A DNA stretch of 64,000 nucleotides from Massilia eurypsychrophila (GTDB lineage: Bacteria; Pseudomonadota; Gammaproteobacteria; Burkholderiales; Burkholderiaceae_D), in assembly GCF_002760655.1 (NCBI RefSeq), contig NZ_PDOC01000004.1:1-64000 (forward strand), given 5' to 3'. The translations under genes and the position numbers were made by a program. The stretch's first letter is position 1. Every line of letters begins with the position of its first letter. The notes below the pieces were generated by a model. That model ran no database searches. It was not told the origin of the DNA and worked only from the letters and a program-made list of their open reading frames with translations. Of the stretch, positions 1 through 64,000 are shown one piece after another.

Positions 1-1
1 G

Positions 2-217
2 TTCGTGCATCATCTGGAGGAATGGCGTACGGCATTCTGCCTTGACACGAAACCTGTCAACGCCGCCGTCGAGACACGCGAGGTACGCAGTCTGCAGCAA
101 GAAAACGATAAGCTCAAAAAGGATCTGGATCGTAAAGATAAAGCCCTGGCGGAGGCCGCAGCGCTGCTTTTACTGCAAAAAAAGTTCAATGCGCTGTGGG
201 AGGACGAGGTCAAATGA
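2..217 (+). CDS. IS3-family transposase OrfA, C-terminal part
   Basis: This is the C-terminal part of the small DNA-binding subunit encoded by IS3 elements; the helix-turn-helix N-terminus lies before the window and the frame is open to base 2. The visible part is a charged coiled-coil segment (SLQQENDKLKKDLDRKDKAL) followed by the conserved end of this OrfA type (ALAEAAALLLLQKKFNALWE). The stop codon TGA overlaps the ATG of orfB (ATGA, 214-217). OrfA normally recognises the terminal repeats, and a frameshift joins it to OrfB to make the active transposase. Confidence 0.85.
   Translation, partial: FVHHLEEWRTAFCLDTKPVNAAVETREVRSLQQENDKLKKDLDRKDKALAEAAALLLLQKKFNALWEDEVK
178..184 (+). promoter_or_regulatory. 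Programmed -1 frameshift heptamer of the IS3 element
   Basis: The heptamer A AAA AAG lies in the orfA zero frame (AAA at 179-181, AAG at 182-184). It is the canonical IS3 slippery sequence. A -1 slip here enters the frame of orfB, which is open from at least this point, and would give an OrfAB fusion transposase. Confidence 0.75.
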
Positions 218-1293
218 CCTCACCTGCAGCGCGTATCGACATCGTCACGATGATAGACCAGGCAGTTTGCTCCGGGGCGCGCCAGTCCATGGCGTGCAAT
301 ATCGTAGGTCTGAGCCTGCGCACAGTGCAACGATGGAAGCTGGCAAGCAGTGCAGAGGATGGGCGCACCACGCGCGTTCAACAGCCGTCGAATGCGCTTA
401 CGGCCCCGGAGCGCGAACAAATTCTGGCGATTGCAAAATCCGCCGAATTTGGCCAACTACCGCCGAGTCAGATTGTTCCGCGTCTGGCCGACCAAGGCAT
501 CTACATCGCGTCCGAATCGACGTTCTACCGGGTCATGAGGGAAGAAAATCTGGTCAAGCACCGGCAGGCGGCGCGTCCGGCTCAGGAGCGCAGCAAGCCG
601 CGCGCCATTTGCGCCACAGCGCCGAACCAGCTCTACAGCTGGGACATCACCTATCTGCCAAGCGGGGTAAAAGGAATCTATTTTTACCTGTACATGTTCA
701 TCGATATCTACAGCCGAAAGGTCGTCGGGTGGCAGGTCTATCGAGATGAAAATAGTGACCAGGCGGCAGCGGTTATGCAGGACATTTGCGCGCGTGAAAA
801 AATCCAGAAGCACCAAGTGATTCTGCACTCCGACAATGGCAGCCCGATGAAGGGGGCGACCATGCTGGCCACCTTGCAAACGCTCGGCGTCATGCCCTCG
901 TTTAGCCGACCGGCCGTCAGTAACGACAACCCGTATTCCGAATCGATGTTCAGGACCTTGAAGTATCGTCCCGACTATCCAAAAAAAGCATTTGCGGACG
1001 TCGCGCAAGCGCGGAATTGGGTGACCAGATTCGTATGCTGGTACAACAACGAACATCGTCACAGCGCGATCAAATTCGTGACGCCTGCCCAACGCCACGC
1101 TGGCCGAGATATTGATCTGCTGACGGCTCGCACAGCCGTGTATGAGGCTGCCCGTGCTGCAAACCCGCTGCGGTGGTCAGGATCGATACGCAACTGGTCG
1201 CCGGTCAAAGAAGTACACCTCAATCCTGACGTGTCGATCAACGAAGCAACAATGCCGGCGTCGAATATGCCAGCGTTTAAAAAGGCGGCTTAG
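214..1293 (+). CDS. IS3-family transposase OrfB (DDE integrase core)
   Basis: Catalytic subunit of the IS3 transposase. It has an N-terminal HTH_21-like region and then an integrase core with the three acidic residues: Asp in WDITYLPS, Asp in LHSDNGSPM, and Glu in NPYSESMFRTLKY. The C-terminal WYNNEHRHSAIKFVTPAQRH is typical of the family. The separate ATG start at 214 overlaps the orfA stop; a GTG at 196 is also in frame. About 359 residues, which is full length. The expected product is the OrfAB fusion made by -1 frameshifting at 178-184. Confidence 0.92.
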   Translation: MTSPAARIDIVTMIDQAVCSGARQSMACNIVGLSLRTVQRWKLASSAEDGRTTRVQQPSNALTAPEREQILAIAKSAEFGQLPPSQIVPRLADQGIYIASESTFYRVMREENLVKHRQAARPAQERSKPRAICATAPNQLYSWDITYLPSGVKGIYFYLYMFIDIYSRKVVGWQVYRDENSDQAAAVMQDICAREKIQKHQVILHSDNGSPMKGATMLATLQTLGVMPSFSRPAVSNDNPYSESMFRTLKYRPDYPKKAFADVAQARNWVTRFVCWYNNEHRHSAIKFVTPAQRHAGRDIDLLTARTAVYEAARAANPLRWSGSIRNWSPVKEVHLNPDVSINEATMPASNMPAFKKAA

Positions 1294-1394
1294 CGGCTGC
1301 TGACACGACAACTAGCTTGACAACCATCGCAATTGGACACGAACTCGAGCATTGCCGCAGTGGCGTAGTGTTGAGGGAATATTGCAGCTTGTAA

Positions 1395-1534
1395 AGCGCG
1401 CTTCGCGCTGGCGCCTCCGGCGCGCCACCGCTCACGCGGTGGCAAATGGGCGATTCGGAGCGGCACGCGCGAGTACGCGCGAGGCCTTCGAAATTGCCGC
1501 CTTGGCGACCCCGTAGGCCGCGCAGGCGGCCTAC
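1395..1534. repeat. Cluster of five short hairpins between the IS3 copy and tRNA-Ser
   Basis: Five short inverted repeats follow each other: 1395-1409 (6-bp arms), 1410-1426 (5 bp), 1425-1442 (7 bp, loop TCAC), 1466-1481 (6 bp) and 1513-1534 (9-bp arms, loop GCAG). All arms are perfect. No convincing gene overlaps them. The origin is unknown; they resemble REP-like palindromes or the structured end of a lost element. Confidence 0.55.
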
Positions 1535-1552
1535 TTCTCTCCACCAAGAAAT

Positions 1553-1580
1553 AAAAAAAGCCACCCGCAAGGGGTGGCTT
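1553..1580 (-). terminator. Intrinsic terminator of tRNA-Ser
   Basis: Read on the minus strand, the GCCACCC/GGGTGGC stem (1560-1566 with 1572-1578) is followed by seven T (1559-1553). It starts 13 bases after the tRNA 3' end. The flanks are also mirror images (CCAAGAAATAAAAA at 1544-1557 against 1582-1595), so the hairpin can work in both directions. Confidence 0.85.
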
Positions 1581-1592
1581 CTTTTTATTTCT

Positions 1593-1683
1593 TGGCGGAG
1601 AGAGGGGGATTCGAACCCCCGGTAGAATATTATCCTACACACGCTTTCCAGGCGTGCGCCTTCAGCCGCTCAGCCATCTCTCC
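1593..1683 (-). tRNA. tRNA-Ser (anticodon GGA)
   Basis: Cloverleaf on the minus strand with acceptor arms GGAGAGA and TCTCTCC, discriminator G and an encoded CCA. The anticodon loop is CTGGAAA (GGA, reading UCC and UCU serine codons). There is a long variable arm as expected for a class II tRNA, and a GGTTCGAATCC T-arm. Length 91 nt with CCA. A good promoter lies upstream (1722-1750) and an intrinsic terminator downstream. Confidence 0.97.
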
Positions 1684-1721
1684 GGCTAAACTACAACTTC
1701 CTCGCTTTCACGAAGCCGCAG

Positions 1722-1750
1722 ATTATAACAAACATTCAGCTGAGTACCAA
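1722..1750 (-). promoter_or_regulatory. Sigma-70 promoter of tRNA-Ser
   Basis: On the minus strand, -35 TTGGTA (1750-1745) and a perfect -10 TATAAT (1727-1722) are separated by 17 bp, and the tRNA starts about 38 bases further on. The promoter lies just 28 bases past the acs stop codon, so the tRNA has its own promoter. Confidence 0.75.
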
Positions 1751-1778
1751 GACATTCGCCCCGCCACTACTTCCCGCA

Positions 1779-3779
1779 TCAGGACGCTTCCTTGAGCTGC
1801 TCCAGAATCGCCGGATTCTCTAACGTCGAGATGTCCTGCGTGATCGTCTCGCCTTTGGCCAGCACGCGCAATAACCGCCGCATGATCTTGCCCGATCGCG
1901 TCTTCGGCAAATTGTCGCCAAAACGGATTTCCTTCGGCTTGGCGATCGGCCCAATCTCCTTCGCGACCCAGTTGCGTAGCTCCTGGGCAATGCGCTTGGC
2001 TTCTTCGCCAGTCGGCCGCGCTTGCTTGAGCACGACGAACGCGCAGATCGATTCGCCCGTCGTGTCGTCCGGCTTGCCCACTACCGCCGCTTCGGCCACG
2101 ATCGGATTGGCCACCAGCGCCGATTCGATTTCCATCGTGCCCATCCGGTGGCCCGACACGTTCAGCACGTCGTCGATGCGCCCCGTAATCGTGAAGTAGC
2201 TGGTGTCGCTGTTGCGAATCGCGCCGTCACCAGCCAGATAATATTTGCCGCCCAGCTCGTCCGGGAAGTAGCTCGTCTTGAACCGCTCCGGATTGTTCCA
2301 GATCGTGCGGATCATCGACGGCCATGGCCGCTTCACCACCAGGATGCCGCCTTGTCCGTTCGCCACGTCGGCGCCCGCCTCGTCGACAATCGCCGTCATG
2401 ATGCCCGGCAGCGGCAGCGTGCACGAGCCCGGCACCATCGGCGTCGCCCCAGGCATCGGCGAAATCATGTGGCCACCCGTCTCAGTCTGCCAGAACGTGT
2501 CGACAATCGGGCAGCGCTCGCCGCCAACGTTCTTGTAGTACCACATCCACGCTTCCGGATTGATCGGCTCGCCGACCGATCCGAGCAGCCGCAGGCTCGA
2601 CAAGTCGTAGTTTTTCGGATGTACTTTCGGGTCGACATCGGCCGCCTTGATCAGCGAGCGGATCGCCGTCGGCGCCGTGTAGAAAATGCTGACCTTGTGC
2701 TTGGCGATCGTCTCCCAGAACCGGCCCGCGTTCGGGTAGGTCGGAACGCCCTCGAACACGACTTCGGTCGCGCCCACCGCCAGCGGACCGTAGGCGATGT
2801 AGCTGTGCCCGGTCACCCAGCCGATGTCGGCGGTGCACCAGAAGACGTCGGCCGGCTTGATGTCGAACGTCCACTTCATCGTCAGCGCGGCCCACAGCAA
2901 AAAGCCGCCGGTCGAATGCTGCACCCCTTTCGGCGTGCCGGTCGAGCCGGATGTGTAGAGAATGAACAGCGGATGCTCGGCGCTGACCCACTCCGGCTCG
3001 CAATCGGCAGCCTGCGCGTCGACCAGGTCGCCAAGCCAGATGTCGCGCCCTTCGGTCCACGCGATGTTGCCGCCGGTGCGCTTGTAGACGATGACGTCGC
3101 GGATCGTGTCGCAGCCGCCCAGCGCCAGCGCCTCGTCGACGATCGCTTTCAGCGGCAGGTGCTTGCCGCCGCGCAGCTGCTCGTCGGCGGTGATCACCGC
3201 CACCGCGCCGGCGTCGATGATGCGCTCCTGCAGCGACTTGGCGGAAAAGCCGCCGAACACCACCGAGTGGGTCGCACCGATGCGCGCGCACGCCTGCATC
3301 GCCGCCACGCCTTCGATCGACATCGACATGTAGATGATGACGCGGTCGCCCTTCTTGATGCCGCGCGACTTCAGACCGTTGGCAAACTTGCAGACGCGCT
3401 CGTGCAATTCCTGGTAAGTCGCGCGCGTGACGGTGCCGTCGTCGGCCTCGAACACGAGCGCCGTCTTGCCGCCGTTGCCAGCCTTGATGTGGCGGTCCAG
3501 GCAGTTGTAGGAGGCGTTCAGCTCGCCGTCCTCGAACCACTTATAGAACGGCGCCTGCGATTCGTCGAGCACCTGCGCAAACGGCTTGTGCCAGTCCAGT
3601 TCCTCACGCGCCAGGCGCGCCCAGAAACCTTCATAATCGGCCTCCGCTTCGGCGCACAGCTTTTCGTACGCTGGCATGCCGGAGATGGCGGCGTTTGCGA
3701 CGAAATCCGGCGGCGGCTGGAAAATACGACTTTCCTGCGCGCCCTGGTTTTCTTGCTGGTTGATGTCTGTTCCGGCCAT
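1779..3779 (-). CDS. acs: Acetyl-CoA synthetase (acetate-CoA ligase, AMP-forming)
   Basis: Activates acetate to acetyl-CoA through acetyl-AMP in the cytoplasm, which lets the cell grow on or scavenge acetate. The 666-residue length is close to that of other Acs proteins. Visible motifs are the P-loop [11 protein letters not shown] (about 275-285), [10 protein letters not shown] in the adenylation core, and the C-terminal SGKIMRR. The lysine of that last motif (about K631) is the adenylation lysine, which is controlled by acetylation in known Acs enzymes. The start ATG at 3779 gives the usual N-terminus. Monocistronic; diverges from yqhA across about 200 bp that must hold both promoters. Confidence 0.97.
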
Positions 3780-3983
3780 GTTTGTCTCCCACGTAATTTT
3801 TTATCAACTGTAGGCGGACTCGCTTACTGAGCCCTTACAGTAGTAGGCAACGCTGGTGTGTCGTTGTCGATTCTACCAACCTTTTAACGACCCTTCGCGC
3901 TTATCGGCAGCCGCGCGCGGCGCGTGTAAAATGACGCGTAGAAAAATTTACCTTGAACCTGCTCGTCATCTGGAGTTTCACAC

Positions 3984-4595
3984 ATGTCCGTACCCGACTC
4001 GAATCGTCCACCTACCCAGCTGGCATTTCTGCCACGCCTTATTTTCGCCAGCCGCTGGCTGCAGCTGCCGCTGTACCTGGGCCTGATCCTGGCCCAGTGC
4101 GTCTACGTATTCCACTTCTGGGTCGAGTTGAAAGACCTGATCGGCGCCGTGATGGGCAACCAGACGGCACTGCAACATATCCTTGACGTCGTCGCCATCA
4201 GCGGCCAGGTGCGCCCCACCAAACTGACCGAAGCGACCATCATGCTCGTCGTGCTGGGACTGATCGACGTCGTCATGATCTCGAATCTGCTGATCATGGT
4301 CATCATCGGCGGCTACGAAACCTTCGTCTCGCGTCTCGGACTCGACCTCCACCCCGACCAGCCCGAATGGCTCTCACACGTCAACGCCTCGGTGCTCAAG
4401 ACCAAACTGGCAATGGCGATCATCGGCATCTCCTCGATCCATCTGCTAAAGACGTTCATTAACGCCGCGGCGTACACGCCGGAAGTGATCATCGCGCAAA
4501 CCGTCATCCATATGGTGTTCCTGTTTTCGGCCCTCGCCATCGCCTATACCGACCGCATCATGATCGGTACCCAGAACCAATCGAAGCCACACTAA
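3984..4595 (+). CDS. yqhA: YqhA/UPF0114 family inner-membrane protein
   Basis: Small membrane protein of about 203 residues with three to four hydrophobic helices (roughly 25-50, 85-115, 135-160 and 170-190) and the family pattern WVELKDLI and LGLIDVVMISNLLIMVIIGGYE. UPF0114/YqhA proteins are widespread and have no settled function. The ATG at 3984 follows a clear CTGGAG site at about 8 bases. The fumarase gene begins 19 bases after the stop, so the two are likely co-transcribed. No signal peptide is apparent beyond the first membrane helix. Confidence 0.88.
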   Translation: MSVPDSNRPPTQLAFLPRLIFASRWLQLPLYLGLILAQCVYVFHFWVELKDLIGAVMGNQTALQHILDVVAISGQVRPTKLTEATIMLVVLGLIDVVMISNLLIMVIIGGYETFVSRLGLDLHPDQPEWLSHVNASVLKTKLAMAIIGISSIHLLKTFINAAAYTPEVIIAQTVIHMVFLFSALAIAYTDRIMIGTQNQSKPH

Positions 4596-4614
4596 CTCTC
4601 ATCGAGAATACTTC

Positions 4615-6156
4615 ATGACTGTCATCAAGCAGGAAGACCTGATCGAATCGGTCGCCGCCGCCCTCCAGTACATCAGCTACTATCACCCGGCCGACTACAT
4701 CGCGCACCTGGCGCGCGCCTACGAGGCCGAGCAAAGCCCGGCCGCCAAGGACGCCATCGCGCAGATCCTGACCAACTCGCGCATGTGCGCCGAAGGCAAG
4801 CGCCCGATCTGCCAGGACACCGGCATCGTCAACGTGTTCCTGAAAATCGGCATGGGCGTGCGCTTCGAAGGTTTCTCCGGCACCGTCACCGACGCCATCA
4901 ACGAAGGCGTGCGCCGCGCCTACAACTTCGACGACAACAAGCTGCGCGCCTCGATCGTCGCCGACCCGCAGTTCGATCGCAAGAACACCAAGGACAACAC
5001 GCCGGCCGTGGTCCACATGGAACTGGTCGAGGGCGACACCGTCGACGTCAAGGTCGCGGCCAAGGGCGGCGGCTCGGAAAACAAATCGAAATTCGTCATG
5101 CTCAACCCATCCGATTCGCTGGTCGACTGGGTCATGAAGACGGTGCCGACGATGGGCGCCGGCTGGTGTCCACCCGGCATGCTCGGCATCGGCATCGGCG
5201 GCACCGCCGAAAAGGCCATGCTGATGGCCAAGGAGGTGCTGATGGACGACATCGACATGTTCGAACTGAAGCAGCGCGGCCCGCGCAACAAGACCGAAGA
5301 GCTGCGCATCGAACTGTGCGACAAGGTCAACGCGCTCGGCATCGGCGCCCAAGGCCTCGGCGGCCTGACCACCGTGCTCGACGTCAAGATCATGATGTAC
5401 CCGACCCACGCCGCCTCCAAGCCGGTCGCCATGATCCCGAACTGCGCCGCCACGCGCCACGCCCACTTCGTGCTGGACGGCTCCGGCGCCGCCTACATCG
5501 AGCCGCCTTCGCTGTCGAGCTGGCCGGAAGTGCACTGGACGCCGGACACCGAGAAATCGCGCCGCGTCGACCTCAATACCCTCACCAAGGAAGAAGTCGC
5601 CTCGTGGAAGCCGGGCCAGACCTTGCTGCTCAACGGCAAAATGCTGACCGGCCGCGACGCCGCTCACAAGCGCATCCAGGACATGCTGGCCAAGGGCGAG
5701 CCGCTGCCGGTCGACTTTACCAACCGCGTCATCTACTACGTCGGCCCGGTCGATCCGGTGCGCGATGAAGCGGTCGGCCCGGCCGGCCCGACCACCGCGA
5801 CGCGGATGGACAAGTTCACCGACATGATGCTGGAGAAAACCGGCCTGATCGCGATGATCGGCAAGGCCGAGCGCGGCCCGGTGGCGATCGAATCGATCCA
5901 GCGCCACAAGTCGGCCTACCTGATGGCCGTCGGCGGCGCCGCCTACCTGGTGTCGAAAGCGATCAAGAGCGCCAAGGTGCTCGGCTTTCACGACATGGGC
6001 ATGGAAGCGATCTACGAGTTCGATGTCACCGACATGCCGGTCACTGTCGCGGTCGATTCGAACGGCACCTCGGTCCATACCACCGGACCGAAGGAATGGG
6101 CGGCGAAGATCGAATCGCTCTCCAGTGTCGGCCAGATTCCGGTCGTCGTCGCGTAA
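4615..6156 (+). CDS. fumA: Class I (iron-sulfur) fumarate hydratase
   Basis: Interconverts fumarate and L-malate in the TCA cycle. It is the oxygen-sensitive [4Fe-4S] dimeric type, not the class II FumC type. Length is 513 residues, with the alpha and beta parts fused. Three cysteines match the cluster ligands of the family: C66 (ICQDTG), C185 (GAGWCPPGML) and C277 (IPNCAATRH). Their spacing (119 and 92) is almost that of E. coli FumA (105, 224, 318). The C-terminal half carries VGPVDPVRDEAVGPAGPTTATRMD. murI starts within 4 bases of the stop, which implies co-transcription. Confidence 0.95.
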   Translation: MTVIKQEDLIESVAAALQYISYYHPADYIAHLARAYEAEQSPAAKDAIAQILTNSRMCAEGKRPICQDTGIVNVFLKIGMGVRFEGFSGTVTDAINEGVRRAYNFDDNKLRASIVADPQFDRKNTKDNTPAVVHMELVEGDTVDVKVAAKGGGSENKSKFVMLNPSDSLVDWVMKTVPTMGAGWCPPGMLGIGIGGTAEKAMLMAKEVLMDDIDMFELKQRGPRNKTEELRIELCDKVNALGIGAQGLGGLTTVLDVKIMMYPTHAASKPVAMIPNCAATRHAHFVLDGSGAAYIEPPSLSSWPEVHWTPDTEKSRRVDLNTLTKEEVASWKPGQTLLLNGKMLTGRDAAHKRIQDMLAKGEPLPVDFTNRVIYYVGPVDPVRDEAVGPAGPTTATRMDKFTDMMLEKTGLIAMIGKAERGPVAIESIQRHKSAYLMAVGGAAYLVSKAIKSAKVLGFHDMGMEAIYEFDVTDMPVTVAVDSNGTSVHTTGPKEWAAKIESLSSVGQIPVVVA

Positions 6157-6159
6157 TTG

Positions 6160-7008
6160 ATGGTCGCCGCTGCCAACGCCCCGATCGGGGTGTTCGACTC
6201 GGGCGTGGGCGGCCTGTCGGTGCTGCGCCACATCCGCGCGCAGCTGCCGCACGAGCATCTGCTGTATTTTGCCGATTCCGCGTTTGCGCCCTACGGCGAC
6301 AAGCCCGAACAGGTCGTCGCCGAGCGCTCCCTGGCGATCGCCGGCTTTCTCGTCGCGCAAGGCGCCAAGGCGCTGGTCGTGGCCTGCAACACCGCCACCG
6401 TCGCCGCCATCAAGCTGCTGCGCGCACATTATCCTGACATGCCGATCGTCGGCGTCGAGCCTGGCCTCAAGCCTGGCGCGGCGGCCAGCCGCAACGGCAA
6501 GGTCGGCGTGATGGCAACCGATGGCACGCTTGCCGGCGAAAAGTTCCTGTTGCTGCGCGAGCAGATCAGCCAGGCGAGCAGCGCGCAGTTCGTGCTGCAG
6601 GGTTGCACCGGCCTGGCCGACCAGATTGAACTGGGCGAGCTCGATTCCGACGCCACCGCCGTCATGCTGAAACGCTACATCCTGCCGCTGCTCGACCAGG
6701 GCGTCGATACGCTGGTGCTCGGCTGCACCCACTATCCGCTGGTGCAGGCGACGATCGAGACCATCATCGCGGCCGCGACGCCGCGCGCCATCGTGCTGGT
6801 CGACACCGGCGAAGCGGTGGCCCGTCAGCTCGGCCGGCTGCTGGCGGCCGGCGGCAAGGAGCACGCCGAAGGGAGTTCTGCGGCCTCGCTCGACGGTTAC
6901 ACCAGCGCCAGCGCCACCGCGCTGACGCTGGCGTTTTCCAGCCTGCTCGGGCTGCAGGTGGCGGTGCAGGAGGTCGAACTCGGAACAAAGTCAGCCGATT
7001 CGGCGTGA
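6160..7008 (+). CDS. murI: Glutamate racemase
   Basis: Converts L-glutamate to D-glutamate for peptidoglycan. The 282 residues include the N-terminal GVFDSGVGGLSVL and the two catalytic cysteines, C76 in VVACNTATVAA and C189 in LGCTHYPL, which act as the acid/base pair for the two stereoisomers. A TTG codon sits just before the ATG at 6160; the ATG is preferred. The last 25 residues, after the expected end of the domain, are a short extension. It is coupled to fumarase by a 3-base gap. The tRNA-His promoter begins right after the stop. Confidence 0.95.
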   Translation: MVAAANAPIGVFDSGVGGLSVLRHIRAQLPHEHLLYFADSAFAPYGDKPEQVVAERSLAIAGFLVAQGAKALVVACNTATVAAIKLLRAHYPDMPIVGVEPGLKPGAAASRNGKVGVMATDGTLAGEKFLLLREQISQASSAQFVLQGCTGLADQIELGELDSDATAVMLKRYILPLLDQGVDTLVLGCTHYPLVQATIETIIAAATPRAIVLVDTGEAVARQLGRLLAAGGKEHAEGSSAASLDGYTSASATALTLAFSSLLGLQVAVQEVELGTKSADSA

Positions 7009-7021
7009 TCAGCAATTAGAT

Positions 7022-7050
7022 TTGCCTGTTTCCTCGGATCTTTGTATAAT
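7022..7050 (+). promoter_or_regulatory. Sigma-70 promoter of tRNA-His
   Basis: -35 TTGCCT (7022-7027), a 17-bp spacer and a perfect -10 TATAAT (7045-7050). The tRNA begins 41 bases after the -10 box. Confidence 0.75.
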
Positions 7051-7091
7051 ATCGCTCTGTTCCGGAAGCATCGGAACTTTGTCAGACAGTG

Positions 7092-7167
7092 GTGGCTGTA
7101 GCTCAGTTGGTAGAGTCCAGGATTGTGATTCCTGTTGTCGTGGGTTCGAGCCCCATCAGCCACCCCA
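7092..7167 (+). tRNA. tRNA-His (anticodon GTG)
   Basis: Acceptor arms GTGGCTG and CAGCCAC with discriminator C and an encoded CCA. A G at position -1 (7091) is the tRNA-His identity base. The anticodon is GTG in GATTGTGATT, and the T-arm is GGGTTCGAGCCCC. 76 nt without the extra G. The 3' side is followed by a terminator and then by a region full of mobile-element debris, so this tRNA is a candidate integration site. Confidence 0.97.
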
Positions 7168-7187
7168 CAGAATAAGTAGGAATATCA

Positions 7188-7221
7188 AAGACTTACACGC
7201 TTCGGCTTGTGAGTCTTTTTT
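7188..7221 (+). terminator. Intrinsic terminator after tRNA-His
   Basis: AAGACT...AGTCTT hairpin (7188-7217) with a CTTCGG loop region, followed by a run of T. The core ACACGCTTCGGCTTGT (7195-7210) recurs at 9341-9356. Confidence 0.8.
7195..7210 (+). repeat. Left copy of a 16-bp direct repeat (partner at 9341-9356)
   Basis: ACACGCTTCGGCTTGT lies inside the tRNA-His terminator. The same 16 bases occur in the same orientation at 9341-9356, and both copies are followed a few bases later by CTTTTTTGTTT. The pair brackets the debris region. Confidence 0.5.
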
Positions 7222-7592
7222 GTTTCCAGCCTCGTACACACGTCCATGTAACCGCTGTGTAACCCGATTCGATAAATGCATTGCGGCCTTGTTGCCTGGT
7301 CGTCGCGGACACGGCGGCGGCGTTCTTGCAGTCATGTGCCCCATTGGCGTATCTGCAAGAGGGCGAATTTCGCAGATGCGCCCTTGAACCGCGTAACTTG
7401 CGCAACTGCTCGCCACGAAAGGTGCGCAACCATTTTCCGGCAATCTCCCTGTTGCGCGCGTATACACGCGCGCACGCGCATGGGTGTAAGAAAATTGCCG
7501 CAACTTTCGCCCCGTAACATTGCGAGTCACCTCAGAGCAATGCAACCAATCGCGCCAGTAGTAACACATCACGCAAAATCCACATCAGTGAA
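7222..7592. other. Gene-poor stretch downstream of tRNA-His
   Basis: No supported gene. A minus-strand open frame here has no recognisable domain and runs into the tRNA. The only local structure is a near-palindromic alternating run, GCGCGCGTATACACGCGCGC, at about 7456-7475. Confidence 0.5.
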
Positions 7593-7737
7593 AGCCCCTT
7601 CAACCCGCTTTGCTATGGTCCCGTTTTTTACCACTTGTTCCCGTTTTGGTTTTTTGGTCGGAAATGCCGCTTTCCCGTTTTGTCCCACCACACCTATAGG
7701 AGGTGGGACAGAGCGGGGGATTTTTGGAGGGAAACGT
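7593..7737 (+). repeat. TCCCGTTTT-rich module, copy 1
   Basis: About 140 bp holding three TCCCGTTTT boxes (near 7620, 7640 and 7673), then ACCTATAGGAGG and a strong GGAGGG at 7727-7732. A related copy with the same order of elements lies at 8703-8845. The order of boxes, the CCTATAGG element and the closing AGCGGG and GGAGGGA are shared, which shows common descent. Confidence 0.6.
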
Positions 7738-7739
7738 TC

Positions 7740-7880
7740 ATGGAACAAATGATTAATTGGTCCACTCCACTGAAGATGGGCGATGGAATAGGAACCACAG
7801 CGCCCGAAGTCTTCGTCCCGCGACAAGAACAGCAGCAGCTCCAAAATGGTCCCGGCCTCGGTGCTGGCACAGGCTGCTAA
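7740..7880 (+). CDS. Possible 46-residue small protein
   Basis: An ATG at 7740 follows GGAGGG with an 8-base spacing, which is a very good ribosome-binding site for such a short frame. The product has 46 residues, starts MEQMINWSTPLKM, contains a Gln-rich patch and ends GPGLGAGTGC. I recognise no family. It directly follows copy 1 of the TCCCGTTTT module, so the module could be its 5' leader. It may equally be chance in a decayed region. Confidence 0.25.
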   Translation: MEQMINWSTPLKMGDGIGTTAPEVFVPRQEQQQLQNGPGLGAGTGC

Positions 7881-8032
7881 GGAGCGTCGATTTCGGGTTA
7901 GACGCCCGGTTGCTGGTGTAAAATCCAGTTTCAGTGCAAAGGCCGGTCTTCCGGCCGTTTTCACATGGCGGACGCCTTCAATCCGATGGCGCGAACGGAT
8001 TCACTTACACTGGTAAAGCATGGCAAATCAAC

Positions 8033-8429
8033 GTAAGCGTCCGGCCGTCCCATCTATGATTTTCTGATCACCCCGTCCACACTATTTCCCTTTCTACTCG
8101 AGGGAAGCCACCGATGAAGTTTGTAGAACGCGAGGCGCTTTGGCGGGAGCGCGTGGAGCAATGGCGTGGTAGCGGGTTGTCACAGCGCGCATTCGCGCGG
8201 AAGCATGGCTATCCTGTGCGGCAGGTGGGCTATTGGGTACGCCGGCTGGCGGCTCCGCAGTCGACACCACTGATGTTGCCGGTCGCAGTCGATAGCGCTG
8301 CGGCGCCGGCGGGGGCAATGAGCTTGCGCTGCGAGCGCGGCTGGATGTTGACGTTGCCGGGCGACGTGCCGGCAGTCTGGCTGGCCGAGCTGCTGCGCGC
8401 TCTGTAATGGAACTGCGCGCCGAATCGAT
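8033..8429 (+). mobile_element. IS66-family remnant (left end plus tnpA)
   Basis: The segment begins with GTAAGCGTCCGG, the usual start of IS66 terminal repeats, and carries only the first gene (tnpA). The tnpB and DDE transposase genes are missing. The sequence changes abruptly near 8429 into the truncated end of a Fic-like gene on the other strand, so a deletion has removed the rest. Confidence 0.7.
8114..8407 (+). CDS. tnpA: IS66-family accessory protein TnpA
   Basis: 97-residue protein with the IS66 TnpA pattern W..RVEQWRGSGLSQRAFARKHGY...GYWVRRL, a short helix-turn-helix-like domain. Its role in IS66 transposition is accessory. The start at 8114 follows GAGGGAAG. It is intact, but it stands alone because tnpB and tnpC are gone, so it is probably not able to mobilise anything. 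Confidence 0.85.
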   Translation: MKFVEREALWRERVEQWRGSGLSQRAFARKHGYPVRQVGYWVRRLAAPQSTPLMLPVAVDSAAAPAGAMSLRCERGWMLTLPGDVPAVWLAELLRAL

Positions 8430-8564
8430 CTAGCTGGCCACGGCACCAGTGGACATGCCCAGTTGCAGGCGACGAAGATGTTCGAGTTCAGTCACCACGT
8501 CTACCAGTGGCGAATCGAACGCGGGGTTCAGCAGAGTCAGGTCTTGGTGACGAAATGCGGGCAT
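8430..8564 (-). pseudogene. 5' fragment of a Fic-family gene
   Basis: Minus-strand frame of 44 codons that starts at ATG 8564 behind CGGAG (7-base spacing). The residues [20 protein letters not shown] resemble the N-terminal region of Fic/Doc-type proteins that I recall, where such a segment precedes the inhibitory helix and the Fic core. The frame stops at 8430, exactly where the IS66 remnant begins. The catalytic HPFxxGNGR part is absent. It reads as the surviving start of a Fic gene cut by the IS66 event. The family call is from memory of the N-terminal pattern. Confidence 0.5.
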
Positions 8565-8702
8565 GATAGGACTCCGTGAAAACATCTGGAATAGTATCGC
8601 AAATTATCCCGAATTCGTCTCGATGTTATCTGTAAGAAGGCACTGCAACCCACTGAAATTGCTGCGTTTTTCGCACTCTCCGCACTTAAGTATCTAGGAT
8701 AA

Positions 8703-8845
8703 GGGGCCTTCAGCATCTGCAATTCGAGCTTCCCGTTTTCTCCCACTGGTTCCCGTTTTGGTTCTTTGTGGGAAGGCCTCTCCCGTTTTTTACCACCAAC
8801 CCTATAGGCGGCGGGAAACAGCGGGCGCAAACAGGAGGGAGTTTG
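8703..8845 (+). repeat. TCCCGTTTT-rich module, copy 2
   Basis: Second copy of the module at 7593-7737. Its TCCCGTTTT boxes are near 8731, 8750 and 8782, followed by CCCTATAGGCGG, AGCGGG and AGGAGGGAG. It lies right after the stop of the truncated helicase gene on the opposite strand. Confidence 0.6.
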
Positions 8846-8883
8846 AAAATTGGCTGTTTGACATCACCGTTGGTGCCCGACGG

Positions 8884-9414
8884 CTACGCGCGCGCCAGAT
8901 ACTCCCCCTTCAATACGATAACCTCTTTCGCTACAAGTGTGGCCAACGCTTGCTGGGCACGTTCAGTACGGCGCTTGGGCTCGCACGTCAGGCGCGCGGC
9001 AATAAGACCGATAGCCTCATCCATTCGAATGCATGGAGCTTGACCTGGCTCGCCGCCGTTATTGAACTCCACAGATTTGGAGAGCAACTCGTTCAACGTA
9101 TCAAAGGCAATTTTTTGATTCCCTCCGGTCGGCAGCTTCGTCCGCTTCACTGCGCCCATCGTCGTCTCAGGCCCAGCCACGCACGAAGTGATGTCTTCGC
9201 CGTCAATGTCGCGTCCTACAGTCACCACGTCAAGTTTGAAGGAGCACAGTCCCCGTTTCATCGTCTTTTGACTTCGCCACACGCCATTCCCGGCGACTGT
9301 CGGTCTTGTTGACTTCAATCGCACCATCGAGCGCGGCGTAACACGCTTCGGCTTGTCGCCTTTTTTGTTTTTGTATTTATCGCCGTGCGCCGAGGCTGTT
9401 ACATTCAGTAACAT
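8884..9414 (-). pseudogene. C-terminal remnant of a RepA/primase-helicase-type AAA ATPase
   Basis: The frame encodes 176 residues. From about residue 42 it matches the C-terminal region of phage/island AAA ATPases of the primase-helicase type as I recall them: VWRSQKTMKRGL, DVVTVGRDIDGEDITSC, KLPTGGNQKIAFDTL, and RLTCEPKRRTERAQQAL before a short tail. Walker A and B are absent, so the catalytic part is lost. The first 40 residues do not look homologous and run through the right copy of the 16-bp repeat (9341-9356). This is a gene fragment from a mobile element, not a working enzyme. Confidence 0.6.
9341..9356 (+). repeat. Right copy of the 16-bp direct repeat (partner at 7195-7210)
   Basis: ACACGCTTCGGCTTGT, identical to 7195-7210 and in the same orientation. 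Here it sits at the edge of recognisable helicase homology and can also fold as a GGCG...CGCC hairpin followed by a T-run. Confidence 0.5.
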
Positions 9415-9471
9415 TGCCGCCGGCTGATTTACAAATACCTACCGGCAACACGCGGGCGCGCCCCATACACT

Positions 9472-9500
9472 TGTGCATCTCCCAAAACTTGAGATGCACA
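9472..9500 (+). promoter_or_regulatory. Perfect 10-bp hairpin covering the GNAT ribosome-binding site
   Basis: TGTGCATCTC (9472-9481) and GAGATGCACA (9491-9500) are perfect inverted repeats with a 9-base loop and end one base before the ATG at 9502. The GAG of the likely Shine-Dalgarno is inside the 3' arm. It could be an operator or a translational lock. Confidence 0.5.
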
Positions 9501-9501
9501 G

Positions 9502-9951
9502 ATGGATTTTCCCCTCGTTTTTCGCCCTTTGCCGGCGCCACTTAGTAAGAAAACGATCCAGGCGTTTCGCAAGGATGCCGGTTGGCCCCCAGGTGGCGAC
9601 GCGCCTGGCGGCAGCAAACCAACGCACGGCAAAGTGCAATGGGTCACGGTCGACTGCCGCAACAAGATGATTGGCATTGCACGACTGGAGCTGGCACCCC
9701 CGCAATTTTGTTACCTCTCTGACTTGATCATCTCGAGCGCATACCGCCGCAAGGGTGTGGGCGACTGGTTCATGAAAAACATCGAGCGCTATTGCCTTCA
9801 ATTCGGCGTACCGCGCCTGTTGCTCGAACCGCGCGACGGCACCCGGGAATTCTATGAAAAGATGCACTTTGTCGCCGATCCGTATGTTGGCGGCTTCCTC
9901 AAAAAGGACTTGAATCCCTTCCAGCGGCGCACGCTTGCATTGAGCCGCTGA
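9502..9951 (+). CDS. GNAT-family N-acetyltransferase
   Basis: 149-residue protein with the GNAT core: LSDLIISSAYRRKGVGDWFMKNIERYC is the motif A acetyl-CoA pyrophosphate loop (R-R-K-G-V-G), followed by a C-terminal REFYEKMHF. The substrate cannot be told. GNAT enzymes acetylate small molecules or protein amines using acetyl-CoA. It stands at the edge of the debris region, is convergent with the glycan cluster, and has a perfect inverted repeat over its ribosome-binding site. The N-terminal 40 residues are less typical, so the start is not certain. Confidence 0.8.
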   Translation: MDFPLVFRPLPAPLSKKTIQAFRKDAGWPPGGDAPGGSKPTHGKVQWVTVDCRNKMIGIARLELAPPQFCYLSDLIISSAYRRKGVGDWFMKNIERYCLQFGVPRLLLEPRDGTREFYEKMHFVADPYVGGFLKKDLNPFQRRTLALSR

Positions 9952-9957
9952 TCAGTG

Positions 9958-9981
9958 GGCGGCTTCGCCAATGAAGCCGCC
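9958..9981. terminator. Hairpin between convergent genes
   Basis: GGCGGCTTC/GAAGCCGCC, a perfect 9-bp stem with a 6-base loop, between the GNAT stop and the stop of the UXS-like gene. There is no T-run on either strand, so intrinsic termination would be weak. Confidence 0.5.
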
Positions 9982-9983
9982 GG

Positions 9984-10940
9984 TCACCCCGCTTCACGTA
10001 GCTGCCGGAAGTAAGCAATTGTGCGCTCCAGCCCTGCTTGCATCGCCACCTGCGGCTCCCACCCCAGCGCTTGCCGTGCCAGCGAGATGTCGGGCCGCCG
10101 CCGCGCGGGGTCGTCGCTCGGCGCCGGCCGGAAATCAATGCCGGAGCGCGAACCGGTCAGCTCCGTCACCATCGCCGCCAGTTCCAGCATCGTGCATTCG
10201 ACCGGATTGCCAAGATTGACCGGTCCGGTGAATTCGTCGGGACTCTTCATCAGCCGGTCGAAGCCGTCGATCAGGTCGTCGACATAGCAAAATGAGCGCG
10301 TCTGCGAGCCGTCGCCATAAATCGTGATCGGCCGCCCTTCCAGCGCTTGCATGATGAAATTCGATACTACCCTGCCGTCGTTGGGATGCATGTTCGGGCC
10401 GTATGTATTGAAAATACGCGCGACCTTGACGCGCATGCCATGCTGGCGCCGGTAATCCATGAACAAGGTTTCGGCGCAGCGCTTGCCTTCGTCGTAGCAC
10501 GAGCGCAGCCCGATCGGATTGACGTGGCCGACATAGCCTTCCGTCTGCGGATGCACCTGCGGGTCGCCATACACCTCGCTGGTTGACGCTTGCAAAATGG
10601 CTGCCTTCACGCGCTTGGCCAGCCCCAGCATGTTGATCGCGCCATGCACGCTCGTCTTGGTCGTCTGCACCGGATCATACTGGTAATGCACCGGCGAGGC
10701 CGGGCACGCCAGGTTGTAGATCTGGTCCACCTCGACATACAAGGGAAACGTGATGTCATGGCGCAGCAGCTCGAAATTCGGCTCATCGAGCAGCGCAGCG
10801 ATGTTGCGCTTGCAGCCGGTGTAGAAATTATCGAGGCACAGCACGTCATGGCCTTGCGCCAGCAAGTGCGCGCACAAATGCGAGCCGAGGAAGCCGGCCC
10901 CTCCGGTGACCAGGACGCGCTTGCTGTGCTGCTCTTTCAT
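9984..10940 (-). CDS. UDP-glucuronate decarboxylase-like SDR (UXS family)
   Basis: Extended SDR of 318 residues, most like UDP-glucuronate decarboxylase, which makes UDP-xylose. It has the NAD loop GGAGFLGSH (13-21), the family active site T120-S121-E122 and Y149-x3-K153 (CYDEGK), and [10 protein letters not shown] near the end. Its ATG at 10940 overlaps the stop of the GT9 gene (ATGA), so it is the third gene of a carbamoyltransferase-GT9-UXS operon. The inferred role is supply of a nucleotide sugar, probably UDP-xylose, to the glycosyltransferases of the cluster. Related dTDP- or UDP-hexose dehydratase chemistry cannot be excluded by eye. Confidence 0.85.
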
Positions 10941-12028
10941 GACGTCATCTCCGATGCGCGCACGGGGCCGCTGCCGCACAATTCCAGCGCTGCATCGAGC
11001 ACGCGCTCGGCGCTCACGCCCAGCGCGCACGGGTGGCCGATCGGACACGCTTCGAACGCGCACGGACGGCACCCGGCAGCTGCATACAGCACACGGTGGC
11101 GCGCGCGGTCGAGCGGCGCCCACCGTAGCGGATCGCCGCCGGAACTGATGATCACGCTCGGCGTGCCGCTGGCCGCTGCCAGATGCGACACCGCGGTGTC
11201 GTTGCTCACGACCAGCCCGGCGCGCGCCACCAGCAGCGCCAGCGAACCTAAGGTGGTGCGCCCGGTCAGGTCGAACGCGGGCGCCGCCATCTGCGCCATC
11301 ACTTCGGCCGCGACCGCTTGTTCCTCGATGCTGCCGGTGAGCACCACCTGCCAGCCGCGCGCGGCAAGGCCGTCGGCCACCTGCCCGAACCGCGCCGCCG
11401 GCCAGCGCCGCGAGCGCATGCGGGCACCGGCATGGATGCAAACGAAGCGCCGCTCCGGCGGCAGCGGCCCAAGTGCGGCCACTGCGGCCCGGTCGGTCAC
11501 CTCGAACGGGAATTCGAGCGCCGTGTCGTCGCCGCTGCAGCCGAGCGACTGCATCAGCCGCAGGTAGCGGGTCACTTCATGCTCGGGCTCGCCCCACGGC
11601 AAAAAGGTGGCCGGGTCGGGGCACCAGCCGTCGGCTTGGTGGAATCCGGCCATGCGCCGCGCGCCCAGCAGGGCGACGATCGAATTGCTCAGCGCGCCGC
11701 TGCCGTGCAGCTGGATCGCCAGGTCGAAGCGGCGCATGCGCGCATCGGTCAGGAAACGCGGCAGCGCGGCCACATCCGGAATGCGCTCGGGCAGCCCGGG
11801 AAAGCCGGGAAACACCATGAAGGCGTCGATGTAGTGACGGAAGCGGTCGGCAAATTCGCGCGCCCACGGCAGGCCGATGAGGGTGATCCGTGCCTGCGGC
11901 GCAGCGCGGTGCAAGGCCCGCAGCGCCGGCACCACGCACAGCATGTCGCCCAGCTGCAGCGCGCGGAACACGGCAATGCGCCGCATTGCCGCCAGCGCCG
12001 CAGGCGGGTATCCGGACATGTCGTCCAT
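10937..12028 (-). CDS. Glycosyltransferase family 9 (heptosyltransferase-like), first copy
   Basis: 363-residue GT-B enzyme of the ADP-heptose:LPS heptosyltransferase type. The N-terminal [20 protein letters not shown] and the C-terminal [19 protein letters not shown] are the two family signatures. C-terminal cysteines ([15 protein letters not shown]) recall similar clusters in other GT9 proteins. The start ATG at 12028 shares its A with the stop of the carbamoyltransferase gene (TGATG) and follows GGAGG. The donor is probably a nucleotide-activated heptose. A second GT9 lies at 20330-21433, and a GmhB-like phosphatase next to it supports heptose use. Confidence 0.9.
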
Positions 12029-13767
12029 CACGCCCCTCCTCCGCCGGCGGCCACGCCGTGCTTCTCGAGCAGGAATGGACCGATCGCCAGCACATCGAGC
12101 GCCGTGCTGCAAAAAGATTCGAGCGCATCGCGCGGCGTGCAGACGATCGGCTGGCCGCGTGTGTTGAACGACGTGTTTACCAGCACCGGCACGCCGGTCA
12201 GCTCGCCGAATGCGCGCACCAGGTCGTAGTAGGCGCCGTGCTGGGCGCGGTTGATGGTCTGGATGCGCGCGCTGCCATCGACGTGGCGCACCGCCGGTAT
12301 GCGCTCGGCCTTGTCGGGTCGCACCTTGTAGACAAACAGCATGAACGGCGAACGGCCGGCATCGACGAACCAGTCGGCCGCCGCCTCTTCCAGCACCAAC
12401 GGCGCCACCGGGCGGAAGTCTTCCCGGTCCTTGATCTGGTTCAGCCGTTCCTGCATCGACGGATCGATCGGCGAGGCCAGGATCGACCGCGAGCCCAGCG
12501 CGCGCGGTCCGAACTCCATGCGTCCCTGAAACCAGCCGACCACCTTGTCCTGCGCCAGCAGGCGCGCCGTTTCCTGCACGATGTCCGCTGGGCGCCGGTA
12601 GGCCAGTTTCGATTCGCGCAGCAACTGTTCGACTTCGTCGTCGGGCCATGCCGGACCAAGGAAGGCGTGCTCCATGTGCCAGCGCCGCGCGCCTTGGCGT
12701 TGTTGCGCATCGACCCACAGCGCGACGCCGAGCGCGGTGCCGGCGTCACCGGCCGCCGGCTGCACCCAGATGTCAGCAAACGGCCCCTGCTCGCGCAGCC
12801 GCGCATTCATGACGCAATTGAGCGCCACGCCGCCGGCCATTGCAAGTTGCCGCATGCCGGTGCACTCGTGCAGCCAGTTGGCTATCCGCAGCACCGTTTC
12901 TTCCAGCACCAGCTGCAGCGAGCGGGCGATGTCGGCATGGCGCGCCTCGAGCGGCCCGCCGCGCGCGCGCGGCGGCCCCAGCGCCGCGGTCAGGTCGCAT
13001 GGCAGCACCTGGTAGCGACCGGAACCGCCGTACCGCACCATCTCGTTGAACTGCGCGGCGAAGCGCGGCGCGCCGTACGACGCCAGCGCCATGACCTTGT
13101 ACTCGTCGCTCGAGCGCAGAAAGCCCAGGTGGCTGGTGACGTCTTCATACAGCAGGCCGAGCGAATCGGGGTAGTCGATCTGGTCGATGCGCCGGTAGTG
13201 CCCGTCCTTGAATTCGCCGTAGCTCGAACACGCCCGTTCGCCACGCCCGTCCATGACCAGCACCGCGCACTGCTCGAACGGCGCCGCCAGGTACGCACTT
13301 GCCTCGTGCCCCAGGTGGTGCTCGACGAAATGCCAGCGGTAGGCCGGCCCTCCCTCGCCAGGCCGAAACAGCGCGGCCAGATGGTGCGGGGCGCCGCTGG
13401 CAAGCTGGCGCGGCGCATTGACGACGTACGACAGCGCCAGCGGATCCCATGGCGACAGCCAGTCCGACGGTTGAGCCGAGGGCTCCAGCGGCAAGGCGAT
13501 GCTGGCGCGCTCGGCCCAGTCGGCCAGTTGCAGCGCCGGATCATATGAATATGCCGCGTGCGCAACGTCGCGCATGCTGATGCCGGCCTCGCGCAGGCAG
13601 CTGGCGATGGCGTGAAACGGCAGTTGCCATACCGTGAACGGCAATGGCCGCTTGCCGTGCTTCTGGCGCGTGAAGCGTTCTTCTTCAGCGGCCGCGATGA
13701 CGACGCCATCTTCCACCAGGCAGGCGGAGCAATCATGAAACGCAGCGTTGATGCCAAGTGTGTACAT
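12028..13767 (-). CDS. Carbamoyltransferase (NodU/CmcH/TobZ family)
   Basis: 579-residue O-carbamoyltransferase. Enzymes of this family transfer carbamoyl from carbamoyl phosphate, through carbamoyl-AMP, to a sugar or antibiotic hydroxyl. The N-terminal Kae1-like half has EEERFTRQKHGKRP, the metal-binding VEHHLGHEASAY (H150, H151, H154) and VMDGRGER. The C-terminal half has GRMEFGPRALGSRSI and PVLVNTSFNTRGQPIV. All signature motifs look intact. The start ATG 13767 follows GGAG; an upstream in-frame extension has no support. First gene of the minus-strand operon, divergent from the ABC-exporter operon. The likely acceptor is the glycan made by the neighbouring transferases. Confidence 0.93.
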   Translation of the reverse strand: MYTLGINAAFHDCSACLVEDGVVIAAAEEERFTRQKHGKRPLPFTVWQLPFHAIASCLREAGISMRDVAHAAYSYDPALQLADWAERASIALPLEPSAQPSDWLSPWDPLALSYVVNAPRQLASGAPHHLAALFRPGEGGPAYRWHFVEHHLGHEASAYLAAPFEQCAVLVMDGRGERACSSYGEFKDGHYRRIDQIDYPDSLGLLYEDVTSHLGFLRSSDEYKVMALASYGAPRFAAQFNEMVRYGGSGRYQVLPCDLTAALGPPRARGGPLEARHADIARSLQLVLEETVLRIANWLHECTGMRQLAMAGGVALNCVMNARLREQGPFADIWVQPAAGDAGTALGVALWVDAQQRQGARRWHMEHAFLGPAWPDDEVEQLLRESKLAYRRPADIVQETARLLAQDKVVGWFQGRMEFGPRALGSRSILASPIDPSMQERLNQIKDREDFRPVAPLVLEEAAADWFVDAGRSPFMLFVYKVRPDKAERIPAVRHVDGSARIQTINRAQHGAYYDLVRAFGELTGVPVLVNTSFNTRGQPIVCTPRDALESFCSTALDVLAIGPFLLEKHGVAAGGGGA

Positions 13768-13800
13768 GCAACCGCTCCATAGGTTGGGTCTACAGAGCTC

Positions 13801-13828
13801 AACATACTTGGCGCGCGTCGATTTGCAA
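13801..13828 (-). promoter_or_regulatory. Possible promoter of the carbamoyltransferase operon
   Basis: In the 146-bp divergent gap, -35 TTGCAA (13828-13823) and -10 TATGTT (13806-13801) with a 16-bp spacer read on the minus strand. The opposite operon must start in the same gap; no clear plus-strand boxes were found. Confidence 0.35.
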
Positions 13829-13913
13829 GGCCGGCCTGCCAGTTCCGCGTCGCCGTTTGAGTTGGCACAGCGTTGATGCGCATCGACTGAGCGGCCGCCA
13901 TGGTCGAACAGGT

Positions 13914-15713
13914 ATGGACCCAACCGCCACCGCTCCACACGCACCAGCCCGCATGACGCAGGAGCTGTGGGACGTGCTGTCGCGCTACCGCTGGCGCATC
14001 GCCGCCGCGCTGGCCTTCCTGATCCTCGCCAAGCTGGCCGCGGTCGCGGTACCGCTGCTGCTCAAGCGAATCATCGACGCCTTTTCCCAGCCGGCGCCGC
14101 TGGCCGCCATCCCCTTGTATCTGCTGGCCGGCTACGCCGTCGTGCGCTTTATCGCCACCATGTTCAATGAATTGCGCGACCTGCTGTTTGCGCGCGTGAC
14201 CCTGGACACCGTGTCCGCGTACGCCCGCCGGGTATTTGCCCACTTGCTGGCGCTCGACGCCGGCTTTCATGCGCGCCGCCAGATCGGCGCGCTGATGCCT
14301 GAGATCGAGCGCGGCACCAACGGCATCGCCTTCCTGCTCGGCGTGGGCATCTTCACCATCATCCCGACGCTGGTCGAAATCAGCCTGGTGCTGGGCATCA
14401 TGGTGAGCCGCTACAGCATCTGGTTTGCCGTCATCATCGCGCTCACTTTCATGACGTACGCCGGCTTCACACTGATGTTTGCAGCGCGCCGCGTGATGTA
14501 CCAGCGCCGCGTCAACAAGCTCGACTCGGTCGCCAAGAGCCACCTGGCCGACAGCCTGATCAACTACGACACGATCAAGTACTTCGCCAATGAAGCGGTG
14601 GAATCGCAGCGCTTCGCCGCCATGATGCGGCACTGGATGGATGCCGGCCAGGGCAACCAGCGCGCGCTGTTCGCCCTGCACATCGGCCAGAGCGCCATCA
14701 TCGCGCTTGGCGTGGCGTTCATCATGCTGCTGGCCGGCGACGCGGTGTGGCGCGGCCGCATCAGCGTCGGCGACCTGGTGCTGGTCAACGCCTACGCCTT
14801 GCAACTGTGCCTGCCGCTAAACGCGCTCGGCTTCGTCTACCGCGAAGCGCGCGACGCCCGCGTCAATACCGAGCGACTGTTCGAGCTGCTGCGCGAACGC
14901 CCGGCCATTGCCGACGAGCCTGGCCTGGCGCAGCAGCAGCCTGGGCCGGGCGAAGTCACGTTCGACCATGTCGACTTCCACTACGACGCGGCGCGCCCGA
15001 TCCTGCGCGACGTCAGCTTCCGCATCCCGCCGGGGCGCACCGTTGCGGTGGTGGGCAAAAGCGGCTCGGGCAAGTCGACCTTGGCGCGCCTGTTGTTGCG
15101 CTTCTACGACCCGGACGGCGGCGCCATCGCTATCGACGGCCAGGACATTGCCACAGTCCGGCCCAGCAGCGTGCGCGGTGGGGTCGGTGTGGTGCCGCAG
15201 GAAACCGTGTTGTTCAACGACACCATCGGCTACAACATTGCCTACGGGCGCATCGGCGCCAGCCACGACGAGATCGTCGCCGCCGCGCGCGCGGCCCACA
15301 TCGACCAGCTGATCGACAGCCTGCCCGAAAAATACGACACGCCGGTCGGCGAACGCGGCGTCAAGCTGTCGGGCGGCGAAAAGCAGCGCATCGCCATTGC
15401 GCGAGTCATCCTGAAGAACCCGCGCATCCTTGTGTTCGACGAAGCAACGTCGGCACTTGATGCGGATTCGGAGCAGGCGATTCAGCAGGAACTGGAGCGC
15501 TTGTCGGCGAATCGAACCACTCTCGTCATCGCGCACCGCCTGTCCAGCATTGTCGCCGCGTACCAGATTCTCGTGATGGACCGCGGCAGCATCGTCGAAC
15601 GCGGCACCCACACAGAACTGTTGCGGCGCAAGGGACTGTACGCCCGCCTGTGGCTGCTGCAACAGCGGATGGCGCGCGATGACACCGACCAGATGATTCC
15701 TACACCGGGGTAA
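13914..15713 (+). CDS. ABC exporter of the Atm1/HMT1 type (fused membrane and ATPase domains)
   Basis: 599-residue half-transporter with six membrane helices (about 20-310) and a C-terminal ATPase. Walker A is VVGKSGSGKST (about 380-389), with the signature LSGGEKQRIAIARV (about 485) and Walker B ILVFDEATSALD. The stretch DSLINYDTIKYFANE is typical of Atm1-type exporters, whose known members export glutathione conjugates. The start ATG 13914 is chosen because upstream codons lack support; its ribosome site is weak. First gene of the plus-strand glycan operon; the next gene starts 4 bases after its stop. It may export the glycan or a lipid-linked intermediate, but that is only inferred from position. 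Confidence 0.9.
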   Translation: MDPTATAPHAPARMTQELWDVLSRYRWRIAAALAFLILAKLAAVAVPLLLKRIIDAFSQPAPLAAIPLYLLAGYAVVRFIATMFNELRDLLFARVTLDTVSAYARRVFAHLLALDAGFHARRQIGALMPEIERGTNGIAFLLGVGIFTIIPTLVEISLVLGIMVSRYSIWFAVIIALTFMTYAGFTLMFAARRVMYQRRVNKLDSVAKSHLADSLINYDTIKYFANEAVESQRFAAMMRHWMDAGQGNQRALFALHIGQSAIIALGVAFIMLLAGDAVWRGRISVGDLVLVNAYALQLCLPLNALGFVYREARDARVNTERLFELLRERPAIADEPGLAQQQPGPGEVTFDHVDFHYDAARPILRDVSFRIPPGRTVAVVGKSGSGKSTLARLLLRFYDPDGGAIAIDGQDIATVRPSSVRGGVGVVPQETVLFNDTIGYNIAYGRIGASHDEIVAAARAAHIDQLIDSLPEKYDTPVGERGVKLSGGEKQRIAIARVILKNPRILVFDEATSALDADSEQAIQQELERLSANRTTLVIAHRLSSIVAAYQILVMDRGSIVERGTHTELLRRKGLYARLWLLQQRMARDDTDQMIPTPG

Positions 15714-15717
15714 TGGG

Positions 15718-16731
15718 ATGCAGACCGACGATACCGCTTCAGCCGCCGCCCCGCCCGCCATCTCCGTGGTCGTGCCTACCTGCGGCCGCGTGGAACTGCT
15801 GGCGCGCTGCCTGGCGGCGCTGGCGCATCAGAGCCTGGCCGCGCAGCGCTACGAGGTCATCGTCGTCGACGACCAGCCCAATGCGCAGACGCGTCAGCTG
15901 GTCGCTGCCTGGCACGCGGGCGGCGCCGGCTCCGGCACCGGCCCCGCCATCACTTACCTGCCCAACGAAGGCCGCCACGGGCCTGCGGCGGCGCGCAACC
16001 TCGGCTGGCGCGCCGCGCGCGCACCCATCATCGCGTTTACCGACGACGACACCGTGCCGTCGACCGGCTGGCTGCAGCACGGCCTCGACGCCTTCGGCGA
16101 TGGCGTCGACGCACTGTGCGGGCGCGTCGAAATGCCGCTGCCGGCCAGTCCCACCGATTACCAGCGCGACGCCCAGCAGCTCGAAAGCGCCGAATTCGTC
16201 ACGGCCAACTGCTTCCTGCGCAAGTCGGTGCTGGCGGCGCTGGGCGGCTTCGACGAACGTTTCCGGCTGGCCTGGCGCGAAGACAGCGACCTGCACTTCG
16301 GCCTGCTGGCAACGGGTGCGCGCATCGCACGCTCGGCGCAGGCACTGGTGGTGCATCCGGTGCGGCCGGCACCTTGGGGCGTCAGCCTGCTGCAGGTGCG
16401 CAAGATTGCCTTCGATGCCCTGCTCTACAAAAAGCATCCTCGCCTGTACCGGCAAAAAATCCGCGCCACGCCGCGCTGGGACTATTACGCCATCGTCGCC
16501 GCCATGCTGACGGCCCTGCTGGCGGCTGCCGCCGGGTCCATGGCGCTCGCCGCCGCGGCCGCCGCCGCCTGGGGCGTGGCGACCATGCTGCTGTTCGCAC
16601 GGCGCTTGCGCGGCACGTCACTGCGCTTGTCGCACATTGCCGAAATGGCGCTCACTTCCATGCTGATCCCGCCACTGGCGGTGTTCTGGCGGCTCGCCGG
16701 CGCCATCCGCTACCGCGTCGCTTTCGCCTGA
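15718..16731 (+). CDS. Glycosyltransferase family 2 with C-terminal membrane helices
   Basis: 337 residues. The N-terminal GT-A domain begins ISVVVPTCGRVELL and has IVVDDQPN, the DxD-type FTDDDTVPS for metal and nucleotide binding, and WREDSDLHF as the acceptor-side ED motif. Two hydrophobic helices near 255-285 and 305-325 anchor it to the inner membrane. It probably adds one sugar to a membrane-linked acceptor. Donor and linkage are unknown. Gap of 4 bases to the ABC gene and 8 bases to the next GT. Confidence 0.9.
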   Translation: MQTDDTASAAAPPAISVVVPTCGRVELLARCLAALAHQSLAAQRYEVIVVDDQPNAQTRQLVAAWHAGGAGSGTGPAITYLPNEGRHGPAAARNLGWRAARAPIIAFTDDDTVPSTGWLQHGLDAFGDGVDALCGRVEMPLPASPTDYQRDAQQLESAEFVTANCFLRKSVLAALGGFDERFRLAWREDSDLHFGLLATGARIARSAQALVVHPVRPAPWGVSLLQVRKIAFDALLYKKHPRLYRQKIRATPRWDYYAIVAAMLTALLAAAAGSMALAAAAAAAWGVATMLLFARRLRGTSLRLSHIAEMALTSMLIPPLAVFWRLAGAIRYRVAFA

Positions 16732-16739
16732 GGCCCGCC

Positions 16740-17687
16740 ATGCGCCCACTCAATGTCCTCACCTGGCACACCCATGGCAGCTACCTGTATTACCTGAGCC
16801 AGGCGCCGCACAATTTCTACGTGCTGTCCAGACCGGACCGCCCGCCCGGATATGGCGGGCGCTGCGGCCACATTCCGTGGGGCGACAACGTACACGACAT
16901 GCCGCTCGAGCAGGTTCGCGAGCACCAGTTCGACTGCATCGTGTTTCAGCAATGGCAGCAGTTCGAGCACGACCAGCATGCGTACCTGAGCGCGGCGCAG
17001 CGCGCGCTGCCGCGCATCTACATCGAACACGATCCACCGCGCGTGCATCCGACCGACACGCCGCATCCGGTCGACGACGCCAACACGCTGCTGGTGCACG
17101 TCACCCATTTCAACGCGCTGATGTGGGACAACCGCCGTACGCCCGTGCGCGTCATCGAGCACGGCGTGCGTATCCCGCCCGGCGTCGCCTACCGCGGCGA
17201 CCTGGCGCGCGGGCTGGTGGTCATCAACCACCTGGCGCGGCGCGGCCGCAGGCTCGGCGCCGACGTCTTCTGCGCGGCGCGCGCCGAGGTTCCGCTCGAG
17301 CTGGTCGGCATGGAAGCTGAAACGCTGGGCGGGCTGGGCGAGATCGAACACGCCGCGCTGCCGGCGTTTGCCGCGCGCTACCGTTTCCTGTTCAATCCGA
17401 TCCGCTACACCAGCCTCGGGCTGGCGGTGATCGAAGCGATGATGGTTGGCCTGCCGGTGGTCGCGCTGGCGACGGCCGAAATGGCGACCGTCATCGACAA
17501 TGGAAAATCCGGCTTCATCGACACCGACCTGGCGCCGCTGCTGGCGGCGATGCACGAGCTGGTGCACGACCCCGGGCTGGCGCGCCAGCTTGGCGAGCGC
17601 GCGCAACGCCGCGCGCGCGAACGCTTCGGCATCGAACGCTTCAGCGCTGACTGGGACGCCGCTTTGCGCCACGTCTGCAGCGCGTGA
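16740..17687 (+). CDS. Glycosyltransferase family 4-like protein, first copy
   Basis: 315-residue GT-B enzyme. The C-terminal half has the family pattern FNPIRYTSLGLAVIEAMMVGLPVVAL with the Glu of the EAM signature, then a helical end. The N-terminal half (LNVLTWHTHGSYLYYLSQ, VFQQWQQFEHD) is shorter than usual and is less like standard Rossmann domains. The ATG at 16740 lies 8 bases after the GT2 stop. Its stop overlaps a GTG at 17684, which is why an earlier start of the next gene is conceivable. Function: glycan chain extension, donor unknown. Confidence 0.85.
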   Translation: MRPLNVLTWHTHGSYLYYLSQAPHNFYVLSRPDRPPGYGGRCGHIPWGDNVHDMPLEQVREHQFDCIVFQQWQQFEHDQHAYLSAAQRALPRIYIEHDPPRVHPTDTPHPVDDANTLLVHVTHFNALMWDNRRTPVRVIEHGVRIPPGVAYRGDLARGLVVINHLARRGRRLGADVFCAARAEVPLELVGMEAETLGGLGEIEHAALPAFAARYRFLFNPIRYTSLGLAVIEAMMVGLPVVALATAEMATVIDNGKSGFIDTDLAPLLAAMHELVHDPGLARQLGERAQRRARERFGIERFSADWDAALRHVCSA

Positions 17688-17707
17688 TCCAACCGCAGGG
17701 AGTCAAC

Positions 17708-19027
17708 GTGGCACCGGACGATACCTTTCTTGTCTCCGCCCAGCGCCGGCCGGCGCTGCGCCGCATCGCCATCGTCAGCGAGCATGCGTCGCCACTGGCG
17801 CCGCCCGGCAGCATCGACAGCGGCGGCCAGAATGTCTATGTCGGCTGCCTGGCGCGCGAACTGGCGCGCAGCGGCTACCTGGTCGACATCTTCACCCGCC
17901 GCGACGCCGTCGGCCAGCGCCAGCTGGTGCACTGGAGCGACAACATCCGCGTCATCCACGTGCCGGCCGGCCCGGCCCACTTCATCCCGAAAGAACAAAT
18001 GCTGTCGCACATGGACGCGTTCGCGCGTTTCGTGACCCGCTTCGCGCGCCGCCAGGGCGCCCCGTACGACATCGTGCACGCCAATTTCTTCATGTCCGGC
18101 ATGGTCGCGCGCCATCTCAAGCAGGCCCTCGGCATCCCCTTCGTGATCACCTTCCATGCGCTTGGCCACGTGCGCCGGCTGGCGCAAGGGGCCGCCGATG
18201 CCTTCCCGCCGGCGCGGCTGGCGATCGAGACGGCGTTGATGCGCGAAGCGGACCGCATCATCGCCGAGTGCCCGCAGGACCGTCACGACATGCAGCAGCT
18301 GTATGGCGCGCCGCCCGAGCGTATCGCGCTGGCGCCATGCGGGTTCGATCCGCGCGAACTGTGGCCGTTGCCGGCCGGCGTCGCGCGCGGCACGCTTGGC
18401 CTGGCGCCGGACAAGTTCATCGTGCTGCAGCTGGGCCGCATGGTACCGCGCAAGGGCGTCGACAACGTCATCCGCGCGCTGGCCCTGCTGCGCGGCCGCC
18501 ACGCCATCGACGCCGAATTGCTGGTCGTCGGCGGCGGGCCGGACCCGCAGGCCGACGCCAGCACCGACGAAGGGGCGCGCCTGCGCGCACTGGCCGCCGG
18601 CCTCGGCGTGGCCGAACACGTCACCTTCACCGGCCGCAAGGAACGCGACCAGTTGCGCTACTACTACAGCGCCGCCGATGTCTTCGTCACCACGCCATGG
18701 TACGAGCCATTCGGCATCACGCCGGTCGAAGCGATGGCATGCGCCCGGCCCGTAGTCGGCGCCAACGTCGGCGGCATCAAGAGCACCGTGGTCGACGGCG
18801 AGACCGGCTTCCTGGTGGCGCCGCGCGACCCGCAGGCGGTGGCGCGGCGCCTCACGGTGCTGCACGACAATCCGGCACTGGCGCACGTCATGGGCGAGTG
18901 CGGGCTGCGCCGCGCGTACCAGCACTACACCTGGCGCAGCGTCGCCGAGCAGTCCGTTGCCATTTACGCCGCCGCGCTGGCCGACGCCGCCGCGCGCGCC
19001 ATCCCCAACCTTTCCAGCCAGGAGTGA
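17708..19027 (+). CDS. Glycosyltransferase family 4, second copy
   Basis: 439-residue GT4 enzyme related to sucrose-phosphate synthase and mycothiol MshA types: EHASPLAPPGSIDSGGQNVYV binds the donor phosphate region, FHALGHVRR follows, and the C-terminal domain has GRMVPRKGVDNVI and PWYEPFGITPVEAMACARPVV with the catalytic E-x7-E. I chose GTG 17708 because AGGGAG stands 6 bases upstream; a GTG at 17684 overlapping the previous stop is the alternative. Member of the plus-strand glycan operon. Confidence 0.88.
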   Translation: MAPDDTFLVSAQRRPALRRIAIVSEHASPLAPPGSIDSGGQNVYVGCLARELARSGYLVDIFTRRDAVGQRQLVHWSDNIRVIHVPAGPAHFIPKEQMLSHMDAFARFVTRFARRQGAPYDIVHANFFMSGMVARHLKQALGIPFVITFHALGHVRRLAQGAADAFPPARLAIETALMREADRIIAECPQDRHDMQQLYGAPPERIALAPCGFDPRELWPLPAGVARGTLGLAPDKFIVLQLGRMVPRKGVDNVIRALALLRGRHAIDAELLVVGGGPDPQADASTDEGARLRALAAGLGVAEHVTFTGRKERDQLRYYYSAADVFVTTPWYEPFGITPVEAMACARPVVGANVGGIKSTVVDGETGFLVAPRDPQAVARRLTVLHDNPALAHVMGECGLRRAYQHYTWRSVAEQSVAIYAAALADAAARAIPNLSSQE

Positions 19028-19029
19028 GC

Positions 19030-19770
19030 ATGCCGACGACCAACCAACCCACGCTGCGCGAGCAGAGCATCTTCATCACCGGTGCCGCCAGCGGCCTGGG
19101 CGCCGCGCTGGCCGGCCTGCTTGCCGCCGATGGCGCCAATATCGTACTTGGCGACATCGACGGCGCAGGCGCCGCCGCCACCGCCGCCCTGATCGGCGCC
19201 CATGGCGGGCGACCCCATGCGATCGGCTTCGACGTCGGCGACCCGGCCGCGGCGGCGCGCGCCATCGAGGAGGCGGTCGATACCTTCGGCACCATCGACG
19301 TACTGGTCAACAACGCCGGCACCGACGTCACACTGCCGATCGCCGAGCTGACGACCGAGCAATGGCTGCGCGTCATCAACACCAACCTGAACGGTCCTTT
19401 CGTGCTCGCCAAGCACGCCGCGGCGCACATGCGGCGCAGCGGCGCCGGCCACATCGTCAACGTCGCCTCCACCGCCGCCAAGCGCGCCTGGCCCAACGCC
19501 AGCGCCTACCACGCCAGCAAGTGGGGCCTGCTGGGCCTGTCGCACGCGCTGCACGCCGAACTGCGCGCGCACGGCATCAAGGTCACCGCGGTGATTGCCG
19601 GCGGCATGCGTACGCCGTTCCTGCTCGACCGCTTCCCCGACCTCGATGCCGCCATCTTGCAGGATCCATTGACGGTCGCCAACGCCATCCGCTCGGTGCT
19701 GCTGTTGCCGCAAGAGAGCGTCGTTGCCGAAATCACCGTGCTGCCGATGCGCGAAACATCCTGGCCATGA
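19030..19770 (+). CDS. Short-chain dehydrogenase/reductase
   Basis: 246-residue classical SDR. The NAD(P) loop is TGAASGLG (17-24), NNAG is at 94-97, and the catalytic set is S147, Y160 and K164 in ASAYHASKWG. The substrate is unknown; within this operon it may oxidise or reduce a sugar or sugar lactone intermediate. The ATG at 19030 uses a GGAG site that overlaps the stop of the GT4 gene. Its stop overlaps the ATG of the phosphatase gene (ATGA), so translation is coupled. Confidence 0.9.
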   Translation: MPTTNQPTLREQSIFITGAASGLGAALAGLLAADGANIVLGDIDGAGAAATAALIGAHGGRPHAIGFDVGDPAAAARAIEEAVDTFGTIDVLVNNAGTDVTLPIAELTTEQWLRVINTNLNGPFVLAKHAAAHMRRSGAGHIVNVASTAAKRAWPNASAYHASKWGLLGLSHALHAELRAHGIKVTAVIAGGMRTPFLLDRFPDLDAAILQDPLTVANAIRSVLLLPQESVVAEITVLPMRETSWP

Positions 19771-20333
19771 ATGCCATTTTCCTCGACAAGGACGGCACCT
19801 TGATCGACGACATTGCCTACAACGTCGAGCCGCAGCGCATGACCTTGTGCAGCGGCGCCGGCCCGGCGCTGCGCCTGCTGACCGCGCTCGGTTACCGGCT
19901 GTTCGTCGTCAGCAACCAGGACGGTATCGGCAACGGCCGCTTCGGCGAAGAGGCGATGGTGGCGGTCGGCGCGCGCCTGGCGCAATTGCTGTCGCGCGAG
20001 CGCCTGTCACTGACGGGCTTTTATTATTGCCCGCACCACCCGAGCGCGGCGCTGGCGCGCTACGCCCGCCATTGCGCCTGCCGCAAGCCGCAGCCTGGCA
20101 TGCTGCTGCAGGCCGCGCGCGAGCACGGCATCGACCTGGGCGCGTCGTGGATGATCGGCGACATCCTGCACGACGTCGAAGCGGGGAATCGCGCCGGCTG
20201 CCGCAGCGTGCTGCTCGACAAAGGCCACGAGACCGAATGGCTGCCCGGCCCGCAGCGCACGCCGACCCACACGGCGCCCGACCTCGATGGCGCGGCGCAA
20301 CTGATCGCCGCCGCGCACGGGGCGCGCCGATGA
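19767..20333 (+). CDS. HAD-family phosphatase, GmhB-like (heptose-bisphosphate type)
   Basis: 188-residue HAD phosphatase with the nucleophile motif FLDKDGTLI (D7, D9), the zinc ligands CPHH...CAC (C88, H90, C103, C105) that mark D-glycero-manno-heptose 1,7-bisphosphate phosphatases and histidinol phosphatases, and MIGDILHDVEAG. GmhB makes heptose 1-phosphate on the way to ADP- or GDP-heptose. Flanked by an SDR and a GT9, so heptose is its likely substrate here. A house-keeping gmhB would normally sit elsewhere in the genome. Start overlaps the SDR stop by 4 bases. Confidence 0.88.
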   Translation: MNAIFLDKDGTLIDDIAYNVEPQRMTLCSGAGPALRLLTALGYRLFVVSNQDGIGNGRFGEEAMVAVGARLAQLLSRERLSLTGFYYCPHHPSAALARYARHCACRKPQPGMLLQAAREHGIDLGASWMIGDILHDVEAGNRAGCRSVLLDKGHETEWLPGPQRTPTHTAPDLDGAAQLIAAAHGARR

Positions 20334-21433
20334 GCGCGCCTGGCTGGGACGGCGCGCGCAACATATTGTGCGTGCGGCTCGACGCCCTCGGCGACGTGCT
20401 GATGTGTACGCCGGCAATGCGTACGTTGCGGCATGCCTGCCCAGGGCGCCGCCTGACCCTGCTCACTTCGCACAGCGGCGCCGCCGCCGCGCCCTTCATC
20501 GACGAGCTCGATGCCGTCATCGCCTACCAGGCGCCGTGGATGAAAAGCAGCGCCGTGCACGCGCCGTCGACCGACGCCGCCTGCGCCGAGGCGCTCGCCG
20601 CCGAGCGCTTCGACGGCGCCGTCATCTTCACGTCGTACAGCCAGAGCGCGCTACCGGCGGCCATGCTGTGCTATCTGGCGGGCATCCCGCTGCGGTTGGC
20701 CCACTGCCGCGAGAATCCCTACCAGTTGCTGACCGACTGGGTGGCCGACCCGGAGCCGGACGCGACGGTGCGCCATGAAGTGCGCCGCCAGCTTGACCTG
20801 GTCGGCGCCATCGGCTGCCGCGGCGGTGACGGCCCGCTGTCGTTTCGCGTGCGCGAGCGCGACATCGATGCGATGCGCGGCCGGCTCGATGCCGCCGGTA
20901 TCGATGTGCGCAGCCGCTGGATCTTGCTCCATCCCGGCGCCAGCGCGCCGTCGCGGCGCTACCCGGCCGACAAATGGAGCGCGGCGATCCGCGCGCTGGC
21001 AGCGCGCGGCGCGGGCGCCTTGGTGCTGAGCGGAAGTGGCGAAGAACTGGCATTGATCGAGCAGATCCGTGCCGGCTGCGGCGTGCCGGTGCAGTCGCTG
21101 GCCGGCCAGGTCGATCTGGGCGAACTGGGCGCCGCGATCAGCCTGGCGTCGGTGATGGTGTCGAACAATACCGGGCCGGCCCACATGGCCGCCGCGCTCG
21201 GCACGCCGCTGGTCGACCTGTATGCGCTGACCAATCCGCAGCACACCCCGTGGCACGTCGAACACCGGCTGCTGTTCCACGACGTTGCCTGCCGCTTCTG
21301 CTACAAGAGCGTGTGCCCGCAAGGCCATCATGACTGCCTGGCAAGGGTCGATCCGGACGACGTCGCCGACGCCGTGTGCAGCCTGCTCGACTCGCCTGCA
21401 CAGCAGTTGCGCAAGGCGCCGGGCCGTTTCTAG
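20330..21433 (+). CDS. Glycosyltransferase family 9 (heptosyltransferase-like), second copy
   Basis: 367-residue GT9 protein. N-terminal ILCVRLDALGDVLMCTPAMR and C-terminal VMVSNNTGPAHMAAALGTPLV are the heptosyltransferase signatures; LHPGASAPSRRYP is the donor loop region. A cysteine-rich stretch near the end (CRFCYKSVCPQGHHDC) resembles the one in the first GT9 of the cluster. Start ATG overlaps the phosphatase stop (ATGA). Last gene of the plus-strand operon. The end abuts a decayed DUF6880-like gene. Confidence 0.92.
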   Translation: MSAPGWDGARNILCVRLDALGDVLMCTPAMRTLRHACPGRRLTLLTSHSGAAAAPFIDELDAVIAYQAPWMKSSAVHAPSTDAACAEALAAERFDGAVIFTSYSQSALPAAMLCYLAGIPLRLAHCRENPYQLLTDWVADPEPDATVRHEVRRQLDLVGAIGCRGGDGPLSFRVRERDIDAMRGRLDAAGIDVRSRWILLHPGASAPSRRYPADKWSAAIRALAARGAGALVLSGSGEELALIEQIRAGCGVPVQSLAGQVDLGELGAAISLASVMVSNNTGPAHMAAALGTPLVDLYALTNPQHTPWHVEHRLLFHDVACRFCYKSVCPQGHHDCLARVDPDDVADAVCSLLDSPAQQLRKAPGRF

Positions 21434-21912
21434 AGAAGCTGGCGGCGGCAATCGAGCAGGCTGACAGCAGTTCTGGCGGCATTGGTTCTGCGGCCGACCG
21501 TGCCATCGAGACGCTCATCCCAATGATCGCGAAGGCCGATGTCAGCCGAACGGTGCGCGAGAAATAGGCAGGCCGATTGTGGGACGCCCCTCAGGAAAAC
21601 AATGTGCCCTATCTCATCTCTCGCCGCGTACTGCGGAGCGCTGTACTCGACGGCGGAAATTGCGTCCAACTGGGCCGACTGTCTGTCGCCAACGTTGACG
21701 ACGTTGCGAAAGCACTGCGCGCAGTGGAGAAGATGGACATTTCAGGGCGCCGAGCGCGTGCCTTAGCGATGTATGCGGCTGGCCGCGATGACGACCTGCT
21801 GGCATTGATTGGGAGATCCGAGTACCGGTGCAAGTCGTGCACAACAGAGCGTGGAGGTTGGCGGTATGACATTACCAATGGCGACGTTCACGAGGCGTAC
21901 GCGCGGCCGTAA
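21434..21912 (+). pseudogene. Decayed DUF6880-like gene
   Basis: Three frames in turn read like one protein of a family I recall as DUF6880. First frame: FLEKLAAAIEQADSSSGGI and ETLIPMIAKADVS up to REK, then a TAG (21565-21567) where the family has Trp, then LWDAPQENNVPYL. A second frame continues with ALYSTAEIASNWADCLSPTL. The first frame resumes with LAMYAAGRDDDLLALIGRSE. So there is at least one nonsense codon and two frameshifts. The N-terminal half is gone. Homology is from memory and should be tested. Confidence 0.55.
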
Positions 21913-22265
21913 TGGCAGCGGCCGTGGCGGCGAGCGTGCATGACACTGTGGTCAAGGCGGATGTGCGGAAGCTGATGACTGCCTGCGGGTGATGGCGGCG
22001 ACTTTGTTCTTAGGATGCTGACCAAACAGTCGCCTGACAGCACCCAAGAACGGCAGGGTGATTAGCAGCGTCGGTGATCAGCAATGGCGCTGCAATCACG
22101 GACGAGCCGCCCGCCATCCCCCCAATGGCAGATCGAGAAGGCGGCCACCGATCCGCGCATATGCAGCACATGAGCCAACGTCCGATTGTGGCGTCCGTGC
22201 GCCAAACCCTTGGCTGTAATACAATATTGCTACGCTGCCCAAACCATTCGATTGCCAACGCATCC
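21913..22265. other. Intergenic stretch before the hybrid kinase
   Basis: No gene that I can support. The last 60 bases must contain the start signals of the kinase. The rest probably belongs to the decayed gene upstream. Confidence 0.45.
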
Positions 22266-25200
22266 ATGTCCCAGACGCCACCGCACGCCCCCGACACGCA
22301 CGACCTGAGCTGGCTTGGCGGCGGCGGCGAGATGGGCGCGCTGATCCGTTCGATGGACTGGTCACGCACACCGCTGGGGCCACTCCAGGACTGGCCGCAG
22401 AGTCTGCGCACCTCCGTCAGCCTGTGCATGTCGTCGACCTTTCCGATCCTGGTGGCATGGGGGCCGCACGACATCCAGCTCTACAACGACGCCTACCGCC
22501 CGATCTGCGGCGAACTGCATCCGCGCTCGATGGGCGCGCCGTTCAAGGAAATCTGGGCCAGCGCCTTGCCGGTGGTCGGCGCCGCCTTCGACCGCGCGCA
22601 TAAGGGCGAAGGCGCCTACATCCGCGACCAGCGCATGTTCCTCGACCGCCACGGCTATCTCGAGGAAGCGTTCATGACGTTCTCGTTCTCGCCCATCCGC
22701 GACGAGTCGGGCGACGTGGGCGGCATCTTTCACCCCATCACTGAAGCGACCTCGGCGGTGCTGAACGCGCGCCGCAGCCAATGCCTGCGCGACCTTACCG
22801 CCGCCATCGCCGATAGCCGCAGCATCGGCGACGTCGGCCGCGACCTCGAGGCCCACTACGCCAGCATGGCGCTCGACCTGCCCTTCGTGCTGCTCTATCA
22901 GCTCGAGCCGCACAGCGGCCATTTGCTGCTGCGCGGCGGCGCCGGCCTCGACGCGCACCCGTCGCTGGCGCCGGCGCTGACGGACCTTAACGACGCCTGC
23001 TGGCCGTTTGCCCGCGCCATGGATGCGCGCGCCGCGCGGCAGGTCGACGGCCTCGCGGCCCGCTTCGCCGCCGCGCGCTGCGGCCCGTACGACAACGCGC
23101 CCGATGCGGCCCTGGTGCTGCCGATCCTGGTGCCGGGCCTGCAGGATCTGTACGGCTTTGTGGTGGCCGGCGTGAGCGCGGCGCGCGCGCTCGACGCCGA
23201 TTACCGACACTTCTACGAACTGCTGGGCGCGACGATCAATACCGCGGTCGGCAACGTGATCGCCTACGAGCAAGAACAGCGCCGCGCCGAAGAGCTGGCC
23301 CAGATCGACCGCGCCAAGACGGCCTTCTTTTCCAACGTCTCGCACGAATTTCGCACACCGCTGACGCTGATCCTCGGCCCGCTCGAGGACGCTCTGGCCG
23401 ACCAGACTGAGCCGCTCGGCCCGGCCCAGCAGCGCCGCCTCGAACTGACCCGCCGCAACGCCCTGCGCCTGCTCAAGCTGGTCAATTCGCTGCTGGACTT
23501 TTCGCGCATCGAGGCTGGCCGCGTGCAGGCGACCTACGCGCCGCTCGACCTCGCGCGCCTGACCGCCGAGCTCACAGGCGTGTTCGAATCGGCAATGAAA
23601 CAAGGCGGGCTCGGCTACCGGATCGCGCTGCAACAGCTCGACCGGCCCGTGTATGTCGACCGCGACATGTGGGAAAAGATCGTCTTCAATTTGCTGTCGA
23701 ACGCCTTCAAGTTCACCCTGCAGGGCAGCGTGACTGTGACGCTGGCGCAGCATGGCGAGCTGGCCCGGCTGTCGGTGCAAGACACCGGCAGCGGCATCGC
23801 CGCCGACGAATTGGCCAGCGTTTTCGAGCGTTTCCACCGTATCGAGGGCACGCCGGGACGCACCTACGAAGGCACTGGCATTGGCCTGGCGCTGATCGAG
23901 GAACTGGTGCGCCTGCACGGCGGCACCATCAGCGTGCACAGCGAACTGGGAGTGGGCAGCCGCTTCGACGTCGACATCCCGTTCGGCCACGCCCACCTGC
24001 CGGCGGAACGGCTGAGCCAGCCTGACGCCGACGCCGAGCCGGCCGGCGCCGGCACCACGGGCGCCGCTTTCGTCGAGGAAGCGCTGCGCTGGCTGCCGGA
24101 CGACTCCCCGGCGGCGGCGACCGGCGCCGCCAGCGCGCCGGCGCGGGCGCTGCCGCGCGTCCTGATCGCCGACGACAATCACGATATGCGCGCCTACCTG
24201 AAGGCGCTGCTCGAGCCGCACGCCGAGGTCAGCGTGTGCGCCGACGGCGAAGCCGCGTTCGCGCTGTTGCAGCGCCAGCCGGTCGATCTGCTGGTGAGCG
24301 ACGTGATGATGCCGCGGCTCGACGGCTTCGGCCTGATTGCGCGCATTCGCGCCGACCCGGCGCTCGGCGCGCTGCCGGTGATGCTGCTATCGGCGCGCGC
24401 CGGCGAAGAAGCCAAGGTCGAAGGCTTGCAGGCCGGCGCCGACGACTACATGGTCAAGCCGTTTGCCGCCACCGAACTGCTGGCGCGCGTGCAGCGCCAG
24501 CTGGCGATGGGCCGCGAGCGCCGCCTGCAGCGCGAGGCGCTGGAAATGCGCGAACATTATTTCCGTTCGCTGGTCGACCTGGCGCCGGTGATGCTGTGGA
24601 CCATCGACGCCGACGGCGCCTGCACCTATTTCAGCCAGCGCTGGTGGGACTACACCGGCCGCAGCGCCGCGCGGGACCTGGGGCTGCGCTGGCTGCGCAA
24701 CGTGCATCCGGACGACAGCGAGCGGGTCAGTGACCTGTTCCACAACGCCCTGACAATGCACGCGCCGTTCTCGTTCGACTACCGGCTGCGCCGCCACGAC
24801 GGCGCCTACCGCTGGTTCGTGGCGTCGGCCAGCCCGCGCAGCGACGACGATGGCAGGTCGGCAGGCTACGTCGGCACCAGCGTCGACATCCATGCGCGCA
24901 CCATGCTCAAGCAGCGTCTCGACCACGTCACCCGTGCCGCCGACATCGGCGTGTGGTACGCCGATGCGCCGTTCCACAACTACCACCTCAACGAGCAGCT
25001 GGCCGCGCAAATGGGCCTGGGCCATCTGCGCGACGCCACGCCGGCGGCGCTGCGGGCAGCCGTCAGCGACGCCGACCGCGCCCGCTTCGGCAGCGCGCTC
25101 GCGCTCGCCCAGCACCGCGGCGCCGCGTTCGACCTGGAGTACCGCAGCGCGGCCGACCAGCGCTGGCTGCGCGCGATCGGCTGGTGCGACCTCGGCGCCG

Positions 25201-26423
25201 ACGGCCAGCCGGTGCGCTTCGACGGCGTCAGCCTCGACATCACCAGCCACAAGATTGCCGAGCATGAACTGCGGCGCCTGGCCGACGAGCTGCGCGAAAA
25301 GAACCGCATGCAAAGCGAATTCCTGTCCACGCTGGCGCACGAACTGCGCAATCCGCTGGCGCCGATCCGCACTGGCCTAGACCTGATGCGGATGATGCCG
25401 GCGACGGCCTCCACCGGGATGGTGCAGGCGACAATGCGGCGCCAGATCGATCACATGGCCCACTTGCTCGAGGACCTGCTCGACATGGCGCGCTTGTCGG
25501 AGGGAAAAATCGTGCTGAAGCGCGAATCGGTGTCGCTCGAGCAAGTTGTCGGCGATGCCATCGAGATCAGCATGCCGCTGATCGATGCCGGCGGTCATAC
25601 CCTGGAGCGGCGCCTGCCCGCCGCGCTGACGCTGCACGTCGACCGCCACCGCCTTACGCAGGTGCTCAGCAACCTGGTCAACAATGCGGCCAAATATACG
25701 CCGCCGGGCGGGCGCATCGCGCTTGAGGCGCGGGTCCGCGCAAACAGCATCGCCATCTCGGTGACCGACAACGGCATCGGCATCGATGCCGCCATGCTGC
25801 CGGCAGTCTTCGATATGTACGCCCAGGCCCATCGCAGCCACAACATGTCGCGTGGTGGCCTCGGCGTCGGCCTGAACCTGGTCCGGCGGCTGGTCGAACT
25901 GCATGGCGGCACGGTCGAGGTGGCCAGCGGCGGCGCCGGCCAAGGCAGCCGCTTCACGGTCTGCCTGCCGCTCGACGAGGTGGCGCCAGCGGTGCCGTCG
26001 CCATCGGCTCCCGCGCCGGCAGCGACTGCGGCGACCGGCGCCGGCGCCTTGCGCGTGCTGGTGGTCGACGACAACGTCGACGCCGCGCAAATGCTGGGCG
26101 CCCTGCTCGAAATGCGCGGTCACGCGGTCACCCTGGCGCACGACGGCGCCGGCGCGCTGGCGGCGGCCGCGAGCGTGCACCCACAACTGGTGTTTCTCGA
26201 CATCGGTTTGCCCGACCAGAGCGGCCTCGACATCGCCCCGGCGCTGCGAACGATCGACGGCATGGCGAATGCCACGCTGGTGGCGCTGACCGGCTGGGGA
26301 ACCGAGCGCGACCGCGAGCGCACGCGGGCGGCCGGCTTCGACGCCCATCTCACCAAGCCGGCCGACCTGCCCAGCGTGGAACGGCTGCTGCGCGAGGTGG
26401 CACCGCCGCCGGGCTCTACCTAG
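22266..26423 (+). CDS. Hybrid sensor histidine kinase with two kinase cores and two receiver domains
   Basis: 1385 residues, cytoplasmic, no clear membrane helix. Order of domains: PAS-like (about 15-170), GAF-like (about 190-340), HisKA with H360 (SHEFRTPL) and HATPase, receiver 1 with D679 (LLVSDVMMPRLDG), PAS domains (about 755-1000; WTIDADGACTYFSQRWWDYT), a second HisKA with H1025 (AHELRNPL) and HATPase, and receiver 2 with D1312 (VFLDIGLPDQSG). All phospho-site residues are present. The output partner is unknown. I chose ATG 22266; an in-frame extension upstream is not convincing. Such fusions act as phosphorelay hubs; a separate Hpt protein or response regulator must exist elsewhere. 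Confidence 0.9.
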   Translation: MSQTPPHAPDTHDLSWLGGGGEMGALIRSMDWSRTPLGPLQDWPQSLRTSVSLCMSSTFPILVAWGPHDIQLYNDAYRPICGELHPRSMGAPFKEIWASALPVVGAAFDRAHKGEGAYIRDQRMFLDRHGYLEEAFMTFSFSPIRDESGDVGGIFHPITEATSAVLNARRSQCLRDLTAAIADSRSIGDVGRDLEAHYASMALDLPFVLLYQLEPHSGHLLLRGGAGLDAHPSLAPALTDLNDACWPFARAMDARAARQVDGLAARFAAARCGPYDNAPDAALVLPILVPGLQDLYGFVVAGVSAARALDADYRHFYELLGATINTAVGNVIAYEQEQRRAEELAQIDRAKTAFFSNVSHEFRTPLTLILGPLEDALADQTEPLGPAQQRRLELTRRNALRLLKLVNSLLDFSRIEAGRVQATYAPLDLARLTAELTGVFESAMKQGGLGYRIALQQLDRPVYVDRDMWEKIVFNLLSNAFKFTLQGSVTVTLAQHGELARLSVQDTGSGIAADELASVFERFHRIEGTPGRTYEGTGIGLALIEELVRLHGGTISVHSELGVGSRFDVDIPFGHAHLPAERLSQPDADAEPAGAGTTGAAFVEEALRWLPDDSPAAATGAASAPARALPRVLIADDNHDMRAYLKALLEPHAEVSVCADGEAAFALLQRQPVDLLVSDVMMPRLDGFGLIARIRADPALGALPVMLLSARAGEEAKVEGLQAGADDYMVKPFAATELLARVQRQLAMGRERRLQREALEMREHYFRSLVDLAPVMLWTIDADGACTYFSQRWWDYTGRSAARDLGLRWLRNVHPDDSERVSDLFHNALTMHAPFSFDYRLRRHDGAYRWFVASASPRSDDDGRSAGYVGTSVDIHARTMLKQRLDHVTRAADIGVWYADAPFHNYHLNEQLAAQMGLGHLRDATPAALRAAVSDADRARFGSALALAQHRGAAFDLEYRSAADQRWLRAIGWCDLGADGQPVRFDGVSLDITSHKIAEHELRRLADELREKNRMQSEFLSTLAHELRNPLAPIRTGLDLMRMMPATASTGMVQATMRRQIDHMAHLLEDLLDMARLSEGKIVLKRESVSLEQVVGDAIEISMPLIDAGGHTLERRLPAALTLHVDRHRLTQVLSNLVNNAAKYTPPGGRIALEARVRANSIAISVTDNGIGIDAAMLPAVFDMYAQAHRSHNMSRGGLGVGLNLVRRLVELHGGTVEVASGGAGQGSRFTVCLPLDEVAPAVPSPSAPAPAATAATGAGALRVLVVDDNVDAAQMLGALLEMRGHAVTLAHDGAGALAAAASVHPQLVFLDIGLPDQSGLDIAPALRTIDGMANATLVALTGWGTERDRERTRAAGFDAHLTKPADLPSVERLLREVAPPPGST

Positions 26424-26443
26424 ACGCGCAGGGGCAATGTTGA

Positions 26444-27658
26444 TCAGCCGCTGGCGGCCGCCGGCGCCGCCAGGCGCACGCTCCAGCCGCGCAGCCGCCA
26501 GCCGGCCCAGGCCGACAGCAGCGCGCCGAGCAGCAGCACCAGCCGGGTGTCGACCAGGGTCAGCACCGCGCCAGCCAGCGCCATCAGGATGTTGGCCAGG
26601 CAGAAGATGGTCGACAGCAGCCCCATCACCGCGCCCTGCCCGTAGCTGCCGAAGCGCTCGGCGCACCAGCCAGGCATGATGGCGTTGTAAAACGCATTCG
26701 GGATGCCAAACAGGATGATCGCCCCCATGCCAATCCAGAAGTTGCCGGCGGCGACCAGCGCCACCGCGCCGGCCACGCCGAACGCGTACCAGGCGGCGCG
26801 CCGCAGCGGCGCCACGCTGGCCGGGCCGCCGGCGAACACGAGCGAGGTAACGGTCATCAACGCGCACAGCCCGGCCGTGGTCCAGGCAATGCCGCGCGCG
26901 TCATAGCCGGCAACCTCCACCAGCCACAAGGGATAGAACTCGTAGAACGCCGTCACGCCGCAGGTATAGGCCAGCTGCACGATGAACAGCACGCGCATCT
27001 CCGGGTAACGCAGCAGGTCGAACGAATGCTGGTTGCGGGCAACGTGCCACCACGACGTCGTCGCCGTCGACGGCGCCTCGCGCGGCAGCACCGCCGCCAC
27101 CAGCAGGGCCATCAGCGACAGCATGCCCACCGCCACCCAGAACGGCACCGTGATGCCCCAGCCGACAGTGACGCCGGCCATCAGCGGTCCTGCCAGCCAG
27201 CCCATGTAGAAGGCGCCGTTCAGCCATGAAAAGGCGCGGATGCGCAGATCGCCTTCGAGCTTGTCGGCCAGCAGCGCGCGCGCCACCGAGCCGTTGCCCT
27301 GGAACAGGCCGGTGCCGAAGCGCGCCACCAGGAACAGCGGATACGACTCGGCCAGCAGCGCCAGTGCGGCGAGCGCGTGGCCGGCGGCGCCGCCGAGGGC
27401 GGTGATGAGCAGCACCGGGCGGCGGCCGTAGCGGTCCGACAAGGGACCGAGCAAGGCCGAACCGAGCATCATGCCGAGTGGATTGATCGCCAGCGCAATA
27501 CCCAGCAGCAGCTTGGGCGGCAGGGCGAGAAAGTTGTTCAGGTCGGTGGCAGTGCCGGCGGCAAACAGCGGCGCCAGGATCGGATATGGCAACGAGGCGC
27601 CGATGGTCGAGAACAATGCCAGCAGGCAGGCCGCGGCAATCAGGAGAACGGAAGTCAT
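26444..27658 (-). CDS. MFS transporter (DHA1-like drug/metabolite efflux type)
   Basis: 404-residue membrane protein with about twelve hydrophobic helices. The loop between helices 2 and 3 reads GPLSDRYGRRPVLL, the classical MFS motif A, and the protein splits into two six-helix halves around residue 200. The substrate cannot be predicted; TetA/Bcr-like efflux is the nearest general class. It converges with the hybrid kinase gene (20-base gap between stops). Upstream lies a terminator at 27782-27816 for the next minus-strand genes, so it has its own promoter. Confidence 0.88.
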   Translation of the reverse strand: MTSVLLIAAACLLALFSTIGASLPYPILAPLFAAGTATDLNNFLALPPKLLLGIALAINPLGMMLGSALLGPLSDRYGRRPVLLITALGGAAGHALAALALLAESYPLFLVARFGTGLFQGNGSVARALLADKLEGDLRIRAFSWLNGAFYMGWLAGPLMAGVTVGWGITVPFWVAVGMLSLMALLVAAVLPREAPSTATTSWWHVARNQHSFDLLRYPEMRVLFIVQLAYTCGVTAFYEFYPLWLVEVAGYDARGIAWTTAGLCALMTVTSLVFAGGPASVAPLRRAAWYAFGVAGAVALVAAGNFWIGMGAIILFGIPNAFYNAIMPGWCAERFGSYGQGAVMGLLSTIFCLANILMALAGAVLTLVDTRLVLLLGALLSAWAGWRLRGWSVRLAAPAAASG

Positions 27659-27781
27659 GCGGCGAATATACGGAAGGGCGCGCGTGGCGTATACGAAAGA
27701 ATCGCGCTCGCCTGCCCGGCAGAACGTTCCGGCGACGCAAATTGCCGCGCAGCGAGCTGCTGCGGGCGGTTCGATGGCAAG

Positions 27782-27816
27782 AAAAAACCCCGGCGGCGCA
27801 GGCGGCCTGCCGGGGT
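27782..27816 (-). terminator. Intrinsic terminator after the TonB-C-like genes
   Basis: On the minus strand, an ACCCCGGC/GCCGGGGT stem ends in six T (27787-27782). It begins 14 bases after the stop at 27831. Confidence 0.85.
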
Positions 27817-27830
27817 CGTATGTCTACCGC

Positions 27831-28181
27831 CTAATCGAGCTTCCAGGCATAGTCGACCTTGGCCCAGGTCTGCGCCGGCGAGCCGTCCTTGGTGCCCGGC
27901 TTGAACTTGCAGGCGCTGATCGATTTCATCGCCGCCTTGTCGAGGTTCTTGAAGCCGCTGGTCTTGTCCAGTTTCGACTCCGTCACCGAACCGTCCGACG
28001 CCACCAGGAACGACATCGACACGGTGCCCTGCTCCTCGTTCATCAGCGACGCTTTTGGATACTCGGCCTTGCAGGTCTTCGGATCGAAGACCGCCGACAC
28101 TTCAGCGGCCACTACAGCGACGGTCATACTGGACATCAGCACGGCAGCGAGGATACTCAGATAACGCGAATTTGTAGACAT
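27831..28181 (-). CDS. Secreted TonB C-terminal-domain protein, copy A
   Basis: 116 residues: an N-terminal signal peptide (through about VVAAEV) followed by a TonB_C-like fold, CKAEYPKASLMNEEQGTV...FLVASDGSV and a conserved tail SACKFKPGTKDGSPAQTW. Real TonB has an inner-membrane anchor and a Pro-rich spacer; both are absent, so this is a periplasmic stand-alone TonB-C domain. Two cysteines (CKAE and ACKF) could form a disulfide. It is a close paralogue of the gene at 28215-28556, 33 bases upstream. Function unknown. Confidence 0.75.
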   Translation of the reverse strand: MSTNSRYLSILAAVLMSSMTVAVVAAEVSAVFDPKTCKAEYPKASLMNEEQGTVSMSFLVASDGSVTESKLDKTSGFKNLDKAAMKSISACKFKPGTKDGSPAQTWAKVDYAWKLD

Positions 28182-28214
28182 ACCATTTCCCCAAAAAGTT
28201 GAAACGCTAAACGA

Positions 28215-28556
28215 TTACAGCTTCCAGACGTAGTCGACCTTGGCCCAGGTCTGCGCCGGGGCGCCGTCCTTGGTACCCGGTTTGAATTTGCAGGCGCTCA
28301 GGCCCTTGACGGCGGCCTTGTCGAGGTTCTTGTGGCCGCTGGTCCTTTCGATCTTCGAATCGACCACGGTGCCGTCGGTCGACACCAGGAACGCCACTTG
28401 CACGTTGCCTTCTTCTTCGTTCATCAACGACGCTTTTGGATACTCGGCCTTGCAGGTCTTGGAGTCGAAGGTAGCGGCGACGTCTGCCGCGAAGGCGCTG
28501 CCAGCTGCTGCCGACAACAACATTGCTGCGATGAGACTGATTGAGCACTTGTTCAT
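28215..28556 (-). CDS. Secreted TonB C-terminal-domain protein, copy B
   Basis: 113 residues from the ATG at 28556, with signal peptide MNKCSISLIAAMLLSAAAGS and cleavage near AFA-AD. The mature part shares DSKTCKAEYPKASLMNEEEG and SACKFKPGTKDGAPAQTW with copy A almost residue for residue, so the pair arose by recent tandem duplication. An ATG 33 bases upstream would add 11 residues but destroys the signal peptide logic. Probably transcribed with copy A. No anchor or Pro-rich linker. Role unknown; the TonB-C fold suggests binding to peptide TonB boxes or a structural partner. Confidence 0.75.
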   Translation of the reverse strand: MNKCSISLIAAMLLSAAAGSAFAADVAATFDSKTCKAEYPKASLMNEEEGNVQVAFLVSTDGTVVDSKIERTSGHKNLDKAAVKGLSACKFKPGTKDGAPAQTWAKVDYVWKL

Positions 28557-28605
28557 GATGCGATTTCCATTTCTTGTTAATAAATTCAAAAGGTGACGGT
28601 GTGAC

Positions 28606-30375
28606 TTAAAACTCTTCCCATTCGTCGGCCGAGGCGGCGACGGCCTTCTTCGGCTTCGGTGCCGACGGCGCCGGCGAAGGAGCCGCTGACGGCGCCGGCT
28701 TTTTCAGCGCCGGACGGGTGCTGCGCAGTTGCGCCGGCCTGGCGGCGGCGGCCCTGACGGCGCTTGGCGCGGCCACAGCGGCCGGCTGCACCGCCTGATG
28801 CGTTTCCTCGCCTTCGACCAGCTTGAAGATGCTCACCACATGGGCCAGCTCGCTGGCCTGGTCCTGCAGGCTTTGCGCGGCGGCCGCGGCCTCTTCCACC
28901 AGTGCCGCGTTCTGCTGCGTCATGCTGTCCATCTCGATGATCGACAGATTGACCTGTTCGATGCCGGCGCTTTGCTCCTGGCTGGCGTTGGCGATCTCGC
29001 TCATGATGTCGGTGACGCGCTTGACGCTGGCGACCACTTCGTCCATCGTCACACCGGCCTGGCCGACCAGCTTGCTGCCGCGCTCGACCTTCTCGACCGA
29101 GTCGCCAATCAGGGTCTTGATTTCTTTTGCCGCTGCCGCGCTGCGCTGCGCCAGGTTGCGCACTTCCGACGCCACCACGGCAAAACCGCGGCCCTGTTCA
29201 CCGGCACGCGCTGCCTCGACGGCCGCGTTCAGCGCCAGGATGTTGGTCTGGAAGGCGATGCCATCGATCACGCCGATGATGTCGACAATCTTGTTGGCCG
29301 ATGCATTGATCGAACCCATCGTGTCGACCACTTGCGACACCACTTCGCCGCCTTTGCGGGCGACGTCCGACGCGGTCGCGGCCAGCAGGTTCGCTTCGCG
29401 TGCGTTGTCGGCGTTCTGCTTGACGGTCGAGGTCAGTACTTCCATCGCCGAGGCGGTCTTTTCCAGCGAGCTGGCTTGCATTTCGGTACGTGACGACAGG
29501 TCGATATTACCGGCTGCAATTTCACGCGATGCCGTGCCGATCGTTTCGGTGCCGACGCGCACCTGGCCGACGATGTTGACCAGGCTGTTACGCATTTCCT
29601 TCATCTCGACCAGCAGCGAACCCTTGTCCGAATCGGCGGTGTGAATGGCGATCGACAGGTCGCCGTGGGCGATGCTGCCGGCAATCTTGGCCGTGTAGTC
29701 CGGCTCGCCGCCAAGCTGCTTGAGCAAGCCGCGGGTAATCAGCACCGCTGCCAGGACGCCCATGCCGACTGCGAGCAGGCCCATCACCAGCATGAAGTTG
29801 CGCGCATTCTTGAACGCATCTTCGGCGTCGAGCTGCGACTGGGTATTGAGCTTGTCTTCCAGCGCGGCCAGCTGTTCCAGCGCTTCCATCCATTTTTTCT
29901 GCGCCGGACGGATTTCCTTGATCATCACGCGGGTCGCTTCTTCGGCCTTGCTGGCCAGCCACAGCTCGGACGCCTTGGCAATTGCCGGCATCGCTACCGC
30001 TTCGTGTTCCTTGACCTGGACCAGCAGCGCCTTTTCCTGCGGCGACGATTCAGCCGCGAACTTGTCGGTGAGCTTCTTTTCGATTTCGTCGTACTTGGCC
30101 GTCTGCGCCTTGATGCGGTTCATGTCCGTTTCCATCTCGTCCGGGCTCGACATCATGGTCAGGATGCGCAGCGAGTTGATGCGGTCGCTGACGTTGCCGC
30201 GCATGTCGATGACGAGGCGCGTGACGACGTTGTTGACGCCCACGACGTGGTCAAGACGGTCCTGGATCTGCGCCATGCGCACGATACCGATGACGGTGAC
30301 GGCAACAAGGAAGAACAGGACCAGAGCGAATCCGAGGCCCAGGCGCGTTCCCACTTTCATGTTCGATAAATTCAT
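28606..30375 (-). CDS. Methyl-accepting chemotaxis protein
   Basis: 589-residue chemoreceptor. An N-terminal membrane helix (about 12-34), a periplasmic four-helix-bundle sensor (about 35-190), a second membrane helix (about 193-212), a HAMP region and then a cytoplasmic signalling domain with the hairpin tip [20 protein letters not shown], the part that binds CheA and CheW. The last five residues are EWEEF, matching the xWxxF tether for the methylation enzymes. A Pro/Ala-rich linker precedes it. The ligand is unknown. Upstream region 30376-30720 has no gene. Confidence 0.95.
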
Positions 30376-30720
30376 TGCGTGGTCTTTTTATTAATAAAAA
30401 CGATTAGTCGATTCGCCTGTGCCACCGGCATCCGTCATCCCATTGCCTTCGCGCCGATTGAACGCGGAGGGCAAGTATTGCTGTCAGGATAGAACAAAAA
30501 TGACTGCGGATGCAAAATTATGAAGCCCAGAAGCAATTGTTTCGCTGGAACAACAGTTTAGGGATGAAAACTGCCGAAAATCGATGCCGAGCAGCAATTA
30601 TAGAGCGTATATTTGCCTTGCAGCAAGAAAATTGCGGACTGTCTAGGAGTGTGTTGTTTCTATGCGGCAATTTAACGCGCAAATGTGGCGGGCTTGTCTA
30701 TACCGCCTGCGAGAGACCAG
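30376..30720. other. Intergenic region upstream of the chemoreceptor
   Basis: No supported gene. A/T-rich runs near 30380-30400 (TTTTTATTAATAAAAACG) lie where the chemoreceptor promoter would be expected. Confidence 0.4.
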
Positions 30721-30818
30721 CAGGGGTTTGACCCGCTTCCTTTGGATCAGACCCTGGATTTTCGGGCGTTAACTGATCCGGGGTCTGACCCCAGAAGAAA
30801 AATCGGGTCAGACCCCTG
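30721..30818. repeat. GGGTCAGACCC-type inverted repeat pair
   Basis: CAGGGGTTTGACCC (30721-30734) and GGGTCAGACCCCTG (30805-30818) are inverted arms. An inner GGGGTCTGACCCC (30780-30792) is itself a palindrome. It belongs to a repeat type seen at four other places in this window. Confidence 0.75.
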
Positions 30819-30867
30819 CTGCGGCGGCCCGCTGCTGGGACACCGCATGGTGCACGGCAACAACCAG

Positions 30868-31902
<1,035 letters not shown>

Positions 31903-32172
31903 ACTTAACTTTCATTTTATTCACGATTGCCAATATGTATGCAGAGCAATCATCCAACACGTGGCACATTTTACCGTTGATCGAATCGGGGCGTATAGGA
32001 TGGCTCGACAAGCAACTCGTTTGCCGAGGTCGAGGTGCAACTGCTCGCAGATTCAGTGCGCGATTAAGCATCCTGAGAACAAAATACATTCTTTAAATGG
32101 GAAATAAAGCGGTCATAAATAGTTCCTATACTCCGGCGTGGACAACGGTCCTCTTTCCATCAGGAGTAATAC

Positions 32173-34677
32173 ATGAGCAAGAAAAGAACGACACTCGGCA
32201 TGGGTTGCGCGATCGGCGCACTGTGCGCGCTGACAGCGCCCACGTTCGCCCAGGTAACATCGCAAGAGACGCCCCTTGCAGGCCAACCTGCCGACGCAGC
32301 CGATTCCCAGGTCGTGGTGGTCACCGGCTCGGCTCGTCCGCAACGGCGCTTCGACGTTTCCTATGCGGTGAACGCGCTGTCGCAAACGGACGTGCAAAAG
32401 CTTGCCCCCCAAAACATGGCGGACCTGCTGGGCAAATTGCCGGGTATCCAGGTCGAAGCGACCGGCGGCGAAGTGCAGAACGTGACGCGAGTGCGCGGCA
32501 TTCCCACCGACGACGGCTACGCCTTGTTCCAGCAAGATGGCCTGCCACTGATGACGGAGATCAACGGCTATTTCTTCCGGGGCGACAGCATGAACCGCTA
32601 CGACCTGATGACGAAGACGCTTGAAGTGGTGCGCGGCGGTCCCGCCCCGATCTACGCAAGCCAGGCCGCCGCCATCGTCAACAGCACGACGGTCGCTGGT
32701 ACAAACAAAACCCGTGGCAAGGCCCAGGTGAGCATCGGCACCACGGGGCTCAAGCGCCTCGATGCCTACCAGGCCGGCCCGATCGACGATCGCACCTTTT
32801 ATGCCATTGGCGGCTTCATTCGCCAGGATGACGGCCATCGCGACAACGGCTTTCCCAACGATCGCGGCGGGCAGATCCGGGCGAACATCAAGCACGTCAC
32901 TGACGCGGGCACATGGAAGCTGAGCGCCAATCTCCTCAACGACCATAACGTCTTCTATCTGCCGATCCCTGTGGCCGATCCACGCAATCCCGCCGTTTCC
33001 CTCGATCCGTACATCGATTATTTCAAGGGTACGATGAACTCGCCATCGCTGCGCAACGTCCGCCAGAAAAGCCTCGATGGCGCCGGCGTGCTGCAGACCG
33101 ACCAGCGCGACCTGGCCAATGGCCGCCATCTCAAGTTCGGCAATATCGGCCTGCAATACGAGGGCAATATGGGCGAGTGGCAGGTATCTGCCAAGGCCGG
33201 TCTCACCAAGGGCAAGCTCGACTTCGACGCCTTCTATTCGACGTCGAACCCGGCCGACCCGACGACCTTCGCAAACGGCTTCCTTGCCGCCTCCAGAGCC
33301 GCATTCGGCCCGGTCGAGCGCCTCGGCTATGCACTGTCGGGCACCAATGGCGCCCAGGCCTACAATCCCGCGTCCGCCTCCGGCCTCATCATGCAGGGAC
33401 AGTTCCGGACCCTCACGTCGAAATTCTATTCGAACCAGGCGGACGTCAACTTCACGCGCAACTTCCAGACTGGCTTTGGCAACCACGACGTGAAAGCAGG
33501 CTTTTACGCCAGCACGTATGGCGCCACGAGCAGGTCGTTGTATAACGACATGCTGATCGAGGTTAACGGCCAGCCGCGCACGCTCGACCTCATCGCCTAT
33601 TCGGCAACTGGCGCCGTGCTCGGTTCCGTCACCGACAAAGGCGTGCTGCGCTACACGACGACGCTCAATGAAGGCGACGTCGACGCCAGGATGGGCGCGC
33701 TGTACCTGAACGACACCTGGGAAGTCTCCGACCGCCTGCGCGTCGATGCGGGCCTGCGCACCGAGCGATATCATTACGACGGCTACGCCTTGCTGACGAA
33801 CCAGGTGAACCTGGGCGACCCGGCGACGTTGGCCGATAATACGACGCGTGCCTTCACTGGCGAGCGCCAGGCGCACGTCATCAAGCCGAAAACCACCAAC
33901 TGGACGGTGGGCGCGAACTACGATTTTTCCACCACGATCGGCGGCTACGTCCGCGTCTCCCACCTCGAAGTGCCGCCGACGATGCAGGTGGCGTCGTCGG
34001 TCTCGCCGCTCGTGCTGACGACGAAGGCCGACCAGTACGAAGTTGGCTTGAAGACGACGTTCGGCCGCTCCTACCTGTACATCACCGGCTTCTATGCGCA
34101 GTTCGATCCGTTGAACACTTCCTTCGTTGCGTTCAACCCGATTACCGGTCGCAATGACCAGACCGTGCCGTTCTTCGGCAAGGCCGTTATTCGCGGCGCC
34201 GAGATCGATGGCGCCTGGCACCTGACGAAACGCTTCGTCGTCAGCGCATCGCTGACGCTACAAGATCCCCAGTACCGGAACTTCGTGAGCGCGACGGGCG
34301 CCGATCCGTCGAAAGTGGTTGGCAACCAGATCGTGCGCGAACCGAAAGTGTTCGGCAATGTCCGTCCGAGCTACAGCTTTAACGTGGGCGACGACCTGGT
34401 CGACGTGTTCGGCAGCTATTCCCACACCGGCAAGCGCTACGTCGATTTGTTCAATACTACCGCCCTGCCTTCGTATCACTCCATCGGCGCAGGCGTCACG
34501 GTGACCCGTGGCGACTGGCAGCTTCAGCTCACGGGCGACAACCTGACGAACGCGAAAGGCCTCACCGAGGGCAACCCACGTACCGACACGCTATCGGGCC
34601 AGGGCAACAACGCGGCAATCTATGGCCGTCCAGTATTCGGGCGCAGCGCACGCCTGGTCGTGAGCAGGGCATGGTAA
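32173..34677 (+). CDS. TonB-dependent outer-membrane receptor
   Basis: 834 residues. A signal peptide ends near PTFAQ. The plug domain starts near VVVVTGSARPQRRF (the TonB-box region) and includes QNMADLLGKLPGIQVE, RVRGIPTDD and LEVVRGGPAPIYAS. A beta-barrel follows and ends with aromatic-terminated strands (VFGRSARLVVSRAW), as required for outer-membrane insertion. The ligand is unknown; the plug resembles ferric siderophore receptors. The ATG at 32173 follows AGGAG. The downstream YdcF-like gene is almost contiguous. Confidence 0.92.
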   Translation: MSKKRTTLGMGCAIGALCALTAPTFAQVTSQETPLAGQPADAADSQVVVVTGSARPQRRFDVSYAVNALSQTDVQKLAPQNMADLLGKLPGIQVEATGGEVQNVTRVRGIPTDDGYALFQQDGLPLMTEINGYFFRGDSMNRYDLMTKTLEVVRGGPAPIYASQAAAIVNSTTVAGTNKTRGKAQVSIGTTGLKRLDAYQAGPIDDRTFYAIGGFIRQDDGHRDNGFPNDRGGQIRANIKHVTDAGTWKLSANLLNDHNVFYLPIPVADPRNPAVSLDPYIDYFKGTMNSPSLRNVRQKSLDGAGVLQTDQRDLANGRHLKFGNIGLQYEGNMGEWQVSAKAGLTKGKLDFDAFYSTSNPADPTTFANGFLAASRAAFGPVERLGYALSGTNGAQAYNPASASGLIMQGQFRTLTSKFYSNQADVNFTRNFQTGFGNHDVKAGFYASTYGATSRSLYNDMLIEVNGQPRTLDLIAYSATGAVLGSVTDKGVLRYTTTLNEGDVDARMGALYLNDTWEVSDRLRVDAGLRTERYHYDGYALLTNQVNLGDPATLADNTTRAFTGERQAHVIKPKTTNWTVGANYDFSTTIGGYVRVSHLEVPPTMQVASSVSPLVLTTKADQYEVGLKTTFGRSYLYITGFYAQFDPLNTSFVAFNPITGRNDQTVPFFGKAVIRGAEIDGAWHLTKRFVVSASLTLQDPQYRNFVSATGADPSKVVGNQIVREPKVFGNVRPSYSFNVGDDLVDVFGSYSHTGKRYVDLFNTTALPSYHSIGAGVTVTRGDWQLQLTGDNLTNAKGLTEGNPRTDTLSGQGNNAAIYGRPVFGRSARLVVSRAW

Positions 34678-34703
34678 CGAATCTTAAAACCCACACTTCA
34701 ACC

Positions 34704-35855
34704 ATGAGAAAACATTTCATACTCGCCGTGGCGCTGGCCATCGCACTTCCTTCCCATGCTGCCCCGGTTCAGGACCAGCATTGGGCGTTGATGGCGGCGC
34801 GCATGTTCCCGGCGGTGGCCAGCCTACAAGCCGGCCGCCAGCCGGAGCGCCTCGCCGCTGTGCTCGATAGCAGGAAAAAGCGTATCGATGCATGCCAGCA
34901 GGCGTCCAAATGCCTGTTCTTGGCTGCCACCTGGACCGATGAAGAAATGGATGCGGTGGCGAACGCCGTGGCCGCCGTCCCGGCATCGCCCGGGAAGCGC
35001 TCGCCAATCGCCGATGACGGGGTCAAGGCCCAGGTCGCGCGCGAACTGCGGGGCCTGAACGCCGTCCTGCAAATCTATGGTTTCGGTAACGAAGCGCGTT
35101 ACCCGATGATTGACGGCCCGTTCGAAAAGCCCGGCAGCGAGGCTTTCAAAGCGTTGGTGGCGGACGCCATCTGGCTGGCCGATGCCGGAAAAAACGATCC
35201 GGGAATAAGCCTCGATCCCAGCATTTCGCTGGCAATCGCGCTCATCGACGCCAACGAACGGCCTGACGCAGTGCTGTTCGAGCCGCTCGACAAGGGTCTT
35301 AACGCGGCGCCGTATGCGCGGGCGCGCAGCATCGACTGGAAGCGCTACCGCTACACGGCAATCATCGTTCCAGGCGTCGGACCGGAGAATCCGGCGATTG
35401 CGATGAGTGCACGAGGCAAGCTGCACCTGAAGCTGGCGGCAAGCCGCTTCGCCGACGGCACCGCGGCGTTCATCATCGTCAGCGGCGCCGCTGTGCATCC
35501 GAAAGAATCGCGTTTCGTCGAGGCCGTCGAAATGCGCAAGGTGCTCATCGAGCGCTTCCACGTTCCGGCGGACCGCATCGTCATCGAGCCGTACGCCCGC
35601 CATACGACGACGAACCTGCGCAACGTGACGCGCCAGCTCGTTGCCATGGGAGCGCCGATCGAGCAGCCGACGCTGATCGTTGCCAACGTCAGCCAGAGCC
35701 GTTACATCGAAAGCCCGGAGTTCGCCGCCCGCAACCCGGCCGAGCTCGGTTACCAGCCCGGTACCGTCGGTCCCCGCATATCGCCTTACGAGTTGGAGTT
35801 CCGGCCGTCGCTGCGTTCGCTGCGCGTCGACCCATGGGATCCGCTCGATCCCTAG
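34704..35855 (+). CDS. Secreted YdcF/DUF218-family protein
   Basis: 383 residues from ATG 34704, with signal peptide MRKHFILAVALAIALPSHA. The DUF218/YdcF core begins at about residue 215 with TAIIVPGVGP, then AAFIIVSGAAVHP, ESRFVEAVEMRKVL, IVIEPYARHTTTNLRNV and IVANVSQSRYI; the residues before it have no recognised domain. YdcF-type proteins are poorly understood; some bind nucleotides or act in envelope sugar chemistry. An ATG at 34671 overlaps the receptor stop and would give an 11-residue longer protein that hides the signal peptide. The near-overlap suggests that the two genes are a functional pair. Confidence 0.82.
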   Translation: MRKHFILAVALAIALPSHAAPVQDQHWALMAARMFPAVASLQAGRQPERLAAVLDSRKKRIDACQQASKCLFLAATWTDEEMDAVANAVAAVPASPGKRSPIADDGVKAQVARELRGLNAVLQIYGFGNEARYPMIDGPFEKPGSEAFKALVADAIWLADAGKNDPGISLDPSISLAIALIDANERPDAVLFEPLDKGLNAAPYARARSIDWKRYRYTAIIVPGVGPENPAIAMSARGKLHLKLAASRFADGTAAFIIVSGAAVHPKESRFVEAVEMRKVLIERFHVPADRIVIEPYARHTTTNLRNVTRQLVAMGAPIEQPTLIVANVSQSRYIESPEFAARNPAELGYQPGTVGPRISPYELEFRPSLRSLRVDPWDPLDP

Positions 35856-35884
35856 TCCGCTATCACCGGCCGGTTGCATCGCTT

Positions 35885-36198
35885 CCGGCCGAATCGGCAT
35901 AGGGGAACGGCCCAGATGGGCCGAAGCGGGGCGTCCCCAGGTAAGGGCCGCACTCCTTCATCACACAACCGCTGCATCTACGCCATCTCTCCTTGACCAC
36001 AAGAGCTTCGCGGATATCTGCCCGCTCACCCTGATCGACAGCGCCTTCTATGCAGTTCTTGTCCATCGGCTCATGATTTATGCTCCACGCTTCCTTCCCA
36101 CGGTCGGTTACCCTTCCGCAGTTGCGCTTCACTTCGCTCACTGTGGTCAGCTCGCGGCGGGACTTGCACCCACAGGAGTGCGCCCATGCTGGGCGCAC
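35885..36198 (-). mobile_element. 5' remnant of a group II intron (class C type)
   Basis: On the minus strand the sequence begins GTGCGCCCAGCATGGGCGCA at 36198 and continues with TGTGGGTGCAAGTCCCGC. Further on are GGAAGGGTAACCGACCGTGG, TGGACAAGAACTGCATAGAA, GAAGCTCTTGTGGTCAAGG and CTTACCTGGGGACGCC. I recognise these as group II intron domain I-type sequence. It starts right after an intrinsic terminator, the usual target of class C introns. There is no reverse-transcriptase gene and no domain V seen before the YdcF-like stop, so it is a truncated copy. Confidence 0.65.
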
Positions 36199-36202
36199 AG
36201 AT

Positions 36203-36233
36203 AAAAAAATAGCCCACTTTGCGTGGGCTATTT
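36203..36233 (-). terminator. Second intrinsic terminator downstream of typA
   Basis: On the minus strand, an AAATAGCCCAC/GTGGGCTATTT stem of 11 bp with a 5-base loop is followed by seven T. The group II intron remnant begins 5 bases after the T-run. Confidence 0.85.
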
Positions 36234-36284
36234 TTATGTGCACCCAGCATCGACACACTCCCGTGCGGCAAAGCTGGGCACATG

Positions 36285-36307
36285 AAAAAGGGCGCCGAAG
36301 CGCCCTT
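36285..36307 (-). terminator. Intrinsic terminator of typA
   Basis: AAGGGCGC/GCGCCCTT with a TTCG loop and five T, starting 6 bases after the typA stop codon. Confidence 0.9.
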
Positions 36308-36312
36308 GTTAA

Positions 36313-38145
36313 TTACGCGTCGCGACCGGCGCGTTTGCGCTCGTTCTCTTTCAAGTAACGCTTGCGCAGGCGGATCGACTTCGGCGTGATTTCGACCAGC
36401 TCGTCGTCGGCGATGAATTCGACCGCGTACTCGAGCGACATCTGCACTGGCGGCACCAGGCGCACCGCTTCGTCGGTACCGGACGAACGCACGTTGGTCA
36501 GCTGCTTGCCCTTGATCGGGTTGACGACCAGGTCATTGTCGCGCGAGTGGATGCCGATGATCATGCCTTCGTAGACCGGATCGTTGTGGACCACGAACAT
36601 GCGGCCGCGCTCCTGCAGTTTCCAGATCGCGTAGGCAACGGCGGCGCCGTCGTCTTGCGAAATCAGCACGCCGTTACGGCGGCCGGCCATTTCACCGCGG
36701 GTGTTGTCGACCGGTGCGTACTCGTCGAACACGTGGCTCATCAAGCCGGTACCGCGCGTCAGGGTCATGAATTCGCCCTGGAAGCCGATCAGGCCGCGCG
36801 CAGGAATCTTGTACTCGAGGCGAACGCGGCCCTTGCTGTCCGATTCCATGTTCTGCAGGTCGCCGCGGCGACGGCCCAGTTCTTCCATCACGCCGCCCTG
36901 GTTGGCTTCTTCGACGTCCACCGACAGTTGCTCGAACGGCTCGTGGCGCACGCCATCGACCATCTTGAAGACCACGCGCGGACGCGATACGGCCAGCTCG
37001 AAGCCTTCGCGGCGCATCGTTTCGATCAGGATCGTCAGGTGCAGCTCGCCGCGGCCGGACACTTCGAAAATGGTGTCGTCGTCGGTCGGCGCAACGCGCA
37101 GAGCAACGTTGGCTTTCAGTTCGCGGTCGAGGCGGTCGCGCAGCTGGCGGCTGGTGACGAACTTGCCTTCGCGGCCGGCCAGTGGCGAGTTGTTGACCAT
37201 GAAGTTCATCGTCAGGGTTGGCTCGTCGACGGTCAGCATCGGCAGCGCTTCCGGGGTGTCCGGCTGGCAGATGGTCGAACCGATGCCGATTTCGTCGATA
37301 CCGTTGATCAGCACGATGTCGCCGGCGACAGCTTCGTCGACCAGCACGCGCTCGAGGCCCTTGAAGTTCAGCACCTGGTTGATGCGGCCCTTGAACGGGG
37401 TCGAATCAGGACCGTTCATGACGATGACGTCCTGGCCGGACTTGATGCGACCGCGCGAGATGCGGCCAATGCCGATCTTGCCGACGTACGACGAGTAGTC
37501 GAGCGACGTGATTTGCATCTGCAGCGGACCGTCCGGATTGTCGTCGCGCACTGGCACGTGCTTGAGGATCGCTTCGAACAGCGGCGTCATGTCGCCTTCG
37601 CGCACTTCCGAGTCGAGGCTGGCATAGCCGTTCAGTGCCGAGGCGAACACGACCGGGAAGTCGAGCTGCTCGTCGGTGGCGCCGAGCTTGTCGAACAGTT
37701 CGAACGTGGCGTTGATCGCCCAGTCAGGACGGGCGCCCGGACGGTCGATCTTGTTGATGACGACGATCGGCTTCAGGCCCAGCGCCAGCGCCTTGCGCGT
37801 GACGAAACGGGTCTGTGGCATCGGGCCTTCCTGGGCATCGACCAGCAGCAGCACCGAGTCAACCATCGACAGCACGCGCTCGACTTCGCCGCCGAAGTCG
37901 GCGTGGCCTGGGGTGTCGACGATATTGATGTGGGTACCTTCGTACTCAACAGCGCAGTTCTTCGACAGAATGGTGATGCCGCGTTCTTTTTCGAGGTCGT
38001 TCGAGTCCATCACGCGGGTCTCGACCTGCTGGTTGTCACGGAAAGTACCGGATTGGCGCAGCAGCTTGTCCACCAGCGTGGTTTTGCCGTGGTCAACGTG
38101 GGCGATAATGGCGATGTTACGAATTGCGCGTTTTTGAGTAGACAT
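36313..38145 (-). CDS. typA: Translational GTPase TypA/BipA
   Basis: Ribosome-associated GTPase of 610 residues that helps large-subunit assembly and growth in cold or stress. G1 is AHVDHGKTT (15-23), with [12 protein letters not shown] as switch II and [10 protein letters not shown] as G4. The EF-G-like domains III and V and the family-specific C-terminal domain follow. Full length. ATG 38145; the 5' leader contains repeated CGTACACC-type words. It has its own terminator pair, so it is a single-gene unit. Confidence 0.97.
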
Positions 38146-38368
38146 GGTCGTAATGAACTGAGAAGGTACGTACTGAGGTACGAGGTGTACGAAGGTGTAC
38201 GGTGTTTCTGATTTCTGGAACCGACTAGTATAGCACGCTTATGCGCGCTATCAGAGGCTGAGGCGGGAAATTGCGAGGGTTTTCAAGAACTTGCTGAACT
38301 ATTAGCCGCGCGGCGTGGAGCGCGACACGGCGTGAAGCGCACTGCGCTTGCGCGCGCGCCGGCGTGCC

Positions 38369-38911
38369 TTAGCGTGGGTCGGTCTTGTATTTTTTCGCGA
38401 GATGGCGCATCGCGTCCGTAAAACTGGCGCGCGCGCGTGTCAGTTCTTCGCTGGATGACACGCGATTGTTAATCGCGTTCGCCTCGGCCAGGTGATTCTT
38501 GGCGGCCAGCGCCATTTCACGGGCGGCGGGGGAGGAATAAAACGCCACCGCCGCGCGCAGATCGGCCAACGACATGGTCGCGTAAGCTTTTGCGTGCAGC
38601 CCTTCGAGGTTGCTGAACAAGCTCGATGTGCACACGACTGAATAGAAATCGCGGTAAATCGCTTCCACTTCTGGCCAATACGCTGACTGGGGCGAGATGC
38701 CGTTGAAATTGGCGGGATTACGCACGTACAAGGCAACGATTGCTTTGGAGGAATCGGCGGAAACTTTGGTGCACTGGTTCTCCTCCAGATTGCGTTCTTT
38801 CACCTCCGTCAGCTCCACGAGACGGCGCGCCAGCGCGCCGCGTTCATCCGTATCGTCGGCGGACACGGCGGTGCAGTACATGATCAGCAGCAGGACGACA
38901 AGATGGCGCAT
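38369..38911 (-). CDS. Secreted protein of unknown function, copy 1 (GISPQSAYWPEV family)
   Basis: 180 residues from ATG 38911 (signal peptide MRHLVVLLLIMYCTAVSA). The mature protein is helical, with VELTEVKERNLEENQCTKVS, FNGISPQSAYWPEVEAIYRDF, MSLADLRAAVAFYSSPAARE and a basic tail. The LRAAVAFYSSPAARE pattern recalls DUF2059-type periplasmic proteins. A paralogue with the same core lies at 39118-39783. Two cysteines, in ENQCTK and SVVCTSS, have counterparts there. I do not know its role. Confidence 0.75.
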   Translation of the reverse strand: MRHLVVLLLIMYCTAVSADDTDERGALARRLVELTEVKERNLEENQCTKVSADSSKAIVALYVRNPANFNGISPQSAYWPEVEAIYRDFYSVVCTSSLFSNLEGLHAKAYATMSLADLRAAVAFYSSPAAREMALAAKNHLAEANAINNRVSSSEELTRARASFTDAMRHLAKKYKTDPR

Positions 38912-39117
38912 TCGAACTCCAGGAAGTGGTTGCAAAATCAACAATTCAGCGATCGTACACACGAACCGCTGCGCGTTCAAGCGGCCCGCATGCGTTTCAT
39001 GAGCATCGTCCTGCCGAATCGATCAAAGCAGGAGAACGGCGCTGGCACGCCGGGAGGACGTCGACGTTGCAGACGGCGGCACGGCCGTCGGGAATTCGGC
39101 GACCGTGCCAAGGCACC

Positions 39118-39783
39118 CTACTTCGGATCGTCTTCGTATTGGGTCTTGAGCCTCAGCATCTCCTGTTGGAAGACATCGAGCGCGTCGTCGCCATCATCGC
39201 TGCTCCGCTTTGCCAGCGCGTTTTCAAGCCCGGCGCGGGCGCGCTGGGTGGCGGCGATGAACGCGCGTCCGCTGGGCGTAGCCTGGAACGCGATCACGTC
39301 GCGCAGCTCGGCGGTCGACATTGCTTCGGCGTAGCTGCGGGCGAGAATCGCGGCCGGCGAATCGCCACCGCAGCGGTCGCCGCGATAGGCATGCCAGGCA
39401 CGCACCACTTCGGGCCAATAAGCCGATTGCGGCGAAATGCCGTGGAAGTCGCCCGGCCGCGTACGGTAGGCTGCCGCCAAGTCGGCACGGATGGTCTCGG
39501 ACGCGGCTGCGCATGATGCGTCCGGCTGCGCCTCGCCGGCGTTCTTCTGTCCCAGCGCCGCCAGTTGCCTGGCCAGCACCATGCGTTCGTCGGGATGTTC
39601 TGGCGGATCCGTGCGCTCCTCGGACAATTCCGTCTGCTCGGGGACTTGCTTGACCTGCGCCGCAACGTAGGGGCTCTGATCGGGCACTTCATCGGTTTGG
39701 ACCGTGCGCACGCGGCGCTCGTCAGTCTGCGCGGCGGCGGCACAGGAAAAAAGGAAAAGGACAACGGCAAGCGAGCGACGCAT
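39118..39783 (-). CDS. Secreted protein of unknown function, copy 2 (GISPQSAYWPEV family)
   Basis: 221 residues from ATG 39783 behind GGAGG. The signal peptide MRRSLAVVLFLFSCAAAAQ may end in a lipobox-like cysteine, but it is not a clear lipoprotein. It shares FHGISPQSAYWPEV, MSTAELRDVIAFQATPSGR and the paired cysteines with the gene at 38369-38911, and has an extra acidic, Pro-rich N-terminal segment of about 50 residues. DUF2059-like by the LRDVIAFQATPSG motif. It lies directly upstream of copy 1 on the same strand and downstream of truB. Function unknown. Confidence 0.75.
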   Translation of the reverse strand: MRRSLAVVLFLFSCAAAAQTDERRVRTVQTDEVPDQSPYVAAQVKQVPEQTELSEERTDPPEHPDERMVLARQLAALGQKNAGEAQPDASCAAASETIRADLAAAYRTRPGDFHGISPQSAYWPEVVRAWHAYRGDRCGGDSPAAILARSYAEAMSTAELRDVIAFQATPSGRAFIAATQRARAGLENALAKRSSDDGDDALDVFQQEMLRLKTQYEDDPK

Positions 39784-39853
39784 ACGACCTCCGATCCAGG
39801 ATTGCACGACAGTGAAGTCAAATCGTACAATCCGGTCGGCCGCCACGATTGAT

Positions 39854-40780
39854 CTAATCAGGCTTGAACGCTATTAGTCGTTCCGGTGCGAGGATGGAGA
39901 ACTCCTGCAGGTTGGCGGTGCCGAGCAGCGCGTCGCCGTGATACACGCGCACCCTGCCCTGCTGCTGCGGCACGGCGATGTCTTCCTTGCCGAGCGCGAG
40001 ACGCTGGCCGTTGAGGAAGCGCTTGGCCAGCTCGTCGGTGAGCTGAACCGCCGGAAATGACGACAGCAGCGCGTCGACCGGTGCCAGCATCGACAGCGGC
40101 GCCGCATTGGCCTGCAGCGTTTCGAGCGTGACCATGCCCTCGACCGTCAGCGCGCCGACCTGGATGCGGCGCAGCGCGTTGAGGTGGGCGCCGCATCCGA
40201 GCGCGTTGCCGATGTCTTCGCCGAGCACGCGGATGTAGGTGCCCTTGCTGCAGGTAACCAGCAGCTTCAGGAACGGCGCCTCGTAGGCGACGAACTCGAG
40301 TGTGTGAATGGTGACCGGGCGCGCCTCGCGCTCGAGCGTGATGCCTTCGCGCGCATATTCGTAATACGCCTTGCCGTCGCGCTTGAGCGCCGAATACATC
40401 GGCGGCACCTGCATGATCGGCCCACGAAACTGCGCCAGCACGGCCTCGATATCTTCGCGCGTCACGTTCACGTCGCGCGTGGCGATCGCTTCGCCCTCGG
40501 TGTCGCCGGTATTCGTGCTGATGCCAAGGTGAACGGTGGTCTCGTAGGTCTTGTCCGCTTCCAGCAAGTCTTGCGAGAACTTGGTCGCCTCGCCGAAGCA
40601 CAGCGGCAGCAGGCCGGTGGCGAACGGGTCGAGCGTGCCGGTGTGGCCGGCCTTCTTGGCGTTGAGCACGCGCTTGGCCTTGATCAGCGCGTCGTTCGAC
40701 GACAGGCCGACCGGCTTGTCGAGCAGCAGCACGCCGTCGACCAGGTCGCGCACGCGCTTAACATGAGGCTGCTTCATCAA
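39854..40780 (-). CDS. truB: tRNA pseudouridine(55) synthase TruB
   Basis: Makes pseudouridine 55 in the T-loop of tRNAs. 308 residues. [15 protein letters not shown] opens the catalytic domain and [16 protein letters not shown] holds the catalytic Asp (about D51). [17 protein letters not shown] and a C-terminal PUA-like part follow. The ATG overlaps the rbfA stop (ATGA), so it is translated with rbfA, as in other betaproteobacteria. Confidence 0.97.
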
Positions 40781-41202
40781 CGTTCTTGCGGCGCGTCCGG
40801 ATCGGCCGGCACGGGATCGGGCTCGGCATCGGCGGCGCGGGTGGCGTTGGCCTGGTCGATCAAGAGCGACATTTCCATGCCGCGCGAGGTCGACGTGTCG
40901 TGCACGAAATGCAGCGCCGGCAAAGTGTGGATGTGCAGCAGCTTGCCCAGCTGGTTGCGGATGAAACCGGACGCGGCCTGCAAGCCGTCGTTGGTGTTCT
41001 TGATCGCTTCCTTCTTGTCGTTGAGCATGGTGTAGAACACCTTGGCATGCGCGTAGTCGGGCGTGATCTGCACTTCGGTGATGGTGACCATGCCGATGCG
41101 CGGATCTTTCAAGCCGGAGGCAAGGATTTCGGCCAGGTCGCGCTGGATCTGGTCGGCCACGCGCAAGCCGCGGGCGGGGATGTTTTTGCTGTGTTTAGCC
41201 AT
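40777..41202 (-). CDS. rbfA: 30S ribosome-binding factor RbfA
   Basis: Assists maturation of 16S rRNA and cold adaptation. 141 residues with the KH-like RbfA domain: [31 protein letters not shown] and [11 protein letters not shown]. The C-terminal 25 residues are acidic and Pro-rich. An intrinsic terminator separates it from infB, so rbfA-truB may be partly independent of the upstream genes. Confidence 0.96.
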
Positions 41203-41221
41203 GATGAATAGTACTTCTTAT

Positions 41222-41267
41222 AAAAAACGCAGGGCGCCAATCAGCGTGTGCCGATTGACGCCCTGCG
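41222..41267 (-). terminator. Terminator-like hairpin between infB and rbfA
   Basis: On the minus strand, a 15-bp near-perfect stem (41267-41253 with 41242-41228; one mismatch) is followed by six T (41227-41222). It lies 20 bases past the infB stop and 20 bases before the rbfA start. Confidence 0.8.
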
Positions 41268-41286
41268 GTGCTGCGTAACAGCTGAA

Positions 41287-44109
41287 TTACAGCGTCCGGG
41301 CGATTTCCTGAACTTCGAACACTTCCAGGGTGTCGCCAACCTGGATGTCGTTGTAGTTCTTCAGCGACAGGCCGCACTCGAGGCCGGCGCGTACATCCTT
41401 GGCATCGTCCTTGAAGCGCTTGAGCGAATCGATCTCGCCGGTCCACAGCACGATGTTGTTGCGCAGCAGGCGTACCGACGAGGTCCGCTTGACCACGCCA
41501 TCGGTGACCAGGCAACCGGCAACGGCGCCGACCTTCGATACCAGGATGACCTGGCGAATCTCGACCTGGCCGATGATGGTCTCGCGCTTTTCAGGAGCGA
41601 GCATGCCTGACAGAGCGGCACGGACTTCATCGATCGCATCGTAGATGATGTTGTAGTAGCGAATGTCCACGCCGTTCGACTCGGCCAGCTTGCGCGCCTG
41701 GGCATCGGCCCGGGTGTTAAAGCCGATGATGACCGCTTTCGAGGCCACTGCCAGGTTGACGTCCGACTCGGTGATGCCACCGACCGCGGCGTGCACGACT
41801 TGAACGCGCACTTCGTTGGTCGACAGCTTCTGCAGCGAGCTGACGAGCGCTTCCTGCGAACCTTGCACGTCGGTCTTGATGATGACCGGCAGGTTCTTGA
41901 CCTCGCCTTCGCCCATGTTGTCGAACATGTTCTCCAGCTTGGCCGCCTGCTGCTTGGCCAGCTTGACGTCGCGGAACTTACCTTGACGGAACAGACCAAT
42001 TTCACGCGCCTTGCGCTCGTCGGCCATGACCATGACTTCTTCGCCGGCAACCGGCACTTCGGTCAGGCCCTGGATCTCGACCGGAATCGATGGACCGGCT
42101 TCGGTGATCGGCTTGCCGTTTTCGTCGAGCATCGCGCGAACGCGTCCGAACGACGAGCCAGCCAGAATCACGTCGCCGCGGCGCAGCGTACCGGACTGGA
42201 CGAGGATGGTCGCAACCGGGCCCTTGCCCTTGTCGAGACGACCTTCGACCACCAGGCCGCGCGCCGGCGCATCGACCGGCGCCTTCAGTTCCAGGATCTC
42301 GGCTTGCAGCAGCACTTGCTCGAGCAGGTCGTCGATACCCTGGCCGGTCTTGGCCGACACTGGCACGAATGGCGACTCGCCACCGTATTCTTCCGGCAGC
42401 ACTTGCTCGGCGACCAGTTCCTGCGTCACGCGGTCAAGGTTGCCACCCGGCTTGTCGATCTTGTTGATCGCCACCACCAGCGGCACGCCGGCAGCTTTCG
42501 CGTGGGCGATCGCTTCCTTCGTCTGCGGCATCACGCCGTCGTCCGCCGCCACCACCAGGATGACGATGTCGGTCGCTTTCGCGCCGCGGGCACGCATGGC
42601 CGTAAATGCTTCGTGGCCTGGCGTGTCGAGGAAGGTGATCATGCCGCGCGGCGTTTCGACGTGGTAAGCGCCGATGTGCTGCGTAATGCCGCCCGCTTCG
42701 CCCGATGCAACCTTGGCGCGGCGGATGTAGTCGAGCAGCGACGTCTTGCCGTGGTCGACGTGACCCATGACGGTCACGACCGGTGCGCGCGGCATCGACT
42801 CGAAGTGGGTGTGTTCACCCTGGTCGGCCAGCAGCGCTTCCGGATCGTCCTCGGCGGCGGCAAATGCCTTGTGGCCCATTTCCTCGACGAGAATCATCGC
42901 CGTTTCCTGGTCCAGCACCTGGTTGATGGTGCACATCTGGCCCAGCTTCATCAACTGCTTGATCACTTCGGATGCCTTGACGGACATCTTGTGCGCCAGT
43001 TCGGCGACCGTGATCGTCTCAGGAACGTGAACGTCCTTGATGACCGCTTCGGTCGGCGCCTGGAAATTGGTTTCGCGGTCTTCGTTGTGCGAAGGACGGC
43101 GGCCCTTGGCGCCACCGCGCCAGCCATCGCGTCCGCCGCTACCGACGTTGCCGCGTGGCTTGATCGAACCTGGTGCGCCGCGTTTCTTGGCGTCGTCCGA
43201 CCAGGTCGACGACACATTGGCCGACTTGATCGACTTCTTGTCGGCGGTAACCGGCTTCTTGTCGGCAGCTTTCTCGCCTGGCTTCTTGTCGGCCGGCTTG
43301 TGCAGCGTGCCTTCAGGAACCTTCGGCTTCAGCGCGGCGACCGGCGGCGCGACCGGCTCGGGAGCCTTGATCGCGCGGCGCGGCGCATTCATCATCGCCT
43401 TGATCTGGGCCACTTCGTCGGCGACGGCCTTGCGGGCCTTGTCGTTCGCTTCGGCGCGGTCAGCAACTTCCTTGGCGGCAGCGGCAGCCTTGGTCTTCGC
43501 TTCGGCGGCGGCAGCCTTCTTCGCTTCGTCGTCGGCGGCGGCAACGCCGGCGCTCGCAGCTTGCGCCGCGCTGCGCTTGGCTTCCTCGGCCGCTTCCTTC
43601 TTGGCGTCGGTCTCGGCCTGCTTGGCCTGGGCTTCTTTTTCAGCGTCGAGCTTGGCGAGGCGATCCTGCTTTTCGCGCAGGTCCGCTTCCTGGCGTGCGA
43701 TCAGCTCAGCCTGGCGGCGGGCGTCGTCTTCACGGCGCGCCACTTCGGCGGCATCGATCACCGGCGCTACTGGAGCGGCCTCGACTACTGGCGGCGCGAC
43801 CGGTTCGTCGCGCTGCACGAAGGTGCGCACTTTCTTGACAGCTACCTGGATCGTGCGTGACTTGCCCGAAGCGTCCGCCTGTTTGATCTCGGTGGTTTCT
43901 TTGCGCGTCAGCGTGATCTTCTTCTTTTCGGTGTCGCCCGCCGCGCCGTGGGTACGGCGCAGGTGGGACAACAACTTATCCTTATCATCTTTCGACAATG
44001 GATCTGACGTCGAACTTTTTTCGACGCCGGCAGAACGCAGCTGCGTCAGCAGCAAATCTGCAGGCATCTTCAGTTCGGTGGCAAATTGGGCTACGTTGTT
44101 ACTCGCCAT
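41287..44109 (-). CDS. infB: Translation initiation factor IF-2
   Basis: GTPase that places fMet-tRNA on the 30S subunit and joins subunits. 940 residues. The N-terminal IF2_N domain ([19 protein letters not shown]) is followed by a long Ala/Lys/Glu-rich linker (about 110-330), a second IF2_N copy ([20 protein letters not shown]), the G domain with GHVDHGKTS (about 447-455), DTPGHEAF and NKIDKPGG, and the C-terminal domains II to IV. Full length for a betaproteobacterium. Preceded by nusA (46-base gap). Confidence 0.98.
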
Positions 44110-44155
44110 TCAGTCCTCTTTTCTATGTGTCGCGGAGATGATAAAGATACTCAAA

Positions 44156-46206
<2,051 letters not shown>

Positions 46207-46225
46207 TCGGTCTCTCCAGATCCCA

Positions 46226-46241
46226 GGTCCGCGCACGGACC
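46226..46241 (-). promoter_or_regulatory. Leader hairpin upstream of rimP
   Basis: Perfect 6-bp stem GGTCCG/CGGACC with a 4-base loop, between the terminator-like element and the rimP ribosome-binding site. It could control translation start. Confidence 0.45.
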
Positions 46242-46257
46242 GCTAAAACGATTTACC

Positions 46258-46282
46258 AAAAAAAAAATGGGCATCTGCCCAT
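46258..46282 (-). terminator. Terminator or attenuator upstream of rimP
   Basis: On the minus strand, ATGGGCA/TGCCCAT (46282-46267) with a two-base loop is followed by ten T (46267-46258). It ends 52 bases before the rimP start. It may end the rluB transcript or attenuate the rimP-nusA-infB unit. Confidence 0.7.
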
Positions 46283-46427
46283 CTTCTTATATTCCTGCCA
46301 GATGAAAGCACTTGCATCAGACTGAGCTGAGCGGCGAAGAACTTTTATTAGGCTATAGATTATAACGCTTTTCACTTCGCCCCGCAATCGCTCGCGGATC
46401 AAATGAACATTCAAACAACACTGTCCG

Positions 46428-46500
46428 CAGGGGTCAGACCCGGTGCTCAGCAAACAACGCAACCCGGCCAGACCCCTGAAAAGCCAAACCGGGTCTGACT
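46428..46500. repeat. GGGTCAGACCC-type repeats after rluB
   Basis: CAGGGGTCAGACCC (46428-46441), then CAGACCCCTG (46469-46478) and CCGGGTCTGACT ending at 46500. The last copy abuts the rluB stop codon. Same repeat type as at 30721-30818 and 55554-55785. Confidence 0.7.
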
Positions 46501-48495
46501 CTAGCCGCGGCGGCCGCGCCGCGGCAGGCCATGGTCGGCGCCGCGCGGACCTTGCGGGCCCTGCGGACGGCGTGCCGAACCGGCGTTGCCGAAGCCAAAG
46601 GTCGTTTGCAGCGGATCCGGCTGGCGAGCACCTTTCGGACCGCCGGCACCACCGCCGCCGCCTGCCGACTGGCCCGGACGCCCGCCCGGACGACCCTGTC
46701 CCTGCGGCCGGCCACCCTGGCCACCACCTTCGGGACGGCCCTGGCCTTGCGGCCGGCCCTGGCCCTGGCCCTGGCCCTGCGGACGCCCTTGGCCGCCGCC
46801 GGCGGTCGGATGGCCGCCCGGCATGCCGCCGAAACCGGCACCGACCGGCGCTGCCTGGGGACGCCCGCCCGGGCGGCCACCGCGGCCACGGCCGTTCGGC
46901 GGACCGAAAGGATCGGCGTTGCGGTTGGCGTCGACACGGTCGATGCGGTTGCCGTCGTTGCGCGAGTCTTCGTCGAGCACGCGCGGGGTGGCCGGGCCAC
47001 GGCCCTTGGCGCCGGAACTGCGCGCCTCGGGCGCGGCACGTTCACCCTTGTCGGCTTTCTTCTCGACGCCGAACGCGGTCAACAGCGCGCGCACGTCGTT
47101 TTCTTCCAGTTCTTCCCAACGGCCGCGCTTCAGGCCGCTTGGCAGGGTCATCGCGCCGTAACGGGTACGGATCAGGCGCGAGACGGTCAGGCCGATCGCC
47201 TCGAACATGCGGCGCACCTCGCGGTTGCGGCCTTCGCCGATGACCACGCGGTACCACTTGTTGATGCCTTCGCCGCCGCCATCGGCGATCTTGGTGAAGG
47301 AGGCCACGCCGTCGTCGAGCTCGACGCCGGCCAGCAGCTTCTGGCGCATGCCTTCTTCCAGCTCGCCGAGCGTACGCACGGCGTATTCACGGTCGATGTT
47401 GTAGCGCGGGTGCATCAGCCGGTTGGCCAGGTCGCCCGAGGTCGTAAAGATCAGCAAGCCTTCGGTGTTGAAGTCGAGGCGGCCGACGGCCAGCCACTTG
47501 CCGGCCTTCATGGTCGGCAGGCGGTCGAACACCGACGGCCGGCCTTCCGGGTCGTCATGGCTGACGATTTCGCCGGCCGGTTTGTGGTACACCAGCACGC
47601 GCGGCGGCTTGGTGCTGACCTTGCGGTGCACCAGCTTGCCGTTGATGCGTACCGCGTCCGACGGCAAGATGCGCTGGCCGATGTGGGCCGGCTCACCGTT
47701 GACCGAGACGCGGCCGGCGACGATCATGTCTTCCATGTCGCGGCGCGAACCGAGGCCCGCTTCGGCCAGCACCTTGTGCAATTTCGGCGCGTCGTCGTCG
47801 CTCGTCAGGTCGCGCTTGGCAGGCTTGGACGGCTGCGCACGGCCGCCGTCGTTGGCGTCGTAGGCGTCGGACGTCACGTACGAGAACGCCGCATCGGCGT
47901 CGTAGTTGCTGGTCTTCTTGTGGTGCTGCAGGCCGGGATTGCCCTTCTTGTTCTTTTTCTGGCGGATCTTGCCGTCGGAAATGCGCTCCGGGCGCGGACC
48001 GCGCGGCGGGCGCGCTTCGGCGCCTTCGACCGGCTCGGCGGTGGCGATCGCCTCGGCACTGTTGTCAGCTGGCGCAGGCGCCACGCGCGGTTCGCGCATC
48101 TGGCGCTCGGCGCGCATCTGGCGCGGGCCGCGCGGCGGACGCGGGCCACGCTCCTGGCGCGGCGCATCGGCGCTGTCGCCGCGCTCGGCCGGCTCGGTGA
48201 TGGCGGCGGCGGATACTTCTGGCTTGGCAACCTGCACCTTGACGTTGCGCGGCTTGCGGGCAACGACGGGCATGTCCGCCTCGGCCGCGGCTGCGGCCGG
48301 CTGCGCCGCCGACGCGTCGCCGTCGGCCGGCGTCGCTTTCGGCGCGGCGGCCTTGCGGGCGCGCGGCGGCGCGATACCTGCCGCGGTGTCGGCCTCGATC
48401 TGGGCCTTGGTGCGGCGCTTCGGCTTGGCCGCTACGGCCTCGTCCTTGCCGGCCATGTCGGCGGCATCTGTCTCTGTTGGTTTAGTTGGATTCAT
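46501..48495 (-). CDS. rluB: 23S rRNA pseudouridine(2605) synthase RluB, with long disordered tails
   Basis: 664 residues. N-terminal 220 residues are Ala/Pro/Arg-rich with repeated [10 protein letters not shown] words. An S4 domain follows ([20 protein letters not shown], about 238-285). The pseudouridine synthase core has [11 protein letters not shown] with the catalytic Asp (about 340). The last 150 residues are Gly/Arg/Gln-rich, with repeated [11 protein letters not shown] and [13 protein letters not shown]. coli RluB is about 291 residues, so the tails double its size. Overlaps the scpB stop by 14 bases. Confidence 0.92.
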
Positions 48496-49264
48496 CGTTC
48501 GTTCTTGGTTGTTGACCAGTCGCAGCGTCAACCGGATTCTCTGGCGCAGGGTCGTGTGTTGGGACTTCAACCGGAATTTCCACCGGTGAAGTGTCAGGGC
48601 CGGGCGTATCGTCACTGCCGCCTGCGCCGTCGGTGGCGGCCATCGGGGCCGCCGCTTTGTCAAAATTTTCCTGCAAGGCCGCTTCCAGCGCCTCCATCTC
48701 GAGGCCGCTGCCGCGCATGTCGGCCACTTCCTGCAGCGGCGGCAATTGCGACAAGGTCGCCAGGCCAAGGTCGTCGAGGAACTGCTTCGTCGTGCCCAGC
48801 AACGCCGGGCGGCCGATTACTTCGCGGTAACCCAGCACGTCGACCCAGCCGCGGTCTTCCAGCATCTTGATCGTCTGCGAGTTGACGGCCACGCCGCGAA
48901 TCTCCTCGATGTCGCCACGCGTGACGGGCTGGCGGTAAGCAATGATCGCCAGCGTCTCGAGCGTGGCGCGCGAATACTTCGGCGGCTTTTCCGGACTCAG
49001 GCGATCGAGGTACTGCTTCATTTCGGGCCGGCTCTGGAAGCGCCAGCCGGTTGCCAGGCTGACGACCTCGATGCCGCGCCGATCCCAGTCGTGGCGCAAT
49101 TCTTCGAGCATCAGCTTGATGGTGTCGGCGCCGACGCCGGCGCCCATCGGGCGGCCGTTGTCGTCGACATCGACGAACAGCTTTTTCATGCCGTGGATCG
49201 ACAGCGGCTCGCGGGCGCACAGCAAGGCGGTTTCGAGGACTCTTTTAGCCTCATCAGTATTCAT
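48482..49264 (-). CDS. scpB: Segregation and condensation protein B
   Basis: Winged-helix partner of the Smc-ScpA condensin, which helps chromosome segregation. 260 residues. [23 protein letters not shown] starts the first winged helix, and [28 protein letters not shown] is the family signature. The C-terminal 60 residues are Pro/Asp-rich and disordered. ATG 49264 is preferred over an in-frame extension of the open frame to 49468. Gene overlap with rluB implies co-translation. Confidence 0.95.
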
Positions 49265-49629
49265 AACGATGTCGTCAGCGGATCTTGCAATGCCATGCAA
49301 AGAAAATATCAAACAAAAACCACTCAACGAACCGCGGCGACCGTCATCGAATGAGGCCGATTGGTACACAAAATTCGTTGAAACTGGAATCCGTTGCCGG
49401 GGCCGGAATGCGGCTGGCAGGATGGTACTGGTGGCGAGATCCGTACCCGGCCACACGGCTTTCCGCACACCTGGCGGGTCGCAAGCCGTTGATTTTCAAG
49501 CGGAACGCTTCGTCACGGGAGGCGCCGGGAGACCAGGCTCAGGGCGCGCGCCGCAGCAACGATCGACATCGTCTCTTCAAAACTGCGGCCATTGTACCTG
49601 ATAAAACGGCGAATGTGACAATCGGCGCG
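49265..49629. other. 365-bp region between scpB and glk
   Basis: No gene supported. It must hold the scpB promoter. A GGCGCG/CGCGCC hairpin at 49624-49640 overlaps the glk stop and may help to end its transcript, though it lacks a T-run. Confidence 0.4.
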
Positions 49630-50667
49630 CTAGCACGCGCCGGGCGTTGTTGCAAGCTTGTCGGCGAGAATTGCCGATACGCCGAGGAAAGCCGGGTACT
49701 CGGCAGTGATGACGAAGGTCGGCACTTGCGCAAGGTAGTTGACGAAGCGCCCCTTCTGCTCGAAGCGGGCACGAAACGACGAGCGTGCAAAACGCTCGCC
49801 CAGGCGCGGAACGATGCCGCCGCCTATATAGATGCCGCCCTGCGCGCCGAGCGTGATGGCGAGGTTGCCGGCAACGGTGCCGAGCATGCCGCAGAACGCC
49901 TCGATGACCTGGTCGCACAGCGCGCATTCGCCGGCCAGCGCGCGCCGCACGATCTCGGCCACGCCGAGCCGTTCGTCGGGCCGGCCGCCGTGGTGGGCCA
50001 GCGCCCGGTAGATCAGTTCGATGCCGACGCCCGACAGCAGCCGCTCAGCCGACACATGGTCGAACTCGGTCCAGGCGAAGCGCAGGATCGCCAGTTCGGC
50101 GTCGCTGGCGGGCGAAAACGTCACGTGGCCGCCCTCGCTGCGCAGCGCGCTCCAGCCGTCGCCGGCCGGAATCAGGCCGGAAACGCCGAGACCGGTGCCG
50201 GCGCCGAGCAAGCCGAGCGCGGCATGTGCGCGGGCGGCGCCGCCGCCGACCTGGCGCTTCTGCTGTGCGCCAAGGTGCGGCAAGGCGCAGGCCAGTGCGC
50301 TGAAGTCGTTGACGACGAGCAGCGTGTCGAAGCCGCATTCCTGCTGCAGGCCTGCGATCGAAAACTCCCAATGGTGGTTGGTCATGCGCACCAGGTCGCC
50401 GTCGACCGGATTGGCGATGGCGATCGCGGCGTGGCGGATCTGCCCGGCGCCGGCCAGTTCCGGCAACTGCAGGTAGGCGCGCAGGGCCGCGGCCAGGGTC
50501 GAGTAGCCGCCGCACGGCAATACGGCGATGCGCTCGATGCTGCCGGCGCCTGTTTCCAGCGCGAAGCGGGCGTTGGTGCCGCCGATATCGGCCAGCAGGC
50601 GCGGGCCGTCGGCATGGGCAATGGAGGTGGCGGATGGGGGCGGCGCGGCCTGAAGCTGAACGGTCAT
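49630..50667 (-). CDS. glk: Glucokinase
   Basis: Phosphorylates glucose to glucose 6-phosphate with ATP. 345 residues from ATG 50667. [14 protein letters not shown] is the ATP phosphate motif, and [17 protein letters not shown] holds the catalytic Asp. [14 protein letters not shown] and [11 protein letters not shown] are the substrate loops. It is the bacterial Glk (ASKHA) type without a ROK zinc motif. Stands alone between scpB and the DedA-rhodanese gene. Confidence 0.95.
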
Positions 50668-50803
50668 GGTCGAAAAGGAAAAAGTGACCACCAAGCTTAA
50701 GGACTTCTTGCCGCAGATGCAAGCAATCTTTGTAGTTTAGGTACAGCGATGGAAAGACAATAGCTTAACTCGCTCCGGCGTGGACCAACAATACGTAGTC
50801 AAG

Positions 50804-51730
50804 CTACGTGCCAGTCGCCTTGTGGTGCGCGTTCCAGGCATCGAGCCCGCCGTGCAGCGCCCGGGCCCGGTGAAAGCCGTTGGCGAGGAATTGCCGGGCG
50901 ACCTGGGTGGCGGTGACGTCGTTGGGGCAGCTGCAATAGACGACGATGTGGCTGTCCTTGTCGAGCGCGGTCATCAGTTCGCCGGTTGTGCAGTCGAGGT
51001 AGTTCAACGAGCCCGGAATCGCCGCCTCGAGCTGTTGGGCGGTCAGGCTGCGGGCGTCGATGATGACCGGCGCCTGGCCGCCGTCGAGCAAGGAGTGCAA
51101 TTCATGCATGTCGATGCGCTCGACCGGCTGCAGGCGCAGGAAGCGGCGCCGCTCGAGATACTTGTACAGCACGAACAGCACGAGCAGGCCGGCCAGCGTC
51201 GACAAGGCAGCGCCGCCCATCGTCTCGAGCGACGCCAGCAGCCGGTCGACGCTTTTGTGGAACCACATGCCGGCGCCGACGCCGACGCTGCTCCACAGCA
51301 GGCTGCCGGTAAAGCTGAACGCCAAAAACCGCGGCGTGCTGGTGCCCATCGCACCGGCCAGCGGCGGGCCGACCGCGTTAAATCCGGGGATGAACTTGGC
51401 CACGATCAATGACTTGATGCCGTAGCGGTGGAACTTGTCTTCGGTCTGGCTGACGCAGACATCGGGCGACAACGATATCTTGCACAGCAGCCGCAGCACG
51501 CGCTTGCCGTAGAAGCGCCCGGCGCGAAACCAGAAGAAGTCGCTGAGCATGCAGGCGGCGAGCGCGGCGGCAAGACAGGCGGGCCAGCTGATCTCGCCGC
51601 CGGCAGCGAGCGCGCCGGCCACGATCAGCAGCGGCATCGCGGGAATGGGCAGGCCGATCTGTTCGACCAGCACGACGGCGAAGACGATCAGCACGCCATA
51701 TTGCTGGATCAGGAGGATAAGTTCGGACAT
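50804..51730 (-). CDS. DedA-family membrane protein fused to a rhodanese domain
   Basis: 308 residues. Residues 1-200 are a DedA/SNARE-associated membrane domain with EQIGLPIPAMPLL, FFWFRAGRFYGKRVL and AKFIPGFNAVGPPLAGA; the conserved acidic, Arg and Pro residues of the family are there. Residues about 205-300 are a rhodanese fold, with VIIDARS and YCSCPND, where the first Cys is the expected active site. DedA proteins flip undecaprenyl phosphate or other phospholipids or maintain proton gradients. The fusion to rhodanese is unusual but known in Burkholderiales from memory. Cytoplasmic side for the rhodanese is likely. Confidence 0.9.
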   Translation of the reverse strand: MSELILLIQQYGVLIVFAVVLVEQIGLPIPAMPLLIVAGALAAGGEISWPACLAAALAACMLSDFFWFRAGRFYGKRVLRLLCKISLSPDVCVSQTEDKFHRYGIKSLIVAKFIPGFNAVGPPLAGAMGTSTPRFLAFSFTGSLLWSSVGVGAGMWFHKSVDRLLASLETMGGAALSTLAGLLVLFVLYKYLERRRFLRLQPVERIDMHELHSLLDGGQAPVIIDARSLTAQQLEAAIPGSLNYLDCTTGELMTALDKDSHIVVYCSCPNDVTATQVARQFLANGFHRARALHGGLDAWNAHHKATGT

Positions 51731-51766
51731 CTCACCATGGTAACGGAATCTTTACATCAGCGTTCC

Positions 51767-51788
51767 AAACCGGGTCAGAGCCGGTTTT
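51767..51788. repeat. Imperfect GGGTCAGA repeat hairpin
   Basis: AAACCGG...CCGGTTTT around GTCAGAG, a degenerate copy of the GGGTCAGACCC repeat, between the DedA-rhodanese start and the yejF stop. Confidence 0.5.
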
Positions 51789-51793
51789 GGCAT

Positions 51794-53479
51794 TCAGATG
51801 CCGCGCGGGATCGCACTGAGCAAGGTCTTGGTGTAGGCGTGCTGCGGGTTGCGGTAAAGCTCGTCGGAGTCGGCCAGTTCCACCACGCTGCCCTGGTGCA
51901 TCACCATCACCTGGTCGGCCATGTACTTGACCACCGACAGGTCGTGCGAGATGAAAATGTAGCTCATGCCGAGTTCATCCTGCAAATCCTGCAGCAGGTT
52001 CAGCACCTGGGCCTGCACCGACACGTCCAGCGCCGACACCGATTCGTCGCACACCAGGATCTCCGGCTTCATCGTCAGGCAGCGCGCGATCGCGATGCGC
52101 TGGCGCTGCCCGCCGGAAAACTCGTGCGGGTAGCGGTGGAACGCCTGCGCCGGCAAGCCGACTTTTTCCAGCAGGGCCTGCGCCATCGCGATGCGCTCGT
52201 TGTCGCCGGCGCCGATCCGGTGGATCCGCATCGGCTCGAGCAGGATCTGGCCGACGGTAAAGCGCGGATTGAGCGAGGCGTACGGGTTCTGGAAAATGAT
52301 CTGGATGCGCCGCTTGTACGGCATGTAGTCGCGCGCCGGCATCGAGATCAGGTCGCGCCCTTCGAACATGGCAGTGCCGGCGGTGGCCTGGTGCAGCCGC
52401 AGCAAGGTCAGGCCGACGGTGGTCTTGCCGGAGCCAGATTCGCCCACCACGCCGAGCGTCTTGCCGCGCGCCAAGGTGAACGAGACGTCCTTGACGGCCT
52501 TGAACTCGCGCTTGCCGAACAGGCCGTCGCGCGTATAAAAACTTTTCGACAGCTTGTCGACCACCAGCAGCGGCACGTCGCCAGGTGCGCTGCCGCGGCT
52601 GCGCTGCGGCAGGTCGGCCACGGCGGCGCCGGCGATGTAGTCGTCGATCACCGGCAGGCGCATCGGCCGCTCGTCGAGGTTCGGGCGGCAATGCAGCAGC
52701 GCTTTCGTGTAATCGTCGGCCGGCTGCTCGAAGATCTGGCCCACCGGGCCCTCCTCGCGCACTTCGCCGTGGCGCATCACGATGACGCGGTCGGCAATTT
52801 CGCCCACCAGGGCGAGGTCGTGGGTGATGAACAGCACCGACATCTGGCGCTTTTTTTGCAGGTCGGCGATGAGGCCCATGATCTGCTTCTGGATCGTGAC
52901 GTCGAGCGCGGTGGTCGGCTCGTCGGCGATCAGCAGTTTGGGCTCGCAGGCAATCGCCATCGCGATCATCACGCGCTGCTGCTGGCCGCCCGACATCTGG
53001 CTCGGATAGGCGTCAATCTTGCGCTCGGGATCGGGGATGCCGACTTCGCCCAGCAGCGCCAGGGTGCGCGCCCTCGCCTGCCGGCGGTTCATGCCCATGT
53101 GCAGGCGCAGCACTTCGCCGATCTGGAAGCCCACCGTAAACACCGGGTTGAGCGAGGACATCGGCTCCTGGAAGATCATCGAGATGTCCTTGCCGCACAT
53201 GTTGCGGCGCTCAGCGGGCGACATTGTCAGCAGGTCGCGGCCGTTGAACAGGATGCTGCTGGCTGGGTCGACGACGCTGTTTTCGCGCGCCAGCAAGCCC
53301 ATCACTGCGAGCGAACTGACCGACTTGCCGCTGCCCGATTCGCCCACCAGCGCGACGGTGGCGTTGCGCGGCACGTCGAACGAGATGCCCTTGACGGCCT
53401 CGAAGCTGGTCTTCTTGTCGAGCCGGAACGAGACGCGCAGGTTGCGCACTTGCAGCAGCATGTTGTTATCTAGGGTCAT
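51794..53479 (-). CDS. yejF: Peptide ABC transporter, double ATPase subunit (YejF)
   Basis: 561 residues with two complete ATPase domains. Walker A copies are GESGSGKS (46-53) and GESGSGKT (about 346-353), and the signatures are MSGGQQQRVMIAMA and FSGGQRQRIAIARC. Each domain ends with the OppD/F-type C-terminal extension. It energises the YejB-YejE channel for peptide uptake, as in E. coli YejABEF (microcin C import). Starts 10 bases after the yejE stop. Confidence 0.95.
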   Translation of the reverse strand: MTLDNNMLLQVRNLRVSFRLDKKTSFEAVKGISFDVPRNATVALVGESGSGKSVSSLAVMGLLARENSVVDPASSILFNGRDLLTMSPAERRNMCGKDISMIFQEPMSSLNPVFTVGFQIGEVLRLHMGMNRRQARARTLALLGEVGIPDPERKIDAYPSQMSGGQQQRVMIAMAIACEPKLLIADEPTTALDVTIQKQIMGLIADLQKKRQMSVLFITHDLALVGEIADRVIVMRHGEVREEGPVGQIFEQPADDYTKALLHCRPNLDERPMRLPVIDDYIAGAAVADLPQRSRGSAPGDVPLLVVDKLSKSFYTRDGLFGKREFKAVKDVSFTLARGKTLGVVGESGSGKTTVGLTLLRLHQATAGTAMFEGRDLISMPARDYMPYKRRIQIIFQNPYASLNPRFTVGQILLEPMRIHRIGAGDNERIAMAQALLEKVGLPAQAFHRYPHEFSGGQRQRIAIARCLTMKPEILVCDESVSALDVSVQAQVLNLLQDLQDELGMSYIFISHDLSVVKYMADQVMVMHQGSVVELADSDELYRNPQHAYTKTLLSAIPRGI

Positions 53480-53489
53480 GTGCCGCGCC

Positions 53490-54593
53490 TCATTTCAGTT
53501 TCGGGTCGAGCGCGTCGCGCAGCGCGTCGGTAAACAGCGAGAACGCCGTCACCAGCAGCGCCATCGCGGCCGCGGCGGCGGTCAGCTGCCACCACTTGCC
53601 GAGGATCAGTTCGTTTTGCGCCTCGTTCAGCATGCTGCCCCACGACACCACGCCGACCGGCACGCCGAAGCCGAGGAAGGACAGGATCACTTCGGCCTTG
53701 ATGAAGCCGACCACCAGGATCGACAACTGCACCAGCGCGACGTGGCTGACATTGGGGAAGATGTGCGAGAACATCTTGCGCCAGGTCGAGGCGCCGATGG
53801 CGTCGGCCGCCATCACGTATTCGCGCGCCTTGTGCTTCATGTACTCGGCGCGGATCAGGCGGTACGGCCCGGTCCAGCCGGTCAGGCCCAGGATCAGCAC
53901 GATGGTGGCGACGCCCTTTTGCTGCAGCACCGCGGCCACCGTCAGGATCATCAGGATCGACGGGATCGACGTGAAGATGCTGTAGAACCAGTTGAAGAAA
54001 TCGTCGACCACGCCGCCGTAGTAGCCGGACACGGCGCCGAACATCGTGCCGAGCGCGACGGCCAGGGTGGCGGCGACCAGGCCGACGACGATCGACGTCT
54101 CGGCGCCCTTGATGGTTTTCTTGATGATGTCGTGGCCCCACTTGTCGGCGCCGAACGGCAGCGTTTCGCGGCGCGCGGTCTGGGCGCCGGCGGCGCCTTG
54201 TGTGACGGCGCGCAGTTCGGCCATCTCGGCGGCGAGCGGATCGGTGACGCCGTACATGTCGAGCGCGGCAGAACCGGACTGCGCGCGGATCGCCTTGATA
54301 TCGGCTGCCAGCGGGTCGAACGGATTGTCGGGCACGGCGGCCTCTGGCGCGGCCGGCGACTTTTGCGCCAGGCCGCCGGCAGCGCCGGCAAAGTGCGGCG
54401 GCGCATAATTGACGCCGACTTCCTGTTCCCAGTCGGCCACGATCAGGCCGGTCGACGACAGCACCAGCATGGCCAGGAACGCCGCCACCACCGCCAGCGA
54501 CACCATCGCGACCTTGTCGCCGCGCAGCCGGCGCCAGGCAAGCGCCCACAGGCCGGGCGAAGTTGGTTGATTGGTCATGTGTTGTTCGGCCAT
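53490..54593 (-). CDS. yejE: Peptide ABC transporter permease (YejE)
   Basis: 367-residue inner-membrane permease with an N-terminal helix (LAWRRLRGDKVAMVSLAVVA) and a large periplasmic insert. The DppC/OppC-type core follows, with FGADKWGHDIIKKTIKGAE and the EAA-loop EYVMAADAIGASTWRKMFSH. The insert of about 110 residues after helix 1 is the YejE hallmark. Its ATG shares one base with the yejB stop (TGATG). Works with YejB to form the channel. Confidence 0.94.
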   Translation of the reverse strand: MAEQHMTNQPTSPGLWALAWRRLRGDKVAMVSLAVVAAFLAMLVLSSTGLIVADWEQEVGVNYAPPHFAGAAGGLAQKSPAAPEAAVPDNPFDPLAADIKAIRAQSGSAALDMYGVTDPLAAEMAELRAVTQGAAGAQTARRETLPFGADKWGHDIIKKTIKGAETSIVVGLVAATLAVALGTMFGAVSGYYGGVVDDFFNWFYSIFTSIPSILMILTVAAVLQQKGVATIVLILGLTGWTGPYRLIRAEYMKHKAREYVMAADAIGASTWRKMFSHIFPNVSHVALVQLSILVVGFIKAEVILSFLGFGVPVGVVSWGSMLNEAQNELILGKWWQLTAAAAAMALLVTAFSLFTDALRDALDPKLK

Positions 54594-55531
54594 CAGGAAA
54601 GTTGAACGCGCGGATCGACGGCCTGGTACATCAGGTCGGTCAGCAGGTTGAAAAACATCGTGGCGGCGGCGACGTAGACGGTGATCGCCTTAATAACCGG
54701 AAAATCGCTGCGCTCGACTGCCAGGATCACTTCGCGGCCGATGCCCGGGATGCCGAAGAAGCGTTCGAGCAGGAAGGCGCCGATCAGCAGCGCCGGCAGG
54801 TTCGACATGACGTGGGTAATGATCGGAATCGACGCGTTGCGCAGCACGTGGACCCACATGATGCGGCGTTCGCCGAGGCCCTTGGCGCGCGCGGTGCGCA
54901 CGTAGTCCTGGTTGGCCTCGTCGAGCACGAAGCTGCGGTACAGGCGCAGGGTCGGCGCGATCGACACTGCCAGGCCGATCAGGATCGGCAGCAGCGAATA
55001 GCGCAGCAGGTTTTCGCCGAAGCTCTCGCCCCAGCCCTGCACCGGGAACAGCCCCAGCTTGTAGGCGAAGCCGTACTGGAACACGATGATGTAGACCAGG
55101 ATGGAAATCGACATGCCGACGGTGCAGGCGATCATCACGGCGCGGTCGGTCAGCGAGCCGCGCACGAAGGCGATCGCCAGCGCCAGGGCGATGCCGAAAA
55201 ACGTTTCCAGGATCGTCAGCGGAATGAGCACCGTCAGCGACGGCCCCAGCCGGGTGGTGATGATGTTGGCGACCGATTCGCCGGTGGCCCACGAGTTGCC
55301 GAAGTCAAAGGTCAATATCTGCTTGACGAAGATCCACAGCTGCACGTAGTACGGCTGGTCGACGCCGAGCTGCTTGCGGATATTCGCGATCGCCTCCGCG
55401 TTCGACATCTTGCCCGCCAAAATATACGCCGGATCGCCGCCGACCCAGTTAAACAGCACGAACACGAGCACGACCACGCCGGCCATGGTGGGCAGCATCT
55501 GCCAGAGGCGGCGCAGGATATAGGCAAACAC
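54593..55531 (-). CDS. yejB: Peptide ABC transporter permease (YejB)
   Basis: 312-residue permease starting MFAYILRRLWQMLPTMAGVV, the DppB/OppB-type first helix. The EAA loop is QDYVRTARAKGLGERRIMWVH. The start is GTG 55531 with GGAG at 8 bases; the open frame goes on to 55594 but that part is inside the repeat array. Overlaps yejE by one base. A 214-bp repeat-filled gap separates it from yejA, so expression of the permease may differ from that of the binding protein. Confidence 0.93.
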   Translation of the reverse strand: MFAYILRRLWQMLPTMAGVVVLVFVLFNWVGGDPAYILAGKMSNAEAIANIRKQLGVDQPYYVQLWIFVKQILTFDFGNSWATGESVANIITTRLGPSLTVLIPLTILETFFGIALALAIAFVRGSLTDRAVMIACTVGMSISILVYIIVFQYGFAYKLGLFPVQGWGESFGENLLRYSLLPILIGLAVSIAPTLRLYRSFVLDEANQDYVRTARAKGLGERRIMWVHVLRNASIPIITHVMSNLPALLIGAFLLERFFGIPGIGREVILAVERSDFPVIKAITVYVAAATMFFNLLTDLMYQAVDPRVQLS

Positions 55532-55553
55532 GATAGGTGCTCCAATACAATTT

Positions 55554-55785
55554 GGGGTCAGACCCCATTCTAATTTGGCAGAAACCCCAAACAACTAAAT
55601 TAAATCGGGGTCAGACCCCAATGTAAATTGGCCAAACCCCAAAACAACTAAATTAAATTGGGGTCAGACCCGTTTTAAATTTTTTGTTGACCCGGCTTTC
55701 CGATGTTTTCTATCGAAGTGAAGTCGGTGGTGTACCACTGGCAACTCAACCGGGGTCAGACCCTTTTGAAGAAGGAACGGGTCTG
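55554..55785. repeat. 53-bp tandem repeats and GGGTCAGACCC boxes between yejA and yejB
   Basis: GGGGTCAGACCC starts at 55554, 55607 and 55660, a period of 53. The units share ACCCCAAA, ACAACTAAATTAAAT and the palindrome. Two more boxes follow at about 55752 (GGGGTCAGACCC) and 55778 (GGGTCTGGCCCCC), within the 3' end of yejA. Confidence 0.8.
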
Positions 55786-57563
55786 GCCCCCAGGTCGATG
55801 TACTGCCACTCCTGCTTCATGATCGGGTGCTTCTTGTAGCCCAGCACATTTGGCTGGGCCAGCATGTTGCGGTAGCGCGCGTAGCCCATCCGCGAGGCGC
55901 CGGTCACTTCGATGCGCCGCGCCATCTTGTGGTACAGCGCGTCGCGCTCGGCGCCGGCCGGCATCTTCTGGGTCTGCGCGTACATCCGGTCAAATTCCGG
56001 GTCGGCGAAACAGCCGGCGTTGTTCTGGTGGATGTTGGGGCCGTAGTACAGCTGCATGAAATTGTCGCCGTCCGGATAGTCGGCGACCCACTGGTAGTTG
56101 CGGCTCTGCACCTTGCACAGCTGCTCGGCCTTGAGCAGGTCGCTGAAGATCATGCGGTCGTTTTCCATGCGGATGCCAAGCGACGTGTAGGTCTTGCGCC
56201 ACACCTCGGCCTGCAGCACGCCGCTAGCCTCGTTGCGCGAGACGTAACGGATCACCAGCGGCTTGCCGTCCGGCAGCGTGCGCCAGCCGTCCTTGCCTTT
56301 CTTGTAGCCAAACCGGTCAAGCAGGCGATTGGCCAGCGCCGGATCGTATTGCAGCAGGCTCTTGTAAGCTGGATCATGCCCCACCACGCCCGGCGGGATC
56401 GGATAGTCGAGCCGCTCGGCCTGGCCGTTCCAGACGATGGCGATCTCTTCGTCGATGTTGTGGGCAATCGCGATGGCGCGCCGCAGCGCGATCTTTTCCT
56501 TTGACATGCCGCCGAGCAGCGGATCCTTCATGTTCCAGTAGTAATACGTCACTTCCGGATCCATCAGGCGCGACAGCTGCACGCCCTTGGCCGCCAGTTC
56601 CGGATGCAGCTTGCCGTCCTGCAGCGCTTTCGGCGCCAGCGGGCCGTCCAGCCAGAACAAATCGGTGCCGCCGCTCTGGAACGACAGCCAGCGCGACTGG
56701 TCTTCGACCATCACCGAAATTTCGACCCGGCCAATCTGCGGAATCGACTTGCCCTTCATCTGCGCGATGATGCGCTGGTCGTCGGGTGTGCCGTTGCCCT
56801 TGAAGTCCCAGGTCTCCGGCAGGTGATCGGTATTGCGCTCGAGGACGATGCGGTTGCCGCGCACCCACTGGCCCAGCTTGTAGTGGCCGGTGCCGACCGG
56901 GTTCGAGGAGACGTCGCCGCGCGCGTCGCCATAGGCGACGACGACTTCGCGCGCCACCGCCGACGTCGGCTCGTGCGCGAGAATCATGCCAAGGTTGAAA
57001 TCGGTCTGGGTCAGGTGGATGCGCAAGGTGTACGGGTCGACCACTTCAAAGCCGTCGACCTTGGCGTCGTAGTCGAGGCGCCCGGTTTTCCTGGCGTCGG
57101 CGACGAGCTTGTCGAGGCCGACGACCTTGCCCTCGAACAGCCAGGCATGCGGCGACGCCAGTTTCGGGTCGAACAGGCGCTTCCACGAATAGACGAAGTC
57201 GGCGACGGTCAGTTCGCGGCGGCGGCCCTTGAACGCCGGGTCCGGCGTAAACAGGATGCCGCGCTTGAGGCGGATCGTATAAGTCTTGCCGTCGGCCGAC
57301 ACCTGCGGCAGCGCGGCGGCGGCCAGCGGCGCCAGCGTTGCCGGGCGCGCCAGGTAATCGTAGGTGTACAGCGTTTCGAACACCGCCTGCAGTACGTGGC
57401 CCGAATACAGGTCGCGCGCGACGGCCGGATCGAAGCCAGTCTCGGCCGCGGGGATGATGTAGCGCAGCGTCTTGAGCGGCTCAGCGGCGAGCGCCGGCGC
57501 CGCCGCTGCGCTGCCGCACAGCACGCCAAGGTACATCAACCAACGTACCACCGGTGATTTCAT
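55746..57563 (-). CDS. yejA: Extracellular peptide-binding protein, SBP family 5 (YejA)
   Basis: 605 residues: signal peptide to about LAAEP, then an SBP_bac_5 domain with TLRYIIPAAETGFDPAVA, KTYTIRLKRGILFTPDPAF, LRRAIAIAHNIDEEIAIVW and YQWVADYPDGDNFMQLYYGPN. It captures peptides in the periplasm for YejBEF. The last residues, ARPVPSSKGSDPG, are encoded by the repeat DNA at 55746-55785, so this end is not ancestral. Terminates before the repeat-rich gap. Confidence 0.94.
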   Translation of the reverse strand: MKSPVVRWLMYLGVLCGSAAAAPALAAEPLKTLRYIIPAAETGFDPAVARDLYSGHVLQAVFETLYTYDYLARPATLAPLAAAALPQVSADGKTYTIRLKRGILFTPDPAFKGRRRELTVADFVYSWKRLFDPKLASPHAWLFEGKVVGLDKLVADARKTGRLDYDAKVDGFEVVDPYTLRIHLTQTDFNLGMILAHEPTSAVAREVVVAYGDARGDVSSNPVGTGHYKLGQWVRGNRIVLERNTDHLPETWDFKGNGTPDDQRIIAQMKGKSIPQIGRVEISVMVEDQSRWLSFQSGGTDLFWLDGPLAPKALQDGKLHPELAAKGVQLSRLMDPEVTYYYWNMKDPLLGGMSKEKIALRRAIAIAHNIDEEIAIVWNGQAERLDYPIPPGVVGHDPAYKSLLQYDPALANRLLDRFGYKKGKDGWRTLPDGKPLVIRYVSRNEASGVLQAEVWRKTYTSLGIRMENDRMIFSDLLKAEQLCKVQSRNYQWVADYPDGDNFMQLYYGPNIHQNNAGCFADPEFDRMYAQTQKMPAGAERDALYHKMARRIEVTGASRMGYARYRNMLAQPNVLGYKKHPIMKQEWQYIDLGARPVPSSKGSDPG

Positions 57564-57721
57564 CGACTAATCCTTTGCCGCAGCAGAGTCCGAAAAAGGC
57601 GTAACGATAGCGCATATTTGCGCTGCTGGGCGGCAATTCGGCCGCGATAAGGACGCGATGGCGCACAAATCAGCCGCCAGCGGTTGAGCCAAGGGCACTC
57701 GAAACGCCGGGGTCACGAAAC

Positions 57722-57942
57722 GCCGGGGTCAGGTCTGACAATCGGACAAAAATGTGGGGTCAGGTCTGACATTCGGACAAATAGCCGAGTTTAGTTACCA
57801 ATCGCACACTGCTCGGTGATCGAATCCGCCGCATTGTTGATTGCGTGCATCTCACTGTCCGTCCCGGCAAGCGGAACGACCGAAATTGTCCGATTGTCAG
57901 ACCTGACCCCGCGAAAATGTCCGAATGTCAGACCTGACCCCA
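57722..57942. repeat. Quartet of GGGGTCAGGTCTGACA repeats around a 105-bp core
   Basis: Two forward copies (57722-57749 and 57753-57780) and two inverted copies (57886-57912 and 57918-57942) share GGGGTCAGGTCTGACA plus TCGGACAA. The forward copies differ at one base (AATCGG or ATTCGG), and the inverted copies carry the matching partner (CCGATT or CCGAAT). Confidence 0.75.
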
Positions 57943-57975
57943 GCGTTGTTTTTTGTGAAGTTGTAAGGCGCCGCC

Positions 57976-58015
57976 AAAAAAAAACCCGCGGGCATCACGC
58001 CCGCGGGTTTTTTTT
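57976..58015 (-). terminator. Intrinsic terminator of aroG
   Basis: On the minus strand, CCCGCGGG/CCCGCGGG arms are followed by nine T (57984-57976). The other side carries eight T, so it can work both ways. It begins 14 bases after the aroG stop. Confidence 0.92.
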
Positions 58016-58028
58016 CGTCTGCCTTTCC

Positions 58029-59087
58029 TTAGTCCTTGGTCAGCCGGCGCTGGCGCACCGCTTGCGCCAGGTCGTCGAGCACCTGCACGCTCTGCTCCCA
58101 GTCGATGCAGCCGTCGGTAACCGACTGGCCGTACAGCAGGTCCTTGCCCGACACCAGGTCCTGGCGCCCGCCGACCAGGTTCGACTCGACCATGACGCCG
58201 ACGATGCGGTCGTCGCCGGCGGCGACCTGGCTGCCGATGTCGGCGCACACCGGCACCTGGTTCTCGGGCTTTTTCGAGCTGTTGGCGTGCGAGGCGTCGA
58301 TCATCAGGCGCGCGGCCAGCCCCTGTGCGCCCATCTGGCGGCACGCTTCCTCGACGCTGGCGGCGTCATAGTTCGGCGCCTTGCCGCCGCGCAGGATGAT
58401 GTGGCAATCCTCGTTGCCGTTGGTCGACACGATCGCCGAGTGGCCGCCCTTCGTCACCGACAGGAAATGGTGCGGCTGCGATGCGGCCTTGATCGCCTCG
58501 ACGGCGATCTTGATGTTGCCGTCGGTGCCGTTCTTGAAGCCGACCGGACACGACAGCCCGGACGCGAGCTCGCGGTGCACCTGCGACTCGGTGGTGCGCG
58601 CGCCAATCGCGCCCCAGCTGATCAGGTCGGCGATGTACTGCGGACTGATCACGTCGAGAAACTCGGTGCCGGCCGGCAGGCCCAGCTCGTTAATGTCGCG
58701 CAGCAGTTCGCGCGCCATGCGCAGGCCGTCGTTGATGCGGAAACTGTTGTCCATGTAGGGGTCGTTGATCAGCCCTTTCCAGCCGACGGTGGTGCGCGGC
58801 TTTTCGAAATACACCCGCATGACAATCTCGAGGTCGCCGGCCAGACGCCGGCGCTGTTCGGCCAGGCGGCGCGCGTATTCCATCGCCGCCTTGGTGTCGT
58901 GGATCGAGCACGGGCCGATCACCACCATCAGGCGGTCGTCCTGGCCATGCAGGATGCGGTGCAGCGCCACGCGCCCGGCCGCCGCGGTCTGGCCGGCTGC
59001 CTCGCTGCAGGCAAACTCGCGGATCAGGTGCGAGGGCGGCGTCAGTTCCTTCATTTCGCGGATGCGTAGATCGTCGGTGCGGGGCAT
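58029..59087 (-). CDS. aroG: 3-deoxy-7-phosphoheptulonate synthase (DAHP synthase, type I)
   Basis: First enzyme of the shikimate pathway: joins phosphoenolpyruvate and erythrose 4-phosphate. 352 residues of the AroFGH class: VVIGPCSIHDTKAAMEYA, MRVYFEKPRTTVGWKGLIND, GARTTESQVHRELASG, PVGFKNGTDGN and MIDASHANSSKKP hold the metal and PEP ligands. The N-terminal 30 residues are the usual effector region. Which aromatic amino acid inhibits it cannot be read with confidence. The leader upstream has a Phe/Tyr-rich micro-ORF, which fits control by these amino acids. Confidence 0.96.
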   Translation of the reverse strand: MPRTDDLRIREMKELTPPSHLIREFACSEAAGQTAAAGRVALHRILHGQDDRLMVVIGPCSIHDTKAAMEYARRLAEQRRRLAGDLEIVMRVYFEKPRTTVGWKGLINDPYMDNSFRINDGLRMARELLRDINELGLPAGTEFLDVISPQYIADLISWGAIGARTTESQVHRELASGLSCPVGFKNGTDGNIKIAVEAIKAASQPHHFLSVTKGGHSAIVSTNGNEDCHIILRGGKAPNYDAASVEEACRQMGAQGLAARLMIDASHANSSKKPENQVPVCADIGSQVAAGDDRIVGVMVESNLVGGRQDLVSGKDLLYGQSVTDGCIDWEQSVQVLDDLAQAVRQRRLTKD

Positions 59088-59123
59088 GCGGTTCTCCGGT
59101 TTTAAATGGTCAAGGCTGAAAAT

Positions 59124-59149
59124 AAAAAAACCGCCATCGCTGGCGGTTT
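59124..59149 (-). promoter_or_regulatory. Attenuator hairpin in the aroG leader
   Basis: On the minus strand, AAACCGCCA/TGGCGGTTT (59149-59141 with 59136-59128) with a GCGA loop is followed by a T-run. It ends 36 bases before the aroG start. ACCGCC in its first arm is complementary to GGCGGT at 59207-59202, within the end of the leader ORF, giving a competing antiterminator. Confidence 0.78.
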
Positions 59150-59194
59150 CTAGGATTTGCTGGATCTCGTTGTTGCTGCCACGTGAACCTGCCG

Positions 59195-59263
59195 CTACTC
59201 CACCGCCTTGGGGCTGGAATGGCTAAAGTAAAAAATGCAGGTAGACAAGGCGACTTGGTGCAT
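59195..59263 (-). CDS. aroG leader peptide (candidate)
   Basis: A 22-codon open frame from ATG 59263 to TAG. It contains CIFYFSHSS in its middle, with Phe-Tyr-Phe codons in a row, and ends in SPKAVE. It starts about 20 bases after the predicted transcription start and ends about 45 bases before the attenuator hairpin. The last codons overlap the antiterminator arm. Ribosome stalling at the Phe/Tyr codons when these amino acids are scarce would favour the antiterminator and let aroG be transcribed. The ribosome site is weak. Confidence 0.6.
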   Translation of the reverse strand: MHQVALSTCIFYFSHSSPKAVE

Positions 59264-59289
59264 GGCAAGAATCCGATTGGGTTGCAACG

Positions 59290-59319
59290 ACTATAGCAAC
59301 AACCGGCGCCGTTTGGCAA
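59290..59319 (-). promoter_or_regulatory. Predicted promoter of the aroG leader
   Basis: On the minus strand, -35 TTGCCA (59319-59314) and -10 TATAGT (59295-59290) with an 18-bp spacer. Transcription would start near 59283, giving a leader of about 195 nt before aroG. Confidence 0.6.
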
Positions 59320-59622
59320 GCGCTTTGTCCCGCCGACTTTCCACACGGTTTTTGCGGCGAATGCGACGCACCGACTTGGCGAGGCAGTTGTGACAATCCC
59401 ACACTTCGGGGCTCGGCCGTGACAGGTTTGATATACCTCAGTCGAATCGGCGCGTCGAATGCAAGACTCAGCCATTGACACCCCAGCCCGATCCGCGCGG
59501 TTGTGCTTGACGAAGAACAATTTTTCCTTCGGGATTAATTGAACTCGATCAAGGTTATTGCACCCCGACCTCGTCAGGGACGCGATCCGGGATGACATTG
59601 GCCTTCTACCTTGGAGTTCGAC

Positions 59623-62475
59623 ATGAAAGAAACTGTCTTGTCCCGATCAATGCGCGTTATTTTCGCCGGCGGCGCGGCCGGCTTTGGCTTGCTGGCGGCA
59701 CTGCCGGCGCCGGCCCAGGACCTGGCCCAGCAGCCGGTGGCCCGGGTCGAAATCACCGGCTCGAACATCCGCCGCGCGCAAGCCGAAACCGCCTCCGCGG
59801 TGCAGACCCTGAACCGGGCCGACATCGAAAAATCGGGGCGTACCACCGTCGCCGAACTGCTGCAGACCTTGGCCGTCGACAACCAGGGCTCGGTGCCGAC
59901 CAGCTTTGGCAATGGCTTCGCGCAGGGCGCTTCCGGCATTTCGCTGCGCGGCCTCGGCTCGGCCTCGACCCTGGTGCTGATCAACGGGCGCCGGGTCGCC
60001 CCGTACGGCCTGGCCGACGATGGCCAGAAGGTGTTTACCGACCTGAACATCATCCCGACCGAAGCGGTCGAACGGATCGAGATCCTGAAGGACGGCGCAT
60101 CCGCCATTTACGGCTCGGATGCCATCGCCGGCGTCGTCAACGTCATCTTGCGGCGCGACTTCCAGGGCACCACGGTGCGCGCCAGCTACGGCAAGTCGAA
60201 GTACTGGGACGGGCGCGACGCGCGCGTGTCGATCACCCATGGCACCGGCAACCTCGACACCGATCGCTACAACGCGCTGTTCAGCTTCGAATTCGGCGGC
60301 CGGCGCGAAGTGTTCAACCGCGACCGCGACGACCGCGAACAGATCGGCCGCGGCGACCTGCGCGGATGGGGCTTCAGCGCACTCGAAGGCCTGGGCGGCA
60401 CCGGCGCCATCACCACCAACAACGCCGCCGGCAGCGCCATCAACGGCAACGCGCGCAACCCGACCACGCTCGACTACTATAACCGCGGCAACCCGGCCGG
60501 CGTCGGCTTCACCCGTACCTTTCCGGCGGCCGCCTGCAGCAACTTTACCAGCCATCCGCAGGGCGACCCCGGCGGCGGCTGCCTGATCGACGCCGACCAG
60601 TCGTACGAACAGATCCAGCCACGGCAAAATTCCTACAACCTGTTTACCCGCGGCACGTTTCAGTTCACCCCGCAGATGCAGGGCTACGTCGAGGCAAACT
60701 ACTACTGGACCGAGTCCGAATCGTCGGGCACGCCGTCGGGCATCAACGCTAACGTCGGCTACCCGGGCGGCCCGGTCAGCAACGCGGCCGTGGCGCTCGG
60801 CGCGGCCCATCCGGACAATCCCTATTTCGGCACCGCCGCACGGCTGCGCTACCTGGCCGCCGACGTCGGTCCACGCACCAGCTCGCTCAATTCGAAGTTC
60901 GGCCGCCTGGTGATGGGCGTCAAGGGCACGATGTACGACTGGGACATCGACGCCGCACTGCTGTTTTCCGGCAACAAGGTCTACAACAAGCGGCGCAACT
61001 ACCTGCAGCGCGACATCGCCTTCGCCCTGCTCAATCCGACTCCGGCCAACGTCGCCGCGGCCGCCGCGCGCAGTCCGGCGTACGCCGCGCTGCCGCCTGG
61101 CACCGTGTGGCGCATCGCGGAAAACGCCGGCCTCAATTCGCCGGCCATGTACGCGGCGCTGTCGCCGGTCATCGGGAACGATGCGGAAACGCGCATCAGC
61201 CAGATCGACTTCCGCGGCACGCGCGAAATCGGCCAGCTGCCGGGCGGGCCGATCGGGGTGGCCGCCGGCGCCGAGTTCCGCCACGAGCGCACCGACCTGG
61301 CGCCGACCTCCGGCACCGAGATCGGCAACATCATCGGCCTGGGCTACTCGGCCTATTCGGGCCGGCGCGACGCGACGGCCTTGTATGCGGAGATACTGGC
61401 GCCGGTGATCAAGCAGGTCGAGGTATCGGGCGCGCTGCGCTACGACCACTTCTCCGACGTCGGCAATTCGTGGACGCCGAAAGTCGGCGTCAAGTGGAAC
61501 CCGACGCGCCAGCTGGCACTGCGCAGCACCTTCGCCAAAGGCTTCCGCGCGCCGAGTTCGGCCGAAAACGGCGTCGGCGGCCTGGCGGCGTTTTCCACCG
61601 CTGCCGATCCGCTGCGCTGCTCGCTGGGCGTGGCGTCGGCCTGCGACGCCACCTCGATTGCGATCATCACGTCGCCGAATCCGGCGCTCAGCCCGGAGCG
61701 CTCGAAGAACTGGTCGGCCGGGGTGATCTGGGATCCGATTCCGCGCACCAGCATTTCGCTCGACTTCTGGCAGATCAAGCGCAAAAACGAGATCAACCAG
61801 CAGCAGACCGACGCGGCGATTGCGGCCGGCCAGGTGTCGCGCGATCCGACGACCGCCACCGGCATCCCGGGCGACCCGGGCGCCATCACGGCGGTGCTGG
61901 CGCGCTACGTCAACTCGGCCCAGACCAAGGTGCGCGGCATCGACCTCGACGCGCGCACGGCGTTCAACCTGGGCACCGGCCGCGGCACCTTGGCGATGGA
62001 CGCGAAGTGGACGCACCTGTTCAAGTGGGTGCGTACCGAGCAGGATGGCAGCGAGCGCGACTTTGCCGGCACGCACGGCAACTGCGACGTCACCAACTGC
62101 ATCGGCACGCCGGACGACCGCATCAATCTGGGCGCGACCTGGGAACTGGCGCCGGTGCGCGTGTCGGCCACCGTCAACTACCGCGCGCCGATCAAGAACA
62201 CGCTGTTCAAGGACGATCCGGAAGGCTGCGCGATCCACTTCGCCAACGGCGAGGATGCACCCAACGGCTGTGAGATCGCGTCGTTTACGACGTTCGACGT
62301 GACGGCGCGCTGGAACCTGTCGTCCAGGACCGAGCTGTTCGGCACCATCCAGAACCTGTTCGACAAGGTGGCACCGCTCGATCCGCTGACGTACGGCGCG
62401 CAGTCGTACAACCCGCTCGACTACAGCGGCGCAATGGGACGGTTCTTCAGCGTGGGCCTGCGCCACAGGTTCTGA
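59623..62475 (+). CDS. TonB-dependent outer-membrane receptor
   Basis: 950 residues from ATG 59623 (GGAG 6 bases upstream; a TTG at 59611 is in frame but less likely). A signal peptide ends near APAQD. The plug begins VEITGSNIRRAQAE, contains TTVAELLQTL, GISLRGLGSASTLVLINGRR and RIEILKDGASAIYGSDAIAGV, and a barrel of about 22 strands follows, ending SVGLRHRF with the terminal Phe. The GSNIRR start and the large size are typical of receptors for complex carbohydrates or other large substrates in this group. Ligand unknown. Diverges from the aroG leader. Confidence 0.93.
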   Translation: MKETVLSRSMRVIFAGGAAGFGLLAALPAPAQDLAQQPVARVEITGSNIRRAQAETASAVQTLNRADIEKSGRTTVAELLQTLAVDNQGSVPTSFGNGFAQGASGISLRGLGSASTLVLINGRRVAPYGLADDGQKVFTDLNIIPTEAVERIEILKDGASAIYGSDAIAGVVNVILRRDFQGTTVRASYGKSKYWDGRDARVSITHGTGNLDTDRYNALFSFEFGGRREVFNRDRDDREQIGRGDLRGWGFSALEGLGGTGAITTNNAAGSAINGNARNPTTLDYYNRGNPAGVGFTRTFPAAACSNFTSHPQGDPGGGCLIDADQSYEQIQPRQNSYNLFTRGTFQFTPQMQGYVEANYYWTESESSGTPSGINANVGYPGGPVSNAAVALGAAHPDNPYFGTAARLRYLAADVGPRTSSLNSKFGRLVMGVKGTMYDWDIDAALLFSGNKVYNKRRNYLQRDIAFALLNPTPANVAAAAARSPAYAALPPGTVWRIAENAGLNSPAMYAALSPVIGNDAETRISQIDFRGTREIGQLPGGPIGVAAGAEFRHERTDLAPTSGTEIGNIIGLGYSAYSGRRDATALYAEILAPVIKQVEVSGALRYDHFSDVGNSWTPKVGVKWNPTRQLALRSTFAKGFRAPSSAENGVGGLAAFSTAADPLRCSLGVASACDATSIAIITSPNPALSPERSKNWSAGVIWDPIPRTSISLDFWQIKRKNEINQQQTDAAIAAGQVSRDPTTATGIPGDPGAITAVLARYVNSAQTKVRGIDLDARTAFNLGTGRGTLAMDAKWTHLFKWVRTEQDGSERDFAGTHGNCDVTNCIGTPDDRINLGATWELAPVRVSATVNYRAPIKNTLFKDDPEGCAIHFANGEDAPNGCEIASFTTFDVTARWNLSSRTELFGTIQNLFDKVAPLDPLTYGAQSYNPLDYSGAMGRFFSVGLRHRF

Positions 62476-62492
62476 CGGGCCGTGCGAATGCG

Positions 62493-62525
62493 GACAACAA
62501 ACCCGGCAATGCCGGGCTTGTTGTC
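62493..62525. terminator. Bidirectional terminator between the TonB receptor and the S41 peptidase
   Basis: GACAACAAaCCCGGC/GCCGGGcTTGTTGTC, a 15-bp stem with one mismatch and a 3-base loop, between convergent stop codons. Confidence 0.75.
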
Positions 62526-62544
62526 GGCAGCGCGGCCCCGGAGG

Positions 62545-63873
62545 CTATGGCGACGGTTGCCGCCGACTGTGCGCGAGCACCGCGTCAATCATCGCGTCCG
62601 GTTTGACCAGATCGTCCGCGATGACCAGGTCGGGAGTAAACAGCCGCGGCCGGCGCAGTCCTGAAGGTCGATCAAGCACGAACCGGGGACTGCTGACTAC
62701 CAGCCCTGTCCGTGGCAACACAAACCGCAGGGTTCCGCCTGATTGGCGAGCGCGCACCGCACCGCCGGGTCCAACCACGGTGCCAAAGCCGAAATCCTGA
62801 ACGGTGTTGGCAAACAATATCGCCGACGAATAGGTGGCATCGCCAGTCAGCACATACACGCGCCCGTCGAAATTGAGCGGCTCGGCAACGGCCGGCTCAA
62901 CCCAGCCGGCAACCTCTCCGGCGACGATGTCGCCCGTGCGCTGCCCCGGCTCCGCGCGCCCTTCCAGCACGCGCTTGACATAGGTCGATGCCCAGCGAAA
63001 GCGCTTGGCCGCCACGTACCGCAGCACGCCGTCGATCCAGTAGTCGTCATTGCCGCCGCCGTTGAGCCGCACATCGATGATGAGCGTGTTCACACGCTCC
63101 TCCCTGATGCGGGCGAAGGCCTCTCGGGTGAACGCGACGAAGCGTTCTTTGTCGGGCCAGGCGAAAGACCCGAGCACCAGAACTGCAGCGTTGGGTGGGA
63201 GCAGGCGAGACTGGAACTGGCGCTCGAAGCTGGCGTCATCTTGCAGAACGACCGCTTCGCTGCGGGCCTGGGTCAGGCGCATCCCAGCGGCGGACCCGAG
63301 TTCTACCGTATAGCTTGCCGGTGCGCCGTACATTTTCCACAGCAAGAACCAGAACCGTTGTCCGAGCAGCCTTGCGCGAAACTGCAGCGTGTCGCCATGC
63401 ACCCGTTCCATCAGTTCGGCGACCACGACTTTCGCATCGCGGCCATTGATGCGCGCGATACGCGAACCGGCGAGCAACGATTCCTGCCCGCCGAGCCAGG
63501 CGAGTATGCGCACGTTACCATCACTGTGGATTGATACTTCGAACGGGAAGAACCCGCCGCCCGATCGCAGGTGCGCCCGTGCTTCGCCACGCCAGTCGGC
63601 ATAGCCGATCATGACATGGGCGTCGGCGAATGCCGGATTGAGGCGCGCCATCACCGACCACGCTTCGTCGCGCGTGAGATTGCTGGAAAGATCGTTGGAA
63701 ATCGACCCTGTCGCCGCGTCCAGATCAAGTTCGAGCGCAGGATGCGTGCGTTCGATGAATGCCCGCGCCGCACGCAAGTCACCGCGCACATCATCGGGCG
63801 TGATCAGTATGCTGTCCGTAGCATGGCTTGCGGCGCAAAAGAAGATTAACAGCCCAATGGCGAAAAGTCGCAT
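62545..63873 (-). CDS. S41-family peptidase, secreted
   Basis: 442 residues. The signal peptide is MRLFAIGLLIFFCAASHA. A helical N-terminal part (about 30-150) precedes the C-terminal processing peptidase-like domain: LIIDVRLNGGGNDDYWIDG and VYVLTGDATYSSAILFAN, with the candidate nucleophile Ser near 350, then GTVVGPGGAVRARQSGG. The Lys of the Ctp dyad is not visible at the usual place, so it may use another general base as tricorn-like S41 enzymes do. Probably periplasmic. The promoter region carries two GTTGAAA-N13-TTTCAAC dyads. Confidence 0.85.
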   Translation of the reverse strand: MRLFAIGLLIFFCAASHATDSILITPDDVRGDLRAARAFIERTHPALELDLDAATGSISNDLSSNLTRDEAWSVMARLNPAFADAHVMIGYADWRGEARAHLRSGGGFFPFEVSIHSDGNVRILAWLGGQESLLAGSRIARINGRDAKVVVAELMERVHGDTLQFRARLLGQRFWFLLWKMYGAPASYTVELGSAAGMRLTQARSEAVVLQDDASFERQFQSRLLPPNAAVLVLGSFAWPDKERFVAFTREAFARIREERVNTLIIDVRLNGGGNDDYWIDGVLRYVAAKRFRWASTYVKRVLEGRAEPGQRTGDIVAGEVAGWVEPAVAEPLNFDGRVYVLTGDATYSSAILFANTVQDFGFGTVVGPGGAVRARQSGGTLRFVLPRTGLVVSSPRFVLDRPSGLRRPRLFTPDLVIADDLVKPDAMIDAVLAHSRRQPSP

Positions 63874-63882
63874 CGCGCCTCC

Positions 63883-63909
63883 GTTGAAAAATTAATGCCA
63901 CATTTCAAC
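63883..63909. promoter_or_regulatory. Dyad operator, copy 1
   Basis: GTTGAAA (63883-63889) and TTTCAAC (63903-63909), 13 bases apart, 10 bases upstream of the S41 start codon. Same arms and spacing as copy 2. Confidence 0.65.
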
Positions 63910-63938
63910 ATAGAAGCCCCTTCCGACACAAGCATTAC

Positions 63939-63965
63939 GTTGAAAAAATTTGGTATCATTTCAAC
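63939..63965. promoter_or_regulatory. Dyad operator, copy 2
   Basis: GTTGAAA (63939-63945) and TTTCAAC (63959-63965), 13 bases apart, and 56 bases centre to centre from copy 1. It lies 22 bases before the ATG at 63988. Confidence 0.65.
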
Positions 63966-63987
63966 AGAACATTCACAGGCAGACTCC

Positions 63988-64000
63988 ATGGACGCAAAAA
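63988..64000 (+). CDS. Start of an unknown gene, cut by the window end
   Basis: ATG GAC GCA AAA A: only four codons (M, D, A, K) are visible. The position, divergent from the S41 peptidase and just behind a repeated dyad, suggests a regulated gene or the regulator itself. No function can be inferred. Confidence 0.4.

Follow-up and report, generated by a model that had tools for sequence, protein, structure and literature searches.

An internally deleted group IIC intron remnant behind an intrinsic terminator in the typA–DUF218 interval of Massilia eurypsychrophila

Between typA and a convergent gene for a DUF218-domain protein, the Massilia eurypsychrophila genome carries a 306-nt remnant of a group IIC intron that has kept both termini and lost its interior (Table 1). 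It was found in a 64,000-nt stretch of DNA, hereafter the window (contig NZ_PDOC01000004.1, positions 1 to 64,000). The observation is real and far from chance. We put the probability at about 0.93 that a mobile group IIC intron inserted at a terminator here, was then (or thereby) internally deleted, and is now dead, the remnant being an ordinary relic of a multi-copy family.

Table 1. Features at the typA–DUF218 locus (window coordinates; nt, intron nucleotides; copies named after their contigs)
Feature	Position	Strand	Basis
DUF218-domain protein gene, convergent with typA	34671..35855	+	PF02698, 37.4 bits (cut-off 27.6)
Internally deleted group IIC intron remnant, both termini kept	35893..36198	-	306 nt; RF02001, sister-copy boundaries, alignment
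Last 31 intron nt: D6 loop, 3' strand, 3' end (GCCGAT)	35893..35923	-	alignment to D6 of the C3 copy
Deletion junction, TT, assigned to neither side	35924..35925	-	5'-part alignments stop at nt 273; C3 alignment starts at nt 276
Intron nt 1-273: domain I and start of domain II	35926..36198	-	alignment to C24 and C5 copies; RF02001 inside
Intrinsic terminator, insertion target	36205..36235		scan (minus strand only), sequence, fold -19.0 kcal/mol, z -8.1
Probable second, decayed IIC intron 5'-end remnant, opposite orientation	36238..36271	+	match to intron nt 1-35
Intrinsic terminator of typA itself	36288..36307	-	terminator scan, fold
typA (bipA), translational GTPase gene	36313..38145	-	TIGR01394, 951.5 bits

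The intron starts at position 36198 of the minus strand with GTGCGCCCAGCATGGGCGCACTCC. An earlier sequence-only reading had already recognized this start (GTGCGCCCAGCATGGGC) but had placed it 5 bases after a terminator T-run; it is separated from the T7 run by 4 bases (ATCT). The blocks of domain I that this reading had noticed were confirmed by the Rfam search it had proposed, in which RF02001 (group-II-D1D4-3) matched 35947-36117 on the minus strand over the full model (1-170 of 170) with 102.8 bits and an E value of 7e-20, the gathering score being 32. The boundaries are set by copies in the same genome, 12 for the 5' end (the window's included) and 10 for the 3' end. The 5' end, GTGCGCCC, is common to the sister copies, whose upstream flanks differ except for the terminator pattern. 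The 3' end, TATGCCGAT, is common to all 10 D5-bearing 3' ends in the genome; the flanks past it diverge, all 10 starting with C or T and 4 of the 10 with CTG. In the window this motif stops at intron nt 306, which by the 3' ends of the sister copies moves the boundary to 35893 from the 35885 given earlier.

The window copy thus has the precise ends shared with sister copies, the domain I of the class, and the position behind an intrinsic terminator (or attC site) by which a group IIC intron is recognized. What it lacks is the catalytic domain V, and it is therefore filed as a remnant rather than as a complete intron. The D5 core of the sister copies is absent, at up to 2 mismatches, from contig C4, to which the window belongs. 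Since the Rfam D5 models gave no match even on D5-bearing copies, the absence of D5 is judged by alignment and this motif search. No match to a reverse transcriptase (RT) was obtained in the window at an E value of 1e-3. The sequence-only reading had reported both absences correctly. From the established biochemistry of group II introns, a remnant without D5 and RT should be capable of neither splicing nor mobility.

That reading had also concluded that the 3' part was lost. As judged from the alignments, the remnant is instead an internal deletion; a plain 3' truncation is ruled out by the presence of the last 31 nt. Nucleotides 1-273 align to the C24 copy with 249 identities and 24 mismatches and to the C26 copy with 250 identities, 22 mismatches, and 2 gap positions, and their first 126 nt, beyond which the contig of the C5 copy ends, show no difference from that copy (126/126). 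For window nt 276-306, the counterpart is the 3' end of the C3 copy (30 identities, one gap). Comparison with the copies on C24, a Cupriavidus plasmid, and Polaromonas plasmid 2 shows what is missing: the remainder of D2, D3, D4 including the RT gene, D5, and, of D6, the 5' strand (domain names after the known IIC architecture). When the 273-nt piece is folded, 5' CCCAG pairs with CUGGG near the 3' end, as expected if domain I is closed; the 306-nt piece, however, has a local 5' hairpin in place of this closure in its minimum-energy fold, which counts against our reading. Searched for at up to 3 mismatches in 392 family genomes, the deletion junction turned up in the window's own genome only, which speaks against a deletion shared with other genomes.

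Two terminators lie behind typA on the minus strand, and the intron sits behind the second one, between it and the DUF218 gene. The target is therefore not the terminator of typA, as had been supposed, but a 13-bp stem with a T7 run located 52 nt beyond it. This stem also ends in T5 on the plus strand, and because it ends in T-runs on either strand we read it as bidirectional; the scan calls it minus-only, having counted the plus-strand T5 as part of the stem. A terminator-like stem and T-run precede all 12 of the intron 5' ends in the genome, versus 82 of 2000 random window positions, under a rule (a stem of 5 or more pairs, 3 or more of them G-C, ending no more than 20 nt away and followed by a T-rich tail) that was drawn up only once the sites had been seen. 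The proposal of a group IIC insertion behind a terminator is thus upheld, and the placement of the 12 copies agrees with the published target choice of IIC introns, for which the excerpts consulted of three papers describe insertion at intrinsic terminators (PMC4424553, PMC3522654, PMC7923331).

From the sequence, the empty site is predicted to be a terminator ending in TATTTTTTTATCT followed directly by TCGGCCGGAAGCG. Also counting against our reading, neither an empty nor a full orthologous site was found among the typA loci of 26 relatives and 14 DUF218 loci. The intron 5' motif was absent from the 26 typA loci at up to 6 mismatches; one relative's locus has it with 7/24 mismatches, which we take as chance. 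Read by eye, the sequence downstream of typA differs from that of the window in 25 of the 26 loci, with nothing similar seen (420 nt for the first 11 loci and 160 nt for the rest; one locus gave none), and tblastn found no typA near the DUF218 relatives in the 14 loci. The DUF218 locus closest to the window's comes from a Massilia metagenome-assembled genome (91% identity), a match by which an Oxalobacteraceae host is likely. The DUF218 loci include Massilia, Duganella, Janthinobacterium, Luteimonas, Pseudoxanthomonas, Sphingobium, and Sphingomonas, and in 12 of the 14 the end of a TonB-receptor gene was also matched just upstream at the DNA level (compare window positions 32173-35855).

The far side of the same terminator carries a probable second remnant of an IIC intron 5' end, as judged from its match to the intron start. 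Some 34 nt long and lying directly behind the plus-strand side of the stem, it aligns to intron nt 1-35 with 28 of 34 identities and one gap, a result equaled by none of 5000 dinucleotide shuffles. Without gaps the match is 20/24, a level that 5 of 1000 shuffled motifs attained on one or other strand of the window, so that the position behind a T-run forms part of the argument. At up to 3 mismatches, this sequence occurs only once in the genome, and its reverse strand is likewise similar to the intron start, with a lower score (20 versus 33). Since the similarity of this second remnant to the intron is lower than that of the main remnant to its sisters, we would, post hoc, read it as the trace of an older, separate insertion. 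The remaining sub-threshold Rfam matches, led by mir-5014, lie mostly on the terminator palindrome and were set aside.

The exact 5' 20-mer occurs 12 times in the genome, that is, in the window and 11 other places, and the D5 core GGTGCGGACCCGCATGC occurs 10 times with zero mismatches; two further matches with 2 mismatches were excluded from this count, and the reversed D5 pattern, used as a control, gave 4 matches at up to 2 mismatches. RF02001 also matches C24 and C26. Contig edges cut 10 of the 12 5' ends and 9 of the 10 D5 ends, and since most intron ends fall at such edges, the intron repeats appear to have broken the assembly. The proposed search for a full copy in the same genome gave the 11 related 5' ends, but no complete intron with a complete RT was seen on one contig, a further point against our reading. 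RT pieces on C3, C7, and C24 share 69-78% identity with the RT of a Polaromonas group II intron (340 aa at 76 and 78% for C3 and C7, respectively), which itself scores 406 bits against TIGR04416 (group II intron RT/maturase).

In the C24 copy, the RT is an open 296-aa frame (locus 2419-3309) with an in-frame internal deletion, matching only residues 1-260 and 424-461 of the Polaromonas RT; the missing part would presumably hold the YADD motif. This copy starts at locus 2014, 2 bases from a match to RF02278 (Betaproteobacteria_toxic_sRNA, 1949-2011, 61.4 bits), and is thus inserted at the terminator of that RNA. Seven 5' ends, on C9, C11, C15, C20, C22, C38, and C59, form a second subfamily. 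Each is a piece of 206 nt at a contig edge that shares 181-182 identities with the window copy, and the first 60 nt do not differ among the seven; a recent burst is suggested.

Among 195 family genomes, that of the window included, 48 matched a 455-nt DNA query, some via the terminator sequence only; among the matches listed (3 scored per genome), none except the window runs more than 2 bases past the junction. Matches were also obtained in 220 plasmid records (20 of them listed), none of which covers 80% of the query. IIC introns without an RT gene that keep D5 were found on a Cupriavidus plasmid (3009-3656, about 648 nt by inspection) and in the family genome G116 (locus 1510-2159, 650 nt); the C24 copy, which is internally shortened, likewise keeps D5 (1383 nt). 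The Cupriavidus and G116 introns resemble the window copy in their 5'-end family and in the deletion of the RT gene, but keep D5 and D6 and might be mobilized in trans; it is possible that they are themselves trans-mobilized copies. On Polaromonas plasmid 2, IIC introns stand in tandem, one starting (at 3002) right behind the 3' end of the other; the second, full-type intron measures 1883 nt.

The window copy shares its RNA class, its ends, and its insertion behind a terminator stem with T-run with bacterial class C (group IIC) introns, related RT pieces being present elsewhere in the genome. It differs from active members in lacking D3, D4 together with its RT gene, and D5, as well as most of D2 and half of D6. 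TeI3n of T. elongatus belongs to a different intron class. Like the window copy, it has a large internal deletion and is one copy of a multi-copy family, but according to the parts consulted of its description the deletion lies between DId and DIVa1, so that other domains are lost (PMC2882425).

The class, site, boundaries, and sister copies point to a group IIC intron that would have retrohomed into the minus-strand side of the terminator between typA and the DUF218 gene, its RNA probably having been made elsewhere in the same genome. The insertion was probably recent, as the 126 nt shared without change with the C5 copy suggest. The middle of the intron would then have been lost after insertion. 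A less likely variant is that the intron was inserted in its present form because the RT jumped during cDNA synthesis: it would have copied the last 31 nt, switched template to the start of D2 with 2 extra bases, and finished the 5' end. This route, which we consider rather unlikely, would account for intact termini around a missing interior and for the 2-nt TT at the junction; the identity of the first 126 nt to a sister copy speaks for a recent event, and group II intron RTs are known to switch template, at least by the excerpts consulted of PMC5566474. The same product would, however, also arise if the inserted DNA underwent an ordinary deletion, the TT can be read as a 5'-side CTT that has lost one C, and a second copy with the same junction is absent from the 392 family genomes. 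If the copy was born deleted, IIC retrohoming would be able to leave non-autonomous "stubs" with both ends intact. Taken together with two hits on the same terminator, one from each side, we hold this proposition to be a shade more doubtful still.

Collapse of an intact repeat during assembly could also have joined the two intron ends, and the frequency with which this family ends at contig edges makes such an artefact conceivable. We regard it as very improbable: the contig, 469,229 bases long, continues across the locus, a collapse would not be expected to connect the beginning of D2 to the D6 apical stem and put two bases between them, and the D6 scrap has a T that the C3 copy lacks. Least probable of all, to the point of being hardly credible, is the idea that D1 and the adjoining palindrome make up a functional small RNA or a structured extension of the terminator. 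The remnants and terminator do form a 95-nt imperfect palindrome (36171-36265) that folds at -54.5 kcal/mol with a z-score of -9.8, but the terminator alone reaches -8.1, and the remaining symmetry is explained by the two flanking intron 5' ends. Moreover, the 343 nt from 36198 to 35856 on the minus strand have a z-score of only -1.5 (6 of 100 shuffles were as good), the scan found no promoter-like site in 35800-36400, and nothing similar stands behind typA in the relatives compared. Fold and promoter scan thus leave a functional small RNA unsupported.

By our preferred reading, that of an inserted and then internally deleted intron, the remnant would now be an inert spacer, transcribed in antisense as part of the DUF218 3' UTR ahead of the terminator. 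It brings no new mechanism, and among bacterial group II introns most copies have been truncated or inactivated according to the excerpts consulted of PMC4424553. For annotation, the typA–DUF218 stretch can be entered as an intron relic, no gene or small RNA being in evidence. The remnant adds one degenerated copy to a genome in which 12 IIC 5' ends were detected, each of them behind a terminator-like site, and together with the sequence across the stem it suggests that one terminator may collect intron insertions on both sides.
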